NCBI RefSeq assembly: GCF_000368685.1
Contig: NZ_KB849628.1
Coordinates: 698,442 to 762,441, forward strand
Reading direction: 5' to 3'
Source of the DNA: Acinetobacter baylyi DSM 14961 = CIP 107474
GTDB lineage: Bacteria; Pseudomonadota; Gammaproteobacteria; Pseudomonadales; Moraxellaceae
Length of the DNA stretch: 64,000 bases
Shown here: piece by piece, positions 1-64,000 of the stretch
How the letters are laid out: every line of letters starts with the position of its first letter
How positions within the stretch are numbered: the first letter of the stretch is position 1
The notes under the pieces: model-generated
Databases searched by the model: none
The model's input: the letters and a program-made list of their open reading frames with translations, nothing else
What the model was told of the DNA's origin: nothing
Position numbers and translations under genes: made by a program

Positions 1-153
1 AGCAACCACTGACCCATACAGCATAAACCGATAGTTCTCAAAATAAGAACAAATCAAAATAATAATCGCAAAAAAAGGAAGCCAAAGATAAGCTGCTTTC
101 ATCATACTTCGATGTAAATAGCCTTTAACTGCAAAACTTTCAGGTCGTGTCAT
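1..153 (-). CDS. Hypothetical membrane protein, N-terminal part only
   Basis: An open frame begins with ATG at 153 (reverse strand) and runs off the left edge, giving 51 codons. The first residues read MTRPESFAVKGYLHRS, followed by a strongly hydrophobic stretch around residues 20-35 (WLPFFAIIILICSYF) that looks like a transmembrane segment. I do not recognise the family, and the C-terminus lies outside the window. It is divergent from nothing nearby, and the AT-rich gap to 301 contains no other gene I can support. Confidence 0.5.
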   Translation of the reverse strand, partial: MTRPESFAVKGYLHRSMMKAAYLWLPFFAIIILICSYFENYRFMLYGSVVA

Positions 154-301
154 ACTGATTATTTTAATTTGTAGATTTATCACTCAGAATAATTATAGAG
201 TGATAAATCAATAAATAGAACTTTTCTATCTTTACGATCTAAAAGTCAATAAATATTAAAATATTGTATCTACACACAAAAATAGAACAACCAGTTTACC
301 A

Positions 302-661
302 TTAGAATGGTTTGTAATTTGGCATTTTATCGTGTGGCGTTGCAATACATTTTTGTGTGATTTCAGTTCTGATTTGCTCTCGAATTGCATCAGGATTTGC
401 CGTGATGTTTTGCTGAGGCATGGCATAAACTTCATCAATAATATTCAAAATAAAGGTCTTGGTGATCTGATCTTCAATCTTATTGGCATGTTCAACAGCT
501 TGTGCTTTTTGAATCGCATTTTGACGATCAAGCATGATTGAACGTGCAGCATTGCCCATACTGGTACAGTATCCATGCCATTGTTCTTCTGGAGTCAAAG
601 GTTTTTTTTCACTACACCCCAACAGTGCGATCAAGATCGTAAAAGGTAAAAATTTTTTCAT
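302..661 (-). CDS. Small hypothetical lipoprotein
   Basis: A 119-residue protein that starts MKKFLPFTILIALLGCSEKK, a typical lipoprotein signal peptide with lipobox LLGC (Cys at residue 15), so it is probably lipidated and envelope-anchored. The frame stays open upstream to 715, but ATG 661 has a good AAAGGAG ribosome-binding site and sits exactly at the signal peptide, so I chose it. The mature part is polar and helical, with two further cysteines (GYCTSMG near residue 31 and QKCIATP near residue 106) that could form a disulfide. No functional family is recognised. Confidence 0.75.
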   Translation of the reverse strand: MKKFLPFTILIALLGCSEKKPLTPEEQWHGYCTSMGNAARSIMLDRQNAIQKAQAVEHANKIEDQITKTFILNIIDEVYAMPQQNITANPDAIREQIRTEITQKCIATPHDKMPNYKPF

Positions 662-766
662 GAGCACTCTCCTTTGCGCGTCATGATACTGAATTTTGAT
701 GATTTCCCCAAACACTTGTTTGTGTTGTTTTGCGTATCGTAGATGATATATTTTAGCGAAACTGGT

Positions 767-1162
767 TTAACGCATTTTTTTGATCAGCATCAAAAGCTCA
801 CCAATCACTTCCTCCCCCCCATCTTCGACTACAGCACGTCGCACGCATCCTTGTACATGATGATTCAGCAACTGTGTAGATACCGAGTCAAGTGCAGAGC
901 GTATCGCAGAAATTTGCGTCAAAATATCTACACAGTAACGATCATTTTCCACCATCTGTGCAACACCGTTCACCTGCCCACCAATGCGGCTCAATCGATT
1001 AAGCAACGCTTTTTTGTCTGGTTGTATGACGTGTTTTTGAGACATATGTAAATCATCAGAAACTTCGTTATTGCAGTCATCACATCGTTTTGATGGATCA
1101 TTGGAACCTTCAGCTTGCACAGAAGATTTTGCTAGCTTGGTTGTTTTTTGTGGCTTTGGCAT
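767..1162 (-). CDS. csoR: CsoR/RcnR-family metal-sensing repressor (probable copper sensor)
   Basis: 131 residues. From about residue 48 it shows the DUF156/CsoR four-helix fold signature: KKALLNRLSRIGGQVNGVAQMV, then RYCVDILTQISAIRSAL, then LNHHVQGCV. The Cys-His-Cys pattern is that of Cu(I)-sensing CsoR proteins. The N-terminal ~45 residues are an extension absent from typical 90-100 residue members and hold a CDDC motif that might bind metal. ATG 1162 follows GGATGAG, whereas the internal Met near residue 40 has no good ribosome-binding site, so the long form is preferred. The gene diverges from copA, and the palindrome at 1371-1389 is its likely operator. The family is clear; the copper assignment rests on the neighbours. 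Confidence 0.85.
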   Translation of the reverse strand: MPKPQKTTKLAKSSVQAEGSNDPSKRCDDCNNEVSDDLHMSQKHVIQPDKKALLNRLSRIGGQVNGVAQMVENDRYCVDILTQISAIRSALDSVSTQLLNHHVQGCVRRAVVEDGGEEVIGELLMLIKKMR

Positions 1163-1370
1163 TTACTCATCCATTTGGGTTTAACTCAATCATTACATGT
1201 AAAAATGATGGTTCATATAACCCTAATCTCGTCATTCAATTTGATCTTAACAGTTATTAGCCTTTGCATACAGATTTCACAATCTGTTTTACATACTCGG
1301 CAATAAGCCCCTCCATCATCTTTTTTTAATTCTTTATTCAAACAAAAATAACTTTTTTACTCTACCAAAA

Positions 1371-1389
1371 TATACCCCCATAGGGTATT
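1371..1389. promoter_or_regulatory. Putative CsoR operator in the copA promoter
   Basis: The palindrome ATACCC-CCATA-GGGTAT lies about 30 bp upstream of the copA start and overlaps the likely -10 (TATTAT at 1386-1391). CsoR-family repressors bind GC-tract palindromes of this form in the promoters they repress. The site and its symmetry are seen directly; assignment to the adjacent CsoR is inference. Confidence 0.7.
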
Positions 1390-1416
1390 ATAAATCTTAT
1401 TTTATAGGAAAATACA

Positions 1417-3825
1417 ATGACAAATCCTCCTGTAAAAAACCAAACCATCATCCTTCCTATTGAAGGCATGTCCTGTAATGCCTGTGCTACACGTATTGAA
1501 AAAGTACTAAATCGCCTACCCGATGTTCAAGCGCATGTAAATTTTGCTAGCGAAAAAGCTCAAATTGAACTAAAAAGCACCGAAAGTACGCTAGATGATG
1601 TTATTCATCATATTGAAAAAGCAGGGTTTAAAGTTCCTCCTCAACATCTTGAACTTTCAATTGAGGGTATGAGCTGTGCTGCGTGTGCAGCGCGAATTGA
1701 AAAGGTCTTAAATAAGCAGAACCACGTAGAGGCCGTCGTCAATTTTAGCAATGAGACAGCCCATGTTGATTATGTTACGGGTTTAATCACACCAGAACAA
1801 ATCATTCAAAAAATTGAAAAAGCAGGTTTTAAAGCGATTCAAAAACAGGAACTTAACTCGAAGGATCTTCAACAACACAAACAGCAACAATGGAAACAAC
1901 AGCAACACATGTTAATCATTGCAATCATTTTCACTCTACCCCTTATGGTTGAAATGATGGGCATGATGTTTGGCATGCATGAATTGATTCCTCGCTGGAT
2001 TCAGTGGTTACTGGCTACTCCTGTGCAATTCTGGTGTGGCTGGCAGTTTTATCGCAATGCATATCTTTCTTTGCGTGGTGGTTCAGCCAATATGGATGTA
2101 CTCGTCGTGCTAGGTACAACATCGGCTTATTTATTTAGCAGTGTTGTAGTGCTGTTTGGTCTGGATCAACATGTTTATTTTGAAGCCAGTGCAGCAATTA
2201 TCACTTTGGTTTTATTAGGTAAATTACTCGAAGCACGAGCGAAAGCAAAAACTGGTGCAGCAATCGAAAGTCTTCTCAATTTGCAACCTCAAATTGCGCA
2301 TCGTGAAATAGAGGGTGAAATCAGTGATATTGCGGTAAATGAGCTTCATTCTGGCGATATCTTTATTGTTCGCCCTGGTGAAAGTATTCCAGTAGACGGC
2401 ATCATTTTAGAAGGGACTTCCGAAATAGATGAAGCTATGCTGACGGGTGAAAGTATGCCCGTCATCAAACATCCACAGGATCAAGTTTTTGCAGCCACGA
2501 TTAATTATCACGGCGTACTTCGTGTCAAAGCAACTGGTGTTGGAAATGATACTGTACTGGCCAAAATTATTGGTATGGTCGAACAAGCACAAGGTTCTAA
2601 AGCAGCAATACAAAAACTTGCAGATCAGATCGCCAGTATTTTTGTTCCTGTCGTCATCATCATTAGTTTGTTAACATTGTTGTTGACTTGGTGGTTAAGT
2701 CAATCTTTTACCTCTAGCTTAATCAGCGCTGTGGCAGTATTGGTCATTGCTTGCCCGTGTGCTTTAGGATTGGCAACACCTACCGCTATTATGGTCGGGA
2801 CAGGTCGTGGTGCTCAATCGGGCATCTTGTTTAGAAATGCACAGGCCCTCGAACATGCTCAAAAAATCAGCGTTATGGTCATGGATAAAACTGGAACCTT
2901 AACCGAAGGAAAACCCGCAGTTGCACACAGTAAAATTGAGGCTGGTATTTCTGTATCTCATTTTTGGTCGGCAATTAAGACATTAGAACGCGACTCAGAA
3001 CATCCTATCGCACGCGCACTGGTTCAACATACAGAAACGATGCAGACAGACCAACTCGAATTACAAGATTTCAAAGTCTTATCAGGCCATGGTATTCAAG
3101 CAAGAATCAACGGTGATCTGGCGTTATTGGGCTCTCCTCGGTTTTTATCTGAACACGATATCACGCTTGATCACACGCTGGTTGAAGAACTTGAGCATCA
3201 GGGAAATACCGTGATTGCCCTATCGATTGCGGGACAGTTGCAAGGCTATATTGGGTTACAGGATCAGTTAAGAGCCGATGCTTCATCTACAATTTATGCT
3301 TTACAACAGCGTGGTATCGAGATTGTTATACTCACTGGCGATAGTCCTAGAGTGGCTAAGGTCATTGCAAAACAACTTAATATCGAGAAATTTGTCGCTG
3401 GTGTACTACCACAAAACAAAGCAGCAGAAGTTGCCAAGCTCAAACAGCAAGGTCATTGGGTTGCAATGGTGGGTGATGGCATCAATGATGCACCAGCATT
3501 AGCCACCGCAGATATCTCATTTGCCATTGGAGCAGGTTCAGATATCGCAATTGATTCGGCAGATATTGTACTGATGCAAAGTCAATTGACTGGTTTAATC
3601 AATGCGATTGATCTGTCAAAAGCAACCCTATCTAAAGTAAAGCAAAACCTGTTTTTTGCGTTTATTTATAATTCGTTGGGTATCCCACTTGCTGCACTCG
3701 GCTTATTAAACCCCGTAGTGGCAGGTGCAGCCATGGCACTGAGTTCGGTGTCAGTTTTAACCAATTCACTGTTGTTACGTCGTTGGAAACCCCTAAAATT
3801 TAATTCAACTCAGGAGATTAAATAA
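1417..3825 (+). CDS. copA: Copper-translocating P1B-type ATPase
   Basis: 802 residues. It exports Cu(I) across the inner membrane using ATP. Two N-terminal heavy-metal-associated domains carry CxxC sites, GMSCNAC (C20/C23) and GMSCAAC (C87/C90). The membrane metal site is CPC at residues 446-448, the phosphorylated aspartate is in DKTGTLTEG (D490), and the hinge motif GDGINDAPA starts near residue 686. Length is normal for CopA. ATG 1417 has an AGGAAA ribosome-binding site. The stop codon overlaps the copZ start by one base (TAATG), so the two are translationally coupled. Expression is probably repressed by the divergent CsoR-type protein until copper accumulates. Confidence 0.97.
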   Translation: MTNPPVKNQTIILPIEGMSCNACATRIEKVLNRLPDVQAHVNFASEKAQIELKSTESTLDDVIHHIEKAGFKVPPQHLELSIEGMSCAACAARIEKVLNKQNHVEAVVNFSNETAHVDYVTGLITPEQIIQKIEKAGFKAIQKQELNSKDLQQHKQQQWKQQQHMLIIAIIFTLPLMVEMMGMMFGMHELIPRWIQWLLATPVQFWCGWQFYRNAYLSLRGGSANMDVLVVLGTTSAYLFSSVVVLFGLDQHVYFEASAAIITLVLLGKLLEARAKAKTGAAIESLLNLQPQIAHREIEGEISDIAVNELHSGDIFIVRPGESIPVDGIILEGTSEIDEAMLTGESMPVIKHPQDQVFAATINYHGVLRVKATGVGNDTVLAKIIGMVEQAQGSKAAIQKLADQIASIFVPVVIIISLLTLLLTWWLSQSFTSSLISAVAVLVIACPCALGLATPTAIMVGTGRGAQSGILFRNAQALEHAQKISVMVMDKTGTLTEGKPAVAHSKIEAGISVSHFWSAIKTLERDSEHPIARALVQHTETMQTDQLELQDFKVLSGHGIQARINGDLALLGSPRFLSEHDITLDHTLVEELEHQGNTVIALSIAGQLQGYIGLQDQLRADASSTIYALQQRGIEIVILTGDSPRVAKVIAKQLNIEKFVAGVLPQNKAAEVAKLKQQGHWVAMVGDGINDAPALATADISFAIGAGSDIAIDSADIVLMQSQLTGLINAIDLSKATLSKVKQNLFFAFIYNSLGIPLAALGLLNPVVAGAAMALSSVSVLTNSLLLRRWKPLKFNSTQEIK

Positions 3826-4037
3826 TGTCTACCATTCAATTTACAGTAGAAGGCATGTCTTGCGGTGGCTGTTCAAGTAAAGTTAAAAATACCCTTGAAG
3901 CATTTGATCAGATCAGTCAGGTTGAAGTAGAGCTTGCGACTGGAGAAGTTAAAGTTCATGTTGAACCTGATCAAAACATCGATAAAGAACAAATCAAAGC
4001 AGCCATCGAAGATTTGGGTTTTGATGTTGTAAACTGA
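3825..4037 (+). CDS. copZ: Copper chaperone, HMA domain
   Basis: A 70-residue single heavy-metal-associated domain with the Cu(I)-binding motif GMSCGGC near residues 10-16 and the usual ferredoxin-like pattern ending in AIEDLGFDV. CopZ-type proteins carry cytoplasmic Cu(I) and hand it to the N-terminal domains of CopA. It overlaps copA by one base and is followed directly by a strong terminator, so it is the last gene of the copper operon. Confidence 0.93.
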   Translation: MSTIQFTVEGMSCGGCSSKVKNTLEAFDQISQVEVELATGEVKVHVEPDQNIDKEQIKAAIEDLGFDVVN

Positions 4038-4066
4038 TGTATATACCTGCTGTCAAACTCAATGCT

Positions 4067-4097
4067 AAAAGGTCGATATTTAAATATCGACCTTTTT
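4067..4097. terminator. Bidirectional terminator between copZ and tamB
   Basis: A perfect inverted repeat AAAGGTCGATATTT / AAATATCGACCTTT is flanked by short A- and T-tracts, so it can end copZ transcripts on the plus strand and tamB transcripts on the minus strand. Confidence 0.85.
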
Positions 4098-4116
4098 ATT
4101 TATATTCCCAAAAACA

Positions 4117-7100
4117 CTAGAAACGCCAATTATAGAAAATATCAATCGAACGTTCTAAAGCCTGACTTGCTTCCAGATATAAACGTTTATTCATCTGATA
4201 ACGCAGTGTTAATTTATTCACAGGTGTAAATACGCCCACACCATAACGAATAAACAGATCAGGCGTGATATACCCCGTCAGACTGACCTGAGTATCATCG
4301 CCAGTTCCCTGTGCATCCAATGCCAATCCACTTAGACCAAAAGTACGACCAATCTGGTTAGTAAGTGCACGTGTTCCTCCCAGGCCCATACTTATACCTG
4401 CGGCTGCAATGGTGTTATTTACATCCGATTTAAAGCCCGCTGTATTGCTCAGACTACTGCTGCCTTCATTAATACGCCCAGTTACTAATGCATTGAGCGC
4501 TTCTTGTTCAGATAAACCAGCATCGTTGTAAATTTGAATATTCGGAACAGATGCGGTTCCAGTCACACGAACACCAACCACACTTCCCTGAACATTCTTG
4601 TTGGCATCGACATCCAATGTTGGGTTTGAAAGTGGGCCGTTGAAACGTGCAATTGCACGATTAAGATCAAGACTTTGTCCATAGGCTTCAATTTTGACTT
4701 TCTGGCTTACCCCGATTGCACCACTTGCGTTCATGGCTGTTTCCAAACCGCGCTGGGTTAAATTTAAACGGCCAACAAGTGGAATACGACTATTAAAGCC
4801 TTGGAAAATAACCTGATTACCAATGTTAACGCCAATATCTGCGCGAATGTCCCAAGGCTTGGCTGCTTTTAAAATCGCAAGCTGATCTTGTCCTTCACGA
4901 ACGATCCGCACATCAGAAGATACGCCAACCACTGGCTCGGTTGCTTCTGGCATCGAAATCAAGGCACGCGGTACATTGACATTACCCTGTACAGAAATAC
5001 GTTTACTTAACGGATAAGCATCCATAGATAAATCTGGAGTCACAATTGCGGTAATTAATGGAGCCTGACGTACCAGTAAATTTTCACCTTTAAGATTAAG
5101 CTGGATACGTGGATCATTTTTCCAGTCAATATTACCTGTTAACGTTCCTACACCACGTCCACTATTAAATGCGCCATTGATGCTTGCCGAATCCTGACGG
5201 ATGGAAGAATAAAGTTGAATATTATTTAGATTAACAGGCAGTGAGATCATGCTGATCGCACCATCTTTCAGACGTAATTCCCCTGTCACCTGTGGTTGAG
5301 TCAATGTACCGTTAATTTTACCCGCCAAAGATAAAGTACCGCCCATCGAACGAACATCACTAATAAACGGCTTAAATACTTTAAGTTGTACATTATTAAA
5401 GGCGACTTCCCCACTCATTGGCATCGGCTTTTGATAAGGATTTACAATCACTTTGGCGTAGCCTGTACCAATTGCATCGGTCTTGACATCCAGACGCATT
5501 AACAACCCTTGAGGCACCGTACGTGCAATTACGCTCAATTGATCATAACCTAAAGTGGAAGGTGGATCCTGCGGATCCGAAGCAGCTAGACCAATTTCCC
5601 CATTTTGGGTAATAAACTGAGCATCTAACTGTGGCTTACCACCACTTGCCCAAGATGCTTTGGCATAGCCGTTAAGCTTACCAGTAATAGCCAAACCTTC
5701 TGGCATAAATGCGGCAAAATCACCTAAATCCAGATTACGAGTTGCGAATGATACGTTACCCCGTGCAGCACTTACACGCACTGGTTGGTCAAAGCACAAT
5801 TGACTTTGCTGACTCGCCCAGCAATGCTGGCCCACAAATAATTCTTGGCGACTTTGATTATAAATCACAGCCGCATTTTGCTGCTGTTTCAACACAGCAC
5901 GGCGAGAGTCGAAAATTCCTTGTTGAATCTGCCCAAGCCAGTCATTATTTGCATTAAAACCACCTGCAAGCTGAACATAAAATTTTGAATAATAGTTCCA
6001 GCCTTGAAGCTGTACCAAGTGTGCTTTTCGCGTTCCAGAGAGTGTAATTCCAGCATATTGAATCTGACGAGTACCGCTTTGTAAGTCATTCAGTGTGGCT
6101 TTTAAAGATGTTGGTACACTCTCCGATGTCGGCAACTCACCTTGGATACGAACTTTTTTTACACTGATATTATTAAATCCAAAATTATCAACAGCCAAAT
6201 TTGCTGTGGCTTTTAATCGTGGTTGAGCCTGTACATTCAAATAACCATATGCCCGACCTCGGAGTCCTGTATATATTTCATTCAGCGCTGGAGCATTAAC
6301 ATTGAGTCTCAAATTCTGCGCATTACCAGAGGCCTGTACCTGATTTTGTCCATAAGCTAAAAAGAGATTATTTGCTTCAAACTGCTGTGGTAAGAAACCT
6401 TTCTGATTGGAATTAATCACGACTGCCAGATTGCCCATACCACGCACAATCTTGTTGTTGATATAACCTGCCAAATTCAGCTTTTCAACATTGATACGTT
6501 TCGATTGTTCTGACCACAGACCTTGCGTTCTCAAGTTTCCAGATAATTCACCTTTCACAGTAGAAACAAAATATTGGGGCTTGAAACGAACCAGTGAAGC
6601 ATTGATATCCCAACCAATCGCGTTTTTGAGATTCACAGATCCATTCGCATAAATTTTACCTGCAACCCCATCATGTTGTAGCTCACCAATCCGAATAAAA
6701 TCAGGCGTACCAGAAATGTTAAAGCGTAATAGGCCTTTACCCTGATTAAAAGCATTTAATCCGCCATCATATTTCACCGCAAAACCTTTAAAGCCACCAC
6801 CCGATTTTTCATCATGAAAAAGTATAGCTGCTGTACTTTTTCCTGTTAATTCAATCAAATCTTTTTGGTTTGAGCTGGCCATATGGCCTTTGAGATTAAT
6901 CGCATCAAACTGAATGATTTGTTGATTCGGTTTTGCATAGCCGTTGGCTTTAATTTGTCCATTAATTAAATCGACAGGTGCAGCAGATGAAATCATTTGC
7001 GGATTAAAATCTTGTGCATTGATGAGTGCATTCCATTTGAGTTGACGCTTTTCAGATGGAAGTTCAACTTTAGCCTGACCAGAAAGACTGCCTTTTTGTA

Positions 7101-8616
7101 TACCTTGATACTTAAAATCTGGGATATTTAAAATATTGTCTTTGAGATCCAGACGCGCATTATATTGACCTGCAGGTAAACTGCCTTGTTCGTGCGCACG
7201 AACATTTGTCGCTACATGAATATCTTGCTGACCTTCTACCAGTGCCAGATTAACCTGTCCCTGATCACTGTCTAGCCAACCAATATACGGCATAGCACGA
7301 TTGATATTTTTCCATGAAACATCCAGCAGCATTGGTTGAACCTTATTAGATTTTGCTGCCGCCTGATCAAGTTGAATTGTCCAGGATTCATATTTATCAA
7401 AATCTAAATGGGCCGTGAGTGCCACACCTTTTTCAAGTGTTCCAGCAGAACTCAGGTTTGCATCCAAACTTGGAGGTAAAAAGTCCTGAACCACCTGAGG
7501 AATAACTTTATCTTTGGGATTTAAATGATTAAGACGACCTTTGACATCCCATGTGACCTGTTCATGCCATCCAACACGCCCAGCCAGACTGACCGAACCA
7601 CCCATTAACTGACCATTAAAGTCATGAATATCCAGACCATTAACCAGATCGGTCTGCATCGCAGAGTTGTAACGACCTTCTGGAATATTTTCGCCTTTCA
7701 AATCAGTATCTAATGTTATACCTAGTGATTGTACGTCACCCTTAAATTTGGCAACGCCATCTTTGGCAAATAGTTTCTGCTCGGTAAGAATAGGTAAATG
7801 ATAATTTTTAAAAATCAATTGCCCAAACATAGGCACATGATCACGGACAGGATGAATAACAGCCCAACCTGTCAATAAATCTGGGGTTTTAGTCGCAACG
7901 CCTGCTTCAATCGTATCCAGCGAGCCTTTTGCCACGACTTTAATGGTCTTGATATTAAGCGCGTTTAGAGACGGAATGATGAGGTCTGCCTGAGCAGAAA
8001 GTGGATATTTACCACTAAATGTCATTTGTCCAGTCGCATTTTGAACAGCAAGATATCCCATGTCAAAACGCGAATCTTCAAATTTCAGCTCAGTTCCAGA
8101 CCATAAGGCATCTTCAAGATAAATATCGTTGAAATCAACATGTGTTGAGCCAGTCTGAATTCTTAAATGGTCTATGTTGGCAGCATTTAGACGTAAAATA
8201 AAAGGAAGCTTGATCTCACTAAACTTAAATGGCTCCCCTGTCGGTTTGGCATAATTGATAATTTGCAGGTTTTGCACATCTGCTTTGCTTAAATGTACTT
8301 CTTTATTAATTAATGCACGCCAACCTAAATGAATATCTGCACGATCAATTTTAACATCCAAGTCTTTTAGCTTGACCAGAATATTTTTTAGGATAATGCC
8401 GTTCAGTAAATTTCCGCCTTCATATTGATATTGAATAATTTGCTGACGCTCCATCACGCGATCCAGCAAAAACTTACTGCCACGATCTGTCGACACCATT
8501 ACGGTTAAAGCAGAAACCAAAAACAGCATAATGATTGCGAATGTCAGCAATACACTTCTTAAAATGCGACGTTGTTTTTGTGGTGTCTGTGCTGGTTGCT
8601 GTTCAAGTTCAGCCAT
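4117..8616 (-). CDS. tamB: Translocation and assembly module inner-membrane protein TamB
   Basis: 1499 residues. One N-terminal transmembrane helix (about residues 20-42, SVLLTFAIIMLFLVSAL) is followed by a very long periplasmic beta-rich region of AsmA/bridge type. A C-terminal DUF490 (TamB) domain ends in an aromatic residue, ...FYNWRF. TamB spans the periplasm and works with the outer-membrane TamA in outer-membrane protein insertion and lipid transport. The gene lies 24 bp downstream of tamA, in the usual tamA-tamB order. Length is within the larger end of the family (E. coli about 1260). I see no frameshift. Confidence 0.95.
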   Translation of the reverse strand: MAELEQQPAQTPQKQRRILRSVLLTFAIIMLFLVSALTVMVSTDRGSKFLLDRVMERQQIIQYQYEGGNLLNGIILKNILVKLKDLDVKIDRADIHLGWRALINKEVHLSKADVQNLQIINYAKPTGEPFKFSEIKLPFILRLNAANIDHLRIQTGSTHVDFNDIYLEDALWSGTELKFEDSRFDMGYLAVQNATGQMTFSGKYPLSAQADLIIPSLNALNIKTIKVVAKGSLDTIEAGVATKTPDLLTGWAVIHPVRDHVPMFGQLIFKNYHLPILTEQKLFAKDGVAKFKGDVQSLGITLDTDLKGENIPEGRYNSAMQTDLVNGLDIHDFNGQLMGGSVSLAGRVGWHEQVTWDVKGRLNHLNPKDKVIPQVVQDFLPPSLDANLSSAGTLEKGVALTAHLDFDKYESWTIQLDQAAAKSNKVQPMLLDVSWKNINRAMPYIGWLDSDQGQVNLALVEGQQDIHVATNVRAHEQGSLPAGQYNARLDLKDNILNIPDFKYQGIQKGSLSGQAKVELPSEKRQLKWNALINAQDFNPQMISSAAPVDLINGQIKANGYAKPNQQIIQFDAINLKGHMASSNQKDLIELTGKSTAAILFHDEKSGGGFKGFAVKYDGGLNAFNQGKGLLRFNISGTPDFIRIGELQHDGVAGKIYANGSVNLKNAIGWDINASLVRFKPQYFVSTVKGELSGNLRTQGLWSEQSKRINVEKLNLAGYINNKIVRGMGNLAVVINSNQKGFLPQQFEANNLFLAYGQNQVQASGNAQNLRLNVNAPALNEIYTGLRGRAYGYLNVQAQPRLKATANLAVDNFGFNNISVKKVRIQGELPTSESVPTSLKATLNDLQSGTRQIQYAGITLSGTRKAHLVQLQGWNYYSKFYVQLAGGFNANNDWLGQIQQGIFDSRRAVLKQQQNAAVIYNQSRQELFVGQHCWASQQSQLCFDQPVRVSAARGNVSFATRNLDLGDFAAFMPEGLAITGKLNGYAKASWASGGKPQLDAQFITQNGEIGLAASDPQDPPSTLGYDQLSVIARTVPQGLLMRLDVKTDAIGTGYAKVIVNPYQKPMPMSGEVAFNNVQLKVFKPFISDVRSMGGTLSLAGKINGTLTQPQVTGELRLKDGAISMISLPVNLNNIQLYSSIRQDSASINGAFNSGRGVGTLTGNIDWKNDPRIQLNLKGENLLVRQAPLITAIVTPDLSMDAYPLSKRISVQGNVNVPRALISMPEATEPVVGVSSDVRIVREGQDQLAILKAAKPWDIRADIGVNIGNQVIFQGFNSRIPLVGRLNLTQRGLETAMNASGAIGVSQKVKIEAYGQSLDLNRAIARFNGPLSNPTLDVDANKNVQGSVVGVRVTGTASVPNIQIYNDAGLSEQEALNALVTGRINEGSSSLSNTAGFKSDVNNTIAAAGISMGLGGTRALTNQIGRTFGLSGLALDAQGTGDDTQVSLTGYITPDLFIRYGVGVFTPVNKLTLRYQMNKRLYLEASQALERSIDIFYNWRF

Positions 8617-8640
8617 AATTATCCCAAAGCCAATTTTGTT

Positions 8641-11334
8641 TTAAAGTTGCGGGCCAATAAAAAAATGTAATCGAATTGGGTGGTTATCGTCAGAAATACC
8701 CGAAGCCACATCAATCCTGATTGGGCCGACAGGCGATTTCCAGCGAATACCCACCCCTACACTGTAAGCAGTGGGTGTATTAAAATCTTTGTCGTATGCA
8801 TTACCAAAATCTGAAAATATCGCAGCTCGCCAGCCTTCCTTGAATTGATAATTGTACTCAAGTGACCCCACAGCAAGCGCTTGTCCACCGACTTTATAAC
8901 CAAATTGTTCAGGCGCCAAGCTCTTATAGTCAAATCCACGAATACTGTCGTCGCCACCTGCAAAATATCTTATGTTATAAGGTACTTTTTGAAACTCATC
9001 AGTAAAGATATATCCTAAGTCTGTACGGCCTACAAACTGATGATCGTCATTTTCACCCAGTGAATAAATAAATCGCCATCCCGCTGTAGGGATGATCATA
9101 TTGGCATCTGAGGCAACAGAATCGCTCGCAACCTGTAGTTTATACGTCTGCTTAAAGCCTCTGGTTGGGTTGATATTGTTGTTGCTCGAGGTTTTAGACA
9201 AAGTATAACCAAACAATAAAGCCTGCTGAGTAGAATCAGAACCAGGGACTTTGAAGGCATCTGGTAAGTTAGATGCATCTACTACACCTCGCTGGTTTAA
9301 CTCATCCAGACGATAACGCACGCCGTAAGTATGCTGCCAGCCACCTAATGGATTCTTGATAATTCGCTCTGCCCCAATTACAGCAGATTGCGTTTCAAGC
9401 GTAATATTTTGTCCAATATTATCATCCACCTCACGCTCAAACCCACCTACAATACTAATGTAATCATTAAGTGGATGCTTATAAGGAATATTATATCGTG
9501 TATCAATTGCCTGACGGATTTGCGAGACTTCCATATTAGCATCAAATGAATGTCCGCGACTATTTACGATAGAGCGGCGATATTGACTTCTTACGCGAAA
9601 GCCAGTGTCTGTACCATAACCAAAACCCGTTTCGATACTATTCAAACGATCGGCATTCAACGTCACAATTACAGGAACTTTCTTTTCTTCACGTGCCTGT
9701 CTTTCCAGTTTATTTCTTTCAGACTCCTGCGCTTGTTCTTGGCTAAGTTGTGAACGTAATGTAGGATTCTGCTGGGCAGATTCTTGGGTTCCAGCAAATT
9801 CTTTTTCGTCAATTACATTTTGGGTGACTTCTTTTGCTGAAACTACTTTTTTATTTGCCTGCTGCTGGTTGACTGTATCTTGAGCTTGCTGATTATTTTG
9901 TTGATCGACCAATGCCTGCAAATCTGGCGGTAACTCTAATGGTTTTTGAATTGGGTCAGGTTTGATCGTATCAACCAGTGTGTAATTAAAATAACGTGAA
10001 TTGGTTAAATTATTAGCAAGGGAATTGACACGCCAAAAGGTGTAGTCATCACCCTCTTTCCAAGGCGTCATGCTTAACAGCACATCCATATCCAATGGAA
10101 TTTTTTTGGATGGATCACTCATTCTAAATTCGACATTCCCTAATTTATAGCGATCACCTGTTTCATACTTTAAATTAATATCTGCAGTATTCTGCGGTTG
10201 ATTGACACGGACATCATGTAAACGCCAATAACTATCAAAAAAACCATTATCTGATGCAGCCGTGGCAATTCTTGTTTTGGTTTCTTCGTACTTGCCATGA
10301 TTCAGAATATCACCTACATCCTGTTCAGGTACCAAACGAATGACCTGAAACTGTGGCAAGTTTGCACCCTCGCCAGAAAACCCGATATCCTGCTGTTCGA
10401 TTTTCACTGGGTCATGCGGCGTTACATTGACCAGAACTCTTGAATCACTTATTTTTTCAAATTTAAACTCTGCATTGTAATAACCAACTGCTTGGGCAGC
10501 CTGAGTCGATAACGTTCTGAGCTGCGGCAGTGAAGCATTAAAATCCTGAAAAGCTTCCTGTGAATAACTTGAAAGTTTGGCTTTAATATTATTGGCAAGT
10601 TCTGTAGGCGCACCTTTCACATCTGCGCTAATGCGTGGTACCGCTGCACCGTTTAGGTCATTATTAGGTTTAATTCTTTGCAAGATCCGCTGAAAAAAAC
10701 CTTTCTTTTTCTCAGGCTCTGGTTGTTGTTGCACATCGAGTGTTTGACCAGAAGTGTTTGCCTGCACATTAATCTGGCTTTCAGAGCGTATCTGTTGCAT
10801 GAGATTATCAATATTGACAGGTGCCTGATTAATCTGAGCAATATCCTGTGCGGGTGGAATAGTAGCCTGATTTTCAGGAAGTGAAGATGACTTTGATCTC
10901 GAAGCTTGCGCTTCTGCTTTTGCTTCTTCAGCCACCTTAAAAATTTCATTGGCCATTGATGCATCAACGGTCGTATCTGGCAAACTTCCCAGATCATCAA
11001 ACTCAATAGGCTTAAATTCTGCAATTGATTTTGAAGATTGTGCTTGTTGTTGCAACACAGCCAAACTATCCTGCTGTTCAGGTTGATTGTTTTGATGGGT
11101 TGGAAGCGTCGAAACATTGTTTTGTTCATCCGTCATTGTTGGCTGCGGAGGAACAGTCTGTACGGTTTTTGATGCATTGGCTTGCGTAGAATCCACGTCT
11201 TGCGCATAGCTTGCCGAAACACACAATCCCAGTAACATGCCTGTGTAAAGACGTTTGTTAAAATCTTGGACGTTTAATATAAAACGTACAGACTGAGCCA
11301 GCGTAGACTGTTTAAATTTTATGGTCGCAAGCAT
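8641..11334 (-). CDS. tamA: Outer-membrane Omp85-family protein TamA, with long extensions
   Basis: About 897 residues: signal peptide ending near ASYAQD, POTRA domains, and a C-terminal Omp85 barrel (RGFDYKSLAPEQFGYKVGG, VGPIRIDV, ending in FFIGPQL). It partners TamB. E. coli TamA has about 577 residues. The excess here is a low-complexity Gln/Ser/Ala-rich region between the signal peptide and the first POTRA (about residues 40-230), plus a Gln/Glu-rich linker before the barrel (about residues 465-560). The frame can start at TTG 11340, but ATG 11334 has better spacing from the weak AGAG ribosome-binding site, so I use it. A BamA-like identity is less likely because of the tamB neighbour. 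Confidence 0.92.
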   Translation of the reverse strand: MLATIKFKQSTLAQSVRFILNVQDFNKRLYTGMLLGLCVSASYAQDVDSTQANASKTVQTVPPQPTMTDEQNNVSTLPTHQNNQPEQQDSLAVLQQQAQSSKSIAEFKPIEFDDLGSLPDTTVDASMANEIFKVAEEAKAEAQASRSKSSSLPENQATIPPAQDIAQINQAPVNIDNLMQQIRSESQINVQANTSGQTLDVQQQPEPEKKKGFFQRILQRIKPNNDLNGAAVPRISADVKGAPTELANNIKAKLSSYSQEAFQDFNASLPQLRTLSTQAAQAVGYYNAEFKFEKISDSRVLVNVTPHDPVKIEQQDIGFSGEGANLPQFQVIRLVPEQDVGDILNHGKYEETKTRIATAASDNGFFDSYWRLHDVRVNQPQNTADINLKYETGDRYKLGNVEFRMSDPSKKIPLDMDVLLSMTPWKEGDDYTFWRVNSLANNLTNSRYFNYTLVDTIKPDPIQKPLELPPDLQALVDQQNNQQAQDTVNQQQANKKVVSAKEVTQNVIDEKEFAGTQESAQQNPTLRSQLSQEQAQESERNKLERQAREEKKVPVIVTLNADRLNSIETGFGYGTDTGFRVRSQYRRSIVNSRGHSFDANMEVSQIRQAIDTRYNIPYKHPLNDYISIVGGFEREVDDNIGQNITLETQSAVIGAERIIKNPLGGWQHTYGVRYRLDELNQRGVVDASNLPDAFKVPGSDSTQQALLFGYTLSKTSSNNNINPTRGFKQTYKLQVASDSVASDANMIIPTAGWRFIYSLGENDDHQFVGRTDLGYIFTDEFQKVPYNIRYFAGGDDSIRGFDYKSLAPEQFGYKVGGQALAVGSLEYNYQFKEGWRAAIFSDFGNAYDKDFNTPTAYSVGVGIRWKSPVGPIRIDVASGISDDNHPIRLHFFIGPQL

Positions 11335-11501
11335 GTACAATGAACTCTAAACTTATTTTAATGGGTTTCGCTAATGTACCGATAATTATCTTAAATCTTT
11401 TGATTTTTCACTAGATTTAATCATTGAAATATCATACATGATTTTGAAGCAAACTTTACAGAGCAATGACACTTCTTAATAAATCGCAATGAAATGTACA
11501 C

Positions 11502-12824
11502 ATGATGAAAAATAAAGATCACCTATTAAGCTCTCGACGTTTCTTGCCGATGTTTCTGACTCAGTTCTTCGGTGCATTAAACGATAACGTTTATAAACAA
11601 TCACTTCTGTTGGTGATTACCTATGGATGGATTAGCCAGCAAAGTGCAGATGTCAGTACATTGAATAATTTGGCAGCACTTTTGTTTATTTTACCCTACT
11701 TTATTTTTTCTGCGACAGCAGGACAAATCGCTGATAAATATGAACGTGCCAAACTGGTACGCGCCATTAAAGTGCTCGAAATCATTATTATGCTGATTGG
11801 TACTGCGGGCTTTCTTACAGGCCATCTAATTTTACTCATGTTTGCACTGTTTCTTATGGGTGTACATTCCACCTTTTTTGGACCCATTAAATACGCCATT
11901 TTGCCGGAAATTTTAAAACCAAATGAACTGATGTCTGGCAATGCCCTATTTCAGTCTGGAACATCAATCGCCATTTTGCTAGGTATGATTCTGGGGGGTG
12001 CTGTTATTTCATTGTCTGAAGGTCATCTGATCTGGATTAGCTTGACTGTTGTTATGATTGCAATTATTGGTTACTGCTGTAGCCGTTATATTTTAAAACA
12101 AAACGTTGCTGCACCAGATTTAAAAATAGACTGGAATTTTTTTAGAACCAGTTTTCAGACCATACAATACGCTAAAAGTATCCCGCTGATTTTTACTATT
12201 TTGTTGGGTAATTCTTGGTACTGGTTTTATGGTGCAACCTATCTGACTCAAATTCCTCAGTTAACCCAACAAAATCTGCATGCATCTGAAAATGTGGTGA
12301 GTCTACTGCTCACTTTCTTTTCGGTTGGGATTGGTGCTGGGTCATTACTCTGCCGTAAAATTGGTGGCTCTGAATTAAATATCAAAATGGTTCCCATTGG
12401 TGCAGTAGGTTTGACCGTGTGCGCGCTTTATCTCGCTGCCAGTCTGGCATTTGTGCCAGAGCGAACAGGCGATTTTTTGTCTCTGAGCGACATCTTTAGC
12501 TCTGGGCAAGTGTATTATCATGTGATGCTTGCAGTCACACTGTTAGGCATTAGTGGCGGTTTTTATATTGTTCCTCTTTATGCCATGATGCAGGCTTACT
12601 CACCACGATCCCATCGTGCTCGAGTTGTTGCTGCAAATAATATCCTCAATGCTGTGTTTATGGTGTCATCCGCTATTTTCTCGATTTTAATTTTAAGTAT
12701 TTTAAAAATTGATATTAAAATACTATTTGTGATCACTGCGGTCTTAAGTGCAATCTTCACAATCTGGTTGTTACGTAAACTTCCTCCTATGCTTCATCAG
12801 GCTCAAGATTCTTTAGAGGACTAA
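11502..12824 (+). CDS. MFS transporter, LplT-like (lysophospholipid transporter family)
   Basis: 440 residues with about 12 hydrophobic segments. The start RRFLPMFLTQFFGALNDNVY, the loop GQIADKYERAKLVRAIK and the stretch FFGPIKYAILPEIL are characteristic of the LplT / Aas-type MFS subfamily, which flips lysophospholipids back across the inner membrane for re-acylation. No acyltransferase or acyl-ACP synthetase domain is fused or adjacent, unlike the lplT-aas pair of enterobacteria. The next gene, coq7, starts 4 bp after its stop, so the two are probably co-transcribed. Substrate is inferred from the subfamily only. Confidence 0.8.
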   Translation: MMKNKDHLLSSRRFLPMFLTQFFGALNDNVYKQSLLLVITYGWISQQSADVSTLNNLAALLFILPYFIFSATAGQIADKYERAKLVRAIKVLEIIIMLIGTAGFLTGHLILLMFALFLMGVHSTFFGPIKYAILPEILKPNELMSGNALFQSGTSIAILLGMILGGAVISLSEGHLIWISLTVVMIAIIGYCCSRYILKQNVAAPDLKIDWNFFRTSFQTIQYAKSIPLIFTILLGNSWYWFYGATYLTQIPQLTQQNLHASENVVSLLLTFFSVGIGAGSLLCRKIGGSELNIKMVPIGAVGLTVCALYLAASLAFVPERTGDFLSLSDIFSSGQVYYHVMLAVTLLGISGGFYIVPLYAMMQAYSPRSHRARVVAANNILNAVFMVSSAIFSILILSILKIDIKILFVITAVLSAIFTIWLLRKLPPMLHQAQDSLED

Positions 12825-12828
12825 CTTT

Positions 12829-13464
12829 ATGCGTCATTACACTGGTATTGATCGTCTTATTAATTCTTTTGATCAAGCTTTACGCAGTTTAGTTCCAGGG
12901 ACAACTGCAGCACAGCGCAGCAATCCTGCCGAACAAACACAAGCACCTCTCACGGTGAGTGATGCAAGACATGTTGCAGGTTTAATGCGCGTTAACCATA
13001 GCGGTGAAGTATGTGCACAAGCCCTGTATCATGGTCAGGCATTGACAGCTAAACTGCCAAATGTTCGTTTGGAGATGGAACAGGCAGCAATTGAAGAACA
13101 AGACCATTTGGCATGGTGCGAAGACCGTTTAAAAGAACTGGATAGCGTTCCAAGCCTACTTAATCCTGTCTGGTATAGTCTTTCTTTTGGTATGGGTGCA
13201 ATTGCAGGTATTGCAGGTGATAAATACAGCTTAGGTTTTGTTGCTGAAACTGAACGTCAAGTGAGTTCACATTTACAAGATCATCTTAAGCAGTTGCCAA
13301 CGCATGATGAACGTTCTAAACGTATTTTAGAACAGATGAATCAAGATGAACTACATCATCGAGATACAGCACTTAATGCTGGTGGGGTTGAATTGCCTGT
13401 TGCAGTCAAAATTACCATGACAGCCATTTCAAAACTTATGACCAAAACCAGCTATTACATTTAA
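12829..13464 (+). CDS. coq7: 2-polyprenyl-3-methyl-6-methoxy-1,4-benzoquinone hydroxylase (Coq7)
   Basis: 211 residues. Coq7/CAT5 is a di-iron monooxygenase that performs the C6 hydroxylation in ubiquinone synthesis, replacing UbiF in organisms such as Pseudomonas and Acinetobacter. The ligand motifs are visible in order: NHSGEVCAQALYHGQ, EEQDHLAW, AETERQVSSHL and DELHHRDTA. Membrane association is expected through amphipathic helices (SFGMGAIAGIAGDKYSLGF). The gene is 4 bp downstream of the LplT-like gene and is followed by a terminator. Confidence 0.95.
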   Translation: MRHYTGIDRLINSFDQALRSLVPGTTAAQRSNPAEQTQAPLTVSDARHVAGLMRVNHSGEVCAQALYHGQALTAKLPNVRLEMEQAAIEEQDHLAWCEDRLKELDSVPSLLNPVWYSLSFGMGAIAGIAGDKYSLGFVAETERQVSSHLQDHLKQLPTHDERSKRILEQMNQDELHHRDTALNAGGVELPVAVKITMTAISKLMTKTSYYI

Positions 13465-13483
13465 GCCATCAATTCATTCAATA

Positions 13484-13511
13484 ATAAAAACCCGCAAAAG
13501 TGGGTTTTATT
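13484..13511. terminator. Terminator shared by convergent coq7 and DUF2799 genes
   Basis: Stem AAAACCC / GGGTTTT with a short loop and A/T tracts on both sides. It lies between the two convergent stops and overlaps the last codon of the minus-strand gene. Confidence 0.75.
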
Positions 13512-14070
13512 ATTTTAAGCCATGCTCGTATTTAAATTTCTCAAGAACTCGAATTGCATCACGATAATTTCTATTCATACGATCTGAATTATTTTGCAAA
13601 TCTTTAAATAGCTTTAAATAACGATCACGTTCTTCCTGCTTGAGCTTATCGTCATACGCTTTACGTGCATATTCCTTAAAATTATCCTGATAACGCTGAT
13701 ATTCATTTTCCGCATTGTAATAATTATGAGCCACTTGATAATATGGTCTTAAAACTGCACGGTTTTCAACTGGACAGACCTGATAGTTTCCATTGCCTTT
13801 TAAAGCTTCATAAAAAATATTGTCAGGTTGACAATAATAACGTTGCCCTTTCTGGTAGCCCTGCTCATAAAGCACTTGATCTGGAACAATATTTCCTTTT
13901 GAACATGCTTTAAGATATTGATCTAGCCTTCTTTCGCGGCCATCTGAACCATCCTTTTCTCCCACAACCAACCAGTTTGCAGTTTTACACTGTTCCAGTG
14001 ACATTGCTGCACACCCCGAAAGAGAGGCCAGAATAGGCATAATCCAAAGTATTTTGTTTAATATCATCAT
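13510..14070 (-). CDS. DUF2799-type lipoprotein
   Basis: 186 residues starting MMILNKILWIMPILASLSGC, a lipoprotein signal peptide with lipobox LSGC (Cys about residue 20). The mature domain reads LEQCKTANWLVVGEKDGSDG and continues with YEQGYQKGQRYYC, the pattern of DUF2799 envelope proteins whose function is unknown. The C-terminal half is charged and helical (KEYARKAYDDKLKQEERDRY), possibly a coiled coil. It is convergent with coq7 and forms no obvious operon. Confidence 0.75.
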   Translation of the reverse strand: MMILNKILWIMPILASLSGCAAMSLEQCKTANWLVVGEKDGSDGRERRLDQYLKACSKGNIVPDQVLYEQGYQKGQRYYCQPDNIFYEALKGNGNYQVCPVENRAVLRPYYQVAHNYYNAENEYQRYQDNFKEYARKAYDDKLKQEERDRYLKLFKDLQNNSDRMNRNYRDAIRVLEKFKYEHGLK

Positions 14071-14302
14071 TATTTAAACTACGATTTATTTAAAATATGT
14101 ACGATAATCTCATTGAATAACCAGAGAACCCAGCTCATTTACCATAATACAAAAGATCCAATTTATAAATATTATCGATGAACGCCATCTTATCCAAGCA
14201 ATAACTCTCATTAAACCTGTTGATACCTATAGTATATATCCCCCATCTAGCCATAGATTAAACGCGATTTATATACGTTCGAATAATAAAATAACCTTAG
14301 AA

Positions 14303-14764
14303 TTATGATGAAGAAATCACTTGCAGATTAACATTAAAATCAATTTTTGGATAATTTAAATATTTTACTTCTAAATCTGTATTAGGCCATAACTCATAAA
14401 GTGGGATTTTTACATCTACAGCTAAAGGCAGTTTCTTTGGATTAAATTGCATCTGGTCAAGTGTACTGCCCCACGCGATTAGATCGACATCCAACGAGAT
14501 TTGATGTGATGGCCGAACACGCCCAGAAAGTGCTTCAAGTTGTTTTAAATGCAACTCAATCTCTTGTGCACTTAAATCAGACACCAGTAAGCAGGCAGAA
14601 TTCCAGTAGTCCTCTCCCACCCCATCACGACATGGAATTTTATACACATTTGAAAACTGCACATCTCCCCATGACTGAATTTGTCGATAAGCCATTTCAA
14701 AATGTTGCTTTTGATTTAAGTTACTCGAAAGTGCGAGTGCAAAAATTGTGGCGTTGGCGTTCAA
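14303..14764 (-). CDS. folK: Divergent HPPK-like protein (FolK family)
   Basis: 153 residues. 6-hydroxymethyl-7,8-dihydropterin pyrophosphokinases transfer pyrophosphate from ATP in folate synthesis. The match is visible as ALALSSNL at the start, DYWNSACLL (family FlNaa), GRVRPS and LDVDLIAWG (family LDLDLL with the two metal-binding aspartates), then PLYELWP. It differs from standard HPPK in that the GPRT preceding LDLDLL is replaced by HQIS, so the usual arginine is absent. It overlaps the upstream folB by 44 bp, supporting a shared folate role. Either it is a divergent active enzyme or a paralogue beside a standard folK elsewhere. Confidence 0.75.
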   Translation of the reverse strand: MNANATIFALALSSNLNQKQHFEMAYRQIQSWGDVQFSNVYKIPCRDGVGEDYWNSACLLVSDLSAQEIELHLKQLEALSGRVRPSHQISLDVDLIAWGSTLDQMQFNPKKLPLAVDVKIPLYELWPNTDLEVKYLNYPKIDFNVNLQVISSS

Positions 14765-15101
14765 GTCGAATTCCTACAGAATGAGCTTCTGCAATAATGG
14801 CAGGCTTACGAATGGTAATAATAATAGACTCAATCGTGGGAAAAGTTTCAAACAGTATTTTCAGAACCAAATGCGCAGCGTGCTCAATAAGTTTGGGTTG
14901 AACTGTCTGAATGGACTGCGCCGCCAATTCACAAATCTGGGCGTAATTTAGCGTATCTTCCAGCTCATCTGAACATGCAGCTTTTTGCAGATCATTATGG
15001 ATCGTTAGATCAAGTAATAACGGCTGAGTAATTTGGCGTTCCCAATTAAAACATCCTACAACTGTATTGACTTTTAAACCTTCAATAACAATGGCATCCA
15101 T
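14721..15101 (-). CDS. folB: Dihydroneopterin aldolase
   Basis: 126 residues. FolB cleaves 7,8-dihydroneopterin to 6-hydroxymethyl-dihydropterin and glycolaldehyde, the step before HPPK. Family features are the start MDAIVIEGLKVNTVVGCFNWER, with the conserved Glu-Arg, then TLNYAQICELAAQ (family lDYa.v), LIEHAAHLVLKIL (LiE.lA) and ITIRKPAIIAEAHSVGI (family KP.a...a..vgv). Length is normal. The C-terminus overlaps the start of the folK-like gene, and the ABC1-kinase gene ends 18 bp upstream. Confidence 0.9.
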   Translation of the reverse strand: MDAIVIEGLKVNTVVGCFNWERQITQPLLLDLTIHNDLQKAACSDELEDTLNYAQICELAAQSIQTVQPKLIEHAAHLVLKILFETFPTIESIIITIRKPAIIAEAHSVGIRLERQRHNFCTRTFE

Positions 15102-15119
15102 AATGATCTAACTCGACAA

Positions 15120-16418
15120 TTAATGCTTTAACAACGACTGAGGCTCTATAGTTTGAACCATTTTCAAACGTTGGTCTGCATAAATATCGGTATAAGGTGC
15201 AAGTACGCGCATAAAACGATCGAAATAAAGCATTTGTTTGAACAACAAGGCAAAATCACGAGGAAATTTAATGCCATGACGCTCACCAACGGCCACCATG
15301 TCCAGCATAATATCATTAAGATCTGACGGTTTTGAGGCTAGAATTTCCTGTGGATCTGCAAGTAAGACGCCGCTAAACAAACGTTCTAAATCCTGAGCTA
15401 AAACCTGTGTATCAATCTGGGTTTTGGTCATCCCCATTTTCAGCATGTTTTCAGCCATAGCAGTGTAGTCAGTTTTTTGTAAGGCATCCATAAATGCCAG
15501 ACAAGCTGTCCAGACTTGTGGATTCAGTTGACCAACAATACCAAAGTCAATAAAACCGATTCGACCATCTTCAAGCAGCATTAAATTCCCTGCGTGTAAA
15601 TCTGCATGAAAACTTTTACATAGCATCAGACTACCAAACCAAGTATTCATGGCTGTAATCAGAACTTGAGATGGATCTTTGGCAAACTTTTTAACAATAT
15701 CAAAATCGGTCAGTGATACCCCATACAAACGCTCCATCGTTAAAATACGGCGTGTGGAAAACTGATGATAGACTTTAGGTGCAGTGGCTGCCTGATTGTT
15801 GGTAATTTTTAGATATTCAACAAAATCATCAAGATTCTGAGCTTCTTCAATAAAATCTACTTCACGAACCATACGGATCTTAATTTCTTCTACAATTTCT
15901 GAAAGAGAAGCAAACTTCACTTTAGGAATTGCTTTTTCAAGCATCTTTGTCGCCCAATGAACAACATTGAGGTCTGTATATAGAATCGTTTCTACACCTG
16001 GCTTTTGAACTTTAATCACAACGTCTTCGCCGGTTGTTAATCGCGCAGCATGAACCTGTGCAATCGAGGCAGAAGCTAGAGGTGTTTCATCAATCGATGC
16101 AAAAATCTGATTCAAATCACGGCCTTCAAATTCTTCAGCAAGTACTTCCTGAATATAGCTAAAAGGCAAAGTAGGCGTTTGATCTAAACAACCCTGAAAT
16201 TCTTCAACATATTCGCGTGGAAATAAAGATGGCGTGCTCGCAATAAACTGACCGAGTTTAATGTAAGTCGAACCGAGTGATTCAAAAGTTTCTCGCATTA
16301 GCTTGGCGTTGCTTGGTTTTTCAGTTGCATACTTGATGCCTGCTCTTGCCGCGACAAAAGCAGTTTCACCAATACGTGCAACAGATCGTAGCCCATCAAA
16401 CAGTATATTTTTTTTCAT
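15120..16418 (-). CDS. ABC1/UbiB-type atypical protein kinase (AarF domain)
   Basis: About 432 residues. The family signatures are present: YIKLGQFIASTPSLFP (the KxGQ motif), ASIAQVHAA with the Ala-rich nucleotide loop, VVIKVQKPG with the catalytic Lys, and HADLHAGNLM with GFIDFGIVGQL as catalytic and metal-binding segments. UbiB/COQ8-like proteins act as ATPases needed for ubiquinone or other lipid metabolism. This one lacks an obvious C-terminal transmembrane pair and is not in a ubiE-ubiJ-ubiB cluster, so it may be a paralogue rather than the main UbiB. An upstream in-frame TTG (16427) exists; I chose ATG 16418. Confidence 0.85.
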   Translation of the reverse strand: MKKNILFDGLRSVARIGETAFVAARAGIKYATEKPSNAKLMRETFESLGSTYIKLGQFIASTPSLFPREYVEEFQGCLDQTPTLPFSYIQEVLAEEFEGRDLNQIFASIDETPLASASIAQVHAARLTTGEDVVIKVQKPGVETILYTDLNVVHWATKMLEKAIPKVKFASLSEIVEEIKIRMVREVDFIEEAQNLDDFVEYLKITNNQAATAPKVYHQFSTRRILTMERLYGVSLTDFDIVKKFAKDPSQVLITAMNTWFGSLMLCKSFHADLHAGNLMLLEDGRIGFIDFGIVGQLNPQVWTACLAFMDALQKTDYTAMAENMLKMGMTKTQIDTQVLAQDLERLFSGVLLADPQEILASKPSDLNDIMLDMVAVGERHGIKFPRDFALLFKQMLYFDRFMRVLAPYTDIYADQRLKMVQTIEPQSLLKH

Positions 16419-16438
16419 ATGATTCAATATGGTTTAAC

Positions 16439-17251
16439 TCATTGTGGCAGTGTATCAAACTTCACCGAGTTTACCGATAAACTTGCCTGACAAGTTGAAC
16501 AATTTGTATCTTTTTCAAAATGTAAAATTCGTTGTTTCATGCTCATACCATCCCACAGTAAAAGTTTTTCTCTTAATGGCGAACGATCAAGACCAAGATA
16601 GAGTAGCGCATGATGTGCCTGCAACGATGCCATGACTACGGGTGTGGTGGCTAGAACCCCAGATTCGGCACAGCGCATTCCCTCATTTTCAAACTGATCT
16701 TTTGGAAACAAGCACTCATAGCATGCAGAATCAGAATCTATCATGAATAACTGACCCTGAAATCCAATTGCAGATGCACTAATCAAAGGTATTTGATTTT
16801 TCTTACAAGAAGCATTGACCAAATAGCGTGTTGTAAAGTTATCACAACCATCAAGGATTAAATCTTGATGCTGAATCAACTCATCCACATTTTCAGATAC
16901 TAATTTGTTTACAATATATTCAACAACGATATGCGGGTTGAGCTGGGTTAAACGTTTTGCAAGCACTTCGGCTTTGAAACATCCTAAATCATTAGGTGTA
17001 AATGCGATCTGCCGCTGAAGATTACTGATTTCAATCGTATCTGAGTCAATGAGGGTAATTTTGCCGACCCCAGCACGTGCAAGCAACTCAGCCGACGTAC
17101 AGCCAATTCCACCCGCTCCAACAATCAAGACATTGGCAAATTTTAATTTTTCCTGAGCATCAACATCCCATCCATCTAGTAAAATTTGACGGCTATATAA
17201 ATGCATTTCTGCATCGTTAAGCTCTAAATCCAGATTGTCCTGATCGTTCAC
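16439..17251 (-). CDS. MoeB/ThiF-family adenylyltransferase
   Basis: 270 residues. E1-like enzymes of this family adenylate the C-terminal glycine of a sulfur-carrier protein (MoaD or ThiS). It shows the nucleotide-binding loop GAGGIGCTSAELLARAGVG, DSDTIEISNLQRQ with the conserved arginine, DGCDNFTTRYLVN, and two CxxC zinc pairs (CYEC near residue 180 and CSTC near residue 252). No MoaD, ThiS or rhodanese domain is adjacent, so molybdopterin versus thiamine cannot be decided. It is the first gene of a probable minus-strand operon with the ABC1 kinase (about 20 bp gap), folB and folK. The CRISPR leader begins behind its start codon. Confidence 0.85.
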   Translation of the reverse strand: MNDQDNLDLELNDAEMHLYSRQILLDGWDVDAQEKLKFANVLIVGAGGIGCTSAELLARAGVGKITLIDSDTIEISNLQRQIAFTPNDLGCFKAEVLAKRLTQLNPHIVVEYIVNKLVSENVDELIQHQDLILDGCDNFTTRYLVNASCKKNQIPLISASAIGFQGQLFMIDSDSACYECLFPKDQFENEGMRCAESGVLATTPVVMASLQAHHALLYLGLDRSPLREKLLLWDGMSMKQRILHFEKDTNCSTCQASLSVNSVKFDTLPQ

Positions 17252-17482
17252 TCGCGATTATCCCAATTTATGAATACTAAATTTATAACTATAATTATAA
17301 AGAGAAGCTTGTGTCGTGAGATGTTTTATTTTGACAAAAGTAAGCTTTTACCCCAATATTTTATTTACTCTTTAACAGCCAAATAAAATCAAAGACTTAG
17401 TTAAAGTCAAAATAAAATGGGTATTTCCATTTTATTTGCTTTAATGGATTGTTTATATTAATTATTTTTGCACTTTCTTACT
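17252..17482 (+). promoter_or_regulatory. CRISPR leader with IHF consensus site
   Basis: A 231-bp AT-rich non-coding stretch immediately before the first repeat. The array's degenerate repeat is at the other end, so this is the leader side. It contains a perfect match to the IHF consensus WATCAANNNNTTR at 17387-17399 (AATCAAAGACTTA), 84 bp before the first repeat. IHF bending of the leader is known to guide spacer integration in type I-E and I-F systems. The site is seen; its function here is inference. Confidence 0.7.
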
Positions 17483-18385
17483 CTTCACTACCGCACAGGT
17501 AGCTTAGAAATCACACTGCACTTGCGATTGGGGCACTATCAACTTCACTACCGCACAGGTAGCTTAGAAAAATGTCGTGAACACTCAGACAGGCGGATAC
17601 CACTTCACTACCGCACAGGTAGCTTAGAAACGACAGAGCAAGACATCACTGATATGTCGAATTCTTCACTACCGCACAGGTAGCTTAGAAAGCAGTCGGA
17701 CAACTTCAATCGAACGCATCATCCTTCACTACCGCACAGGTAGCTTAGAAACTGCTTCTCGGTCATCCTTAAATCTGAATGAGCTTCACTACCGCACAGG
17801 TAGCTTAGAAATCACACTGCACTTGCGATTGGGGCACTATCAACTTCACTACCGCACAGGTAGCTTAGAAAAATGTCGTGAACACTCAGACAGGCGGATA
17901 CCACTTCACTACCGCACAGGTAGCTTAGAAACGACAGAGCAAGACATCACTGATATGTCGAATTCTTCACTACCGCACAGGTAGCTTAGAAAGCAGTCGG
18001 ACAACTTCAATCGAACGCATCATCCTTCACTACCGCACAGGTAGCTTAGAAACTGCTTCTCGGTCATCCTTAAATCTGAATGAGCTTCACTACCGCACAG
18101 GTAGCTTAGAAATCACACTGCACTTGCGATTGGGGCACTATCAACTTCACTACCGCACAGGTAGCTTAGAAAAATGTCGTGAACACTCAGACAGGCGGAT
18201 ACCACTTCACTACCGCACAGGTAGCTTAGAAACGACAGAGCAAGACATCACTGATATGTCGAATTCTTCACTACCGCACAGGTAGCTTAGAAAGCAGTCG
18301 GACAACTTCAATCGAACGCATCATCCTTCACTACCGCACAGGTAGCTTAGAAACTGCTTCTCGGTCATCCTTAAATCTGAATGAG
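17483..18385 (+). repeat. Exact tandem triplication of a five-spacer CRISPR block
   Basis: Three consecutive 301-bp units (17483-17783, 17784-18084, 18085-18385) carry the same five spacers in the same order, beginning TCACACTGCACTTGCG, AATGTCGTGAAC, CGACAGAGCAAG, GCAGTCGGACAA and CTGCTTCTCGG. I see no base differences between copies. The unit boundaries coincide with the repeats, as expected for unequal recombination between repeats. Confidence 0.95.
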
Positions 18386-19070
18386 CTTCACTACCGCACA
18401 GGTAGCTTAGAAATTCCACCAATCAAGAGTGGATTGGTCAATAGTCTTCACTACCGCACAGGTAGCTTAGAAAAGTCGACCGCGAGACGGGAAAAAGTAC
18501 GAACACTTCACTACCGCACAGGTAGCTTAGAAACGTAGACTGCCACCACCGCACCCCCATACATTCTTCACTACCGCACAGGTAGCTTAGAAATCGCGCA
18601 ATCCATCGCGAGGGGCCTATTCGAGCTTCACTACCGCACAGGTAGCTTAGAAAAATGAGAAAATCAAACCACCCATGATGATCGTCTTCACTACCGCACA
18701 GGTAGCTTAGAAATACTCGAACTTGTCTGTCATATTGCCCTTACCACTACCGCACAGGTAGCTTAGAAATGAATACTCAAATGACAATAAACAGGATAAA
18801 GCTTCACTACCGCACAGGTAGCTTAGAAATGTGAACAAATCCGTTGTAAGCCGCGCCTTATCTTCACTACCGCACAGGTAGCTTAGAAAATTTAAAAGCC
18901 ACTCATCTGACACACCTAAAACTTCACTACCGCACAGGTAGCTTAGAAATTATCGAAGTATTCTGCTTTGGGTGCGGCAATGCTTCACTACCGCACAGGT
19001 AGCTTAGAAAACCAGAAATGATTCCAGATATTCCAGATGAATCCTCACTATCGCACAGGTAGCTTGATCA
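17483..19070 (+). CRISPR. Type I-F-like CRISPR array, 27 repeats and 26 spacers, no cas genes in window
   Basis: The 28-bp repeat begins CTTCACTACC and ends GGTAGCTTAGAAA, with an internal CTACC/GGTAG hairpin. Length, hairpin and the TTAGAAA end match type I-F repeats. Spacers are 32 bp (33 bp for spacer 3 and its copies and for spacer 25), giving a 60-bp period. Repeats start at 17483, 17543, 17603, 17664 and 17724, and so on. The last repeat (19043-19070) is degenerate at its 3' end (GATCA replaces AGAAA) and has two other changes, marking the old end. Repeat 22 (18745-18769) lacks its first three bases and the preceding spacer is short. The first 15 spacers are three copies of one five-spacer block, so only 16 spacers are distinct. 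No cas gene lies in the 17 kb before or 45 kb after. Confidence 0.98.
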
Positions 19071-19193
19071 AGTAAATTTTGATCAAACATTTAAAGCATA
19101 TTAAAATAGTCACTTAAATTATCAATCAAACATTACTTTACTGATTCATATCAGTTTTTCTAACGATAGATAACAAAATTTTGAGTAAAAGAA

Positions 19194-21176
19194 ATGACTG
19201 CATGGCAACAACTTGGGATAGAACCCACTACAAATTTAAGAGAAATTAAAAAAGCATATGCTGTAAAGCTCAAGCAAATTGATCAAGATACTCAACCAGA
19301 TCAGTTTATTGCATTGAGAGAAGCCCTTCAAACTGCCCAATATGAAGCAGAATATGGACTGTTTGATCAAGAAGAGAATCAAGATTCTCTATTTAATGAT
19401 GATCAGCCACTAAATTTTAATGAGCACACTGAATCCGCTCAAGAAAATGAAATCAATCAATCATCAGACACTTTACTTGAAGAAATTTATCTTGCCATTC
19501 AGCAACGTATCGTCGAGCAAGATATTCACTTCAATATTCGAGAAGCATTGCAAAAATTTGCTGATCATCTTGATATAGTGAGTGAACAGGCAACGCGATT
19601 ATCTTATATTGAACGCATGGATCAATTATTACTTGATCACGGTCTCGAAGACTTTCTGGGCTATGTAGCAGAGTCATCAAATCATTTCACTATAGCATCT
19701 GATCAAATTGATGAGCTTTACAGTCATTCAGAAACGGTCATTGATCTCAATGATGAACAATCTGATCAGAATATCACTCAAGAAATTGATCCTGTCATTA
19801 ATGAGCTTTATCAAGTCAAGCAGTTACTGTGGGAAGATAATATTAGTGATGACGTATTTGAAAGATTTAGCTTACTACTCAATCAGCAGTTTGATCTACC
19901 GCTTGGGCAGCAAATTGAGATAAAAGACCAGCTCATGAGTGCTGTGGCAGAGCTCAGAGTAGATAGGATGAGCCCGCAATATTTCAGATTTCTTGAACTT
20001 TGGAATGATGTATATCCAGATGATGTACATGAATACAACGAGCATTATTATAGTCGTATACTTCAGCAACGCCTGCATGAATATTTACAAAAACGTGATT
20101 TATTTAAATCCTTATCGCATGATGATTATTCTTTCTTAGAGCATCTTTCAGGTTCACAAAGCTTTCGTCCATTTAAGATGCTGCATCTTCAGAAACAACT
20201 CAAACACCACCATCCAAAACAGCAAGTCATGGATGTTCTTGATCAATTTGAGATAAATGATACCGCATCCAATATTAACTATAACTTTCTTAAAAGTATC
20301 AACCAAATTAAACACTTTGTATTAATGAATTTAGTGTTTTCAGTCGTAACTTTTTTCGTATTGGATCAGTTTTTATCAAACTTGCTTACACAGAGAACGC
20401 TTATTTTAATCTCAATTGGCGTGTTTATCTTATTTACATTGATCATTCAGCCTATGATTCATGCAAAAATTCTGGCTTTCCCAAATCGTGATGACCTCTT
20501 ATATCGTTATCAAAAAATCTGGTTTATCAGTGGTTTTCTCATGTGCATTGCCGCTTCAGCTCTACCAGCGATTTTGTATTCTTCACTGAGTTATTTATGG
20601 CTGATTGCTACAATTATTCTGTTGGGTTGCTTAAAATTAGATGCGCATAAAAATATGAATCGTATCTTTCAAAGCGCTTATATTAAATATGACTATCTCA
20701 TGATGGGAATAGGTATAGCAATTTTGTGTTTTGGATTGAGTTTTGTTTTTTATACTTTGGGTCAACCGCATCAGCCTTGGCTCATCAGTTATAGTTTGAT
20801 TCCGATCAGTTGCTTGCTATTTCCAGATTCATTTCGTCCGTTGTTTTATAGCTTTGGCTCTGGTAAAAATACGGATGATTTAAACGAGCAACAAATTATA
20901 CGTAAAACAATCATCATCATTTTGCTTCGAATCGCTTTTGTTGGATCGGTTGGCTATTTTGTCATATCAGAAAATTCACAGCACTATATTTACGCCGCCT
21001 GCCTAACCTTTGTAGGATTATTCTTTACGTTATTCAATACCAAAAAGTTTTCTTCTTTTATCAAATATACAACTTACATCGCCACAATTATTGTGGGATT
21101 TCATGCGATCATTATTAGTATTATCACTGGATTTTATCTATATAAAAGCTTAGAAATAAAAAAACAGTTGAGTTAA
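19194..21176 (+). CDS. Membrane J-domain-like protein, probable HscC co-chaperone
   Basis: 660 residues. The N-terminus (AWQQLGIEPTTNLREIKKAYAVKLKQ, then QFIALREALQTAQ) has the helix II and helix III pattern of a J domain, but the loop between reads IDQDTQPDQ with no HPD tripeptide. Residues about 60-370 are acidic and helical without recognised domains. From about residue 375 on there are some nine or ten hydrophobic segments, so the protein is an inner-membrane protein with a cytosolic J-like head. It is convergent with hscC. In E. coli HscC has membrane-bound J partners, DjlB and DjlC, which supports the pairing. Without HPD, classical Hsp70 ATPase stimulation would be doubtful. The partner role is inference. 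Confidence 0.75.
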   Translation: MTAWQQLGIEPTTNLREIKKAYAVKLKQIDQDTQPDQFIALREALQTAQYEAEYGLFDQEENQDSLFNDDQPLNFNEHTESAQENEINQSSDTLLEEIYLAIQQRIVEQDIHFNIREALQKFADHLDIVSEQATRLSYIERMDQLLLDHGLEDFLGYVAESSNHFTIASDQIDELYSHSETVIDLNDEQSDQNITQEIDPVINELYQVKQLLWEDNISDDVFERFSLLLNQQFDLPLGQQIEIKDQLMSAVAELRVDRMSPQYFRFLELWNDVYPDDVHEYNEHYYSRILQQRLHEYLQKRDLFKSLSHDDYSFLEHLSGSQSFRPFKMLHLQKQLKHHHPKQQVMDVLDQFEINDTASNINYNFLKSINQIKHFVLMNLVFSVVTFFVLDQFLSNLLTQRTLILISIGVFILFTLIIQPMIHAKILAFPNRDDLLYRYQKIWFISGFLMCIAASALPAILYSSLSYLWLIATIILLGCLKLDAHKNMNRIFQSAYIKYDYLMMGIGIAILCFGLSFVFYTLGQPHQPWLISYSLIPISCLLFPDSFRPLFYSFGSGKNTDDLNEQQIIRKTIIIILLRIAFVGSVGYFVISENSQHYIYAACLTFVGLFFTLFNTKKFSSFIKYTTYIATIIVGFHAIIISIITGFYLYKSLEIKKQLS

Positions 21177-21189
21177 TCGTACTGAATAA

Positions 21190-21223
21190 ATCGAGTGTCT
21201 GGAAATTTTTACAGGCACTCGAT
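21190..21223. terminator. Hairpin between convergent J-domain and hscC genes
   Basis: Arms ATCGAGTGTCTG and CAGGCACTCGAT pair over 12 bp with one G-T wobble and a 10-base loop. No long T-tract follows on either strand, so termination efficiency is uncertain. Confidence 0.45.
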
Positions 21224-21285
21224 CAAATAAGATGTAACGATTCAGGAAATAGTTTTCATGATCGTCGTTAGTCGCCCAAAACTAT

Positions 21286-22986
21286 TTAATATTCCTCAAA
21301 CAAACTCAAATCTTCAACTTCATTTAAGAAAGCCTCAAAATATTGTCTGGCTTCACGGATTTGTCGTTCATCTTGTTGATTGAGAATTTGATTAAAACGC
21401 TCCGTACGATCACCAATTTGATAACGAAGATCACCCGTTCGTTCACTGTACAGACGCTCGGCACGTAATAGTAAACTCTTATTCATCAGGTTATCTCGTG
21501 GGTGGATTTTAAGTGATTGAAGTTGTAAACGCGCTTTTTCAACGTCTTCAGCAGACATGACGCTTTGATGATTCACCACCACTTTTTGCAGTTTCTCACC
21601 CGTCGCTGGAACGTCGACATCGACATCCAGAATTCCGTTAGGATTATAGGAAAATCTGACATCGATTGATAAATAATCGTCATTTGGAGGTAACGGTACA
21701 GTTAAAGAGCCCAGAGAGACATTTTCTCGACACAATCGATGTTCACCCTGATAAATTTGAACCACAATCTCTCTTTGGCCTTTATTCATTGCAGTGTAGG
21801 TATTGACCTTACTGGCTGGAATGACAATATTACGCTCCAGAATAGGTGAAAACTGACCTTCATCGCCGACAGCAATCCCTAAACTAAATGGACACACATC
21901 GGTCAAAACCACTTCTTTTAAGGATTGATCTTTGGCTTTTAGACCAGCCTGAATGCATGCTCCCCGCACAATGGCTTCATCTGGCTGAACACTGGTTGAA
22001 GGGAAACGTCCAAACAACTTGGTGACCAATTTGCGTACAGCAGGTATACGCGTTGCCCCACCGACCATGATAATCTGGTCTACTTGCTTAGGTAAAATTC
22101 GGGCATCACGCAGAGCTCGTTCAAGCGGACGGCGTAATCTTAATAGTAATGGCTCTGCCCAGTTGGTCAAATCGTCCTGTGAAATTTCAAATGTTGCTTC
22201 ATGATCATTCCATTTGAAATTAAGTTGGGTAGACGTCTGCTTACTCAGTACATGTAAACAATATTGAGCCTTGGCTTTTAATGCAATTTCAACATCATAA
22301 GGAATCGTAGTTTCGTTATATCCGAAGATAGAAGCATTCTTCTTCCAATACTGTTTCATGATTAACTGTACAAAATCGTCTCCACCTAAGTAATTGTCTC
22401 CTGCACTGGCTCGCACCTCAATAACACCATCAAATAGCTCAACAATTGAGACGTCAAAAGTACCGCCGCCTAAGTCAAAAATGAGAAAACAGCTATCATC
22501 ACTCTGACCAAGCCCATAAGCCAGAGCCGCAGCAGTCGGTTCATTAATCAGGCGACTCACTTTCAAACCAGCCAGTTCAGCAGCAGAAATTGTGGCTTGG
22601 CGTTGTATATCATTAAAATAAGCAGGTACAGTAATGACTGCTTCATCAATTTCACATTGCAAGGCATGCTCGGCATCCTGTTTAAGCGACCGTAAAATAA
22701 GTGATGAAAGTTCAACCGCTGAAAAACTACGATCCCCTAATTTTAATGGTTTAGATGTACCCATCAAACGTTTAAAACTGGTCAAAACATCCCGACCTGA
22801 AGCACGTAGCTCTAAAGCAGCCTGCCCAATCAGAATTTGCTCATCTTCATCCATTGCAATTGCAGAAGGCGTTAATTTATTGCCATATGCATTTTCAATG
22901 AGTCGGGGTTGACCATTTTCAAAAACACCTACAAGTGAGTTACTTGTTCCAAGATCGATACCGATTAAAGGTTTTATTTCTGTCAT
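21286..22986 (-). CDS. hscC: Hsp70-family chaperone HscC
   Basis: 566 residues, shorter than DnaK (about 640) and close to HscC. The ATPase domain is complete: IGIDLGTSNSLVGVF, VPAYFNDIQRQAT, INEPTAAALAYG, FDLGGGTFDVSI and MVGGATRIPAVRKL. A substrate-binding domain follows (VCPFSLGIAVGDEG, YNPNGILDVDV), but the C-terminal lid is short and lacks an EEVD-like end. HscC (Hsc62) is a specialised Hsp70 that does not replace DnaK. The gene is convergent with the membrane J-like gene, suggesting a dedicated pair. Confidence 0.9.
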   Translation of the reverse strand: MTEIKPLIGIDLGTSNSLVGVFENGQPRLIENAYGNKLTPSAIAMDEDEQILIGQAALELRASGRDVLTSFKRLMGTSKPLKLGDRSFSAVELSSLILRSLKQDAEHALQCEIDEAVITVPAYFNDIQRQATISAAELAGLKVSRLINEPTAAALAYGLGQSDDSCFLIFDLGGGTFDVSIVELFDGVIEVRASAGDNYLGGDDFVQLIMKQYWKKNASIFGYNETTIPYDVEIALKAKAQYCLHVLSKQTSTQLNFKWNDHEATFEISQDDLTNWAEPLLLRLRRPLERALRDARILPKQVDQIIMVGGATRIPAVRKLVTKLFGRFPSTSVQPDEAIVRGACIQAGLKAKDQSLKEVVLTDVCPFSLGIAVGDEGQFSPILERNIVIPASKVNTYTAMNKGQREIVVQIYQGEHRLCRENVSLGSLTVPLPPNDDYLSIDVRFSYNPNGILDVDVDVPATGEKLQKVVVNHQSVMSAEDVEKARLQLQSLKIHPRDNLMNKSLLLRAERLYSERTGDLRYQIGDRTERFNQILNQQDERQIREARQYFEAFLNEVEDLSLFEEY

Positions 22987-23119
22987 TTTTTATCAAATAT
23001 TAAAAGTTTTGTTGAGAAAATATCAATTCTAGCTATCAACATTCTAGCCAAGAAAAATACGTTTGGCGACTTTAAAGCATCACTTTTAACATAGGTATAT
23101 TGTAAAAAATGCATATACT

Positions 23120-25732
23120 GTGGTGGATAAATACATTTCTAAATTTTGGCACCTTGTTCTCATGCTTAAGCAACCTTTTATTCAAAGAATAATTCAATAT
23201 GCACCTGTAATTTTATTTTGCATCGCTTTATTGATCATACATAAAGAGCTAGAAACACATGAATTTTCTGGCTTGCTGAAGCACTGGAATAATATTCCGT
23301 GGTCAGTCGCGCTAATGGCATGTGGTCTGACCTTAGTCAACTATTTACTCCTTTCCCTTTATGATGTTTTGGCTTTAAGATCATTGGGATATCGGACTAT
23401 TGCATATAAACATATTCTGTTTACTTCATTTGTTAGTTTTGCCATTAGTAATAATACAGGGCATGCCTGGGCATCTGGAGGTTCAATTCGTTATCGCTTT
23501 TACCAAAAGATGGGCGTTCAAGGTTGGGACATCGCAAAGATTTCGGCTTTTTTAAGCCTGACATTTTTTATTGGTCTCATGACACTTGGCTTGGGTTCAA
23601 TTTTTATTGCTCCAGCAAATGTACTCAATCACATTCCTCATTCCCCTATTCTTTATGTACTTATCTTGCTATGTGCAGGATTTTTAATTGCTTACTGGGC
23701 AATTGTTCTATTTGTGCAAAAGCCTATTAAAATTAAAGCAATCAGTATCGATATTCCCTCACCTAAAACCGCTTTATTACAAACACTACTGGCATGTTCA
23801 GATCTGATATTGGCCTCTACCGTATTATGGGTCTTGCTAAAAGATATTCCTGGAGTGAGCTTTGAAACCTTCCTTGTGATTTTTGTACTGGCTCAGCTTT
23901 TAGGCCTTGTATCTCAAGTACCAGGCGGTATTGGTGTATTTGAAGGTTCTTTTTTATGGCTATCAAGTAATGCTTTTGCATCAAGTCAACCCAGCATCGC
24001 AATCGCGTTAGTCCTGTATCGGGTCATTTATTACTTCTTACCCTTATTACTTACTGGAATTATTCTAGTTTTAAAAGATTTTTATCAATATCGGAGTAAA
24101 TTTCTTCAGGCAGAAAAACTTGCAACACGTATTATTCCATCGGTAGTACCGCAAATCTTTTCGATGTTTCTGTTTTTTATTGGTGCCTATATGCTGTTTT
24201 CAGGTTCTATGCCAAGCTTACCTGAAAAAACGCATTGGCTACGCAATTTTATTCCCTTACCTCTGCTTGAATTTTCGCATCTGGCCGGCTCATTTATTGG
24301 TGTATTACTTTTATTTTTAGCGCGTGGCATACACTTAAAATTAGATGCAGCTTGGTATGGAGCTTTAATTTTACTGGCCTTGGGTATATTTAGCTCTATT
24401 TTAACTGCCAGTGATTGGTTTCAGATTTTTGCTTTAACAAGCATATTTATGGCAATACTCATTTCTCATCGTTTTTTTTACAGACGTTCTTCTTTATTTA
24501 AATTGTCTTATAACCCAATCTGGTTCAGTAGTATTGCTCTGGTCATTCTAGGTACAATCTGGTTTGGTTTCTTTGCTTATAAACATGTGGAATATTCCAA
24601 TGATTTATGGTGGCAATTTTCCTATAAAAATGATGTTTCACGTTTTTTACGTTCACTTATCGTCATTGGTGTTGTGATCTTAATGGTGCTGATCTGGCAA
24701 CTCATGGGAATTTCAAAACCTAAAAAGCCAGCGCAGATTGATTCCAATGAACTCGATCAAATCAAAAAAGTGCTTTTAAATGCTCATGAAACTCAAGGTT
24801 TTCTGGCACTTTTAGGAGATAAAAGTATTTTTTGGTCAGATGATGAAACTGCCTTTATTTCTTATTCAATGACGCAAAAATATTGGGTTGTGATGGGTGA
24901 TCCTGTAGGTAACAAAGCCACTTTTGCCCAGTTACTCTGGGATTTTAAAGAAAAAGCAGATCGTTATGGAGCAAAAATTGTTTTTTATCAAATTGGCGAG
25001 AAAAATTTGCCTCTTTATCTCGACTTAGGATTGGTTTTATTAAAACTTGGGCAAGAAGCTCGCGTAGCTTTATCCGATTTTAATCTTGAAGGTAAAAAAA
25101 GAGAAAATTTACGTAGAGGCAGAAATAAATTACTGAAGTTAGAGTATCAATTTAAGATACTTGAGCTTGATCAGGTAGAAGCGTCAATGTCTCGACTTAA
25201 AGACATTTCTGAGCAATGGTTAAAACAAAAGAATGTTCATGAAAAACAATTTTCGCTAGGCTCATTTCGAGAAGATTATCTGTTACGTACTCGCGTTGCT
25301 GTCGCAATTTCTCCAGAGGGGAAAATTATGGCCTTTGCAAATTTGTGGGAAACGTCCACTCATGAGGAGCTATCGATCGATTTGATGCGCTACGATCCAG
25401 CATCACCAAATGGAATCATGGATTTTATATTTGCAGAACTTATGCTCTGGGGCAAACAGCAAGGTTTTCTCTGGTTTAATCTAGGTATGGCTCCACTTTC
25501 TGGTCTGGAACGACACCCCTTGGCACCTCTCTGGCATAAAATTGGAACCACCATTTTTGACTTGGGTGAAGAATTTTATAATTTTGAAGGTTTATATGAA
25601 TATAAAGCCAAATTTAATCCAGAATGGGAGTCTCGTTATCTGGCGAGCCCACCAGGTTTGTCCGCACCATTTACCCTAATCGCAATTACTAAGCTGATTG
25701 CAGGGAGCTGGAAAGGCATTGTGAAAAAATAG
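23120..25732 (+). CDS. mprF: Bifunctional phosphatidylglycerol lysyltransferase/flippase-like protein (MprF)
   Basis: About 870 residues. The N-terminal half holds many transmembrane segments of the MprF flippase type (UPF0104, with AQLLGLVSQVPGGIGVFEGSFLW). The C-terminal cytosolic DUF2156 domain carries GDPVGNK, RRGRNKLLKLEYQF, a conserved Trp-rich stretch (WLKQKNVHEKQFSLG) and NLGMAPLSGLE. MprF proteins add an amino acid to phosphatidylglycerol and flip the product, altering surface charge and resistance to cationic peptides. The start used is GTG 23120; ATG 23162 (about 856 residues) is an alternative, and neither has a strong ribosome-binding site. The amino-acid donor cannot be read from sequence. 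Confidence 0.88.
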   Translation: MVDKYISKFWHLVLMLKQPFIQRIIQYAPVILFCIALLIIHKELETHEFSGLLKHWNNIPWSVALMACGLTLVNYLLLSLYDVLALRSLGYRTIAYKHILFTSFVSFAISNNTGHAWASGGSIRYRFYQKMGVQGWDIAKISAFLSLTFFIGLMTLGLGSIFIAPANVLNHIPHSPILYVLILLCAGFLIAYWAIVLFVQKPIKIKAISIDIPSPKTALLQTLLACSDLILASTVLWVLLKDIPGVSFETFLVIFVLAQLLGLVSQVPGGIGVFEGSFLWLSSNAFASSQPSIAIALVLYRVIYYFLPLLLTGIILVLKDFYQYRSKFLQAEKLATRIIPSVVPQIFSMFLFFIGAYMLFSGSMPSLPEKTHWLRNFIPLPLLEFSHLAGSFIGVLLLFLARGIHLKLDAAWYGALILLALGIFSSILTASDWFQIFALTSIFMAILISHRFFYRRSSLFKLSYNPIWFSSIALVILGTIWFGFFAYKHVEYSNDLWWQFSYKNDVSRFLRSLIVIGVVILMVLIWQLMGISKPKKPAQIDSNELDQIKKVLLNAHETQGFLALLGDKSIFWSDDETAFISYSMTQKYWVVMGDPVGNKATFAQLLWDFKEKADRYGAKIVFYQIGEKNLPLYLDLGLVLLKLGQEARVALSDFNLEGKKRENLRRGRNKLLKLEYQFKILELDQVEASMSRLKDISEQWLKQKNVHEKQFSLGSFREDYLLRTRVAVAISPEGKIMAFANLWETSTHEELSIDLMRYDPASPNGIMDFIFAELMLWGKQQGFLWFNLGMAPLSGLERHPLAPLWHKIGTTIFDLGEEFYNFEGLYEYKAKFNPEWESRYLASPPGLSAPFTLIAITKLIAGSWKGIVKK

Positions 25733-25753
25733 TCAATTCTTTTTAACTCATCG

Positions 25754-25789
25754 CGCATTTTAAGCAGATCTCACAATACTTAAAATGCG
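25754..25789 (+). terminator. Hairpin downstream of mprF
   Basis: Perfect 11-bp stem CGCATTTTAAG / CTTAAAATGCG with a 14-base loop, 20 bp after the mprF stop. The downstream T-tract is weak. Confidence 0.45.
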
Positions 25790-25934
25790 TGATTAAGTTT
25801 CAAGTCATTACAATATATAAAAAAATCTATTAAATTTATTATTATCTCGATCAAGCACGTCAAAACGCGATGGCTAGACACAAGTATTTTTGGGTTTCAT
25901 ATTTTAAAATATTCTAATATGTATTCATTTCTGC

Positions 25935-25966
25935 ATATGCCAAATCCCATAAAATATTTGGCATAT
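25935..25966. terminator. Hairpin between convergent mprF and SDR genes
   Basis: Perfect 11-bp stem ATATGCCAAAT / ATTTGGCATAT with a 10-base loop, about 20 bp past the SDR stop on the minus strand. There is no clear T-tract, so its role as a terminator is tentative. Confidence 0.4.
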
Positions 25967-25985
25967 CGAAATATCATCTTTTTCA

Positions 25986-26756
25986 TTATTTTGGTGCCAT
26001 ACGAATTGCACCATCCAATCGAATCACTTCTCCATTTAAATAAGAGTTTTCAATAATATGTGCGACCAATGCCGCAAACTCCTGCGGTTTTCCTAAACGT
26101 GAAGGATAAGGCACCATTTGTCCCAACGCATCTTGTACATTTTGTGGCATAGCTTTTAACATTGGTGTTTCCATAATGCCTGGTGCGATGGTCATGACTC
26201 GAATCGCATGGCGTCCCAACTCACGTGCAATTGGTAAAGTCATTGCAACAACTGCACCTTTTGATGCAGCATAAGCCGCTTGACCTATTTGACCATCAAA
26301 AGCAGCAACTGAAGCAGTATTAATGATAACGCCACGGTCTTCTTCTTGCGGATCTAGTTTATTAGTACTCATGGCTTGGGCAGCAAAACGCAGCATATTA
26401 AAAGAACCAGTAACATTAATATTTAATACTTTATTAAATAGTGCCAAATCATGTAGGCCTTCTTTTCCTACAACTTTTGCAGAGGGCCCTATACCTGCAC
26501 AATTGATTAATCCTTGCAATTCAATCGCCTGATCTCGCATTTGAATAAAAAACTGCTCGACTTGAGTTTCACTGGTGACATCTAGTTGAAAAAATTGCGC
26601 TTTTACTCCTAATAGCTTAACTAATGCATGGCCTGCTTCTATATTCATATCAATGAGGCTAATTTCTGCACCCTGTTTAATCAAATACTCAGCAACAGCA
26701 GCACCTAACCCTGATGCCCCACCTGTAATAACAAAATGTTTTCCCTGAATCTTCAT
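25986..26756 (-). CDS. Short-chain dehydrogenase, 3-hydroxyacyl-CoA dehydrogenase type
   Basis: 256 residues, classical SDR fold. The NAD-binding loop is TGGASGLG (residues 11-18), the adenine pocket has LDV, the catalytic Ser is in IINTASVAAFDG, and the catalytic YxxxK is YAASK. NVTGSFN and CAGIG complete the signature. The overall sequence resembles type II 3-hydroxyacyl-CoA dehydrogenases (HSD17B10-like), which oxidise 3-hydroxyacyl-CoA in fatty-acid or branched-chain breakdown. It stands alone, with no beta-oxidation genes adjacent, so the substrate is uncertain. Two direct repeats AAATCAATTG lie 80-120 bp upstream of its start. Confidence 0.85.
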   Translation of the reverse strand: MKIQGKHFVITGGASGLGAAVAEYLIKQGAEISLIDMNIEAGHALVKLLGVKAQFFQLDVTSETQVEQFFIQMRDQAIELQGLINCAGIGPSAKVVGKEGLHDLALFNKVLNINVTGSFNMLRFAAQAMSTNKLDPQEEDRGVIINTASVAAFDGQIGQAAYAASKGAVVAMTLPIARELGRHAIRVMTIAPGIMETPMLKAMPQNVQDALGQMVPYPSRLGKPQEFAALVAHIIENSYLNGEVIRLDGAIRMAPK

Positions 26757-26936
26757 ACATATTTCCTGATTGATTTTTATTTCGCTCTTGCACCAGAGTA
26801 AAAGTTCTTCTTTTTCAATACAATTTCAAAAAACCTCAAATCAATTGCAGTTTTTGAGCATTTAAATCAATTGAAAAATTTGGATCTGTTCTTAGAAAAT
26901 ACTGACTTTTAATAGCACTATAAAGTAAATGAACGA

Positions 26937-27068
26937 TTTACATCGCTTTATCCATCCCAGTATAAAGTATGATATACAATCGTGATGGGGATATTAAAAA
27001 CACCGAATGCGCCGATGCACATGACATCAGAGTTTTTTAAATCTCATAAATACTCACCTGGCGGCGCA
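26937..27068. other. Intergenic region with candidate promoter and structured RNA
   Basis: This is the central part of the 465-bp gene-free stretch 26757-27221. A plus-strand promoter-like pair TTTACA (26937-26942) and TATAAA (26961-26966), 18-bp spacer, is followed by segments able to pair over long range: TGCGCCG (27008-27014) with CGGCGCA (27062-27068). Read on the minus strand, the same stem is followed by TTCGGTGTTTTT, resembling a transcript end. The unusual GC-rich stem in AT-rich surroundings suggests a structured RNA, but the strand is not settled and no known class is recognised. I see no gene in the rest of this interval. Confidence 0.25.
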
Positions 27069-27221
27069 CACTAAATTCATTTGACCTAAGATTTAACATT
27101 CCTAAAATAACGCAAGAAATGAACGATCAATAAAACAGACATTTTTATTTAAAATCAAACGTATTTTATAGGTATCTTTAGTTACATAAATTTTTAGTGC
27201 CAATACAGGGTTTATCGAGTA

Positions 27222-28046
27222 TCAAGTATCGGCTAACCATTGTCCTAAACTAATGCGATCATTACCGCCATAGTCCTTGCATGTTTGTACTTTAGCAAAA
27301 TTATGATCCATCAATAACTGACAAACAGCCTGCCCCTGATCATAACCATGTTCAACTGCAATCCAGCCGTGCGTGTTCAACCACAGCACTGCCTGCCCAA
27401 TAATCTGCTCAAGATCTGCCAATCCGTGCTTGTCTGCAACCAAAGCTCGGCGTGGTTCAGTGCCCAAATTTAGCATATGTTCATCATTAGCATCTATATA
27501 TGGCGGATTAGACACAATGAGGTCAAATTTTTGCGATGGAATAGCTTCAAACCAAGCACTACATAAAAACTTAACCTGATTCAAAGCATGCTTTTTCGCA
27601 TTGGACTGAGCTACTTCCAGCGTTGGGAAATAAATATCTGTAGCCAGAATTTTCCAGTAAGGTCGTTCTTTTGCTAATGATAAAGCAATTGCCCCTGTAC
27701 CCGTTCCTAAATCGACCATCGAACAATGTTCAGGTAAATCTAGCGACAATACGGTTTCAATCAAAATTTCGGTATCTGGTCGTGGCACCAGCGTATCAGG
27801 AGTCACATTTAAATCTAGACTCCAGAATGGCTGTGAACCGGTAATATAAGCCAGAGGTTCGCCTTTAGAAAGTCGCATCAGACCATCTAAATACTGTTGT
27901 TCCTGCTCCTGCGTCAGTATCTGCATCTGACGCATTTTTAGCTCAAGACTGTTCAACTCTAAAATATGTTCAAGCAACCACATTGCTTCCTGACGTTCAT
28001 AACTGTCAGATTCACCACGTAAGTTGAGTGCTTGTCCGATATTCAT
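27222..28046 (-). CDS. prmC: Release-factor glutamine N5-methyltransferase
   Basis: 274 residues. PrmC (HemK) methylates the glutamine of the GGQ motif in RF1 and RF2, using S-adenosylmethionine. The N-terminal helical domain binds the release factor; the methyltransferase domain shows VDLGTGTGAIALSLA (motif I) and the catalytic NPPY within FDLIVSNPPYIDAND. Its start overlaps the prfA stop by one base (TAATG), so it is translationally coupled to the gene encoding its substrate. Confidence 0.96.
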   Translation of the reverse strand: MNIGQALNLRGESDSYERQEAMWLLEHILELNSLELKMRQMQILTQEQEQQYLDGLMRLSKGEPLAYITGSQPFWSLDLNVTPDTLVPRPDTEILIETVLSLDLPEHCSMVDLGTGTGAIALSLAKERPYWKILATDIYFPTLEVAQSNAKKHALNQVKFLCSAWFEAIPSQKFDLIVSNPPYIDANDEHMLNLGTEPRRALVADKHGLADLEQIIGQAVLWLNTHGWIAVEHGYDQGQAVCQLLMDHNFAKVQTCKDYGGNDRISLGQWLADT

Positions 28047-29134
28047 TAACCACCATTCTCTTGTGCCAACATAGCCAACTGATCAGCCTGATATTCACGG
28101 TGTAAACTATCCAGCAGTTCAGTCAAATCACCTTCCATAATTGCATCTAACTTATACAGTGTTAGATTAATACGGTGATCAGTCATTCGTCCTTGTGGGT
28201 AGTTATATGTACGGATACGTTCCGAACGGTCACCAGATCCCACCAAGTCACGACGCATTTCAGAAGTCGCCGTTTCCTGTGCTGCACGTTTGGCATTTTC
28301 TAAACGCGACACCAGTAAAGCCATGGCCTTGGCCTTGTTTTTATGCTGAGAACGCTCTTCTTGACATTCAACTACCACACCCGTAGGTACGTGTGTGATA
28401 CGAACAGCCGAGTCAGTCTTGTTAATGTGCTGACCACCAGCACCAGAGGCGCGATAAGTATCAATACGCAAATCGGCTGGATTAATTTCAACAGTCGTAT
28501 CGACATCAACCTCAGGTAAAATTGCTACAGTACACGCCGAAGTATGCACACGCCCTTGCGATTCGGTGGCTGGAACACGTTGGACACGATGTGCACCACT
28601 TTCAAATTTTAAACGACCATATACACCATCGCCATCAACGCGACAAATCACTTCCTTATAACCGCCATGCTCACCTTCATTTTCTGAAAGTACTTCAATG
28701 CGCCATCCCCGAGACTCGGCATATTTACTGTACATGCGAAATAAATCGCCTGAGAAAATAGCAGCTTCATCTCCCCCCGTTCCTGCGCGAACTTCCAGAT
28801 AAGCCGCATTGGCGTCATTGGGGTCTTTAGGAATCATCAGAATGTTCAGATCACCTTCAAGCTGCTCAATCAAAGCACGGTTTTCTTTAATTTCTTCTTG
28901 AGCCATATCCTTAAAGTCAGGATCACTCAGCATCGACTCGGCTGTTTCAATGTCTTCTTCCGCTTGACGATATTTACTCCACACGTCAACAATTTCATTT
29001 AAATCACTATGTTCACGTGATAATTTACGAAAACGTTTATTGTCTGAAATAACTTCAGCATCTGCTAGCAATGCTGTTAATTCTTCATGACGGTCACACA
29101 ATTGATCTAATCGTAAACGTAGCGATTCTTTCAT
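28046..29134 (-). CDS. prfA: Peptide chain release factor 1
   Basis: 362 residues, the usual RF1 length. It recognises UAA and UAG in the ribosomal A site. The GGQ catalytic loop is in [21 protein letters not shown] and the stop-codon recognition region includes [19 protein letters not shown], with the RF1-type PAT tripeptide. The frame is open to 29176, but the family start [12 protein letters not shown] corresponds to ATG 29134. The gene is coupled to prmC downstream. There is no hemA upstream, unlike E. coli. Confidence 0.96.
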
Positions 29135-29603
29135 AGGAAGAAAAATCTCAATAAATAAATTCCTGCTCTCACTCATGACAACAAATATGATGAATCAGTC
29201 ATGTAGGTACAGGTTAAAGCCTAAAATTGCGCATAGTTTACAGATTCTAGCCAGCAAAAGACATACTTGATCTGGATTCGCCTATTGATGGTATCTTTTA
29301 TTGAAGATTAAAAATTAGATAGCTTATTCACATAGTGAGTGTTGTATTCGCATAATGGGGGGTGCGTTTTGAGCTTATCTCTGTCGAAATCAGAATTAAG
29401 TTAAGTCAGACACGAATATATCAACCTCTAACAAGCCTTCATATTTTGGGCTAAAACAACAAAATATCACAATCTACTCACCAAAACGCAATAATGTGAT
29501 GATTGTTCTTCACATTTTTTAGCTTAAGTCTTGTTACATTTGATCTCATTAAATAGATAACGTTCTGTAAGCGTTATGCTAAGAGCAGGACATGGAGTTT
29601 AAC
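29135..29603. promoter_or_regulatory. Divergent intergenic region between prfA and the glycine-zipper gene
   Basis: 469 bp without a supportable gene. On the plus strand TTGTTA (29531-29536) with 17 bp to TAGATA (29554-29559) is a weak promoter candidate for the glycine-zipper gene. Just after it, ATAACG / CGTTAT (29557-29562 and 29572-29577) can form a small hairpin in the leader. On the minus strand TTGCTG and TATGCG, 16 bp apart, are a possible prfA promoter. All of these are tentative. Confidence 0.3.
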
Positions 29604-30053
29604 ATGAAAATTCACACTTGGTTATTGAGTGCAGTATTGGCCAGTTCGTCAATGGTTGCAATTTCAGCTCACGCAGATAATACCACGCGTGTAGCAGCAA
29701 CTTCTGCATTAGGAAGTGTTGTAGGTACAGCATTAGGCAATCAAATGGGTGGTCACACAGGTGCCATGATTGGTTCGGCAATTGGTGGTGCAGGCGGTGC
29801 TGCTGCTGCAAGTAATCGTCGTGATCGTACAGAATCTGCAATTGGTGGCGGTTTAGGCGGCGTGGGTGGTTATACTGTTGGCCGAAACATGGGCGGTACC
29901 AATGGTGGTTATATTGGCGCTGCACTTGGTGCTGCAGGTGGTTCTGCCTTAGGTAATAAAATTGCAAAAGACAAAGCAGATGATCGCCGCTATTCTTCAA
30001 ATGAAGGGCGTGGCTGGAAAAAACATCGTCGTCACCATCATCGTCATCCTTAA
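29604..30053 (+). CDS. Exported glycine-zipper protein
   Basis: About 149 residues starting MKIHTWLLSAVLASSSMVAISAHAD, a Sec signal peptide cleaved near AHAD. The body is made of Gly/Ala-rich zipper repeats (SVVGTALGNQMGGHTG, AIGGAGGAAAASN, GGGLGGVGGYTVG) of the glycine-zipper 2TM type, which insert in or associate with membranes. The end is basic and His-rich (KKHRRHHHRH). An in-frame ATG lies at 29592, but the GGAG at 29594-29597 points to ATG 29604. Function unknown; such proteins are often envelope stress or lipoprotein-like components. Confidence 0.85.
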   Translation: MKIHTWLLSAVLASSSMVAISAHADNTTRVAATSALGSVVGTALGNQMGGHTGAMIGSAIGGAGGAAAASNRRDRTESAIGGGLGGVGGYTVGRNMGGTNGGYIGAALGAAGGSALGNKIAKDKADDRRYSSNEGRGWKKHRRHHHRHP

Positions 30054-30066
30054 GGCTAATCAAATC

Positions 30067-30097
30067 AAAAACAGCATAATCAAATGCTGTTTTTTTA
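30067..30097 (+). terminator. Rho-independent terminator of the glycine-zipper gene
   Basis: Stem AAAACAGCAT / ATGCTGTTTT with a short loop, followed by a T-run at 30090-30096. Confidence 0.85.
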
Positions 30098-30135
30098 TTT
30101 TTGAGCATCATTTAAATTTACAAAGACACTGCATT

Positions 30136-30190
30136 TATCGTTTTTTTTCGATATAAAACTATCGTATAATATCGTAAAACATCGATATAA
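30136..30190 (+). promoter_or_regulatory. Phased ATCG motifs in front of the LLM oxidoreductase gene
   Basis: Three ATCG-starting decamers stand head to tail at 30161, 30171 and 30181 (ATCGTATAAT, ATCGTAAAAC, ATCGATATAA), with further TATCG at 30136 and CGATA at 30149. The first decamer contains TATAAT (30165-30170), a possible -10. The 10-bp phasing places the motifs on one face of the helix, as for an operator. The binding protein is unknown, and no regulator gene is adjacent. Confidence 0.45.
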
Positions 30191-30202
30191 ATGAGAGTCA
30201 AT

Positions 30203-31213
30203 ATGTCTGTGGCAACGCTCAAAGATACGCACTTTTCAATTCTTGAACTGGCGCCCGTTCGTGATGATCAAACGATTCAATTTTCTTTACATCATGCCTT
30301 AGAACTTGCAAAACATGCAGAACAACTGGGGTATCGACGCTTGTGGCTGGCAGAACATCATAATATGGATGGAATTGCGAGCTCCGCTACGGCTGTTTTA
30401 CTTGGATATCTTGCGGCAAATACCCAGCACCTACGCTTAGGCTCTGGCGGAGTCATGCTACCAAATCATGCACCTTTAGTTGTGGCAGAACAATTTGGAA
30501 CATTAGCAACGCTCTATCCTCATCGAATTGAACTTGGTTTAGGTCGCGCACCAGGAACAGATCAGGTGACCATGCGAGCACTACGACGAGGTCGACAAGA
30601 AACAGAGGATCAATTTCCACAGGACGTGTTAGAAATCTTAAAATATTTTGATGATCCTGAGCCACATCAAAAGATTGTTGCAACACCAGGTCATGGAACA
30701 CATGTGCCAGTGTGGCTCTTAGGTTCGAGTCTATTCAGTGCACAACTGGCTGCCAAACTTGGACTTCCCTATTCATTTGCTTCACATTTTGCGCCACGTA
30801 TGCTGTCCCAGGCAGTACAGCTTTACCGTGAAAATTTTCAAGCTTCTAAATATTTAGAGCAGCCTTATGTATCGATTGGCGTTCCCACTGTAGTCGCACC
30901 AACAGATGAAGAAGCACATTTTCTAGCGACCAGCGCTTATCAACGGGTACTGGGGTTAATGCGTGGGCAAAGTCTAAAGTTAAAACCACCCGTAAAATCC
31001 ATGGAACACATATGGAGTGCATCTGAAAAACTTTCAGTGAATAACTTTTATGCGATGGCGCAAGTTGGTTCACCTGCGACTGTTAAAGCTGGCCTGGAAG
31101 ATTTACTTGAACATGTAAAGGTTGATGAATTTATTTTTACCTGTGATATTTATGATACTCAAAAACGCTTAGAAAATTTTAGTTATTTGATGGATATCAA
31201 GAACGCACTTTAA
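30203..31213 (+). CDS. LLM-class flavin-dependent oxidoreductase
   Basis: 336 residues. The bacterial luciferase-like fold is indicated by [54 protein letters not shown] and [15 protein letters not shown]. These are the marks of the uncharacterised luciferase-like subgroup (MsnO8/YhbW-like), probably FMN-dependent monooxygenases of unknown substrate. ATG 30203 follows GAGAG and is preferred to in-frame ATG 30191. The phased ATCG repeats just upstream suggest tight control. Confidence 0.85.
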
Positions 31214-31240
31214 TTATTATTTGACCTAAACAAGAAGGAT

Positions 31241-31279
31241 AGCGTTTTTATAGAGTCTGTTCAGATTTATAAAAGCGCT
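31241..31279. terminator. Hairpin between convergent LLM and GGDEF-EAL genes
   Basis: Arms AGCGTTTTTATA and TATAAAAGCGCT pair (one G-T wobble) around a 15-base loop in the 81-bp convergent gap, consistent with a shared terminator. The flanking T-tracts are short. Confidence 0.5.
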
Positions 31280-31294
31280 TTCATATAATTTGAT

Positions 31295-32734
31295 TTATGA
31301 CAACAATGCACGAGCGTTTTCAGGTGCTAAAGCCTGACTAAACAAAAAACCCTGTCCTACTTCACACCCCTGTTGTTTTAGTAATTCAAGCTGTTCCTGA
31401 CTTTCAATACCTTCTGCAACCACATCAATGCCGAGATTATTACTCATTAAAATAACAGATTGCACGAGTGCTGAAATAAACTTTTCCTGTTCCATACGTT
31501 GTACAAAATCACAGTCTATTTTTAGGCAATCTACAGGCAAATTTGCGAGGCGAGTCAAGGATGAATGGCCAGTACCAAAATCATCCAGAGCGATTCGAAT
31601 ACCATTTTGCTTCAATTTAGCCAGTGCACGGGAAATAAAGTTCTTCCCTTGATCATCTAACAAATGTTCAGTAATTTCAATTTCAATCAAATGATATGGA
31701 ATCTCAAATTGATTTAAGCGTTCTAATAATAATTCTGCATAGTTGTCCTTTAAAAACTCAACTGGCGCAGCATTGATGGATACAGGAACGAGTTGTAAAC
31801 CCTGATTGATCCAGCTTGCCATATCTTTAAAGATATTTAATTGCATCTTCTCGCTCAAACGACTCGCAAGACTATAGTCTTCAAACGCATTTATAATCAA
31901 TTTTGGCAATTGTATTTGATTATCTTCATCATACCAGCGCAGTAATGCTTCAAAGCCTGCAAGTTTGCCACTTTCTAAATAAAATTTTGGCTGATAAAAG
32001 GGACGCACTAAATTATGACGTAAGATATGTCTAGCACGATTAAATTGTTGGGCAATCATATTTTGTTCAACCAGCATTTCAGATCGAAAAATAGAACATC
32101 CACCACGACCAGATTGTTTCAAATAACACAATGCAATATCTGCCGCTTCAACAATATTAACGTCTTGATTAATATCACGAGGATAAATTGCACCTCCAGC
32201 ACTGATATTACTTTCAATAATATGATCACGATAATATAAAGGTAAAGAAACCTGTTGCTGCACTAGTGATCCTATCTTCATTAAACTTATATCTGAAGAC
32301 ACATTAGGAATCAAAATCGCAAACTCGTCACTTCCCAAACGCGATAAAAGCACTTCTTGTGGTAATACTTTTTTAATTCTTGAGGCAATTGTTTGTAAAA
32401 TATGATCGCCCACAATATGACCATGACTAGTATTGATCTGATTAAAATAGTCAAAATCAAATAGGATCAATCCAAAATTGTAATTTTTTTTCTGATGAAT
32501 AGATGCAATGAGGGTATGAAGTTGCTTCTTAAATCCTGACTGATTAGGTAGTCCAGTAAGTCGATCTATTTCACTATTTTTATCTGAGCGTTCTGCAAGC
32601 GGAATTGAGCTTGGAAAATTCACGTTATGGCTACCCAGTACAGGAGTATGATGAGGCTGTCTAGATAGTTGTGTTGCATGTGGCATTAAATCAAGATCGT
32701 AGTAAGCAAGATGACGAGCATTCATCAGATTCAT
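31295..32734 (-). CDS. GGDEF-EAL protein, probable c-di-GMP phosphodiesterase
   Basis: About 479 residues, no transmembrane or PAS sensor domain. The GGDEF domain (about residues 58-215) carries RLGSDEF in place of GGDEF; the second glycine is Ser, so cyclase activity is doubtful. The EAL domain (about residues 230-480) looks intact: FEALLRW, EITEHLLD, DDFGTGHSSL, KIDCDFV, VAEGIESQEQLELL and GQGFLFSQAL. It therefore probably degrades c-di-GMP, perhaps with the GGDEF part binding GTP as an allosteric site. AGGAGGG lies 7 bp before ATG 32734 and abuts ATG 32740, so 32734 is preferred. Confidence 0.9.
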   Translation of the reverse strand: MNLMNARHLAYYDLDLMPHATQLSRQPHHTPVLGSHNVNFPSSIPLAERSDKNSEIDRLTGLPNQSGFKKQLHTLIASIHQKKNYNFGLILFDFDYFNQINTSHGHIVGDHILQTIASRIKKVLPQEVLLSRLGSDEFAILIPNVSSDISLMKIGSLVQQQVSLPLYYRDHIIESNISAGGAIYPRDINQDVNIVEAADIALCYLKQSGRGGCSIFRSEMLVEQNMIAQQFNRARHILRHNLVRPFYQPKFYLESGKLAGFEALLRWYDEDNQIQLPKLIINAFEDYSLASRLSEKMQLNIFKDMASWINQGLQLVPVSINAAPVEFLKDNYAELLLERLNQFEIPYHLIEIEITEHLLDDQGKNFISRALAKLKQNGIRIALDDFGTGHSSLTRLANLPVDCLKIDCDFVQRMEQEKFISALVQSVILMSNNLGIDVVAEGIESQEQLELLKQQGCEVGQGFLFSQALAPENARALLS

Positions 32735-32901
32735 ACGCATCCCTCCTGTTTACAGACAAAATAGAAATAAGCCAAATGTACGCTTTTGTTAATTATAAAA
32801 CTAAAATGTGACGCAATTTACATTTGGTTTGTACACTTATTGTCATAATATTTCAAGTACTATATTTATTTAGAGATAATCTGATTGATCTTGCTTAAAT
32901 T

Positions 32902-32930
32902 GGAGAAATATTGATGCAATATATTTCTCC
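32902..32930 (-). terminator. Hairpin downstream of ppsR
   Basis: Perfect 10-bp stem GGAGAAATAT / ATATTTCTCC with a 9-base loop, 15 bp past the ppsR stop on the minus strand. The following T-tract is short. Confidence 0.5.
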
Positions 32931-32944
32931 ATAAATTGAATCAT

Positions 32945-33781
32945 TTAGCCAATGCGACGTTTCAATCCAGTCATTTGTAGAATACGTGTGGAAATTTCCT
33001 CAATTGACATTTCTGATACATTTAAATAAGGAATACCTTCAGAAATAAAAATACCTTCAACGGCCCTTAGTTCCATCTGACACTGACTATAGCTTGCATA
33101 ACGACTGTTGGCCTTACGCTCAGTTCGAATAGCAACCAGACGCTCCGCATCAATCATTAAACCAAACAATTTGTTTTTATGTTCTTTAAGAACTTTCGGT
33201 AAACGGTTATCGTCTAAATCTTCTTCGGTTAAAGGATAGTTTGCTACACGAATCCCGAATTGCAAAGAGAGATAAATTGACGTAGGTGTTTTGCCAGAGC
33301 GAGAGACGCCAATTAAAATAATATCAGCTTTATCATAGTGGCGTGTTAAAGCACCATCGTCATTGTCTAATGCAAAATGAACCGCATCAATACGTGCCTT
33401 ATAATATTCAGAGTCGGTCACTGCATGAGTTTGTCCGACTAAAGTTGTAGGCGGTGTTCCAAGTACCTGTTCTAGTTTACTGATCAGACCTTCGAATACA
33501 TCCAGATTGACTGCTTTAGACGTATTAATGATTTCCCGAACATTCGGATCTACCAAAGTATCAAACACTAAAGGCAAAGTTCCATCACGTGACTGGCACT
33601 GGTTAATCTCTTCTACAATATTCATTGCTGCTTCTTCAGTCGTGATATACGGCATAATGTGAATATCAAAATCAACGTTTGGAAATTGAGCCAGTAACGA
33701 ATGTCCGAGGGTTTCTGCTGTAATAGCTGTTCCATCCGAAATAAAGAACACGCTACGCTTAATGAGTTTTCCTTCAGACAT
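32945..33781 (-). CDS. ppsR: PEP synthase regulatory protein (bifunctional kinase/pyrophosphorylase)
   Basis: 278 residues, DUF299 family. PpsR inactivates PEP synthase by ADP-dependent phosphorylation of an active-site threonine and reactivates it by Pi-dependent dephosphorylation. Motifs are VFFISDGTAITAETLGHSLL near the start, the P-loop-like GVSRSGKTPTSIYLS, and ANYPL. AAGGAGAA precedes ATG 33781. It is divergent from ppsA, its target, across a 157-bp promoter region, which is the usual arrangement. Confidence 0.95.
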   Translation of the reverse strand: MSEGKLIKRSVFFISDGTAITAETLGHSLLAQFPNVDFDIHIMPYITTEEAAMNIVEEINQCQSRDGTLPLVFDTLVDPNVREIINTSKAVNLDVFEGLISKLEQVLGTPPTTLVGQTHAVTDSEYYKARIDAVHFALDNDDGALTRHYDKADIILIGVSRSGKTPTSIYLSLQFGIRVANYPLTEEDLDDNRLPKVLKEHKNKLFGLMIDAERLVAIRTERKANSRYASYSQCQMELRAVEGIFISEGIPYLNVSEMSIEEISTRILQMTGLKRRIG

Positions 33782-33800
33782 GAAAATTCTCCTTAAATAT

Positions 33801-33829
33801 TTGTCTAAGTGCTATATAATCTTTATAGT
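33801..33829 (+). promoter_or_regulatory. Probable ppsA promoter
   Basis: TTGTCT (33801-33806), a 17-bp spacer and TATAGT (33824-33829) match sigma-70 elements. The predicted leader before the ppsA start is about 100 nt. Confidence 0.6.
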
Positions 33830-33938
33830 AAACTGATCTTACATGACTGTCGCTTAGTAAAAATCAAAAATCTAAGCAAATTAAATCATGTCTTCATGCC
33901 AAGATAGTAATTAATACTGGAAATGTGGAGTAAAAACT

Positions 33939-36317
33939 TTGGAAGCGCGCGTAATCGGTCTAGAAAAATTAGGGAAGCACGATGTCGAACTCGTAGGTGG
34001 GAAAAACTCATCTTTGGGTGAAATGATCAGCCATTTATCCAATGCTGGTGTATCTGTACCTGGTGGTTTTGCGACAACTGCAGCTGCTTATCGTGAATTC
34101 CTCGATCAAAGTGGACTCAACGCTAAAATTCAAGCAGAACTTGCAAAACTCAATGTAGAAGACGTGAATGCATTGGCTGAATCAGGCGCAAAAATTCGTC
34201 AATGGATTATCGAAACTCCTCTTACTCCAGAATTTGAAAAAGAAGTACGCGAAGCTTTTAACGCACTTTCTAACGGCAACCCTGAAATCGCGGTTGCCGT
34301 TCGTTCATCTGCGACTGCAGAAGATCTACCTGATGCTTCTTTTGCAGGTCAACAAGAAACCTTCCTCAACATTCGTGGAATTGACAATGTGTTAATCGCG
34401 ATTAAGGAAGTTTTTGCATCATTGTATAATGACCGTGCAATCGCTTATCGTGTTCACCAAGGTTTCGCACATGACGTTGTTGCGCTTTCAGCGGGTGTGC
34501 AACGCATGGTGCGCTCTGAAACAGGTGCTGCAGGCGTAATGTTTACACTCGACACCGAATCTGGTTTCCGTGATGTTGTGTTTATTACTGCATCTTATGG
34601 TCTTGGTGAAATGGTGGTACAAGGTGCTGTCAACCCTGATGAATTTTATTTATCAAAACCATTACTTAAAAATGGTAAACACTCTGTATTACGTCGCAAT
34701 CTTGGCTCTAAACATCAGAAAATGATTTATGGGGAAGAAGGTTCAGCAGGTAAGTCAGTTGTTGTAGTTGATGTAGAAAAACAAGACCGTCAACAATTTG
34801 CACTCAATGATCACGAATTACAAGAACTCGCTAAACAAGCCATGATCATTGAAGACCATTATGGTGCCCCAATGGACATCGAGTGGGCAAAAGATGGTGA
34901 TGATGGTCAAATTTATATCGTTCAGGCACGTCCTGAAACCGTAAAAAGCCGTCAAAACGTTGGCACAATGGAGCGTTACCTACTTAAGCAACGTGGTACA
35001 GTCGTTTGTGAAGGTCGCTCAATCGGTCAACGTATCGGTTCTGGTAAAGTTCGTATTGTGAGTTCTATCAAGGAAATGGATAAAGTCCAAGACGGTGATG
35101 TTCTCGTTTCAGATATGACAGATCCAGATTGGGAACCAGTGATGAAACGTGCGGCAGCGATTGTCACCAACCGCGGTGGTCGTACTTGCCACGCTGCAAT
35201 TATTGCGCGTGAACTTGGCGTACCTGCTATTGTTGGTTGCGGCAATGCAACTGAAGTGTTAACTGATGGACAAGAAGTGACGGTTTCTTGTGCAGAAGGT
35301 GATACTGGCTTTATTTATGAAGGTTCACTTGATTTTGAAGTACAACGCAACTCTATTGAGTCTATGCCTAAACTTCCGTTCAAGATCATGATGAATGTCG
35401 GTAATCCAGACCGCGCATTTGACTTTGCTCAAATTCCAAATGAAGGTATTGGTCTTGCACGTCTTGAGTTCATTATCAACCGCATGATTGGCGTACATCC
35501 TAAAGCATTGTTAAACATTGATAGCTTACCACGTGAAACTCGTGCTGCTGTTCTTGCCCGTACTGCTGGATATACCTCTCCTATCGATTTTTATGTTGAA
35601 AAGCTAGTTGAAGGCATTTCAACATTGGCGGCAGCTTTTGCTGAGAAGCCAGTGATTGTTCGTATGTCAGACTTTAAATCAAATGAGTATGCCAATCTGA
35701 TTGGCGGAAAATTATATGAGCCTGAAGAAGAAAATCCAATGCTTGGCTTCCGTGGTGCAAGCCGTTATGTATCTGATAACTTCCGTGACTGTTTTGAGCT
35801 TGAATGTCGTGCCTTGAAAAAAGCACGTGATGAAATGGGCTTGACCAATATTCAAATCATGATTCCATTCGTACGTACTGTTGCAGAAGCGAAACGTGTA
35901 ATTGAATTACTTGCTCTGAATGGCCTTAAACGTGGCGAAAATGGCTTAAAAGTAATCATGATGTGCGAACTTCCAACTAACGCACTATTGGCTGAGCAAT
36001 TCCTTGAACATTTCGATGGTTTCTCAATCGGTTCAAATGATTTAACTCAGTTAACTTTAGGCTTAGATCGTGACTCTGGTATCGTATCTCATTTATTTGA
36101 TGAACGCGATCCAGCAGTAAAAGCATTACTTTCAATGGCGATTCATGCTTGCCGTAAAGCTGGAAAATATGTGGGTATCTGTGGCCAAGGCCCATCAGAT
36201 CATCCAGATCTAGCAAAATGGTTAATGGAGCAAGGTATTGAATCTGTTTCACTTAATCCAGATTCGGTGTTAGATACTTGGTTCTTCCTTGCCGAAGAGA
36301 AAACAAAGCAAGCCTGA
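33939..36317 (+). CDS. ppsA: Phosphoenolpyruvate synthase
   Basis: 792 residues. PpsA makes PEP, AMP and Pi from pyruvate, ATP and water for gluconeogenesis. The ATP-binding domain starts [19 protein letters not shown] and includes [20 protein letters not shown]. The phosphohistidine domain has [14 protein letters not shown] (catalytic His), and the PEP-binding barrel has [14 protein letters not shown] and [12 protein letters not shown]. The start is TTG 33939, preceded by GGAG at 8 bp, and gives the expected N-terminus; no ATG fits. PpsR next door probably targets the threonine in GGRTCHA. Confidence 0.97.
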
Positions 36318-36327
36318 CTTTTATAAG

Positions 36328-36357
36328 AAAAAGACCCACCACACGTGGGTCTTTTTT
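36328..36357 (+). terminator. Rho-independent terminator of ppsA
   Basis: Stem AAGACCCAC / GTGGGTCTT with a T-run after it, 11 bp past the ppsA stop. Confidence 0.9.
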
Positions 36358-36385
36358 CATCATTAGATGTTGAGATTGAAGACTT

Positions 36386-37147
36386 ATGCAAATTTACCTG
36401 GCACGCAATAATCAACAAGCTGGACCATATACCTTAGAACAACTTAATCAAATGCTAGCAAGCCAACAGGTTTTATTAACCGATTTAGCTTGGCATGAAG
36501 GCATGAGTGAATGGAAAGCTTTAGGAGAATTAACTCAAGGTAAACTTGTTTATCAACCTCAGAGTTTCTCACAAACACCCCCAATCTCGCCTGTATCGCA
36601 ACAAAATGATGTGATCAGTCATATTCAGGTCAATAGCAAAAATATAGTAACTCCAGCAAGTACAGGTAAACGTATTTCTGCAAAACTCGTAGATCTTCTC
36701 TTATTTGTATTGCCACAAATTCTTGTGACGCTGATTTTCCTTCCAAAAGATTTAATACAACAAGCCAATAGCTTTGGTGTAGATGAGCAACTTAAAATTG
36801 CTGAGGCCATGTCAAACAATATGCCATCTTGGGTGCCTATTGTATTGTTAGCCTACACACTTGGTTTGCTTTTTCTGCAAAATATGCTGATTTCAAAAAG
36901 TGGGCAATCTATCGGGAAAAAGATTTTTAAATTGCAAATTGTGGATGCAACTTCTCATAAGTTGGTCGGTCAATTTAGAGCTTTTTTTATACGCTCTTTT
37001 TTGTTCGTTGCCCTCTCTCAGTTTGTAAGCTTGTTTCCTCTGATTGGTATTGTTTTTATCGTTGATATTGTTATGTTTTTTTCCAAGGGAAACAATAGTT
37101 TACATGACAGATTAGCGAAAACAAAAGTGATTGATATTTCCAAATAA
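36386..37147 (+). CDS. GYF_2 and RDD domain membrane protein
   Basis: 253 residues. The first about 55 residues form a GYF_2 domain (IYLARNNQQAGPYTLEQLNQML, with WHEGMSEWKALGEL). A polar linker (about 60-95) leads to an RDD domain: RISAKLVDLLLFVLPQILV, then SIGKKIFKLQIVDA and HDRLAKTKVID, with four hydrophobic segments. GYF_2 domains bind peptides, and RDD proteins are poorly understood membrane proteins, some implicated in transport. It lies alone between two terminators. Confidence 0.85.
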   Translation: MQIYLARNNQQAGPYTLEQLNQMLASQQVLLTDLAWHEGMSEWKALGELTQGKLVYQPQSFSQTPPISPVSQQNDVISHIQVNSKNIVTPASTGKRISAKLVDLLLFVLPQILVTLIFLPKDLIQQANSFGVDEQLKIAEAMSNNMPSWVPIVLLAYTLGLLFLQNMLISKSGQSIGKKIFKLQIVDATSHKLVGQFRAFFIRSFLFVALSQFVSLFPLIGIVFIVDIVMFFSKGNNSLHDRLAKTKVIDISK

Positions 37148-37150
37148 ATA

Positions 37151-37176
37151 AGGGAGTGATTACTCACTCCTTTTTT
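37151..37176 (+). terminator. Rho-independent terminator of the GYF-RDD gene
   Basis: Stem GGAGTGA / TCACTCC with a 4-base loop and a run of six T, starting 4 bp after the stop. Confidence 0.85.
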
Positions 37177-37447
37177 AACTATAAATATCTGAAAAATATA
37201 AAATTAAAAATAAATCCTATTTAATTCCAAGTAAAAAAATCAGGTTTTATTACAGCCATTTAAAGCCACTTTATATATAGCTTAGTTTGTCGATATCAGG
37301 CATAATGCCCTACAACGTAGCGGTGTCTCATGATTGAGAAATATTGTCTTTCTATATTCAATAGAAAAGATTCTTCTCCATCATGCGACACTTTTATCGC
37401 TATCCCGAATTTTATGAGGGAATGGGACTCTTCACCGAGGTTGTAAA
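37177..37447 (+). promoter_or_regulatory. cyo operon upstream region
   Basis: About 270 bp without a gene. CATAAT at 37301-37306 is a possible -10 but no convincing -35 is seen, which suggests activator dependence. The ribosome-binding site of cyoA is GAGG at 37437-37440. Nothing else is supportable here. Confidence 0.3.
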
Positions 37448-38509
37448 ATGAGACAAACGATTTTAGCTGTATTGTCTTTATCTACGATTGCTGCACTCTT
37501 AACTGGGTGTGGTGGTGATATGGTACTTCTAAACTCAAAAGGTCCAGTAGGTCAAGGTCAAAGTAACTTGATGATGACTGCGATCTACCTTATGTTATTG
37601 GTGGTCATTCCATCAGTAATCATGGCATTATGGTTTAGTTGGAAATATCGCGCGTCGAATAAAGATGCAGACTATAAACCTACATGGGCGCACTCTACTG
37701 CAATTGAAATTGTAGTTTGGGGTGTCCCTGTCATTATTATTGGTATTCTAGCTTGGTTAACTTGGTGGGGCTCCCACAAGTACGACCCTTACCGTCCTTT
37801 AGAATCAGATAAAGCACCTTTAACTATTCAGGTTATTGCTGAACAGTTTAAATGGATTTTTGTCTATCCTGAACAAAACATCGCAACGGTAAATGAAGTA
37901 CGCTTCCCAGAAAAAACCCCGTTAAGCTTTAAGATCACTTCTAACTTTACAATGAACTCTTTTTTCATTCCACAGTTAGGCGGTCAGATCTATGCGATGG
38001 CTGGCATGCAAACTCACTTACACTTAATGGCAGATCAGCCAGGTGTTTTCCGTGGCATGTCATCTAACTATTCAGGTTATGGTTTCTCACAAATGCATTT
38101 TAAAGCATATAGTGTGACTGAAGCTGAATTTACACAATGGGTAGATGCAGTTAAAGCAGGTAAAGGTACTGGTGTTAATCCTGAAGCAATTCAGAAAGGT
38201 ATACTTGATCAAGCTGAACTTGCAACGCTTAAAGACGGTGATCGTTCTAAGCATCAAATTGAAGCGCTTGTACATCGTGCACAAGCTGCAGGTGATGCAG
38301 AAGCCTTAGCGAAAGCTGAAGCAATGAAACCGTTCCCGAATAAGCCACATCCTGTGACTTACTATTCTTCAGTTGAACCAAAATTGTTTGAAACTGTCAT
38401 TAACAGATATATGAGCAACTATCACGGAGCTGATCATTCAGCTACTGCTGAACATGGTTCACAAGCTCATGCTGCTAATGCACATGCAACTGCTTCTGTA
38501 GAGGAATAA
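37448..38509 (+). CDS. cyoA: Cytochrome bo3 ubiquinol oxidase subunit II
   Basis: 353 residues. Subunit II of the proton-pumping quinol oxidase. Lipoprotein signal with lipobox LLTGC (Cys about residue 21), two transmembrane helices (about 43-65 and 86-107), and a periplasmic cupredoxin-like domain (FKWIFVYPEQNIATVNE, NSFFIPQLGGQIYAM, PGVFRGMSSNYSGYGFSQM) that lacks the CuA cysteines, as expected for quinol oxidases. The C-terminal tail is His/Ala-rich (HGADHSATAEHGSQAHAANA). First gene of cyoABCDE. Confidence 0.97.
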   Translation: MRQTILAVLSLSTIAALLTGCGGDMVLLNSKGPVGQGQSNLMMTAIYLMLLVVIPSVIMALWFSWKYRASNKDADYKPTWAHSTAIEIVVWGVPVIIIGILAWLTWWGSHKYDPYRPLESDKAPLTIQVIAEQFKWIFVYPEQNIATVNEVRFPEKTPLSFKITSNFTMNSFFIPQLGGQIYAMAGMQTHLHLMADQPGVFRGMSSNYSGYGFSQMHFKAYSVTEAEFTQWVDAVKAGKGTGVNPEAIQKGILDQAELATLKDGDRSKHQIEALVHRAQAAGDAEALAKAEAMKPFPNKPHPVTYYSSVEPKLFETVINRYMSNYHGADHSATAEHGSQAHAANAHATASVEE

Positions 38510-38512
38510 GCC

Positions 38513-40501
38513 ATGTTGTTATTAGGTAAACTCGGATGGGACTCAATCCCTAAAGAGCCAATTGTACTAGTGACAATGGTCTTAATGGCTATTGGTGCAA
38601 TTGCAGTTCTAGGCGGTATCACCTACTTCAAAAAATGGGGTTACCTCTGGAAAGAATGGTTTATTACAGTAGACCATAAAAAAATTGGTATTATGTACAT
38701 CCTTGTATCTGTCGTCATGCTTTTGCGTGGTTTCGCCGATGCAATTATGATGCGTCTTCAACTGTTCCTTGCTAAAGGTGGCGGTGAAGGTTATTTACAT
38801 CCAGACCATTACGACCAGATCTTCACCGCGCATGGCGTGATCATGATCTTCTTCGTAGCAATGGGTCTTGTTGTGGGTATGATGAATATCTCTGTACCAC
38901 TTCAAATTGGTGCACGTGACGTTGCATTCCCGCTACTTAACTCTTTAAGCTTCTGGTTGTTTGCTGGTGCAGCTGGCTTGATGATGGCATCTCTCGTACT
39001 CGGTGAGTTTGCTGCTACAGGCTGGATGGCATACCCTCCTCTTTCTGGTATTCAATACTCTCCTGGTGTTGGTGTCGATTACTATATCTGGGCACTGCAA
39101 GTCTCAGGTCTTGGTACGCTTTTATCTGGTGTAAACTTTTTTGTGACCATCATTAAAATGCGTGCGCCAGGCATGAAGTTGATGGACATGCCAATTTTTA
39201 CATGGACATCATTATGTACAGCGGTTTTGATCATTGCATCATTCCCTGTCTTAACAGCCACCCTTGCCATGTTAACGCTAGACCGTTACTTTGGTTTCCA
39301 TTTCTTCACAAATGAGCTTGGTGGTAGTCCAATGCTGTATGTGAACTTGATCTGGACATGGGGTCACCCAGAAGTATATATCTTGGTATTACCTGCATTT
39401 GGTTTGTATTCAGAGATTGTTGCAACCTTCTCTCGCAAAGCATTGTTTGGTTATAAATCAATGGTATATGCAACGATTGCAATTACTGTATTGGCATTCG
39501 TTGTGTGGTTACACCACTTCTTTACCATGGGTGCAGGTGCAAACGTTAACGCGTTCTTCGGTATCATGACCATGATTATTGCAATCCCTACAGGGGTGAA
39601 AATTTTCTCTTGGTTATTTACCATGTACAAAGGACGTATCTCGTTCGAAACACCAATGCTCTGGACACTTGGTTTCCTTGTGACGTTTGGTATTGGCGGT
39701 TTAACCGGCGTACTAATGGCTGTACCACCAGCAGACTTTTTGGTTCATAACTCATTATTCCTCATTGCTCACTTCCATAACGTAATTATTGGTGGTGTTG
39801 TATTTGGTATGTTTGCGGGCATCATTTTCTACTGGCCAAAAATGTTTGGTTGGAAGCTCAATGAAGCTTGGGGTAAAGCAGCATTCTGGTTCTGGTTCTT
39901 TGGTTTCTATTTTGCATTCATGCCATTGTATATCCTCGGTTTCATGGGTATGACACGTCGTTTGAATACATATGACAACCCTGAATGGGATCCGTATTTG
40001 GCTATTGCACTTTTTGGTGCGGTGTTAGTTGCAATTGGTATTGCATGTTTCTTAATGCAAATCATTGTTGGCTTCTTACAACGTCATCAAAATATGGACC
40101 ATACTGGCGACCCATGGGATAGCCGTACTTTAGAATGGTCTACTTCTTCTCCTGCTCCATTTTATAACTTTGCACATGTTCCAAATGGTAACGGTGTAGA
40201 TGCATTCTGGGTAGACAAAGAGAATGGTATAGCCTACGCACGTAATACCAAATATGAAGATATTCATATGCCAACTGACCGTGCTGCTGGTTTTGTAATT
40301 GCGATGTTCATTACAACAATGGGCTTTGCTTTAATCTGGCATATCTGGTGGCTCGTTGCAGTTTGTTTCATTGCTTCAATTGTAAGCTTGATCCGTAGTT
40401 CATTCACAAAAGAAGTGGATTACTATGTACCAGCAGCAGAAGTTGAGCGCATTGAAAATGAACGCTATGCGTTACTTGAAAAACACTTGAAGAAGGACTA
40501 A
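38513..40501 (+). CDS. cyoB: Cytochrome bo3 ubiquinol oxidase subunit I
   Basis: 662 residues, heme-copper oxidase core. Heme ligands and CuB ligands are visible: [11 protein letters not shown] (heme b His), [13 protein letters not shown] (His and the cross-linked Tyr), [10 protein letters not shown] (CuB His pair) and [12 protein letters not shown] (high-spin heme and low-spin heme His). It reduces O2 and pumps protons in the inner membrane. It starts 3 bp after cyoA and is followed 4 bp later by cyoC. Confidence 0.98.
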
Positions 40502-40505
40502 GGAT

Positions 40506-41126
40506 ATGGCTGAAGTACTTCATCACGACAACCACGGACACGATGGTCATCATGAACATGATGATACCGATTTAACAGTCTTTGGTTTCTGGACTTACTT
40601 GATGAGTGACTTGATTTTATTCGGTACACTCTTCATCGCGTTCGCTGTATTAAGCAGTCATGTTCCACCAGGTACTCCAACTGCACATGATTTGTTCAGT
40701 GAATCATTAGGTTTTGTTTTAACAGAAACTTTTGCGCTCTTGATCTCTTCTGTGACTTTCGGTTTTGCAGTTCTGGCTTCATACAAGAAAAATGTTAACC
40801 AAGTAATTATGTGGCTTTTTATCACATTTGTTTTTGGTGCAACATTCATTGGTATGGAACTTTATGAATTCCATCATTTAGTTCATTCAGGGCATGGACC
40901 TGGTACGAGTGCATTTTTATCTGCATTCTTTACTTTGGTTGGGACACACGGTATCCACGTAACTTCTGGTTTGGTCTGGATGCTTGTTTTGATATATCAA
41001 ATCAAAACTAAAGGTCTAACCTTACCAACCACACGTCGTCTAGCTTGTCTAAGCTTGTTCTGGCACTTCCTTGACATCGTATGGATCTGTGTATTCAGCG
41101 TCGTATACTTAATGGGAGTTCTCTAA
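40506..41126 (+). CDS. cyoC: Cytochrome bo3 ubiquinol oxidase subunit III
   Basis: 206 residues, five transmembrane helices of the subunit III type ([68 protein letters not shown]). The first 25 residues are unusually rich in His and Asp ([15 protein letters not shown]). The stop overlaps the cyoD start by one base (TAATG). Confidence 0.96.
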
Positions 41127-41452
41127 TGAGTCATGATCATAATTCTGCTGGCGCATCACATGGTAACTTCAAGCAGTATACGATTGGTTTCATTTTATCA
41201 GTCGTATTAACTATCATTCCTTTTGGAATGGTGATGGCTGGAGGCTTTGGTCGTGGTCTTTTAATGACTGTGATCGGAATCACTGCTGTGGCTCAGGTGC
41301 TTGTACAACTTGTATTCTTCTTACATATGAATACATCTTCTGAACAGCGCTGGAACCTAATCGCGTTCATTTATACAGTTCTATGTATTGCTATCTTGCT
41401 TGTTGGTTCTGTATGGATTATGAATTATCTACATTTCAACATGATGATCTAA
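41126..41452 (+). CDS. cyoD: Cytochrome bo3 ubiquinol oxidase subunit IV
   Basis: 108 residues from [13 protein letters not shown], three transmembrane helices (YTIGFILSVVLTIIPFGMVM, VIGITAVAQVLVQLVFFLHM, AFIYTVLCIAILLVGSVWIM). A longer frame starts at 41081 inside cyoC, but ATG 41126 overlaps the cyoC stop as TAATG and matches the family length. It helps assembly of the CuB site. Confidence 0.95.
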   Translation: MSHDHNSAGASHGNFKQYTIGFILSVVLTIIPFGMVMAGGFGRGLLMTVIGITAVAQVLVQLVFFLHMNTSSEQRWNLIAFIYTVLCIAILLVGSVWIMNYLHFNMMI

Positions 41453-41462
41453 ACTGGTTGTC

Positions 41463-42341
41463 ATGCTAAAAAAGTATTTATTCCTGACAAAACCAGGAAT
41501 TCTGTTTGGTAATTTCATTACCACTTTGGGCGGCTTCTTCTTAGCCGCCCAAGGCCATGTAGATTTCCTCTTACTCATTCTTACCCTTCTAGGTACAACA
41601 TTTGTTGTTGCTTCAGGTTGTGTGGTCAATAATGTGATTGATCAAGACATTGACCAAAAAATGGAGCGCACACAAAACAGAGCCCTAGTTAAAAAAACCG
41701 TCTCTCCGAGTACTGCTCTTATTTTTGCTTTTATTCTTGGCATCATTGGATTTGGTATTCTATGGTTTTGGGTAAATCCTTATTCATTTTCATTTGCGAT
41801 CATTGGCTTTGTCGTTTATGTAGGTTTTTATAGTCTTTGGACGAAACGTACCTCTATTCATCAGACCATTATTGGTAGTATTTCTGGAGCTAGTCCACCT
41901 GTGATTGGCTACACAGCCGTAACTCATCAATTTGATGTTGCTGCGCTACTTATTTTTTTAGCGTATGGTTTATGGCAAATGCCACATTCGTGGGCAATTG
42001 CAATTTATCGTTTTGATGATTATAAGAATGCGGGTATTCCGATACTTCCTGTTGCCCGATCTGTGTACCGCACAAAAGTTGAGTGTCTGATTTACATTGT
42101 GTTGTTTGCAGCTGTACTCAATGGACTTTATTGCTTTGGATATACTAATGTTTTCTTTTTATTGACATTCAATGTGCTCACCGCATATTGGTTATATTTA
42201 TCCATTATCGGATTTAAAGCAGAGAATGATCAACTCTGGGCAAAACGCTTATTTCTTTTTTCAGTAATTCTAATTACGTTGTTAAGTCTAAGCTTTAGTT
42301 TTACCTACCAATCCCCTGCTCCAAATCTTCCTCTCTTTTAA
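41463..42341 (+). CDS. cyoE: Heme O synthase (protoheme IX farnesyltransferase)
   Basis: 292 residues, UbiA-type membrane prenyltransferase. It converts heme B to heme O for the bo3 oxidase. The aspartate-rich site is NNVIDQDIDQKMERTQNRAL (residues about 58-77) and the second is in WAIAIYRFDDYKNAGIP. It starts 10 bp after cyoD and ends the operon, followed by the palindrome at 42330-42350. Confidence 0.96.
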   Translation: MLKKYLFLTKPGILFGNFITTLGGFFLAAQGHVDFLLLILTLLGTTFVVASGCVVNNVIDQDIDQKMERTQNRALVKKTVSPSTALIFAFILGIIGFGILWFWVNPYSFSFAIIGFVVYVGFYSLWTKRTSIHQTIIGSISGASPPVIGYTAVTHQFDVAALLIFLAYGLWQMPHSWAIAIYRFDDYKNAGIPILPVARSVYRTKVECLIYIVLFAAVLNGLYCFGYTNVFFLLTFNVLTAYWLYLSIIGFKAENDQLWAKRLFLFSVILITLLSLSFSFTYQSPAPNLPLF

Positions 42342-42350
42342 TAAGAGAGG
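42330..42350 (+). terminator. Palindrome at the end of the cyo operon
   Basis: CCTCTCTT-TTAAT-AAGAGAGG spans the cyoE stop codon. The T-tract afterwards is poor (ATATCTATTT). A close relative of this palindrome lies after purH (58312-58332). Confidence 0.5.
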
Positions 42351-42389
42351 ATATCTATTTGATTCATTCTTAAAAATCATAAAAACTAT

Positions 42390-42418
42390 TTGTCTTAACC
42401 AATAATTTTCCTTATAAT
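42390..42418 (+). promoter_or_regulatory. Promoter of rpsF-rpsR-rplI
   Basis: TTGTCT (42390-42395), 17-bp spacer, perfect TATAAT (42413-42418). The transcript would begin near 42425, giving a leader of about 95 nt that contains two small hairpins (TCGCA/TGCGA and ATAACT/AGTTAT). Confidence 0.75.
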
Positions 42419-42459
42419 TCACGCTTCGCAATTTTGCGACATAACTTTTAGAGTTATGA

Positions 42460-42512
42460 CTCCTTGCTTCTAACAACATCTTTTGGTTAGGGGCTGTCTA
42501 AACCGTAAGGAG
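42460..42512 (+). promoter_or_regulatory. Candidate S6:S18-binding leader structure
   Basis: CTCCTT (42460-42465) pairs with AAGGAG (42507-42512), which is the rpsF Shine-Dalgarno. An inner stem CTAAC/GTTAG (42470-42474 and 42486-42490) follows, and an unpaired ACCGT precedes the Shine-Dalgarno. rpsF leaders in many bacteria fold into a motif bound by the S6:S18 complex that represses translation; the CCG bulge and sequestered Shine-Dalgarno fit that class. Confidence 0.55.
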
Positions 42513-42518
42513 CTGACA

Positions 42519-42905
42519 ATGCGTCATTACGAAATCGTACTTTTAGTACATCCAGATCAAAGCGATCAAGTTGTGGGTATGGTTGAACGCTATATCTCAC
42601 AAATTAAAGAAGCTGATGGTCAAATTCACCGTCTAGAAGATTGGGGCCGTCGTCAATTAGCTTACCCAATTAACAAGATTCATAAAGCACACTACATTCT
42701 TATGAATGTTGAATGTGGTCAAACGACTCTTGATGAACTTGAAGAATTGTTCCGTTATAACGATGCAATCATTCGTAACATCATCATCCGTCGTGAACAC
42801 GCAATCACTGAAGAATCTTTACTTGCTAAAAGTGCTGAAGAAAAACGTGCGCGTAAAGCTCAACGTGAAGAAGCACAACAAATTCAAGATTCTGCTGAAG
42901 CTTAA
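42519..42905 (+). CDS. rpsF: 30S ribosomal protein S6
   Basis: 128 residues starting [18 protein letters not shown], with the S6 signature [16 protein letters not shown]. The Ala/Glu/Lys-rich tail is typical for proteobacteria. The frame is open upstream to 42483, but AAGGAG and family length fix ATG 42519. S6 binds the 30S platform with S18, encoded next. There is no priB between them, unlike E. coli. Confidence 0.97.
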
Positions 42906-42916
42906 GGAGAACATCA

Positions 42917-43144
42917 ATGGCACGTTTTTACCGTCGTCGCAAGTTCTGCCGCTTTACAGCTGAGAATGTTGCGTACATCGACTACAAAGATATCGACACT
43001 TTAAAACAGTACATCACTGAAAACGGCAAGATCGTTCCTAGCCGTATCACTGGTACTAAAGCTCGTTATCAACGTCAACTCGCGCTTGCGATTAAACAAG
43101 CTCGTTACTTGGCTTTGATTCCGTACACTGACAACCATAAGTGA
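42917..43144 (+). CDS. rpsR: 30S ribosomal protein S18
   Basis: 75 residues, full length, with [17 protein letters not shown] at the start and [20 protein letters not shown]. It partners S6 on the ribosome and in leader binding. AAGGAG lies upstream; rplI follows after 8 bp. Confidence 0.98.
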
Positions 43145-43152
43145 GGTGAGCT

Positions 43153-43599
43153 GTGGACGTTATCTTATTACAACGCATTAAAAACCTAGGTAAACTTGGT
43201 GATAAAGTATCAGTTAAAGCTGGTTATGGCCGTAACTTCTTGATCCCTCAGGGTAAAGCTGTTGCTGCAACTGAAGCAAACACTGCTGCTTTTGAAGCTC
43301 GTCGTGCTGAACTTGAGAAACAAGAATCTGAAGTATTGTCTTCTGCTCAAGCACGTGCTGATCAATTGAACGAAGTAAATATCGTAATCACTGCAAAAGC
43401 TGGTGATGAAGGTAAATTGTTCGGTTCTATTGGTACACGTGACATCGCTGATGCATTAACGAATGCTGGCCTTGCAGTTGACCGTGCTGAAGTTCGTTTA
43501 CCAAATGGTGCACTTCGTCACACTGGTGAATTCAACATCGCAATCCAATTGCACCATGATGTTGTTGCAGAAGTTCTCGTTACAATCGTATCTGAGTAA
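43153..43599 (+). CDS. rplI: 50S ribosomal protein L9
   Basis: 148 residues from GTG 43153 ([19 protein letters not shown]), with the N-terminal domain signature [13 protein letters not shown], a long connecting helix ([19 protein letters not shown]) and a complete C-terminal rRNA-binding domain. GAGGTGAG precedes the GTG. It is the last gene before a strong terminator. Confidence 0.98.
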
Positions 43600-43610
43600 T
43601 ATCTCTGCAT

Positions 43611-43644
43611 AAAAAAGAGCATGCTTTCGCATGCTCTTTTTTTA
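43611..43644 (+). terminator. Rho-independent terminator after rplI
   Basis: Stem AAAAAAGAGCATGC / GCATGCTCTTTTTT with TTTC loop and a T-tract. Very strong. Confidence 0.95.
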
Positions 43645-43773
43645 TCTTTTATTTATCAATTTAATTTTTGAATATAAGTTGTTTTTTCAATAAAACCCCC
43701 TTCTCTATCTTTTTTGCATTAAGATAGTTCGGCTATTTCAAAACTCTTTCCAATTTTAAGATCAGGTTACTTT

Positions 43774-45219
43774 ATGTCGCAGGCGAATGCCAATTTTTTG
43801 GATAACTCAAAAGTTTCAGCCAATAAAACTGCTGAATCAGGTCAGTTAAAAGAATTTCGTACTCCGCCACATAACTTAGCAATAGAGCAGGCTGTACTTG
43901 CAGCTTTGATGACTGTTGCTGAATCATTCGAGCAAGTGAACGATTTGCTCAAAGAAAATGATTTTTATGCGACACGCCACAAATATATTTTTCGTGCTAT
44001 TGAAGAATTAGCTCAAGAAAACTCACCTTATGATGCAGTACTGGTAAATGATTGGTTACTTAAACAAAATTTGCTAGACGCAATTGGTGGTGAAGAGTAT
44101 TTGATGCAACTCATGGCAGACTCTCCATCAAGTTTTTATAATCTTGAGACATATGCAAGCAAGATTAAAGAATTTTCAACCTTGCGTAGCATGATTAAGG
44201 TCAGTAGCGATATTTTGCAAAATGCTTATGACACCAAAGGGCGTCCAGTCAGTGAAATTTTAGATTTAGCCGAAACCAGTATTTTTTCACTTGCCGAGCA
44301 GCATAATAACAATAAGAAAGATGCAGGGCCTAAATCGATTAGCTCAGTAACAGCAGATGTAATTAGCAAATTAGATGAATTGTCTAAACTTGACGGTAAT
44401 ATTACAGGTCTAACCACAGGCTTTTTAGAGCTCGACAATAAAACCTATGGTATGCAATCTGGTGACATGATTATTGTTGCAGCACGTCCATCCATGGGTA
44501 AAACGACTTTTGCCATGAATCTGGTCGAGAGCGTGCTATTTAACTGTAATCTACCTGCACTGGTATTCTCGATGGAAATGCCAGCAGATTCAATTGCCAT
44601 GCGTTTGATTTCATCTTACGGTAAGGTTCATCAAGGTCACCTACGCTCTGGTAAGCTGGATGGTGATGAATGGTCAAAGGTAACAGGTACGATTCTCCAG
44701 CTTCAAGAGAAGCATTTATATATTGATGACTCCTCTGCTTTACCCCCTACCGAACTCCGTGCTCGTGCAAGACGTATTGCAAAGCAACATGGTGGAAAAT
44801 TGGGTTGTATCATGATCGATTATCTACAATTGATGAAAGTTCCTGGTATGGGCGATAACCGTGTAGGTGAAATTGGCGAAATCTCACGAAGCTTAAAAGC
44901 ATTAGCCAAAGAAATGGACTGTCCTGTCATTGCGCTTTCTCAGCTTAACCGAAGTCTTGAAAATCGCCCCAATAAACGTCCAGTAATGTCCGATTTACGT
45001 GAATCTGGTGCAATCGAACAGGATGCTGACTTGATCATGTTCATTTATCGTGATGAGGTCTATAACAAAGAATCTAAAGAAGCAGGTACAGCCGAAATTA
45101 TTATTGGTAAACAGCGTAATGGTCCTATTGGCACAGTTCGTCTAGCTTTTGAAGGTCAATATACTCGGTTTAGTAACCTCTCACCTGAATATTACAGTCA
45201 GTATGATGACGAAGAATAA
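43774..45219 (+). CDS. dnaB: Replicative DNA helicase
   Basis: 481 residues. Hexameric 5'-3' helicase at the replication fork. The N-terminal domain starts at PPHNLAIEQAVLAALM; the RecA-like domain has Walker A ARPSMGKTTFAMN, Walker B CIMIDYLQLM, the QLNRSLE segment and the RESGAIEQDAD arginine-finger region. No intein or insertion. alr follows after 30 bp. Confidence 0.98.
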   Translation: MSQANANFLDNSKVSANKTAESGQLKEFRTPPHNLAIEQAVLAALMTVAESFEQVNDLLKENDFYATRHKYIFRAIEELAQENSPYDAVLVNDWLLKQNLLDAIGGEEYLMQLMADSPSSFYNLETYASKIKEFSTLRSMIKVSSDILQNAYDTKGRPVSEILDLAETSIFSLAEQHNNNKKDAGPKSISSVTADVISKLDELSKLDGNITGLTTGFLELDNKTYGMQSGDMIIVAARPSMGKTTFAMNLVESVLFNCNLPALVFSMEMPADSIAMRLISSYGKVHQGHLRSGKLDGDEWSKVTGTILQLQEKHLYIDDSSALPPTELRARARRIAKQHGGKLGCIMIDYLQLMKVPGMGDNRVGEIGEISRSLKALAKEMDCPVIALSQLNRSLENRPNKRPVMSDLRESGAIEQDADLIMFIYRDEVYNKESKEAGTAEIIIGKQRNGPIGTVRLAFEGQYTRFSNLSPEYYSQYDDEE

Positions 45220-45249
45220 ATTACATTACTATACACAGGAGTAATCAGG

Positions 45250-46326
45250 GTGCGCCATGCAACAGTTTATATTGATCGCCAAGCGCTTCGATATAATTTA
45301 AACCGTGTCAAACAACTTGCGCCACATGCAAAAATTGTAAGTATGGTCAAAGCCAATGCTTATGGACATGGAATCAAAGACTGTTTAGCAGCCTTAGAAA
45401 CGACAGATTCCTTTGGAGTCGCCTGCCTTGCTGAAGCATTAGAAATTCGTGATGAAGGATATACTCAATCCATTACATTAATTGAAGGCGTATTCAGTCA
45501 AGATGAAATGCCAATCGTCATTGAAAAAAATCTTGAATGTGTCGTACATCACGCTCAACAAATTAAATGGTTATTGGAATATAAAACACAATATATCACT
45601 CAGAAACTCAAAGTCTGGATTAAGCTGAATAGTGGAATGAATCGTCTAGGGTTTAAGCCTGATGAAATTATTGAAGTCATACAGCAATTGCAACATCAAG
45701 GTTTTCACTGTGTACTCACCATGCATTTTGCCAATGCAGATGTACCTGATCACCCTATGAATCAACGCCAGATTGATCAATTAATAACAATTAAAACAGC
45801 TTGTGCTCCAATAGAAATTTCATGTTGTAATTCTGCTGCAATCTTCAATTGGCCAGAATTACATTTCGATTATGTAAGACCTGGAATTATGCTATACGGC
45901 GCCAGTCCTTTCGCAGAACAAAATATTCATCAGCTTGATTTAAAACCTGTTATGCGTTTTACCGCTCATATCATGGCTCTAAATACAATCAAGGCAGGTG
46001 AACATATCGGTTACGGCTCTCTTTATACCGCTAAAACGGACATGACTGTTGCTATTGTTTCAATCGGCTATGGAGATGGTTACCCACGAGCGTTTATAGC
46101 CCAGAATTTTGTAGCTTTGGGGCAGCAATTATTCCCGATTGTAGGCCGAGTAAGTATGGATATGCTTGCAATTGATGTGACTGATCGAGATATAGCGATT
46201 GATACAGAAATTGAACTATGGGGGCACACAAGACTGGTCGATGAAGTGGCATCAGCGAACGGGACGATCGGTTATGAATTGCTTTGTCGTCTGAGCAACC
46301 GCCCTATACGTAAAGTTATTTCATAA
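45250..46326 (+). CDS. alr: Alanine racemase
   Basis: 358 residues. PLP enzyme converting L-Ala to D-Ala for peptidoglycan. The PLP lysine is in VSMVKANAYGHG (about residue 35) and the catalytic Tyr in GEHIGYGSLYTA with SIGYGDGYPR; RPGIMLYGASPF is also typical. The start is GTG 45250, with AGGAG 8 bp upstream. It may be co-transcribed with dnaB. A DadX-type catabolic role is less likely without dadA nearby. Confidence 0.95.
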   Translation: MRHATVYIDRQALRYNLNRVKQLAPHAKIVSMVKANAYGHGIKDCLAALETTDSFGVACLAEALEIRDEGYTQSITLIEGVFSQDEMPIVIEKNLECVVHHAQQIKWLLEYKTQYITQKLKVWIKLNSGMNRLGFKPDEIIEVIQQLQHQGFHCVLTMHFANADVPDHPMNQRQIDQLITIKTACAPIEISCCNSAAIFNWPELHFDYVRPGIMLYGASPFAEQNIHQLDLKPVMRFTAHIMALNTIKAGEHIGYGSLYTAKTDMTVAIVSIGYGDGYPRAFIAQNFVALGQQLFPIVGRVSMDMLAIDVTDRDIAIDTEIELWGHTRLVDEVASANGTIGYELLCRLSNRPIRKVIS

Positions 46327-46336
46327 TTCATCATAA

Positions 46337-46368
46337 AAAGCCGTATCAAAAAGATTTGCTACGGCTTT
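46337..46368. terminator. Terminator between convergent alr and Anbu genes
   Basis: Perfect stem AAAGCCGTA / TACGGCTTT with a 14-base loop. A tract of five A before it acts as the T-tract for minus-strand transcripts, so it best fits the end of the Anbu operon and also serves alr. Confidence 0.7.
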
Positions 46369-46408
46369 AAACTTATATTGTCTAGCCTACTATTTGCTTT
46401 AAATATTT

Positions 46409-47143
46409 CTATTCCAGATAGTCTTCAGTTGGTTTTGGAATTTCATGTAAACCTCGGCGTAATGTCTCAGACCATTGCTTACTAATTTGCTGAAAATATT
46501 CATCGTCATGAGTAATGCGTTTGCCTCTTGGCATCTTCAAACTATCAGCCCGATAAATCAGCGTATCTAGAGGTAATCCCACTGAAACATTAGAGCGTAA
46601 TGTCGAATCAAAGGAAATTAAACTACAACGTACCGCTTCATCGAGTGGCATTTCATAGGTCAGTGCACGGTCCAAAATGGGCTTGCCATACTTGCTTTCA
46701 CCAATTTGAAAGAAAGGTGTATCTTTGGTTGCACAAATAAAGTTGCCTTGAGGATAAATATTATAAAGCTGCATTTCAGCTTCACCAATTTGTCCACCTA
46801 CGATTAGGCTACAATAATAATTACTTTGTTCCTGAGTATCTTCAGTGACATCTTCAATGATTTTACGTAAGGTACGCCCGACAAGCTGAGCAACTTCAAA
46901 CATGGTGTTTACAGTATACAAGTTTGGCTGCTCTTGCAGGGTAAGCTGATTTCTTAAATGTCCAATCACAGCTTGTGTCGTAGCCAGATTTCCAGCCGTT
47001 TGAATCGCGATAAAGCGATCGCCTTCTTTTCCAAAGGTATATAGTTTACGAAATACCGAGATTTGGTCGACACCAGCGTTTGTACGCGTGTCACTGATAA
47101 ATACCAAACCATCTTGCAATCGCAAAGCACAACAATAGGTCAT
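46409..47143 (-). CDS. Anbu, bacterial proteasome-homologue (Ntn hydrolase)
   Basis: 244 residues. The start MTYCCALRLQDGLVFISDTRTNAGVDQ gives Thr as first residue after Met removal, the expected N-terminal nucleophile, and the SDTRTNAG signature separates Anbu from HslV and 20S beta subunits. In-frame ATG 47158 is 5 codons upstream; the GGAAG around 47150-47155 serves ATG 47143, which exposes the threonine, so I chose that. Anbu assembles into open helical or ring-like particles; its substrate is unresolved. It is the last gene of an operon with transglutaminase-like, alpha-E and ATP-grasp genes, the known Anbu context. Confidence 0.92.
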   Translation of the reverse strand: MTYCCALRLQDGLVFISDTRTNAGVDQISVFRKLYTFGKEGDRFIAIQTAGNLATTQAVIGHLRNQLTLQEQPNLYTVNTMFEVAQLVGRTLRKIIEDVTEDTQEQSNYYCSLIVGGQIGEAEMQLYNIYPQGNFICATKDTPFFQIGESKYGKPILDRALTYEMPLDEAVRCSLISFDSTLRSNVSVGLPLDTLIYRADSLKMPRGKRITHDDEYFQQISKQWSETLRRGLHEIPKPTEDYLE

Positions 47144-47158
47144 ATCTTCCACTTCCAT

Positions 47159-47938
47159 TCAACAAGCCAGTACTTGCACCGTTGATATCATTTCTTCAAT
47201 TCCTCCATTTTCACGAATCCCTCGTATTGGAGCAACATCAAAATAATCACGCCCTATTGCAACATAAATATGAGTTTTTGGTACAAAAATCTGATTACTG
47301 ACATCAAAACAATGCCATTCATGGTCTACATACACTTCTGCCCATGCATGGCTCGCGAGATGAGGTGAATTATAATCATATAAATACCCAGATACATAAC
47401 GTGCGGGTAAATTTAATGCTCGACACATGGCAATCATCACGTGTGCATGATCCTGACATACGCCTTGAGCTGCATAAAATGCGTCTATTGCCGTCGTTTG
47501 CACATTAGTCGAGTACGGTGAATAAGTTATTCTCTCTAATATCTTTTGACTTAAATTTATTAAGGATGATACATCTTTAGTTTTTACAATTTCCAGCGCA
47601 AAATTCAACATCTCGGCATCACATAAAGTTGCAGGTGTAGGCTGTAAAAATACGTGAGGCAGTACCACTGAATCATGACAGCCACTGTTTTGCAGATTCA
47701 ATTCAACAATACCTTGAGCCATAATCGTAAGATTTTGATAATCAAAACGTTGTGAAGAAGTAATCCATAAATTATCAAAAGCATCTCGCTTCATAATTCG
47801 CTCACCTGGGACACTAATGTCCCAGTAGTGAACAAGTTGATGAGGTGAACTTTGCGGAATCATCTTGATATATTGAATACTATTACGAGCAACCTCACTG
47901 TAATGGTAATGAGTCTGATGATTCACCATAAGTTTCAT
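47159..47938 (-). CDS. Transglutaminase-like cysteine peptidase of the Anbu cluster
   Basis: 259 residues. An N-terminal beta domain (MVNHQTHYHYSEVARNSIQY, the bacterial transglutaminase N-domain) is followed by the catalytic core: GVCQDHAHVMIAMCRALNLPARYVSGYL (catalytic Cys), then ASHAWAEVYVDHEWHCFD (catalytic His and Asp). Such proteins are thought to be amidases or peptidases. ATG 47938 overlaps the alpha-E stop (ATGA), and the stop codon lies just ahead of the Anbu gene, so the genes are tightly coupled. Confidence 0.92.
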   Translation of the reverse strand: MKLMVNHQTHYHYSEVARNSIQYIKMIPQSSPHQLVHYWDISVPGERIMKRDAFDNLWITSSQRFDYQNLTIMAQGIVELNLQNSGCHDSVVLPHVFLQPTPATLCDAEMLNFALEIVKTKDVSSLINLSQKILERITYSPYSTNVQTTAIDAFYAAQGVCQDHAHVMIAMCRALNLPARYVSGYLYDYNSPHLASHAWAEVYVDHEWHCFDVSNQIFVPKTHIYVAIGRDYFDVAPIRGIRENGGIEEMISTVQVLAC

Positions 47939-48537
47939 GCAGATGCCTCGAACATTAACTGTAATTGATCAGCAAAATGATAAAAATTGATTATATCAGG
48001 TGACTGTTTAAGCGTCTGCCAAGCATCATCCAATGTCGTCCAGCCCAATTCATTTAACTGTTGAACGATTGAATCAATCTCAATCAGTAATTTTTCTGGA
48101 TGATGCTTAAATCTTAATGTGCTATCTAGCAATTCAATTTTTTGACCTAAACTAAAGAATAAGAAAACATCTTCTACTTCTGATTCTAGAATCTCGGTAC
48201 ATTCAGAAACCACATCACAAATATAACTCGGCTGAGCGCTTGCGTTCTTAATTAATAAGTTCAACTCAGCATAAGCTTTAGCACTTAAAACGGCGCGAAG
48301 CTCTTGAATATTGTCTTTTGCAACGCGAAACTGATTTACAAATGAAAAATGTTGCTCAGTATCAAGTACTAAAGCATTTAAAGTTGCTGCATCATAAGCT
48401 GGCAGGCAAAATGCATGGCTAAATTCAATCGCTTTTTGATCATCCGTAAAAGGCACCTTATTACACAGGTACTGAATACGCATCAAATAACGACCTAACC
48501 AAAAAATATTATTTGCATTTGAACTAAGTAAAATCAT
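47935..48537 (-). CDS. Alpha-E domain protein of the Anbu cluster
   Basis: 200 residues, nearly all helical. MILLSSNANNIFWLGRYLMRIQYLCN matches the start of alpha-E (DUF403) proteins (sxaxnlywlgRylER). Alpha-E proteins always accompany a circularly permuted ATP-grasp enzyme and a transglutaminase-like peptidase; the biochemical role is unknown. GGAAGGAAC fixes ATG 48537, although the frame is open to 48612. It lies 28 bp after the ATP-grasp stop. Confidence 0.9.
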   Translation of the reverse strand: MILLSSNANNIFWLGRYLMRIQYLCNKVPFTDDQKAIEFSHAFCLPAYDAATLNALVLDTEQHFSFVNQFRVAKDNIQELRAVLSAKAYAELNLLIKNASAQPSYICDVVSECTEILESEVEDVFLFFSLGQKIELLDSTLRFKHHPEKLLIEIDSIVQQLNELGWTTLDDAWQTLKQSPDIINFYHFADQLQLMFEASA

Positions 48538-48565
48538 AAGTTCCTTCCTTTTTCTAATACCTAAG

Positions 48566-50116
48566 TTAGGAATGTAGTGCGTCCACAACCCACGTATCTT
48601 TAATACCACCACCCTGTGAAGAATTGACCACTAAAGAACCTTCTTTCATGGCCACACGTGTTAAACCACCAGGTACAATTTCTGTACGGTAAGGCGATGT
48701 CAGCACGAAAGGACGAAGATCGATATGTCTCTCTGCAATACCATCTTGAGTAAGTGTTGGTGCAACAGATAGATCAAGTGTAGGTTGGGCAATGTATAAA
48801 TGTGGATGTGCTAGAATTTTTTCTCTAAATTCATGAATTTCATGCTGTTCGGCTTTAGGACCAATCAACATGCCATATCCACCCGAGCCTTGCGCTTCTT
48901 TTACCACCAGATTTGCCAGATTACTTACTACATAATCCAGATGCTCATCTAAACGGCATTGGTAAGTGGGTACATTTTTTAGAATAGGCGTTTCATTAAG
49001 ATAATATTTAATCATATCATCTACATAGGGGTAAATGGATTTATCATCTGCGACACCTGTACCTGGTGCATTTGCAATCACGACCTGATTTTGCAAATAA
49101 GCAGACATTAATCCTGGCACACCGAGTGTACTGTCTGGACGGAACGTTAACGGGTCTAAGAATGCATCATCAACACGGCGATAGATCACATCAACGCGCT
49201 GACGACCACGAACAGTCTTGGCATAAACCTTGTCATTTTCTACAAATAGATCACGACTCGTCACCAAAGGCACACCCATTTCACGAGCTAAAAAAGCATG
49301 CTCATAATAGGCACTGTTAAATCGTCCTGGGGTCAACACTACAATAAACGGATTATCCACAAATGCATTTTCCGCTAATATGTCTCTGAGTACTGTTGGA
49401 TATTGTTCAATATCATGTAGCTTATTTGAAACACAGAGTTCAGGCATGAGTTTCTTGCTAATTTTTCGACTTTCAAGCATGTAAGACACACCTGATGGTG
49501 TTCTTAAATTATCTTCCAAAACAAAAAATTCACCTTTGCCATCCCGAATAATATCAATCCCACTAATTTGTGAATATACCTTACCTTTGAGGGAATGATT
49601 CAGCATGTGAGGTTGAAAAGCCTCATGGGTCATGACTTGTATCTGAGGAACAATGCCTTCTTTGAGAATAAGTTGATTATGATAAATATCATCTAAAAAT
49701 AAGTTGAGTGCTTTAACACGTTGTTCACATCCGCTTGAGATTTTCTCCCATTGTTTTTTTTCAATGACACGCGGGATTAAATCGAAAGGAATAGTTCGCT
49801 CGGTTCCTTCATCATCACCATAAACCGTAAATGTAATGCCTTCATATAGAAAATGTTGTTTTGCATTTAAGTTAAGTTGTTTAAGTTCCTCTAAAGTATG
49901 GGTCGATAGCCATTGTTCAATCTTTTTTGATGCTTCACCGTTTGACGTTACATCATCCAGCATCTCATTGAAAAACTTTGATTTAAGTTGCTCAAAAAGA
50001 TTTGTGCTTACACTGAGCTGGTCAAGAAACGAAGGCTGGGATAACAAAACATTTGTCGTTTTTTCTTTCATATAGTGCTCACTTATTGTATGTAAGTCTT
50101 TATCTTCTTCTAACAT
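48566..50116 (-). CDS. Circularly permuted ATP-grasp protein of the Anbu cluster
   Basis: 516 residues. Motifs of CP_ATPgrasp_2 (DUF404/DUF407) are ERTIPFDLIPRVI, ISGIDIIRDGKGEFFVLEDNLRTPSGVSYMLE, DVIYRRVDDAFLDP, VVIANAPGTGVADDKSIY and VVKEAQGSGGYGM. ATP-grasp enzymes ligate a carboxylate to an amine through an acyl phosphate, so a peptide-like product is plausible, to be acted on by the transglutaminase and Anbu proteins; that is inference. GCGAGG precedes ATG 50116, making it the first gene of the operon. Confidence 0.92.
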   Translation of the reverse strand: MLEEDKDLHTISEHYMKEKTTNVLLSQPSFLDQLSVSTNLFEQLKSKFFNEMLDDVTSNGEASKKIEQWLSTHTLEELKQLNLNAKQHFLYEGITFTVYGDDEGTERTIPFDLIPRVIEKKQWEKISSGCEQRVKALNLFLDDIYHNQLILKEGIVPQIQVMTHEAFQPHMLNHSLKGKVYSQISGIDIIRDGKGEFFVLEDNLRTPSGVSYMLESRKISKKLMPELCVSNKLHDIEQYPTVLRDILAENAFVDNPFIVVLTPGRFNSAYYEHAFLAREMGVPLVTSRDLFVENDKVYAKTVRGRQRVDVIYRRVDDAFLDPLTFRPDSTLGVPGLMSAYLQNQVVIANAPGTGVADDKSIYPYVDDMIKYYLNETPILKNVPTYQCRLDEHLDYVVSNLANLVVKEAQGSGGYGMLIGPKAEQHEIHEFREKILAHPHLYIAQPTLDLSVAPTLTQDGIAERHIDLRPFVLTSPYRTEIVPGGLTRVAMKEGSLVVNSSQGGGIKDTWVVDALHS

Positions 50117-50328
50117 ACAGACCTCGCCTTTTTCGTTTACTCATTTTATACATTGCAAATATAGTGCCATTTGTTCGAATCTATTTTTGTATTTCAATAA
50201 AGAACCTAGATTTAAATTATTTCCTGTATTAAAAAATATAGGCAATATTCATTGTTACATTCTTGCCAAACTAAAAGAGTTTTTTTAAGGTGTAAGTATG
50301 TAAAATAATTTGTTTGATTTAGTTGATT

Positions 50329-51330
50329 ATGTCTTCACAAGAAAAAGAAACATCGAATAGTCTCTATCGCCAATGGCATATACTATCACGTCTATCCACT
50401 GGAAAATGGATGGGTACACGTGAATTACAGGAAATTTTAGAGCGTGAAGGCATTGATATCAGCTTGCGAACCATTCAAAGAGATTTGAACCAGATCGCAC
50501 AGCGTTTTCCTATTGAAAGTAACAAGACTGTACCTCAAGGTTGGCGCTGGCGTGCGGATGCTCCTCTGCAAAGCCTACCACACATGACCAGCTCTCAAGC
50601 GGTTACATTTATGATGGTAGAACAGCATTTAAAGCACTTGCTACCACCAAGTTTGATCGATGAAATGAATCCTTGGTTTGATCTGGCTCGTCGCAGTTTG
50701 TCGACCCAGAATAATGTAAGGCAATGGATCAATCGAGTGCGTATTGTTCCTGCCAGCCAGCCCTTAATACCACCTACGGTGGATAAGAATGCACAACAAG
50801 CAATTTATGAAGGTTTACTACAAGATAAACAAATTGAATGTGTCTATACGCCAAGAAATATTCAAGCCGATGAGAAAATTTATATTCTTAATCCCTTGGC
50901 ATTGGTACAAAAAGGCGCAATTATTTATTTGATCTGTACTCGTCATGATAAAAATGAAGTACAAACTTTCGCTTTGCACCGTTTTAAGTCAGCAAATGTA
51001 CTAAATTCGCGCGCAATGCACCCTGTCGATTTTGATATTGATGAATATATAGATTCTGGTGCATTAGGTTTTAGATTTGATTACGCCAAGCCAACTGAAA
51101 TGATCCAGTTAAAATTAATAATGACTGAAAATACAGCCCAAAGTTTTTACGAAACTCAGCTTACTCGTGATCAGAAAATCATACCAATTGATGAAAATAT
51201 AGTGGAAGTTTCCGCTAATGTTCCATTCACATCACAATTGGTTTGGTGGCTTCGTAGTTTTGGAAAAAAGATTTTGCATATTGAGCCTGTCGAGGTACAC
51301 AATGCAGTCAGAGAAATTGATCTTAAGTAA
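50329..51330 (+). CDS. WYL-domain transcriptional regulator
   Basis: About 333 residues. An N-terminal winged helix-turn-helix of DeoR type (LSTGKWMGTRELQEILEREG, ISLRTIQRDLNQIAQRFPIE) is followed by a WYL sensor domain (about 165-260: RNIQADEKIYILNPLALVQKGAIIYLIC, TFALHRFKSANVL) and a C-terminal WCX domain. WYL domains bind nucleic acids or small ligands. It is divergent from the Anbu operon across about 210 bp and may control it; this is inference from position. ATG 50329 is preferred to TTG 50323. Confidence 0.88.
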   Translation: MSSQEKETSNSLYRQWHILSRLSTGKWMGTRELQEILEREGIDISLRTIQRDLNQIAQRFPIESNKTVPQGWRWRADAPLQSLPHMTSSQAVTFMMVEQHLKHLLPPSLIDEMNPWFDLARRSLSTQNNVRQWINRVRIVPASQPLIPPTVDKNAQQAIYEGLLQDKQIECVYTPRNIQADEKIYILNPLALVQKGAIIYLICTRHDKNEVQTFALHRFKSANVLNSRAMHPVDFDIDEYIDSGALGFRFDYAKPTEMIQLKLIMTENTAQSFYETQLTRDQKIIPIDENIVEVSANVPFTSQLVWWLRSFGKKILHIEPVEVHNAVREIDLK

Positions 51331-51334
51331 AAAA

Positions 51335-51352
51335 GAGAGCCATATGGCTCTC
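51335..51352 (-). terminator. Terminator reading on the minus strand
   Basis: GAGAGCC-ATAT-GGCTCTC is followed, on the minus strand, by six T. On the plus strand there is no T-tract, so it mainly ends a minus-strand transcript coming from 51353-51650, the unit with the 21-codon ORF. Confidence 0.65.
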
Positions 51353-51406
51353 TCAACATTTATATGTATTATTTTTCAGTGTGTCGTTTTTATTCTGTAA
51401 TTTATA

Positions 51407-51442
51407 GGTCGATCTAAAAGCCCCTTTCTTATCAGATCGACC
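51407..51442 (-). other. Stem-loop in the candidate minus-strand transcript
   Basis: Perfect 9-bp stem GGTCGATCT / AGATCGACC with an 18-base loop, between the stop of the small ORF and the minus-strand terminator. A structured 3' region or a small RNA fits. Confidence 0.45.
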
Positions 51443-51455
51443 ACCCAATGCGAAC

Positions 51456-51521
51456 TCAACACAACATTAAGCTTTGGCATGCAAGTTCAGCATTATTATA
51501 ACGAATTGCTTTTTTAGTCAT
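51456..51521 (-). CDS. Possible 21-residue small protein
   Basis: An ORF of 21 codons starts MTKKAIRYNNAEL and ends QSLMLC. ATG 51521 is preceded by GAGGTGAACA, a good ribosome-binding site. TATAGT about 30 bp further upstream could be a -10. It lies in a 362-bp interval otherwise without genes and has its own downstream hairpin and terminator. I do not recognise it. Chance occurrence cannot be excluded at this length. Confidence 0.4.
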   Translation of the reverse strand: MTKKAIRYNNAELACQSLMLC

Positions 51522-51651
51522 TGTTCACCTCAATTGATTACTTGGTAAGAACACTATAAGAACTATTTGGTGTGTTGAGAAATAACAAATCATGCAACGC
51601 AATTCTGTTTTTCTTCTTACTTAAAATTTAGATATTTATTTTCATTGCATT

Positions 51652-51680
51652 AAAAAAGCCCAGTAAATACTGGGCTTTCT
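51652..51680 (-). terminator. Rho-independent terminator of mnmG
   Basis: Read on the minus strand: AAAGCCCAGT-ATTT-ACTGGGCTTT followed by a T-run, 13 bp after the mnmG stop. Confidence 0.9.
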
Positions 51681-51692
51681 ATACAGAATCAA

Positions 51693-53573
51693 TTATGCAA
51701 TTTTTTTAGTTTGTGCATTCTTTCGAATTGTAATCATGACCAACTGTACAGCAGCAGGCGTAACGCCTGGAATACGATGGGCCTGAGCTAAGGTTTCGGG
51801 ACGAACAGTCTTCAACTTTTGTGTGATTTCACGAGATAATCCAGAAACGATATCATAATCAAAATCGGCTGGAATTTTGGTTTCTTCCAAACGCTTTAAT
51901 TGAGCGACATCTTCATGCTGACGGTTGATATAACCTTCATATTTCACTGCAATCTCGATCTGGTCACCAACTTGTGTAGAAACTTGTGAACCAGTCAACT
52001 CTGCAATTTGAGTAAAGTTAATATTTGGACGTTTGAGCAGATCAATCGCGCTACATTCTTTACTCAAATCTGCACCTGTCATTTCGACAAATTGTTTGCC
52101 CATCGGATTATTTGGTGCAGCCCACAAATGGGCCAAACGTGCAGTTTCAGTTTCAACGGCTTCCATCTTTTCACAGTAAGCTGCCCAGCGTACATCATCA
52201 ACCAATCCCATTTCACGACCCACAGGTGTCAAACGCTGATCCGCATTGTCCTCACGTAGCATCAAACGATACTCGGCACGTGATGTAAACATACGATATG
52301 GTTCTTTGGTTCCCAAAGTAATCAGATCATCTACCAATACACCCATGTAAGCCTGATCACGTTTTGGTGTCCATTGCTCTTGATCCCATGCACGACGCGC
52401 AGCATTTAAACCTGCAAGTAATCCCTGAGCACCCGCTTCTTCATAACCTGTGGTGCCATTAATTTGCCCAGCAAAATACAAGTTATTAATTGCTTTGGTT
52501 TCCAGGGTAAATTTTAAAGCTTGAGGGTTAAAATAATCATATTCGATGGCATAACCTGGGCGTAAAATATGCGCATTTTCCATACCGCGAATAGAGCGAA
52601 CCAATTCAAACTGCACATCAAAAGGTAATGATGTTGAAATTCCGTTTGGATACAACTCATGTGTATCCAAACCTTCAGGCTCTAAAAACACCTGATGAGA
52701 ATCTTTGTCGGCAAAACGATGAATCTTGTCTTCAATAGATGGGCAATAACGTGGTCCTACCCCTTCAATCACACCAGTATACATAGGTGAACGATCCAAT
52801 CCGCCACGAATAATGTCATGCGTTTTTTCGTTGGTATGCGTGATATAGCAACTTACCTGCTCTGGATGCATCGAAACATCACCCATAAACGACATCACAG
52901 GAGATGGAAAATCCCCAGGTTGAGGCGTCATCACAGAAAAATCGACCGAACGGGCATCAATACGCGGTGGTGTTCCAGTCTTTAAACGGCCTACAGGTAA
53001 ATTTAATTCGCGTAAACGGTGTGACAGCGCGATAGAAGGTGGATCACCTGCACGACCACCACTCGATTTCTCTAGACCGATATGAATTACACCGCCCAAG
53101 AAAGTACCTGTAGTGAGAACGACTGTTTTGGTATCAAAGCGAATCCCCATCTGGGTAACCACACCTTTTACGGTATCGCCTTCTACAATTAAATCATCGG
53201 CAGCTTGCTGAAAAATATCTAAATTGGCTTGATTCTCAAGTGTATGTCGGATCGCTGCCTTATAACGCACACGGTCTGCTTGTGCACGTGTTGCACGTAC
53301 CGCAGCACCTTTACGAGAGTTTAGAATACGAAACTGAATACCACCTTTGTCGGCTGCAAGTGCCATTGCACCGCCCAAAGCATCAATTTCACGCACCAAA
53401 TGCGACTTACCGATCCCACCAATTGCAGGATTGCAGCTCATTTGCCCTAAAGTCTCAATGTTATGAGTCAAGAGCAAAGTCTGCCGTCCCATACGCGCAG
53501 CAGCCAAGGCCGCTTCCGTACCTGCGTGACCGCCACCGATAACGATAACATCATAAACTTTAGGATAGTGCAT
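51693..53573 (-). CDS. mnmG: tRNA uridine-5-carboxymethylaminomethyl modification enzyme MnmG
   Basis: 626 residues, normal for GidA/MnmG. With MnmE it installs cmnm5 on wobble U34 of several tRNAs, using FAD. It shows the FAD site [68 protein letters not shown]-type [12 protein letters not shown], and the C-terminal helical domain with [14 protein letters not shown]. No mnmE, rsmG or parA is adjacent. An extended -10 promoter lies at 53606-53614. Confidence 0.98.
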
Positions 53574-53605
53574 GGCAAAAAAACACCAGAAAAAAAAGAC
53601 GGAAC

Positions 53606-53614
53606 ATTATAGCA
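53606..53614 (-). promoter_or_regulatory. Extended -10 promoter of mnmG
   Basis: TGCTATAAT on the minus strand, 33 bp before the mnmG start codon. An extended -10 element can function without a strong -35, and none is seen. Confidence 0.6.
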
Positions 53615-53811
53615 AAGTTCATGCAACTATCATGCATGTTATTACAAAATTATTGATACAAAATTCATAGTTCTACACAGTATTTGACAATTTGTTTCAG
53701 GATTAAAATAGAAACGCATAGACTTTTTTTAAATCAATTTTAGAATAAAAAATGTACCACCACTTTAATCAAACCTATTCAAAATCAAATTTATATAAGA
53801 AGGTATCCGAG

Positions 53812-54042
53812 ATGAAAAATATTATGCTTAAAACGTTATCAATCACTTTACTTAGTTTTGCAGCAATGACTGTAGCGAATGCCGCTGATACAAGTAAAGC
53901 TGAGACGAATATGCAAATCAAAGCCTGCGCCAAGAAAAAACAAGGAGACTGGACTAGCTATGGTTATAAAGGCGTTACCTTTAACGGTACTTGCGAACCA
54001 AACGCTGATGGTAAATTACAATTTAAGTTTCCTGCACCATAA
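53812..54042 (+). CDS. Small exported hypothetical protein
   Basis: 76 residues starting MKNIMLKTLSITLLSFAAM, with a signal peptide cleaved near ANAAD. The mature about 50 residues are basic with two cysteines (KACAKKK and NGTCEPN) likely to form a disulfide in the periplasm. The frame is open upstream to 53752, but AAGGT and the signal peptide fix ATG 53812. No family recognised. It is a single-gene unit with its own terminator. Confidence 0.75.
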   Translation: MKNIMLKTLSITLLSFAAMTVANAADTSKAETNMQIKACAKKKQGDWTSYGYKGVTFNGTCEPNADGKLQFKFPAP

Positions 54043-54077
54043 TTTTCCATCTTATAGATAGATCTTATAGCGTTATT

Positions 54078-54108
54078 AAACGGTTCAGTTATTCTGAGCC
54101 GTTTTCTT
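54078..54108 (+). terminator. Rho-independent terminator of the small exported protein gene
   Basis: Stem AAACGGTTCAG / CTGAGCCGTTT (one G-T wobble), loop TTATT, followed by TTTTCTTTT. Confidence 0.85.
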
Positions 54109-54184
54109 TTAGGTATATCTCCTTTATTTGCTGATCATCAGCTACAATACCCGACAATGTTGAAATGAAATTTAAGGTATTCCC

Positions 54185-55096
54185 GTGAAGTGGTTACAAA
54201 TACACATTACTGTCGATCAAGATCAAGTTGATTTTACCGAAACTTTACTCATGTCCCTAGGTGCAGTAAGTGTGACTCTAGATGATGCCGAGGATCAGGC
54301 ATTGCTTGAACCCCTTCCTGGAGAGACCCCTCTCTGGAATAAAGTGATTGTTACTGGGATCTATCAAGAAGATGATAATGATCCAATTGATGTTGAAAAA
54401 CTAAAAGCCTTTTTACAAGCACAACTTCCAAATATTCCCATGCGCCATGAACAATTGGAAGACCAAGTCTGGGAACGTGCTTGGATGGATTATTATGATC
54501 CGATTCAAATTGGTGAAAAATTTTGGATTGTTCCTGAATGGCTGGAGCCGCCTGAAGCAGATGCAACCAATATCAAGCTTGATCCAGGGCTTGCTTTTGG
54601 AACAGGAAATCATGCCAGCACCTTTTTATGCTTGCAATGGTTGGGCAAGACAGACTTAAAAGATAAAGTCGTCATTGATTATGGCTGTGGTTCTGGGATT
54701 TTAGCCGTTGCAGCATTACTTTTGGGTGCCCAAAAAGTATATGCGACAGATATCGACCCTCAAGCGGTACTGGCAACTAAGCAAAATGCCGAATTAAACA
54801 ATGTGTTGGAACGACTTTATGTCGGCTTACCTGAAGAATTTAATACAGAGTTCAAGGCTTCCGGTTCACAAGCAGATGTACTTGTTGCCAATATTCTTGC
54901 TAGCCCACTCATGATGCTGGCACCAGAATTTGCGACATTAATTAAACCTCAAGGTGAGTTTGCACTGGCGGGCATCATTGAAGAACAAGTTGATGATGTT
55001 TCAGAAGTTTATCAACAATATTTTGATATTTTAAATATTGAAAAACGTGAAGAAAACTGGTGTCGTATTTCAGGAAAGCGTCATTCTCAGGCTTAA
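54185..55096 (+). CDS. prmA: Ribosomal protein L11 methyltransferase
   Basis: 303 residues from GTG 54185 ([19 protein letters not shown]). PrmA trimethylates L11 at several positions. It shows the substrate-recognition N-domain and the methyltransferase domain with [51 protein letters not shown] and [13 protein letters not shown]. It is followed 17 bp later by the zinc-ribbon gene; in E. coli dusB and fis follow instead. Confidence 0.96.
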
Positions 55097-55113
55097 ATAA
55101 GGCTAGTTTGTAA

Positions 55114-55662
55114 ATGAGTGAAAAGCATACCCGTTGCCCTCGATGCGAAACGATCTATAAAGTTTCGCAAAAACAGCTCACGCTGTCTCAAGGCATGGTA
55201 TGTTGCGCTAAATGTGATTTAACATTTAATGCAATCACTCACTTACAAGCAGCAAATACCTGTTATTTTGAAAAAGCGGCTAAAACTGCAACTTCATCTA
55301 TAAATCTTATACAGCCTAATTTACATTCCGACGTACATAAAATTTTTAGTCAAAAAATTGAAAACTCAAATCTAGATCTGCTAACTTATCTAAATAATTT
55401 AAAATACTTCCAAAATAAAGAAGAATTAAGCCTTCCTGTTTGTTTACTTTCAAATGAACAAGACTATGCTCAAAACTCAAATTCTGGTCAGAAATCATTA
55501 GCAAACTGGAAATATTATCTGATCTGGTGCGGTATCAACATACTTCTGTTTGTTATCTTATTATTACAGGTACTTTGGTTTAATCCTCAACTTATTCAGA
55601 GCCACCAGAGCCTGAAAGCTGTATTTGATGTGGTGTGTAAGCTCATATACTGCGATGTATAA
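55114..55662 (+). CDS. MJ0042-type zinc-ribbon membrane protein, apparently truncated
   Basis: 182 residues. An N-terminal zinc ribbon (RCPRCETIYKV ... GMVCCAKCDLTF, four Cys in two CxxC pairs) is followed by a polar region and a single transmembrane helix (about residues 138-160, LIWCGINILLFVILLLQVLWF). The protein ends shortly after. Related proteins behind prmA in pseudomonads continue into a periplasmic DUF3426 domain, which is missing here; possible remnants lie just downstream at 55707-55889. Function unknown. Confidence 0.8.
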   Translation: MSEKHTRCPRCETIYKVSQKQLTLSQGMVCCAKCDLTFNAITHLQAANTCYFEKAAKTATSSINLIQPNLHSDVHKIFSQKIENSNLDLLTYLNNLKYFQNKEELSLPVCLLSNEQDYAQNSNSGQKSLANWKYYLIWCGINILLFVILLLQVLWFNPQLIQSHQSLKAVFDVVCKLIYCDV

Positions 55663-55706
55663 CAATATTCATTGTTGCATAGGGCTCAAATCAGAAACAA
55701 TTATAG

Positions 55707-55889
55707 TTGGCACCAAATAAACTCAATTTTCAATTACTCATCAATGATGATTTTCAAAACAACGCCATTAGTCACTATAAAATTCGCACTGAAAAATCAA
55801 AACCATTCAACGAAAGCACTTATTCAAATTATGCAGTAGCAATCGCGCCGTCTACATTTATCATTAAAATCGATTGTAAATACAATTAA
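55707..55889 (+). pseudogene. Possible remnant of a DUF3426 domain
   Basis: A 60-codon frame, out of frame with the zinc-ribbon gene and lacking a ribosome-binding site, encodes LAPNKLNFQLLINDDFQ and ends AIAPSTFIIKIDC. The hPxAPNxLxFxxxxxN pattern and a C-terminal beta strand are what I would expect of the DUF3426 domain that normally follows the zinc ribbon. Stops occur in the intervening 45 bp. It could equally be a chance ORF. Confidence 0.3.
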
Positions 55890-56028
55890 AATTTAATTTC
55901 CCAATTAATTAAGGTATAAATGGCTTTGATCCGTATCGTTTAGAATTAATTCAACTAAAATCTAAAAAAAAAATACAAAAAATTAAAAAAAAATGCAGTT
56001 AATTTGCTCACTTTTGTTTAGACAATGG

Positions 56029-56140
56029 TATGATACGCGCCACGAAAGCTTAGCCCTACATCGTCCTCGCGATTTATTTAAATAATTATTCTCGTCATGT
56101 GTGCTTTATCCTGAGATAGCGCATAGCGTGGCTTTTTTGT
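56029..56140 (+). ncRNA. Candidate small RNA or fis leader
   Basis: This lies in a 672-bp gene-free stretch (55663-56334). TATGAT (56029-56034) is followed by a GC-rich ACGCGCC discriminator as in stringently controlled promoters; TTGCTC at 56004 is a weak -35. The next about 95 bases are closed by a perfect stem, GCCACG (56039-56044) with CGTGGC (56127-56132), directly followed by TTTTTTGTTTTT. This looks like a short terminated RNA or an attenuator ahead of fis. No known RNA family recognised. Confidence 0.35.
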
Positions 56141-56334
56141 TTTTAAATCGCAGCTGTAACAAATATTAAATTATTGTTACGCTTATTTTTCATACAAATG
56201 TGAGGAGTTGTGGCAAGCTAATTGTTTCCAAGTTTTAGAGCCACTGTTTTAGGATCTAAAACAGGGTTCATTTATTTAGACCACTTTTATATACTGCTTT
56301 ACCCTAGCGGTATTTGATTTTCGGATTAACTCGC

Positions 56335-56604
56335 ATGAATAGCAAATCTCCTATTTTTACTGCACAATCTGATGTTGCTCTTCGCATCCATGTGGATCGC
56401 GCAGTTCGCCATTACTTTGCACAGTTGCAAGGTGAGCAACCATCACAAGTTTACGACATGGTGCTGGCAGAAATGGAGAAACCTCTTTTATCTGTTGTTC
56501 TAGAATATACGCGTGGTAACCAGACGCGCGCCGCTGAAATTTTAGGACTCAATCGTGGGACTTTACGTAAAAAGTTAAAAGCTCACGGATTGATGAGTGA
56601 ATAA
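56335..56604 (+). CDS. fis: DNA-binding protein Fis
   Basis: 89 residues from [21 protein letters not shown]. The C-terminal half has the Fis helix-turn-helix: [32 protein letters not shown]. Fis is a growth-phase dependent nucleoid protein that activates rRNA promoters and aids recombination. The frame is open from 56314 but ATG 56335 fits the family. The upstream region is long and structured, suggesting extensive regulation. Confidence 0.95.
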
Positions 56605-56610
56605 ATGATA

Positions 56611-56641
56611 AAATGCTCACGTCCTCGTGGGCATTTTTTAT
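56611..56641 (+). terminator. Rho-independent terminator of fis
   Basis: Stem AAATGCTCACG / CGTGGGCATTT with loop TCCT and a T-run. Confidence 0.88.
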
Positions 56642-56685
56642 GCCTATTTGTTTTAATCTGTTGAACCTAAACCGTTGACTTAATC

Positions 56686-58260
56686 ATGACTATTAAACGT
56701 GCTTTGATTTCTGTTTCCGACAAAACAGGAATTGTAGAATTTGCTCAAAATCTTGCGAAACTTGGGGTAGAAATTTTATCTACTGGTGGCACTTACAAGT
56801 TGCTCAAAGACAATAATATTGCCGTAGTGGAAGTTTCTGAACATACTGGCTTTCCTGAAATGATGGATGGTCGTGTAAAAACACTTCACCCTAAAATCCA
56901 TGGTGGTATTCTAGCTCGCCGCGGTCTTGATGAAGCTGTTATGCAAGAACACAATATCGATCCGATTGATCTGGTTGTTGTGAATCTCTATCCTTTTGCT
57001 GCAACTGTGGCAAAACCGAATTGCTCACTTGCAGACGCCATTGAAAATATCGACATTGGTGGCCCGACGATGGTTCGTGCTGCTGCAAAAAATCATGCCT
57101 CTGTTGGCATCGTCGTTAACGCAAGTGATTACGATACCATTATCGCTGAGCTTGAGCAAAATGGTGGTTTAAGTTACGAAACTCGTTTTGATCTTGCAGT
57201 AAAAGCATTTGAACATACTGCTCAATACGACGGTATGATCGCTTCTTATTTAGGTGCGCGTGTTGGTAAAGCCGAAGGTGAAGCGGACTTGTTCCCTCGT
57301 ACTTTTAATACGCAACTGGTCAAGGCTCAGGACTTACGTTACGGTGAAAATCCGCATCAGTCGGCTGCCTTCTATGTTGATTCAAATGCATCTGAAGCAT
57401 CTGTTTCAACCTCTAAACAGCTTCAAGGTAAAGAGTTATCTTATAACAACATTGCAGATACAGATGCAGCACTTGAATGCGTAAAATCATTTGCAAAACC
57501 TGCGTGTGTGATTGTGAAACATGCCAACCCATGTGGTGTTGCTGTTTCTCTTGATGGTATTAAAGCAGCTTACGACCTGGCTTATGCTACAGATACAGAA
57601 TCTGCTTTTGGTGGCATTATTGCATTCAACCGTGAACTCGATGTTGAAACAGCACAAGCCATTGTTGATCGTCAGTTTGTCGAAGTTATTATTGCACCTA
57701 GCATTGCTGATGGCGTACTTGAGGTTACTGGTGCGAAGAAAAATGTTCGCGTACTCGTATGTGGTGAACTTCCAGCAATTGATGAACGTGCAGCACAACT
57801 CGACTACAAACGTGTCAATGGTGGACTGCTCGTTCAAGATCAAGATCTTGGTATGATCAAGGCAGCTGACCTTAAAGTTGTCACTGAACTTGCACCAACA
57901 GAGCAAGAAATTGACGACCTGATCTTTGCATGGAAAGTGGCTAAGTATGTGAAATCAAATGCCATTGTTTATGCAAAAAATCGCCAAACCATTGGTGTGG
58001 GTGCCGGCCAAATGAGTCGTGTTAACTCTGCTCGTATTGCAGCAATCAAAGCTGAACATGCAGGTTTAGTGGTTGAAGGTGCAGTTATGGCATCAGATGC
58101 ATTTTTCCCGTTCCGCGATGGAATTGATAATGCAGCGAAAGCAGGAATTAAGTGTATTATTCAACCTGGTGGTTCTATGCGTGATGATGAAGTCATTGCT
58201 GCTGCGAACGAACATGGGATTGCCATGGTATTCACCGGAATGCGTCATTTCCGTCATTAA
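56686..58260 (+). CDS. purH: Bifunctional AICAR formyltransferase/IMP cyclohydrolase
   Basis: 524 residues. It performs the last two steps of IMP synthesis. The N-terminal IMP cyclohydrolase (MGS-like) domain reads [41 protein letters not shown]; the AICAR transformylase domain has [38 protein letters not shown] and the end [12 protein letters not shown]. Complete and normal length. purD follows about 135 bp downstream, beyond a palindrome. Confidence 0.98.
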
Positions 58261-58311
58261 TCAATATCCTTAAAGCACAAGAAACTTTCCGCGCTTTAGT
58301 TTTGTTTTATT

Positions 58312-58332
58312 ACCCTCTCTTATAGAGAGGGT
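58312..58332 (+). terminator. Palindrome between purH and purD
   Basis: ACCCTCTCT-TAT-AGAGAGGGT, a perfect 9-bp stem, without a T-tract downstream. It resembles the palindrome at the end of cyoE and may be a dispersed element or a weak terminator. Confidence 0.45.
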
Positions 58333-58395
58333 CTTGTACAAAAGAAATAAACTAAAAGTCAGGATTAGGTTCTGGATTCATGGAGTATGAACCCA

Positions 58396-59679
58396 ATGAA
58401 TATTCTCGTTCTCGGTAGCGGTGGTCGTGAACATGCACTTGCATGGAAAATCGCACAAGATGCACAAGTGACTCAGGTTTTTGTTGCGCCAGGCAATGCA
58501 GGTACTGCAACTGAAGACAAATGCAAGAATGTTGAACTCGATATTTTAGATAATCCAGCCATCATTGAATTTGCACAATCGAATCAGATTGAATTGATTA
58601 TTGTGGGGCCAGAAGCTCCCCTTGTAAATGGCGTGGTCAATGCATGCCGTGAAGCGGATTTAAAAATCTGGGGTCCAACACAATATGCTGCCCAACTTGA
58701 AGGCTCAAAAGCATTTGCTAAAGATTTTCTAAAAAAACATCAGATTCCAACTGCATTTTATGATGTATTCACCGAAGTTGATGCAGCGAAAGCTTATATA
58801 GAACAACATGGTGCACCTATTGTAATTAAGGCAGATGGCCTTGCAGCAGGGAAAGGCGTCATCGTTGCGATGTCTAATGACGAAGCATTTGCTGCAATTG
58901 ATGACATGCTTGCTGGCAATAAATTTGGTGATGCGGGTTCACGTGTCGTGATCGAAGAGTTTCTCGCAGGCGAAGAAGCCAGCTTTATTTGCATGATTGA
59001 CGGTCAAAACATCTTACCAATGGCAACTTCGCAAGATCATAAACGTATCTTTGAAGCTGACCAAGGTCCAAATACGGGCGGTATGGGTGCATATTCCCCT
59101 GCTCCTGTGGTAACAGCAGACGTATTTGAACGCGTGATGAATGAAATCATGCGTCCTACAGTCGATGGCATGGCTCAAGATGGTCACGTCTATACAGGCT
59201 TTTTGTATGCGGGTCTTATGATTGATGAAAGCGGTCAACCGCGTGTGATTGAGTTTAACTGTCGCTTCGGTGATCCAGAAACTCAACCGATCATGATGCG
59301 TTTGAAGTCATCTTTGGTTGATCTGGTACAAGCAGGCCTTGAAGGTCAGCTTCCAAGTGAAGCCGAGTGGGATTCCCGCAAGTCAATTGGAATCGTATTG
59401 GCTGCAGAAGGCTATCCTGAAACGGTACGTAAAGGCGATGTCATCTCTGGTTTAGGACAGTCGCCTGAAGATACCAAAATCTTTCATGCTGGCACAGCAA
59501 CCACAGAAGATGGTCATATCATCACCGCAGGTGGTCGTGTACTTTGCGTAACAGCATTGGGGGATACAGTACTTGAAGCTCAAATTAATGCGCTTGAAGT
59601 ATGTGGACAAGTGACCTTTACAGGCATGCAATATCGTAGCGATATTGGTTACCGTGCGATTGCACGCGAACAAGCTTAA
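58396..59679 (+). CDS. purD: Phosphoribosylamine-glycine ligase
   Basis: About 427 residues starting MNILVLGSGGREHALAWKI. An ATP-grasp enzyme that makes glycinamide ribonucleotide, the second step of purine synthesis. Motifs are GPEAPLVNGVVN, KADGLAAGKGVIVA, EEFLAGEEASFICMIDG, DHKRIFEADQGPNTGGMGAYSP and FNCRFGDPETQPIM. In-frame ATG 58387 is too close to the GGAG at 58382-58385, so ATG 58396 is preferred. Confidence 0.97.
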   Translation: MNILVLGSGGREHALAWKIAQDAQVTQVFVAPGNAGTATEDKCKNVELDILDNPAIIEFAQSNQIELIIVGPEAPLVNGVVNACREADLKIWGPTQYAAQLEGSKAFAKDFLKKHQIPTAFYDVFTEVDAAKAYIEQHGAPIVIKADGLAAGKGVIVAMSNDEAFAAIDDMLAGNKFGDAGSRVVIEEFLAGEEASFICMIDGQNILPMATSQDHKRIFEADQGPNTGGMGAYSPAPVVTADVFERVMNEIMRPTVDGMAQDGHVYTGFLYAGLMIDESGQPRVIEFNCRFGDPETQPIMMRLKSSLVDLVQAGLEGQLPSEAEWDSRKSIGIVLAAEGYPETVRKGDVISGLGQSPEDTKIFHAGTATTEDGHIITAGGRVLCVTALGDTVLEAQINALEVCGQVTFTGMQYRSDIGYRAIAREQA

Positions 59680-59692
59680 CCACATTCTGATT

Positions 59693-59727
59693 ATGAAGAA
59701 ACGCGCATCTTTGCGCGTTTCTTCATT
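59693..59727 (+). terminator. Hairpin terminator of purD
   Basis: Perfect 14-bp stem ATGAAGAAACGCGC / GCGCGTTTCTTCAT with loop ATCTTT, 14 bp after the stop. The T-tract is weak but the stem is very stable. Confidence 0.75.
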
Positions 59728-59804
59728 TAAATTACTATTTATCCATAGTCCGGTTCTAAAAAAGTATTTCGAAAAAACTCATATTGTTTTTTGTTTTTAT
59801 TGTT

Positions 59805-59832
59805 TTGACATCTATTCAAAAAACTCTATACT
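59805..59832 (+). promoter_or_regulatory. Promoter of the methionine transporter operon
   Basis: A perfect TTGACA (59805-59810), 16-bp spacer and TATACT (59827-59832). The leader before metQ would be about 125 nt and holds the inverted repeat GATGTGT / ACACATC (59882-59888 and 59897-59903). No S-box riboswitch is seen. Confidence 0.75.
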
Positions 59833-59965
59833 CGCCTACTTTTAAGACTAACTTACTTTATTGCGTTGAAAGCTGATTTGGGATGTGTCTAAAATTACAC
59901 ATCATCATGTATTAACAGTATGATACTTGGCTGATATTTAAACGCTGTAACTAGGATCTAACCTG

Positions 59966-60832
59966 ATGAAAAAAGTATTGAGCGTTGTTTTAACGACAAG
60001 TGTGTTGCTTGCTGCTGGTTGTAGTAAAAAAGCGCCTGAACAGGACACGAAAGCGAGCACAGATCAGACTCACAAAATCGTATTGGCTTCTACAGGTTCC
60101 GATACCGATGTATGGAAATATATTGCAAGCTTGCCTGAAACCAAACAGGCTGGTATTGATCTTGAAGTCAAAAACTTTACAGATTATGTTGCCATGAACA
60201 AGGCAACTGCAAATAAAGAAGTGGATGTCAATGCATTCCAGTCATATAACTATATGGTGGCTTACAACACAGAAAGTAAAGATAAAGTGGCTGCTGTTTC
60301 AACCACTTATATCGAACCAATGGGTGTTTATTCTGATAAATACAAAAAAATTGATCAATTTCCAAATAAAGCAACTATTGCAATTCCAAACGATGCAGCC
60401 AATGAAGCTCGTGCATTGTCATTGTTACAAACTGCTGGCTTAATTAAATTAAAAGCAGATTTTAATCCAATTCAGGGGACGACCAACGATGTCGTTGAGA
60501 ATCCTAAGCAGATCCAGCTTAAAACCATACCAATGGCAACTGCGGTACGCGTAAAAAGCGATGTTGACGCCATTGTATTGGGGAACACGCTTGCGATGGA
60601 AGGTGGACTCAATGTACTCAAAGATGCTGTTTTCTATGAGCCAGTAGATCAATCTACCAAACTGTATGTCAATTTACTTGTGACTGCGGCAGGTCGTGAA
60701 AACGATGCTACATTGCAAAAACTTGGTTCACTCTATCATACAGAAGCGGTGAAGAAGTTCATTGATGAAAAATTTGGTGGTACGAAAATCGACGTAAATA
60801 AACCGATTAGCTACCTTACCGAAGCAAAATAG
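59966..60832 (+). CDS. metQ: D/L-methionine-binding lipoprotein
   Basis: 288 residues, NlpA/MetQ family. Lipoprotein signal with lipobox LAAGC (Cys about residue 19); the mature domain has IVLASTGSDTDVWKYIA, NAFQSYNYMVAYN, IEPMGVYSDKYK and AIPNDAANEARALSLLQ. It captures methionine in the periplasm for MetNI. It is the first gene here (metQ-metN-metI), unlike E. coli metNIQ, and is separated from metN by a terminator. Confidence 0.94.
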   Translation: MKKVLSVVLTTSVLLAAGCSKKAPEQDTKASTDQTHKIVLASTGSDTDVWKYIASLPETKQAGIDLEVKNFTDYVAMNKATANKEVDVNAFQSYNYMVAYNTESKDKVAAVSTTYIEPMGVYSDKYKKIDQFPNKATIAIPNDAANEARALSLLQTAGLIKLKADFNPIQGTTNDVVENPKQIQLKTIPMATAVRVKSDVDAIVLGNTLAMEGGLNVLKDAVFYEPVDQSTKLYVNLLVTAAGRENDATLQKLGSLYHTEAVKKFIDEKFGGTKIDVNKPISYLTEAK

Positions 60833-60851
60833 TAATATAATGCTATAAATG

Positions 60852-60883
60852 AAACAGGCAAGGTCAACTTGCCTGTTTTTTCT
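60852..60883 (+). terminator. Intercistronic terminator between metQ and metN
   Basis: Perfect 11-bp stem AAACAGGCAAG / CTTGCCTGTTT with a 5-base loop and a T-rich tail. As no separate metN promoter is seen in the 23 bp left, it probably acts as a partial terminator that makes metQ mRNA more abundant than metNI. Confidence 0.85.
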
Positions 60884-60905
60884 TTTATGTATAGTTTCTG
60901 ACGAC

Positions 60906-61931
60906 ATGATTCAATTTAAAAATATTTCAAAACACTATCAGCTGAAAGGCCAAACCATTCATGCACTGGACCAGATTAATCTGGATATTCCAGCAGGTAG
61001 CATCTTTGGTATTATTGGCTATAGTGGTGCAGGTAAAAGCACCTTAATCCGTTTGATTAATCTACTCGAACGCCCTACCCACGGGCAAATCATAATTAAT
61101 CAAAAAGACTTTACAGCCCTCAATGCACAGTCATTACGTCAGGAACGTGCAAATATTGGCATGATCTTCCAGCACTTCAATTTATTGCAAACCAAGACAG
61201 TGGCTGCAAATATTGAAATGCCGCTTAAGTTATTAGGTTATAGCAAAATTGAACGTGAAAAACGTTTGATGGAACTACTCGACTTCATCGATCTGACACA
61301 TAAAAAAGATGCCTTTCCCGATGAACTTTCTGGTGGCCAGAAACAGCGTGTCGGTATTGCGCGCGCACTCGCCAATCATCCCAAAATCTTACTCTGTGAT
61401 GAAGCCACATCTGCGTTAGATCCACAAACGACCAAATCTGTTTTGGCATTGCTTAAAAAAATTAATAAAGAGCAAGGCATTACGATTGTGATGGTCACTC
61501 ATGAAATGGATGTGATTGAATCCATTTGTGATCATGTTGCCGTGATGGAATCTGGGCATGTAATTGAAACTGGGCCAACCGTGGAAATCTTTAGTAATCC
61601 ACAGCACCCAACCACCAAAACCTTTATCCAGACCGTATTACAGCAACATTTACCTGTTAATATTTTAAGTAAATTAGAACATCAGCATCATCACAGTATT
61701 TATCGACTCCAGTTTTTAGGCAAATCTGCTCAAGAGCCTGTTATTCAGTCCATGATCAAACAGTTTGATATCAGTTTAAATATCCTTTTTGCCAACATGA
61801 CCGAAATTGATGGCACTGTAATTGGTCAAATGTTTGTACAACTCCTTGGTGATGACACACTCATTCAACAAGCGATCGAATTTTTAGAGCGACATGGTGT
61901 GAGTGTTAATCAAAGTGGAGAACAAGTATGA
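60906..61931 (+). CDS. metN: Methionine ABC transporter ATP-binding protein
   Basis: 341 residues from MIQFKNISKHYQLKGQ. The ABC ATPase domain has Walker A GYSGAGKST, Q-loop IFQHFNLL, signature LSGGQKQRVGIARAL and Walker B ILLCDEATSALDP. The C-terminal NIL domain (about residues 265-340) binds methionine and inhibits transport when the cell is replete. A longer frame starts at 60849 within the terminator and is not used. The stop overlaps the metI start by 4 bp. Confidence 0.96.
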   Translation: MIQFKNISKHYQLKGQTIHALDQINLDIPAGSIFGIIGYSGAGKSTLIRLINLLERPTHGQIIINQKDFTALNAQSLRQERANIGMIFQHFNLLQTKTVAANIEMPLKLLGYSKIEREKRLMELLDFIDLTHKKDAFPDELSGGQKQRVGIARALANHPKILLCDEATSALDPQTTKSVLALLKKINKEQGITIVMVTHEMDVIESICDHVAVMESGHVIETGPTVEIFSNPQHPTTKTFIQTVLQQHLPVNILSKLEHQHHHSIYRLQFLGKSAQEPVIQSMIKQFDISLNILFANMTEIDGTVIGQMFVQLLGDDTLIQQAIEFLERHGVSVNQSGEQV

Positions 61932-62623
61932 GAGACATGATTGTTCAATGGCTCACAGAATTGACACAACCCTTCTGGAACAGTTCACTTTCGATTGATC
62001 AGTTTGTTACAGCCTTGCAAGAAACCTTTCACATGGTGTTCTTTTCTCTACTGTTTGGTGGAATCTGGGGTTTTATTCAAGGGATTGTTTTATTGGTGAC
62101 CCGTCCCGCAGGAATTCTACCGAATCGCTTTATTTATCATCTGCTCAACCCCATTGTAAATGCGTTACGCTCATTACCCTTTATTATTCTATTGATTGCG
62201 GTAATTCCATTAACCAAATTTTTGGTGGGTAGTTCTATTGGAACTTGGGCTGCGATTGTCCCATTAACGATTTATATCGGTCCATATATGGGGCGTTTGA
62301 TTGAAACCTCGCTATTAGAAGTCAATGAAGGCATTATTGAATCTGCACAAGCTATGGGTGCCTCACCTTTTCAGATCATTTTTAAGTTTATATTGCCCGA
62401 GTCACGAAGCTCGCTCATCCTTAACCTGACAACCGCAACTATTAGCCTCATTGGTGCAACTGCGATGGCTGGTGCTGTAGGTGCAGGCGGTATTGGCGAC
62501 CTTGCTATTTCTTATGGGTATCAGCGCTTTGATACCAGTGTTGTTATTCTTACCGTGATTATCCTGTTACTACTGGTGCAGTTTATTCAGATGCTGGGCA
62601 ATTGGCTTTCCAAACTCCGCTAG
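61928..62623 (+). CDS. metI: Methionine ABC transporter permease
   Basis: 231 residues with five transmembrane helices. The inner-membrane transport subunit; the EAA-type coupling motif is EGIIESAQAMGASPFQIIFKFILPES. LRSLPFIILLIAVIPLTKFLVG and GAGGIGDLAISYGYQRFD are typical of MetI. It overlaps metN (ATGA) and is followed by a strong terminator. Confidence 0.96.
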   Translation: MRDMIVQWLTELTQPFWNSSLSIDQFVTALQETFHMVFFSLLFGGIWGFIQGIVLLVTRPAGILPNRFIYHLLNPIVNALRSLPFIILLIAVIPLTKFLVGSSIGTWAAIVPLTIYIGPYMGRLIETSLLEVNEGIIESAQAMGASPFQIIFKFILPESRSSLILNLTTATISLIGATAMAGAVGAGGIGDLAISYGYQRFDTSVVILTVIILLLLVQFIQMLGNWLSKLR

Positions 62624-62629
62624 AATTTT

Positions 62630-62657
62630 AAAGCCCTCAATATTGAGGGCTTTCTTT
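62630..62657 (+). terminator. Rho-independent terminator of metI
   Basis: Stem AAAGCCCTCAA / TTGAGGGCTTT with TTCTTTT after it, 7 bp past the stop. Confidence 0.9.
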
Positions 62658-62753
62658 TGTAGAAATGATTTATTTTTATTCCAATTTGTGCCGAACAAAC
62701 AATAAATGCTTTAATAAATACCATATGCGATTATTAATCAGTTCAGGAAAAAA

Positions 62754-63488
62754 ATGATGCGCTATCAGATTGATTATATTGATGTCAAAAATAGTCTTAA
62801 AAACTATATCTGGATTTTAAAAGATAGTCATACTCAAGAAATTATAGTCGTTGATCCGACTGAATCTTCACTGGTACAACAGTATTGTGAAAAACATCAG
62901 GTAAAAATTGCACAAATCTGGTTAACGCATTGGCATAAAGATCATATCGGTGGCGTACCTGATCTCATTGATGGTAGTCATATTCCTGTTTATGGACCAC
63001 GAGAAGAACTGTCTAAAATTCCCTTGATTACTCACCCTCTTCAACATGAAAATCACTTTAAGTTTAATCACCTAAATGTTGAAGTATTAGCAACACCTGG
63101 TCATACATTAGGACACGTTGTTTATTTTATTGAAGAAACAGGCAGTTTATTTTGTGGAGACACATTATTTGCGATGGGATGTGGCCGTGTGTTTGAAGGC
63201 AGTTTTGAACAGATGTATCACTCATTAAATCGTCTGGCCGCATTGCCTACAACCACCAAAGTATATTGCACCCACGAATATACCTTAGCCAATGCAGAAT
63301 TTGCGGTTACAGTAGAACCTGACAATCTTGCCTTAAAGGAACGCTTAAAGGAAGTTCAATCGCTTAGATCACGCCACCAAATTACCCTACCATCCACAAT
63401 TGCACTTGAACTTGCAACCAATCCGTTTCTTCGAACTGAAAGTGTAGAAGAGTTTGCAAAAATTAGAACATTAAAAGACCAGTTCTAA
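62754..63488 (+). CDS. gloB: Hydroxyacylglutathione hydrolase (glyoxalase II)
   Basis: 244 residues, metallo-beta-lactamase fold. It hydrolyses S-lactoylglutathione to lactate and glutathione, the second glyoxalase step. Metal ligands are LTHWHKDHIGG (THxHxDH type), TPGHTLGHVVYF, FCGDTLFAMGCGRVFEG and YCTHEYT; a C-terminal HAGH-type helical domain follows. AGGAAA precedes ATG 62754. Confidence 0.93.
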   Translation: MMRYQIDYIDVKNSLKNYIWILKDSHTQEIIVVDPTESSLVQQYCEKHQVKIAQIWLTHWHKDHIGGVPDLIDGSHIPVYGPREELSKIPLITHPLQHENHFKFNHLNVEVLATPGHTLGHVVYFIEETGSLFCGDTLFAMGCGRVFEGSFEQMYHSLNRLAALPTTTKVYCTHEYTLANAEFAVTVEPDNLALKERLKEVQSLRSRHQITLPSTIALELATNPFLRTESVEEFAKIRTLKDQF

Positions 63489-63510
63489 TTTTTAGTTTTT
63501 TAATATTTTG

Positions 63511-63561
63511 CTTAGTACATATTTATTTACATCTATTTTTATAAAAAAAATATGTACTAAG
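63511..63561. terminator. Inverted repeat downstream of gloB
   Basis: Perfect 14-bp arms CTTAGTACATATTT / AAATATGTACTAAG separated by 23 bases, 22 bp after gloB. It probably ends the gloB transcript. The rest of the 320-bp gap to 63808 is very AT-rich and holds nothing else I can support. Confidence 0.5.
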
Positions 63562-63808
63562 TTGTTTCTTAAACTAAAAGATGTTGTTTAGATAAATTTT
63601 AAAGATCATATTTTTCAAATACTTAATATAATAGTTTTTAACTATTCAAATTTTATAAAAAAAGGATAACGGCTTTTTGTTTATTTTATCATCATAAATT
63701 TAAAAAAATATTTCAAAAGAAAAATAAATACACAGTTTTCCCCTTTAAAAAATAAAGCATAACCCTTATTAATTTAAGCATAGGCGTTACATTAGAAGGA
63801 ATTCTCAA

Positions 63809-64000
63809 GTGAAAAAAGTCGTTAAAGCAAAAAATTTGATTGCATTTCGTATCTGGTTAGAAAAACTTGGCTATTCAGTAAAAAATTTGGCTGATGGTAA
63901 AGGGTTCACATTTAGTTTTAAAAAAGAATATGGTTTAGTCACCTGTGATTTATCTGGCAATACGCTTGCTGTGCAGCTTGGTGAAGAATTTGAGGATCAT
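63809..64000 (+). CDS. Hypothetical protein, N-terminal part only
   Basis: A frame opens at GTG 63809, preceded by GAAGGA, and continues through the right edge for 64 codons (MKKVVKAKNLIAFRIWLEKL, then GYSVKNLADGKGFTFSFKKE). No signal peptide or transmembrane segment is seen. I do not recognise the family. The good ribosome-binding site and uninterrupted frame support a real gene. Confidence 0.6.
   Translation, partial: MKKVVKAKNLIAFRIWLEKLGYSVKNLADGKGFTFSFKKEYGLVTCDLSGNTLAVQLGEEFEDH

Follow-up and report, generated by a model that had tools for sequence, protein, structure and literature searches.

In a CRISPR array of Acinetobacter baylyi DSM 14961, the five spacers next to the leader were found as a block in three identical tandem copies. 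We regard amplification of this leader-proximal block by misalignment between repeats, in a satellite (cas-less) type I-F-like array, as the likely origin of the triplication. The array lies within a 64,000-nucleotide stretch of DNA, which was analyzed as a whole and is referred to here as the window. It occupies positions 17483 to 19070 on the + strand and consists of 26 repeats followed by one degenerate terminal repeat. The repeat core is CACTACCGCACAGGTAGCTTAGAAA, and 25 of the 26 repeats are identical over 28 nt. Sixteen distinct spacers are present; u1 to u5 keep their order as spacer numbers 1 to 5, 6 to 10, and 11 to 15, and eleven single-copy spacers follow. The polarity of the array was assigned from the degenerate repeat on its right and the AT-rich leader on its left. 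Its features are as follows.

17308..17482, + strand: leader, AT-rich, its sequence conserved at this site in two further species (the 175 bp before repeat 1 align well with the leaders of L128 and L040; polarity from the degenerate terminal repeat)
17367..17377, + strand: boxA-like motif ACTCTTTAACA within the leader, read in the sequence at the start of the leader pattern match; putative function
17483..17783, + strand: block copy 1, five repeat-spacer units, with u1 to u5 of 32, 32, 33, 32, and 32 nt
17784..18084, + strand: block copy 2, identical to copy 1
18085..18385, + strand: block copy 3, identical to copy 1
18386..19042, + strand: the eleven repeat-spacer units that follow, each with a single-copy spacer (u6 to u16)
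18714..18769, + strand: u11 (28 nt) and the following repeat, in which the first three bases are TAC for CTT; spacing 56 instead of 60
19043..19070, + strand: degenerate terminal repeat, marking the trailer end

The available text of PMC7862264 discusses boxA elements that precede natural CRISPR arrays. No promoter was established for the window array, as promoter-like sites in its region were at chance level (4 found versus 3.8 expected). Judging from the shortened spacing at u11, a small deletion probably crossed the spacer/repeat border there.

The exact triplication reported in a preliminary description of this DNA was borne out in two ways. Tandem Repeats Finder returned a period of 301, 3.1 copies, and 100% matches from 17483 to 18414, and direct comparison of the three 301-bp units listed above found them identical. 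At an offset of 301, identity ran rightward for 631 bases, made up of 602 bases, the next 28-nt repeat, and one chance base, so that it ended one chance base past the repeat preceding u6. Leftward, into the leader, it extended over 0 bases and stopped exactly at the border between leader and repeat 1. The block copies are identical, lie in tandem, and have their borders in repeats, as in a tandem spacer-block duplication, and the window sequence is free of any N. Given the length of the identity, a chance origin of three identical 301-bp units is excluded. The lack of base differences had also been read as a sign of a recent event. The zero differences were confirmed, but over 301 bp they make a weak clock.

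The repeats agree with those of type I-F systems, being 28 nt long, with a 5-bp stem (CUACC/GGUAG in the RNA fold) and a 5-nt loop, and 25 of them were assigned to the Rfam family CRISPR-DR4. Spacers of type I-F are about 32 nt long, with a 5' CC at the protospacer; of the 16 distinct spacers in the window array, 15 measured 32 to 33 nt and one 28 nt, and CC was seen at the protospacer of u2, the single spacer with an exact viral match. CC is the protospacer-adjacent motif (PAM) of the A. baumannii I-Fb system according to the accessible part of PMC4338279. A matching cas operon, which would complete the type I-F picture, was not found beside the array.

The genome, with a completeness rating of 100%, comprises 3.61 Mb on 10 contigs. 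The window array adjoins a ThiF-family gene. The same flank carries arrays in A. soli, in an Acinetobacter known from a metagenome assembly (L046/L128), and in two more representatives of the genus (L038 and L039); the flanks of these same-site relatives were 73 to 78% identical to that in the window. Since arrays recur there in relatives, it is a conserved satellite site for CRISPR arrays. No spacers common to the window array and the same-site relatives were found; the comparison of u6 to u16 covered the window, three stretches of the same genome, and 13 loci of relatives. A third, small array of 7 repeats is present elsewhere in the genome (C7:683.5 kb). Two genes lie downstream of the window array (19194 to 22986), one encoding a 660-aa product that matched no Pfam family and one belonging to the Hsp70 family. 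The end of the A. soli array (L040) directly joins a match to window position 23061 onward, and both genes are therefore absent or diverged in that species.

A Pfam scan of nine neighboring proteins gave no Cas match. For nine window proteins, PADLOC returned only E1-E2 matches, from the ThiF gene, and a weak match to PD-T4-6 (E value of 8.1e-4, 15120 to 16427). Searches of the whole genome detected one Csy4, one Cas1, and one Csy3, all in one operon. This operon, the sole cas operon detected, spans C7:783.6-792.4 kb, some 66 kb away from the end of the window array, and encodes Cas3f, Csy2, Csy3, Csy4, Cas1f, and a probable Csy1. Its Csy4 scored about 1 bit below the NCBIfam cut-off and above that of Pfam, and the Pfam match of the probable Csy1 was below its cut-off. 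The repeat core of the array next to the operon forms the stem UCAUC/GAUGA, versus CUACC/GGUAG in the window array, and the operon is of a divergent I-F type. The distance to this only operon, its divergent type, and the different repeat stem of its own array together make it probable that the window array is an orphan with respect to its repeat type. The label I-Fb was considered for the cas-adjacent repeat type and rejected, since PMC4338279, in the part available, gives another I-Fb repeat. Between cas3f and the probable csy1, the operon contains a small gene with a KilAC phage antirepressor domain (PF03374, E value of 5.5e-13; L012 11258-11617), upstream of which a repeat-like 28-mer was noticed (about L012 11023). 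A situation like that of the A. baylyi genome was seen in genome G021, where the ThiF-site array (L038) and the cas-adjacent array (L130) have different repeat stems and one Csy4 was found.

Across the genus, Csy4 was detected in 71 of 175 genomes, with a best hit of at least 141 bits in 53 of them and of 62 to 95 bits in 18, the A. baylyi genome included. Leader-like sequences of the window's type numbered 100, spread over 70 of the 175 genomes, and, judged by coordinates, often directly followed a high-scoring csy4. Five arrays of this type were located in the 18 genomes with low-scoring Csy4, and eight in genomes without a Csy4 match. The median number of distinct spacers was 8 for these 13 arrays versus 37.5 for the 76 arrays of genomes with high-scoring Csy4 (Mann-Whitney P = 5e-5, a guide only, given that the genomes are related and not all 76 arrays adjoin their cas genes). 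The window array has 16.

The repeats are spaced 60 bp apart and, being identical over 28 nt, provide many sites for misaligned replication or unequal exchange. Because nearly all of them are identical, any pair can misalign. The block would first have been directly duplicated through unequal exchange, or misaligned replication, involving repeats 1 and 6, and a second exchange, aided by 301 bp of perfect homology, would have supplied the third copy. The same homology would ease further gain or loss of blocks. The point of exchange is invisible, as all repeats in the block are identical, and an excised circle that reinserted would be expected to give the same sequence outcome here as unequal exchange. 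We infer the recombination route, the order of the steps, their timing after the last spacer insertion, and selective neutrality. Unequal recombination between repeats, the mechanism put forward in the preliminary description, is still the best explanation, together with replication misalignment, and it finds support in the available parts of PMC11472070, PMC7708916, and PMC4338279.

It should be noted that the copy number comes from one assembly with signs of short-read scaffolding, which counts against this explanation, and an artefact in copy number, a caveat of the preliminary description itself, is a live concern. In such a case, the u5-repeat-u1 junction would be real, arising from a doubled block or from a minority variant of the culture, and the assembler would have passed through the 301-bp loop arbitrarily often. 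In the cas-adjacent array on the same contig, a run of 10 N (L012 19219-19228, C7 about 795.2 kb) is flanked on each side by the same 41 bases, which comprise a spacer end, a repeat, and a spacer start. At this point the pieces joined in the scaffold probably overlap, with one repeat shown twice, and a gap flanked in this way suggests a short-read scaffold. Short reads would be unable to count a perfect tandem of 903 bp; the accessible text of PMC7708916 states this problem for duplicated CRISPR blocks. However, the remainder of the window array was resolved without N, and the junction requires only reads that cross a 28-nt repeat. For these reasons the junction is probably real, and two or more copies of the block are therefore likely, with exactly three being the assembler's figure. 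Short-read assemblers usually collapse such repeats, which also speaks against the artefact. All in all, we consider an artefact of this kind unlikely.

The survey of spacer duplication covered 89 I-F-type arrays, that of the window among them, drawn from 61 Acinetobacter genomes. When up to two mismatches were allowed, one or more spacers were duplicated in 22 of the 89 arrays and in 21 of the 88 that remained when the window array was left out. Copy gain is thus frequent, contrary to the earlier statement that arrays usually lose rather than amplify blocks. Perfect tandem duplications occurred in 13 of the 89 arrays (12 of 88 without the window array), and among the other 12 arrays the tandem block was a single spacer in 11 and a pair of spacers in L090. 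Three features were seen in the window array alone among the 89: a spacer in three copies, a duplication extending to spacer 1, and a perfect tandem block longer than two spacers. That no other surveyed array has a third copy or so long a perfect tandem block counts against amplification by repeat misalignment. This uniqueness may partly be due to ascertainment, because many of the surveyed assemblies have many contigs, in which long perfect tandems may be collapsed. Taken together, the block in the window array was probably truly amplified in tandem, by an ordinary type of event that here reaches the extreme of the range seen in the genus.

The 89 arrays were composed of 86 from the 100 leader-like loci, L037, which was found by its repeat, and second arrays in L075 and L096. 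The detector found no array in the other 14 loci, two of which, L112 and L140, spanned just 250 and 260 bases. Left out were L044, which overlaps L134 and has duplicates; L009 and L012, which are the other arrays of the A. baylyi genome and have no duplicates; and L041 and L042, which belong to other families, the former with and the latter without duplicates. Four of the 89 arrays end within 90 bases of the end of the retrieved stretch and may be cut, and very short arrays such as L050 are included. L127 and L137 are nonindependent, with 88 spacers common to both. These two I-F arrays lie far apart in the one-contig genome G174, where the second csy4 was matched in two pieces; apparently, the CRISPR-cas locus was duplicated there and one copy is decaying. 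In genome G190, the arrays L131 and L132 have six spacers in common, which may reflect exchange between arrays.

The start of the block at repeat 1 invites a different explanation, in which the adaptation machinery, through nicks or breaks left at the border of leader and first repeat by failed spacer insertion, provoked the exchange. Cas1f and Cas3f are encoded elsewhere in the genome, and in the 21 other arrays with duplications the first duplicated spacer was at position 3 or later. Yet this is one case, and an array with 16 spacers and 17 repeats offers 12 placements for a block of five spacers, which gives a start at repeat 1 a chance of about 1 in 12. Cas1f, although present, is not known to act on the leader and repeat type of the window array. 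We give this origin hardly any credence. With such a chance, a start at repeat 1 is unremarkable and a special mechanism is unneeded, and the leader-end position is no signal of the selection that the preliminary description had considered. It is likewise very improbable that leader-end amplification is a distinct process, in which adaptation breaks or selection for CRISPR RNA (crRNA) output expand the newest block even in an array that relies in trans on another I-F subtype.

A further alternative is amplification under selection, in which extra copies of the block were retained for the larger crRNA supply they give against a phage or plasmid that was present. The block is leader proximal, where transcription starts, and all 32 bases of u2 were matched in a viral contig, after a CC and inside a gene whose product has muramidase and peptidoglycan-binding domains. 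This viral piece also carries a baseplate J gene and has a 95-base similarity to Fels-2-like phages. On the other hand, u1, u3, u4, and u5 had no exact viral match, and nothing ties the five spacers to one invader. Viral contigs were searched by pattern with u1 (32 nt), u3 and u4 (28 nt), and u5 (27 nt), and with 20-mers of u1, u4, and u5; neither search gave a match. The comparison with phages and plasmids covered u1 to u5. With the 301-bp unit as the query, nothing was found in the phage collection, and 19 plasmid records were matched in repeat-spaced pieces, a pattern which suggests that these pieces are CRISPR arrays. Self-targeting by u1 to u5 was rejected at the sensitivity of the 301-bp query, for which all nine matches in the same genome lay in CRISPR arrays. 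The only Csy4 detected sits in the divergent I-F operon, whose array has the other repeat stem. It is a candidate for serving the window array in trans. As the only Csy4 and Cas1 detected belong to that type, a threefold crRNA dose from the window array is unproven. An origin by selection for dose is, in our judgment, most improbable.

Amplification by repeat misalignment has parallels in other arrays. According to the available text of PMC7708916, the CRISPR locus of Mycobacterium tuberculosis underwent 16 independent tandem duplications, of which 5 were multiunit. As in the window array, neighboring repeat-spacer units were duplicated in tandem and in their original order; this was ascribed to repeat recombination, in an array without new spacer acquisition. 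An exact leader-end triplication is not mentioned in that text. In A. baumannii, a three-spacer duplication distinguishes two strain types (PMC4338279, in the part available). This I-Fb array belongs to the same genus and CRISPR class and shares 28-nt repeats, 32-nt spacers, and the CC PAM, but has two copies, lies beside its own cas genes, and has another repeat sequence. The accessible sections on SpacerPlacer, applied to CRISPRCasdb (PMC11472070), report duplications in 162 of 333 array groups (171 without), name replication misalignment as the mechanism, and give a mean deletion block length of 2.7. Duplication is nonetheless a rare event per spacer there (695 of 24,090), and three-copy blocks are not discussed in those sections. 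In group B Streptococcus, spacer duplication was found in 73 isolates (35.6%), as stated in the available portion of PMC5641575. Orphan arrays of the A. calcoaceticus-baumannii complex, as far as PMC11035748 is accessible, resemble the window array in being cas-less Acinetobacter arrays, some in genomes with a cas operon elsewhere; the site in the window and spacer duplication are not mentioned in that portion. Multispacer duplications are therefore already known from these sources, Acinetobacter included, and are ascribed to recombination or replication misalignment between repeats. No report of a triplication of CRISPR spacers or repeat-spacer units, or of duplication of a leader-proximal spacer block, was found in the open-license literature, and such a report could be published elsewhere.

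If the three copies are real, the window array is a clean natural example of growth of a CRISPR array without new spacers. It would then help to calibrate models of array evolution, in which duplications are exceptions. After loss of the matching cas genes, a position at the leader end need not imply recent acquisition. The effect on defense itself is probably small. These findings suggest that the triplicated block is an unusually neat instance of an ordinary event, most likely unequal recombination between repeats.
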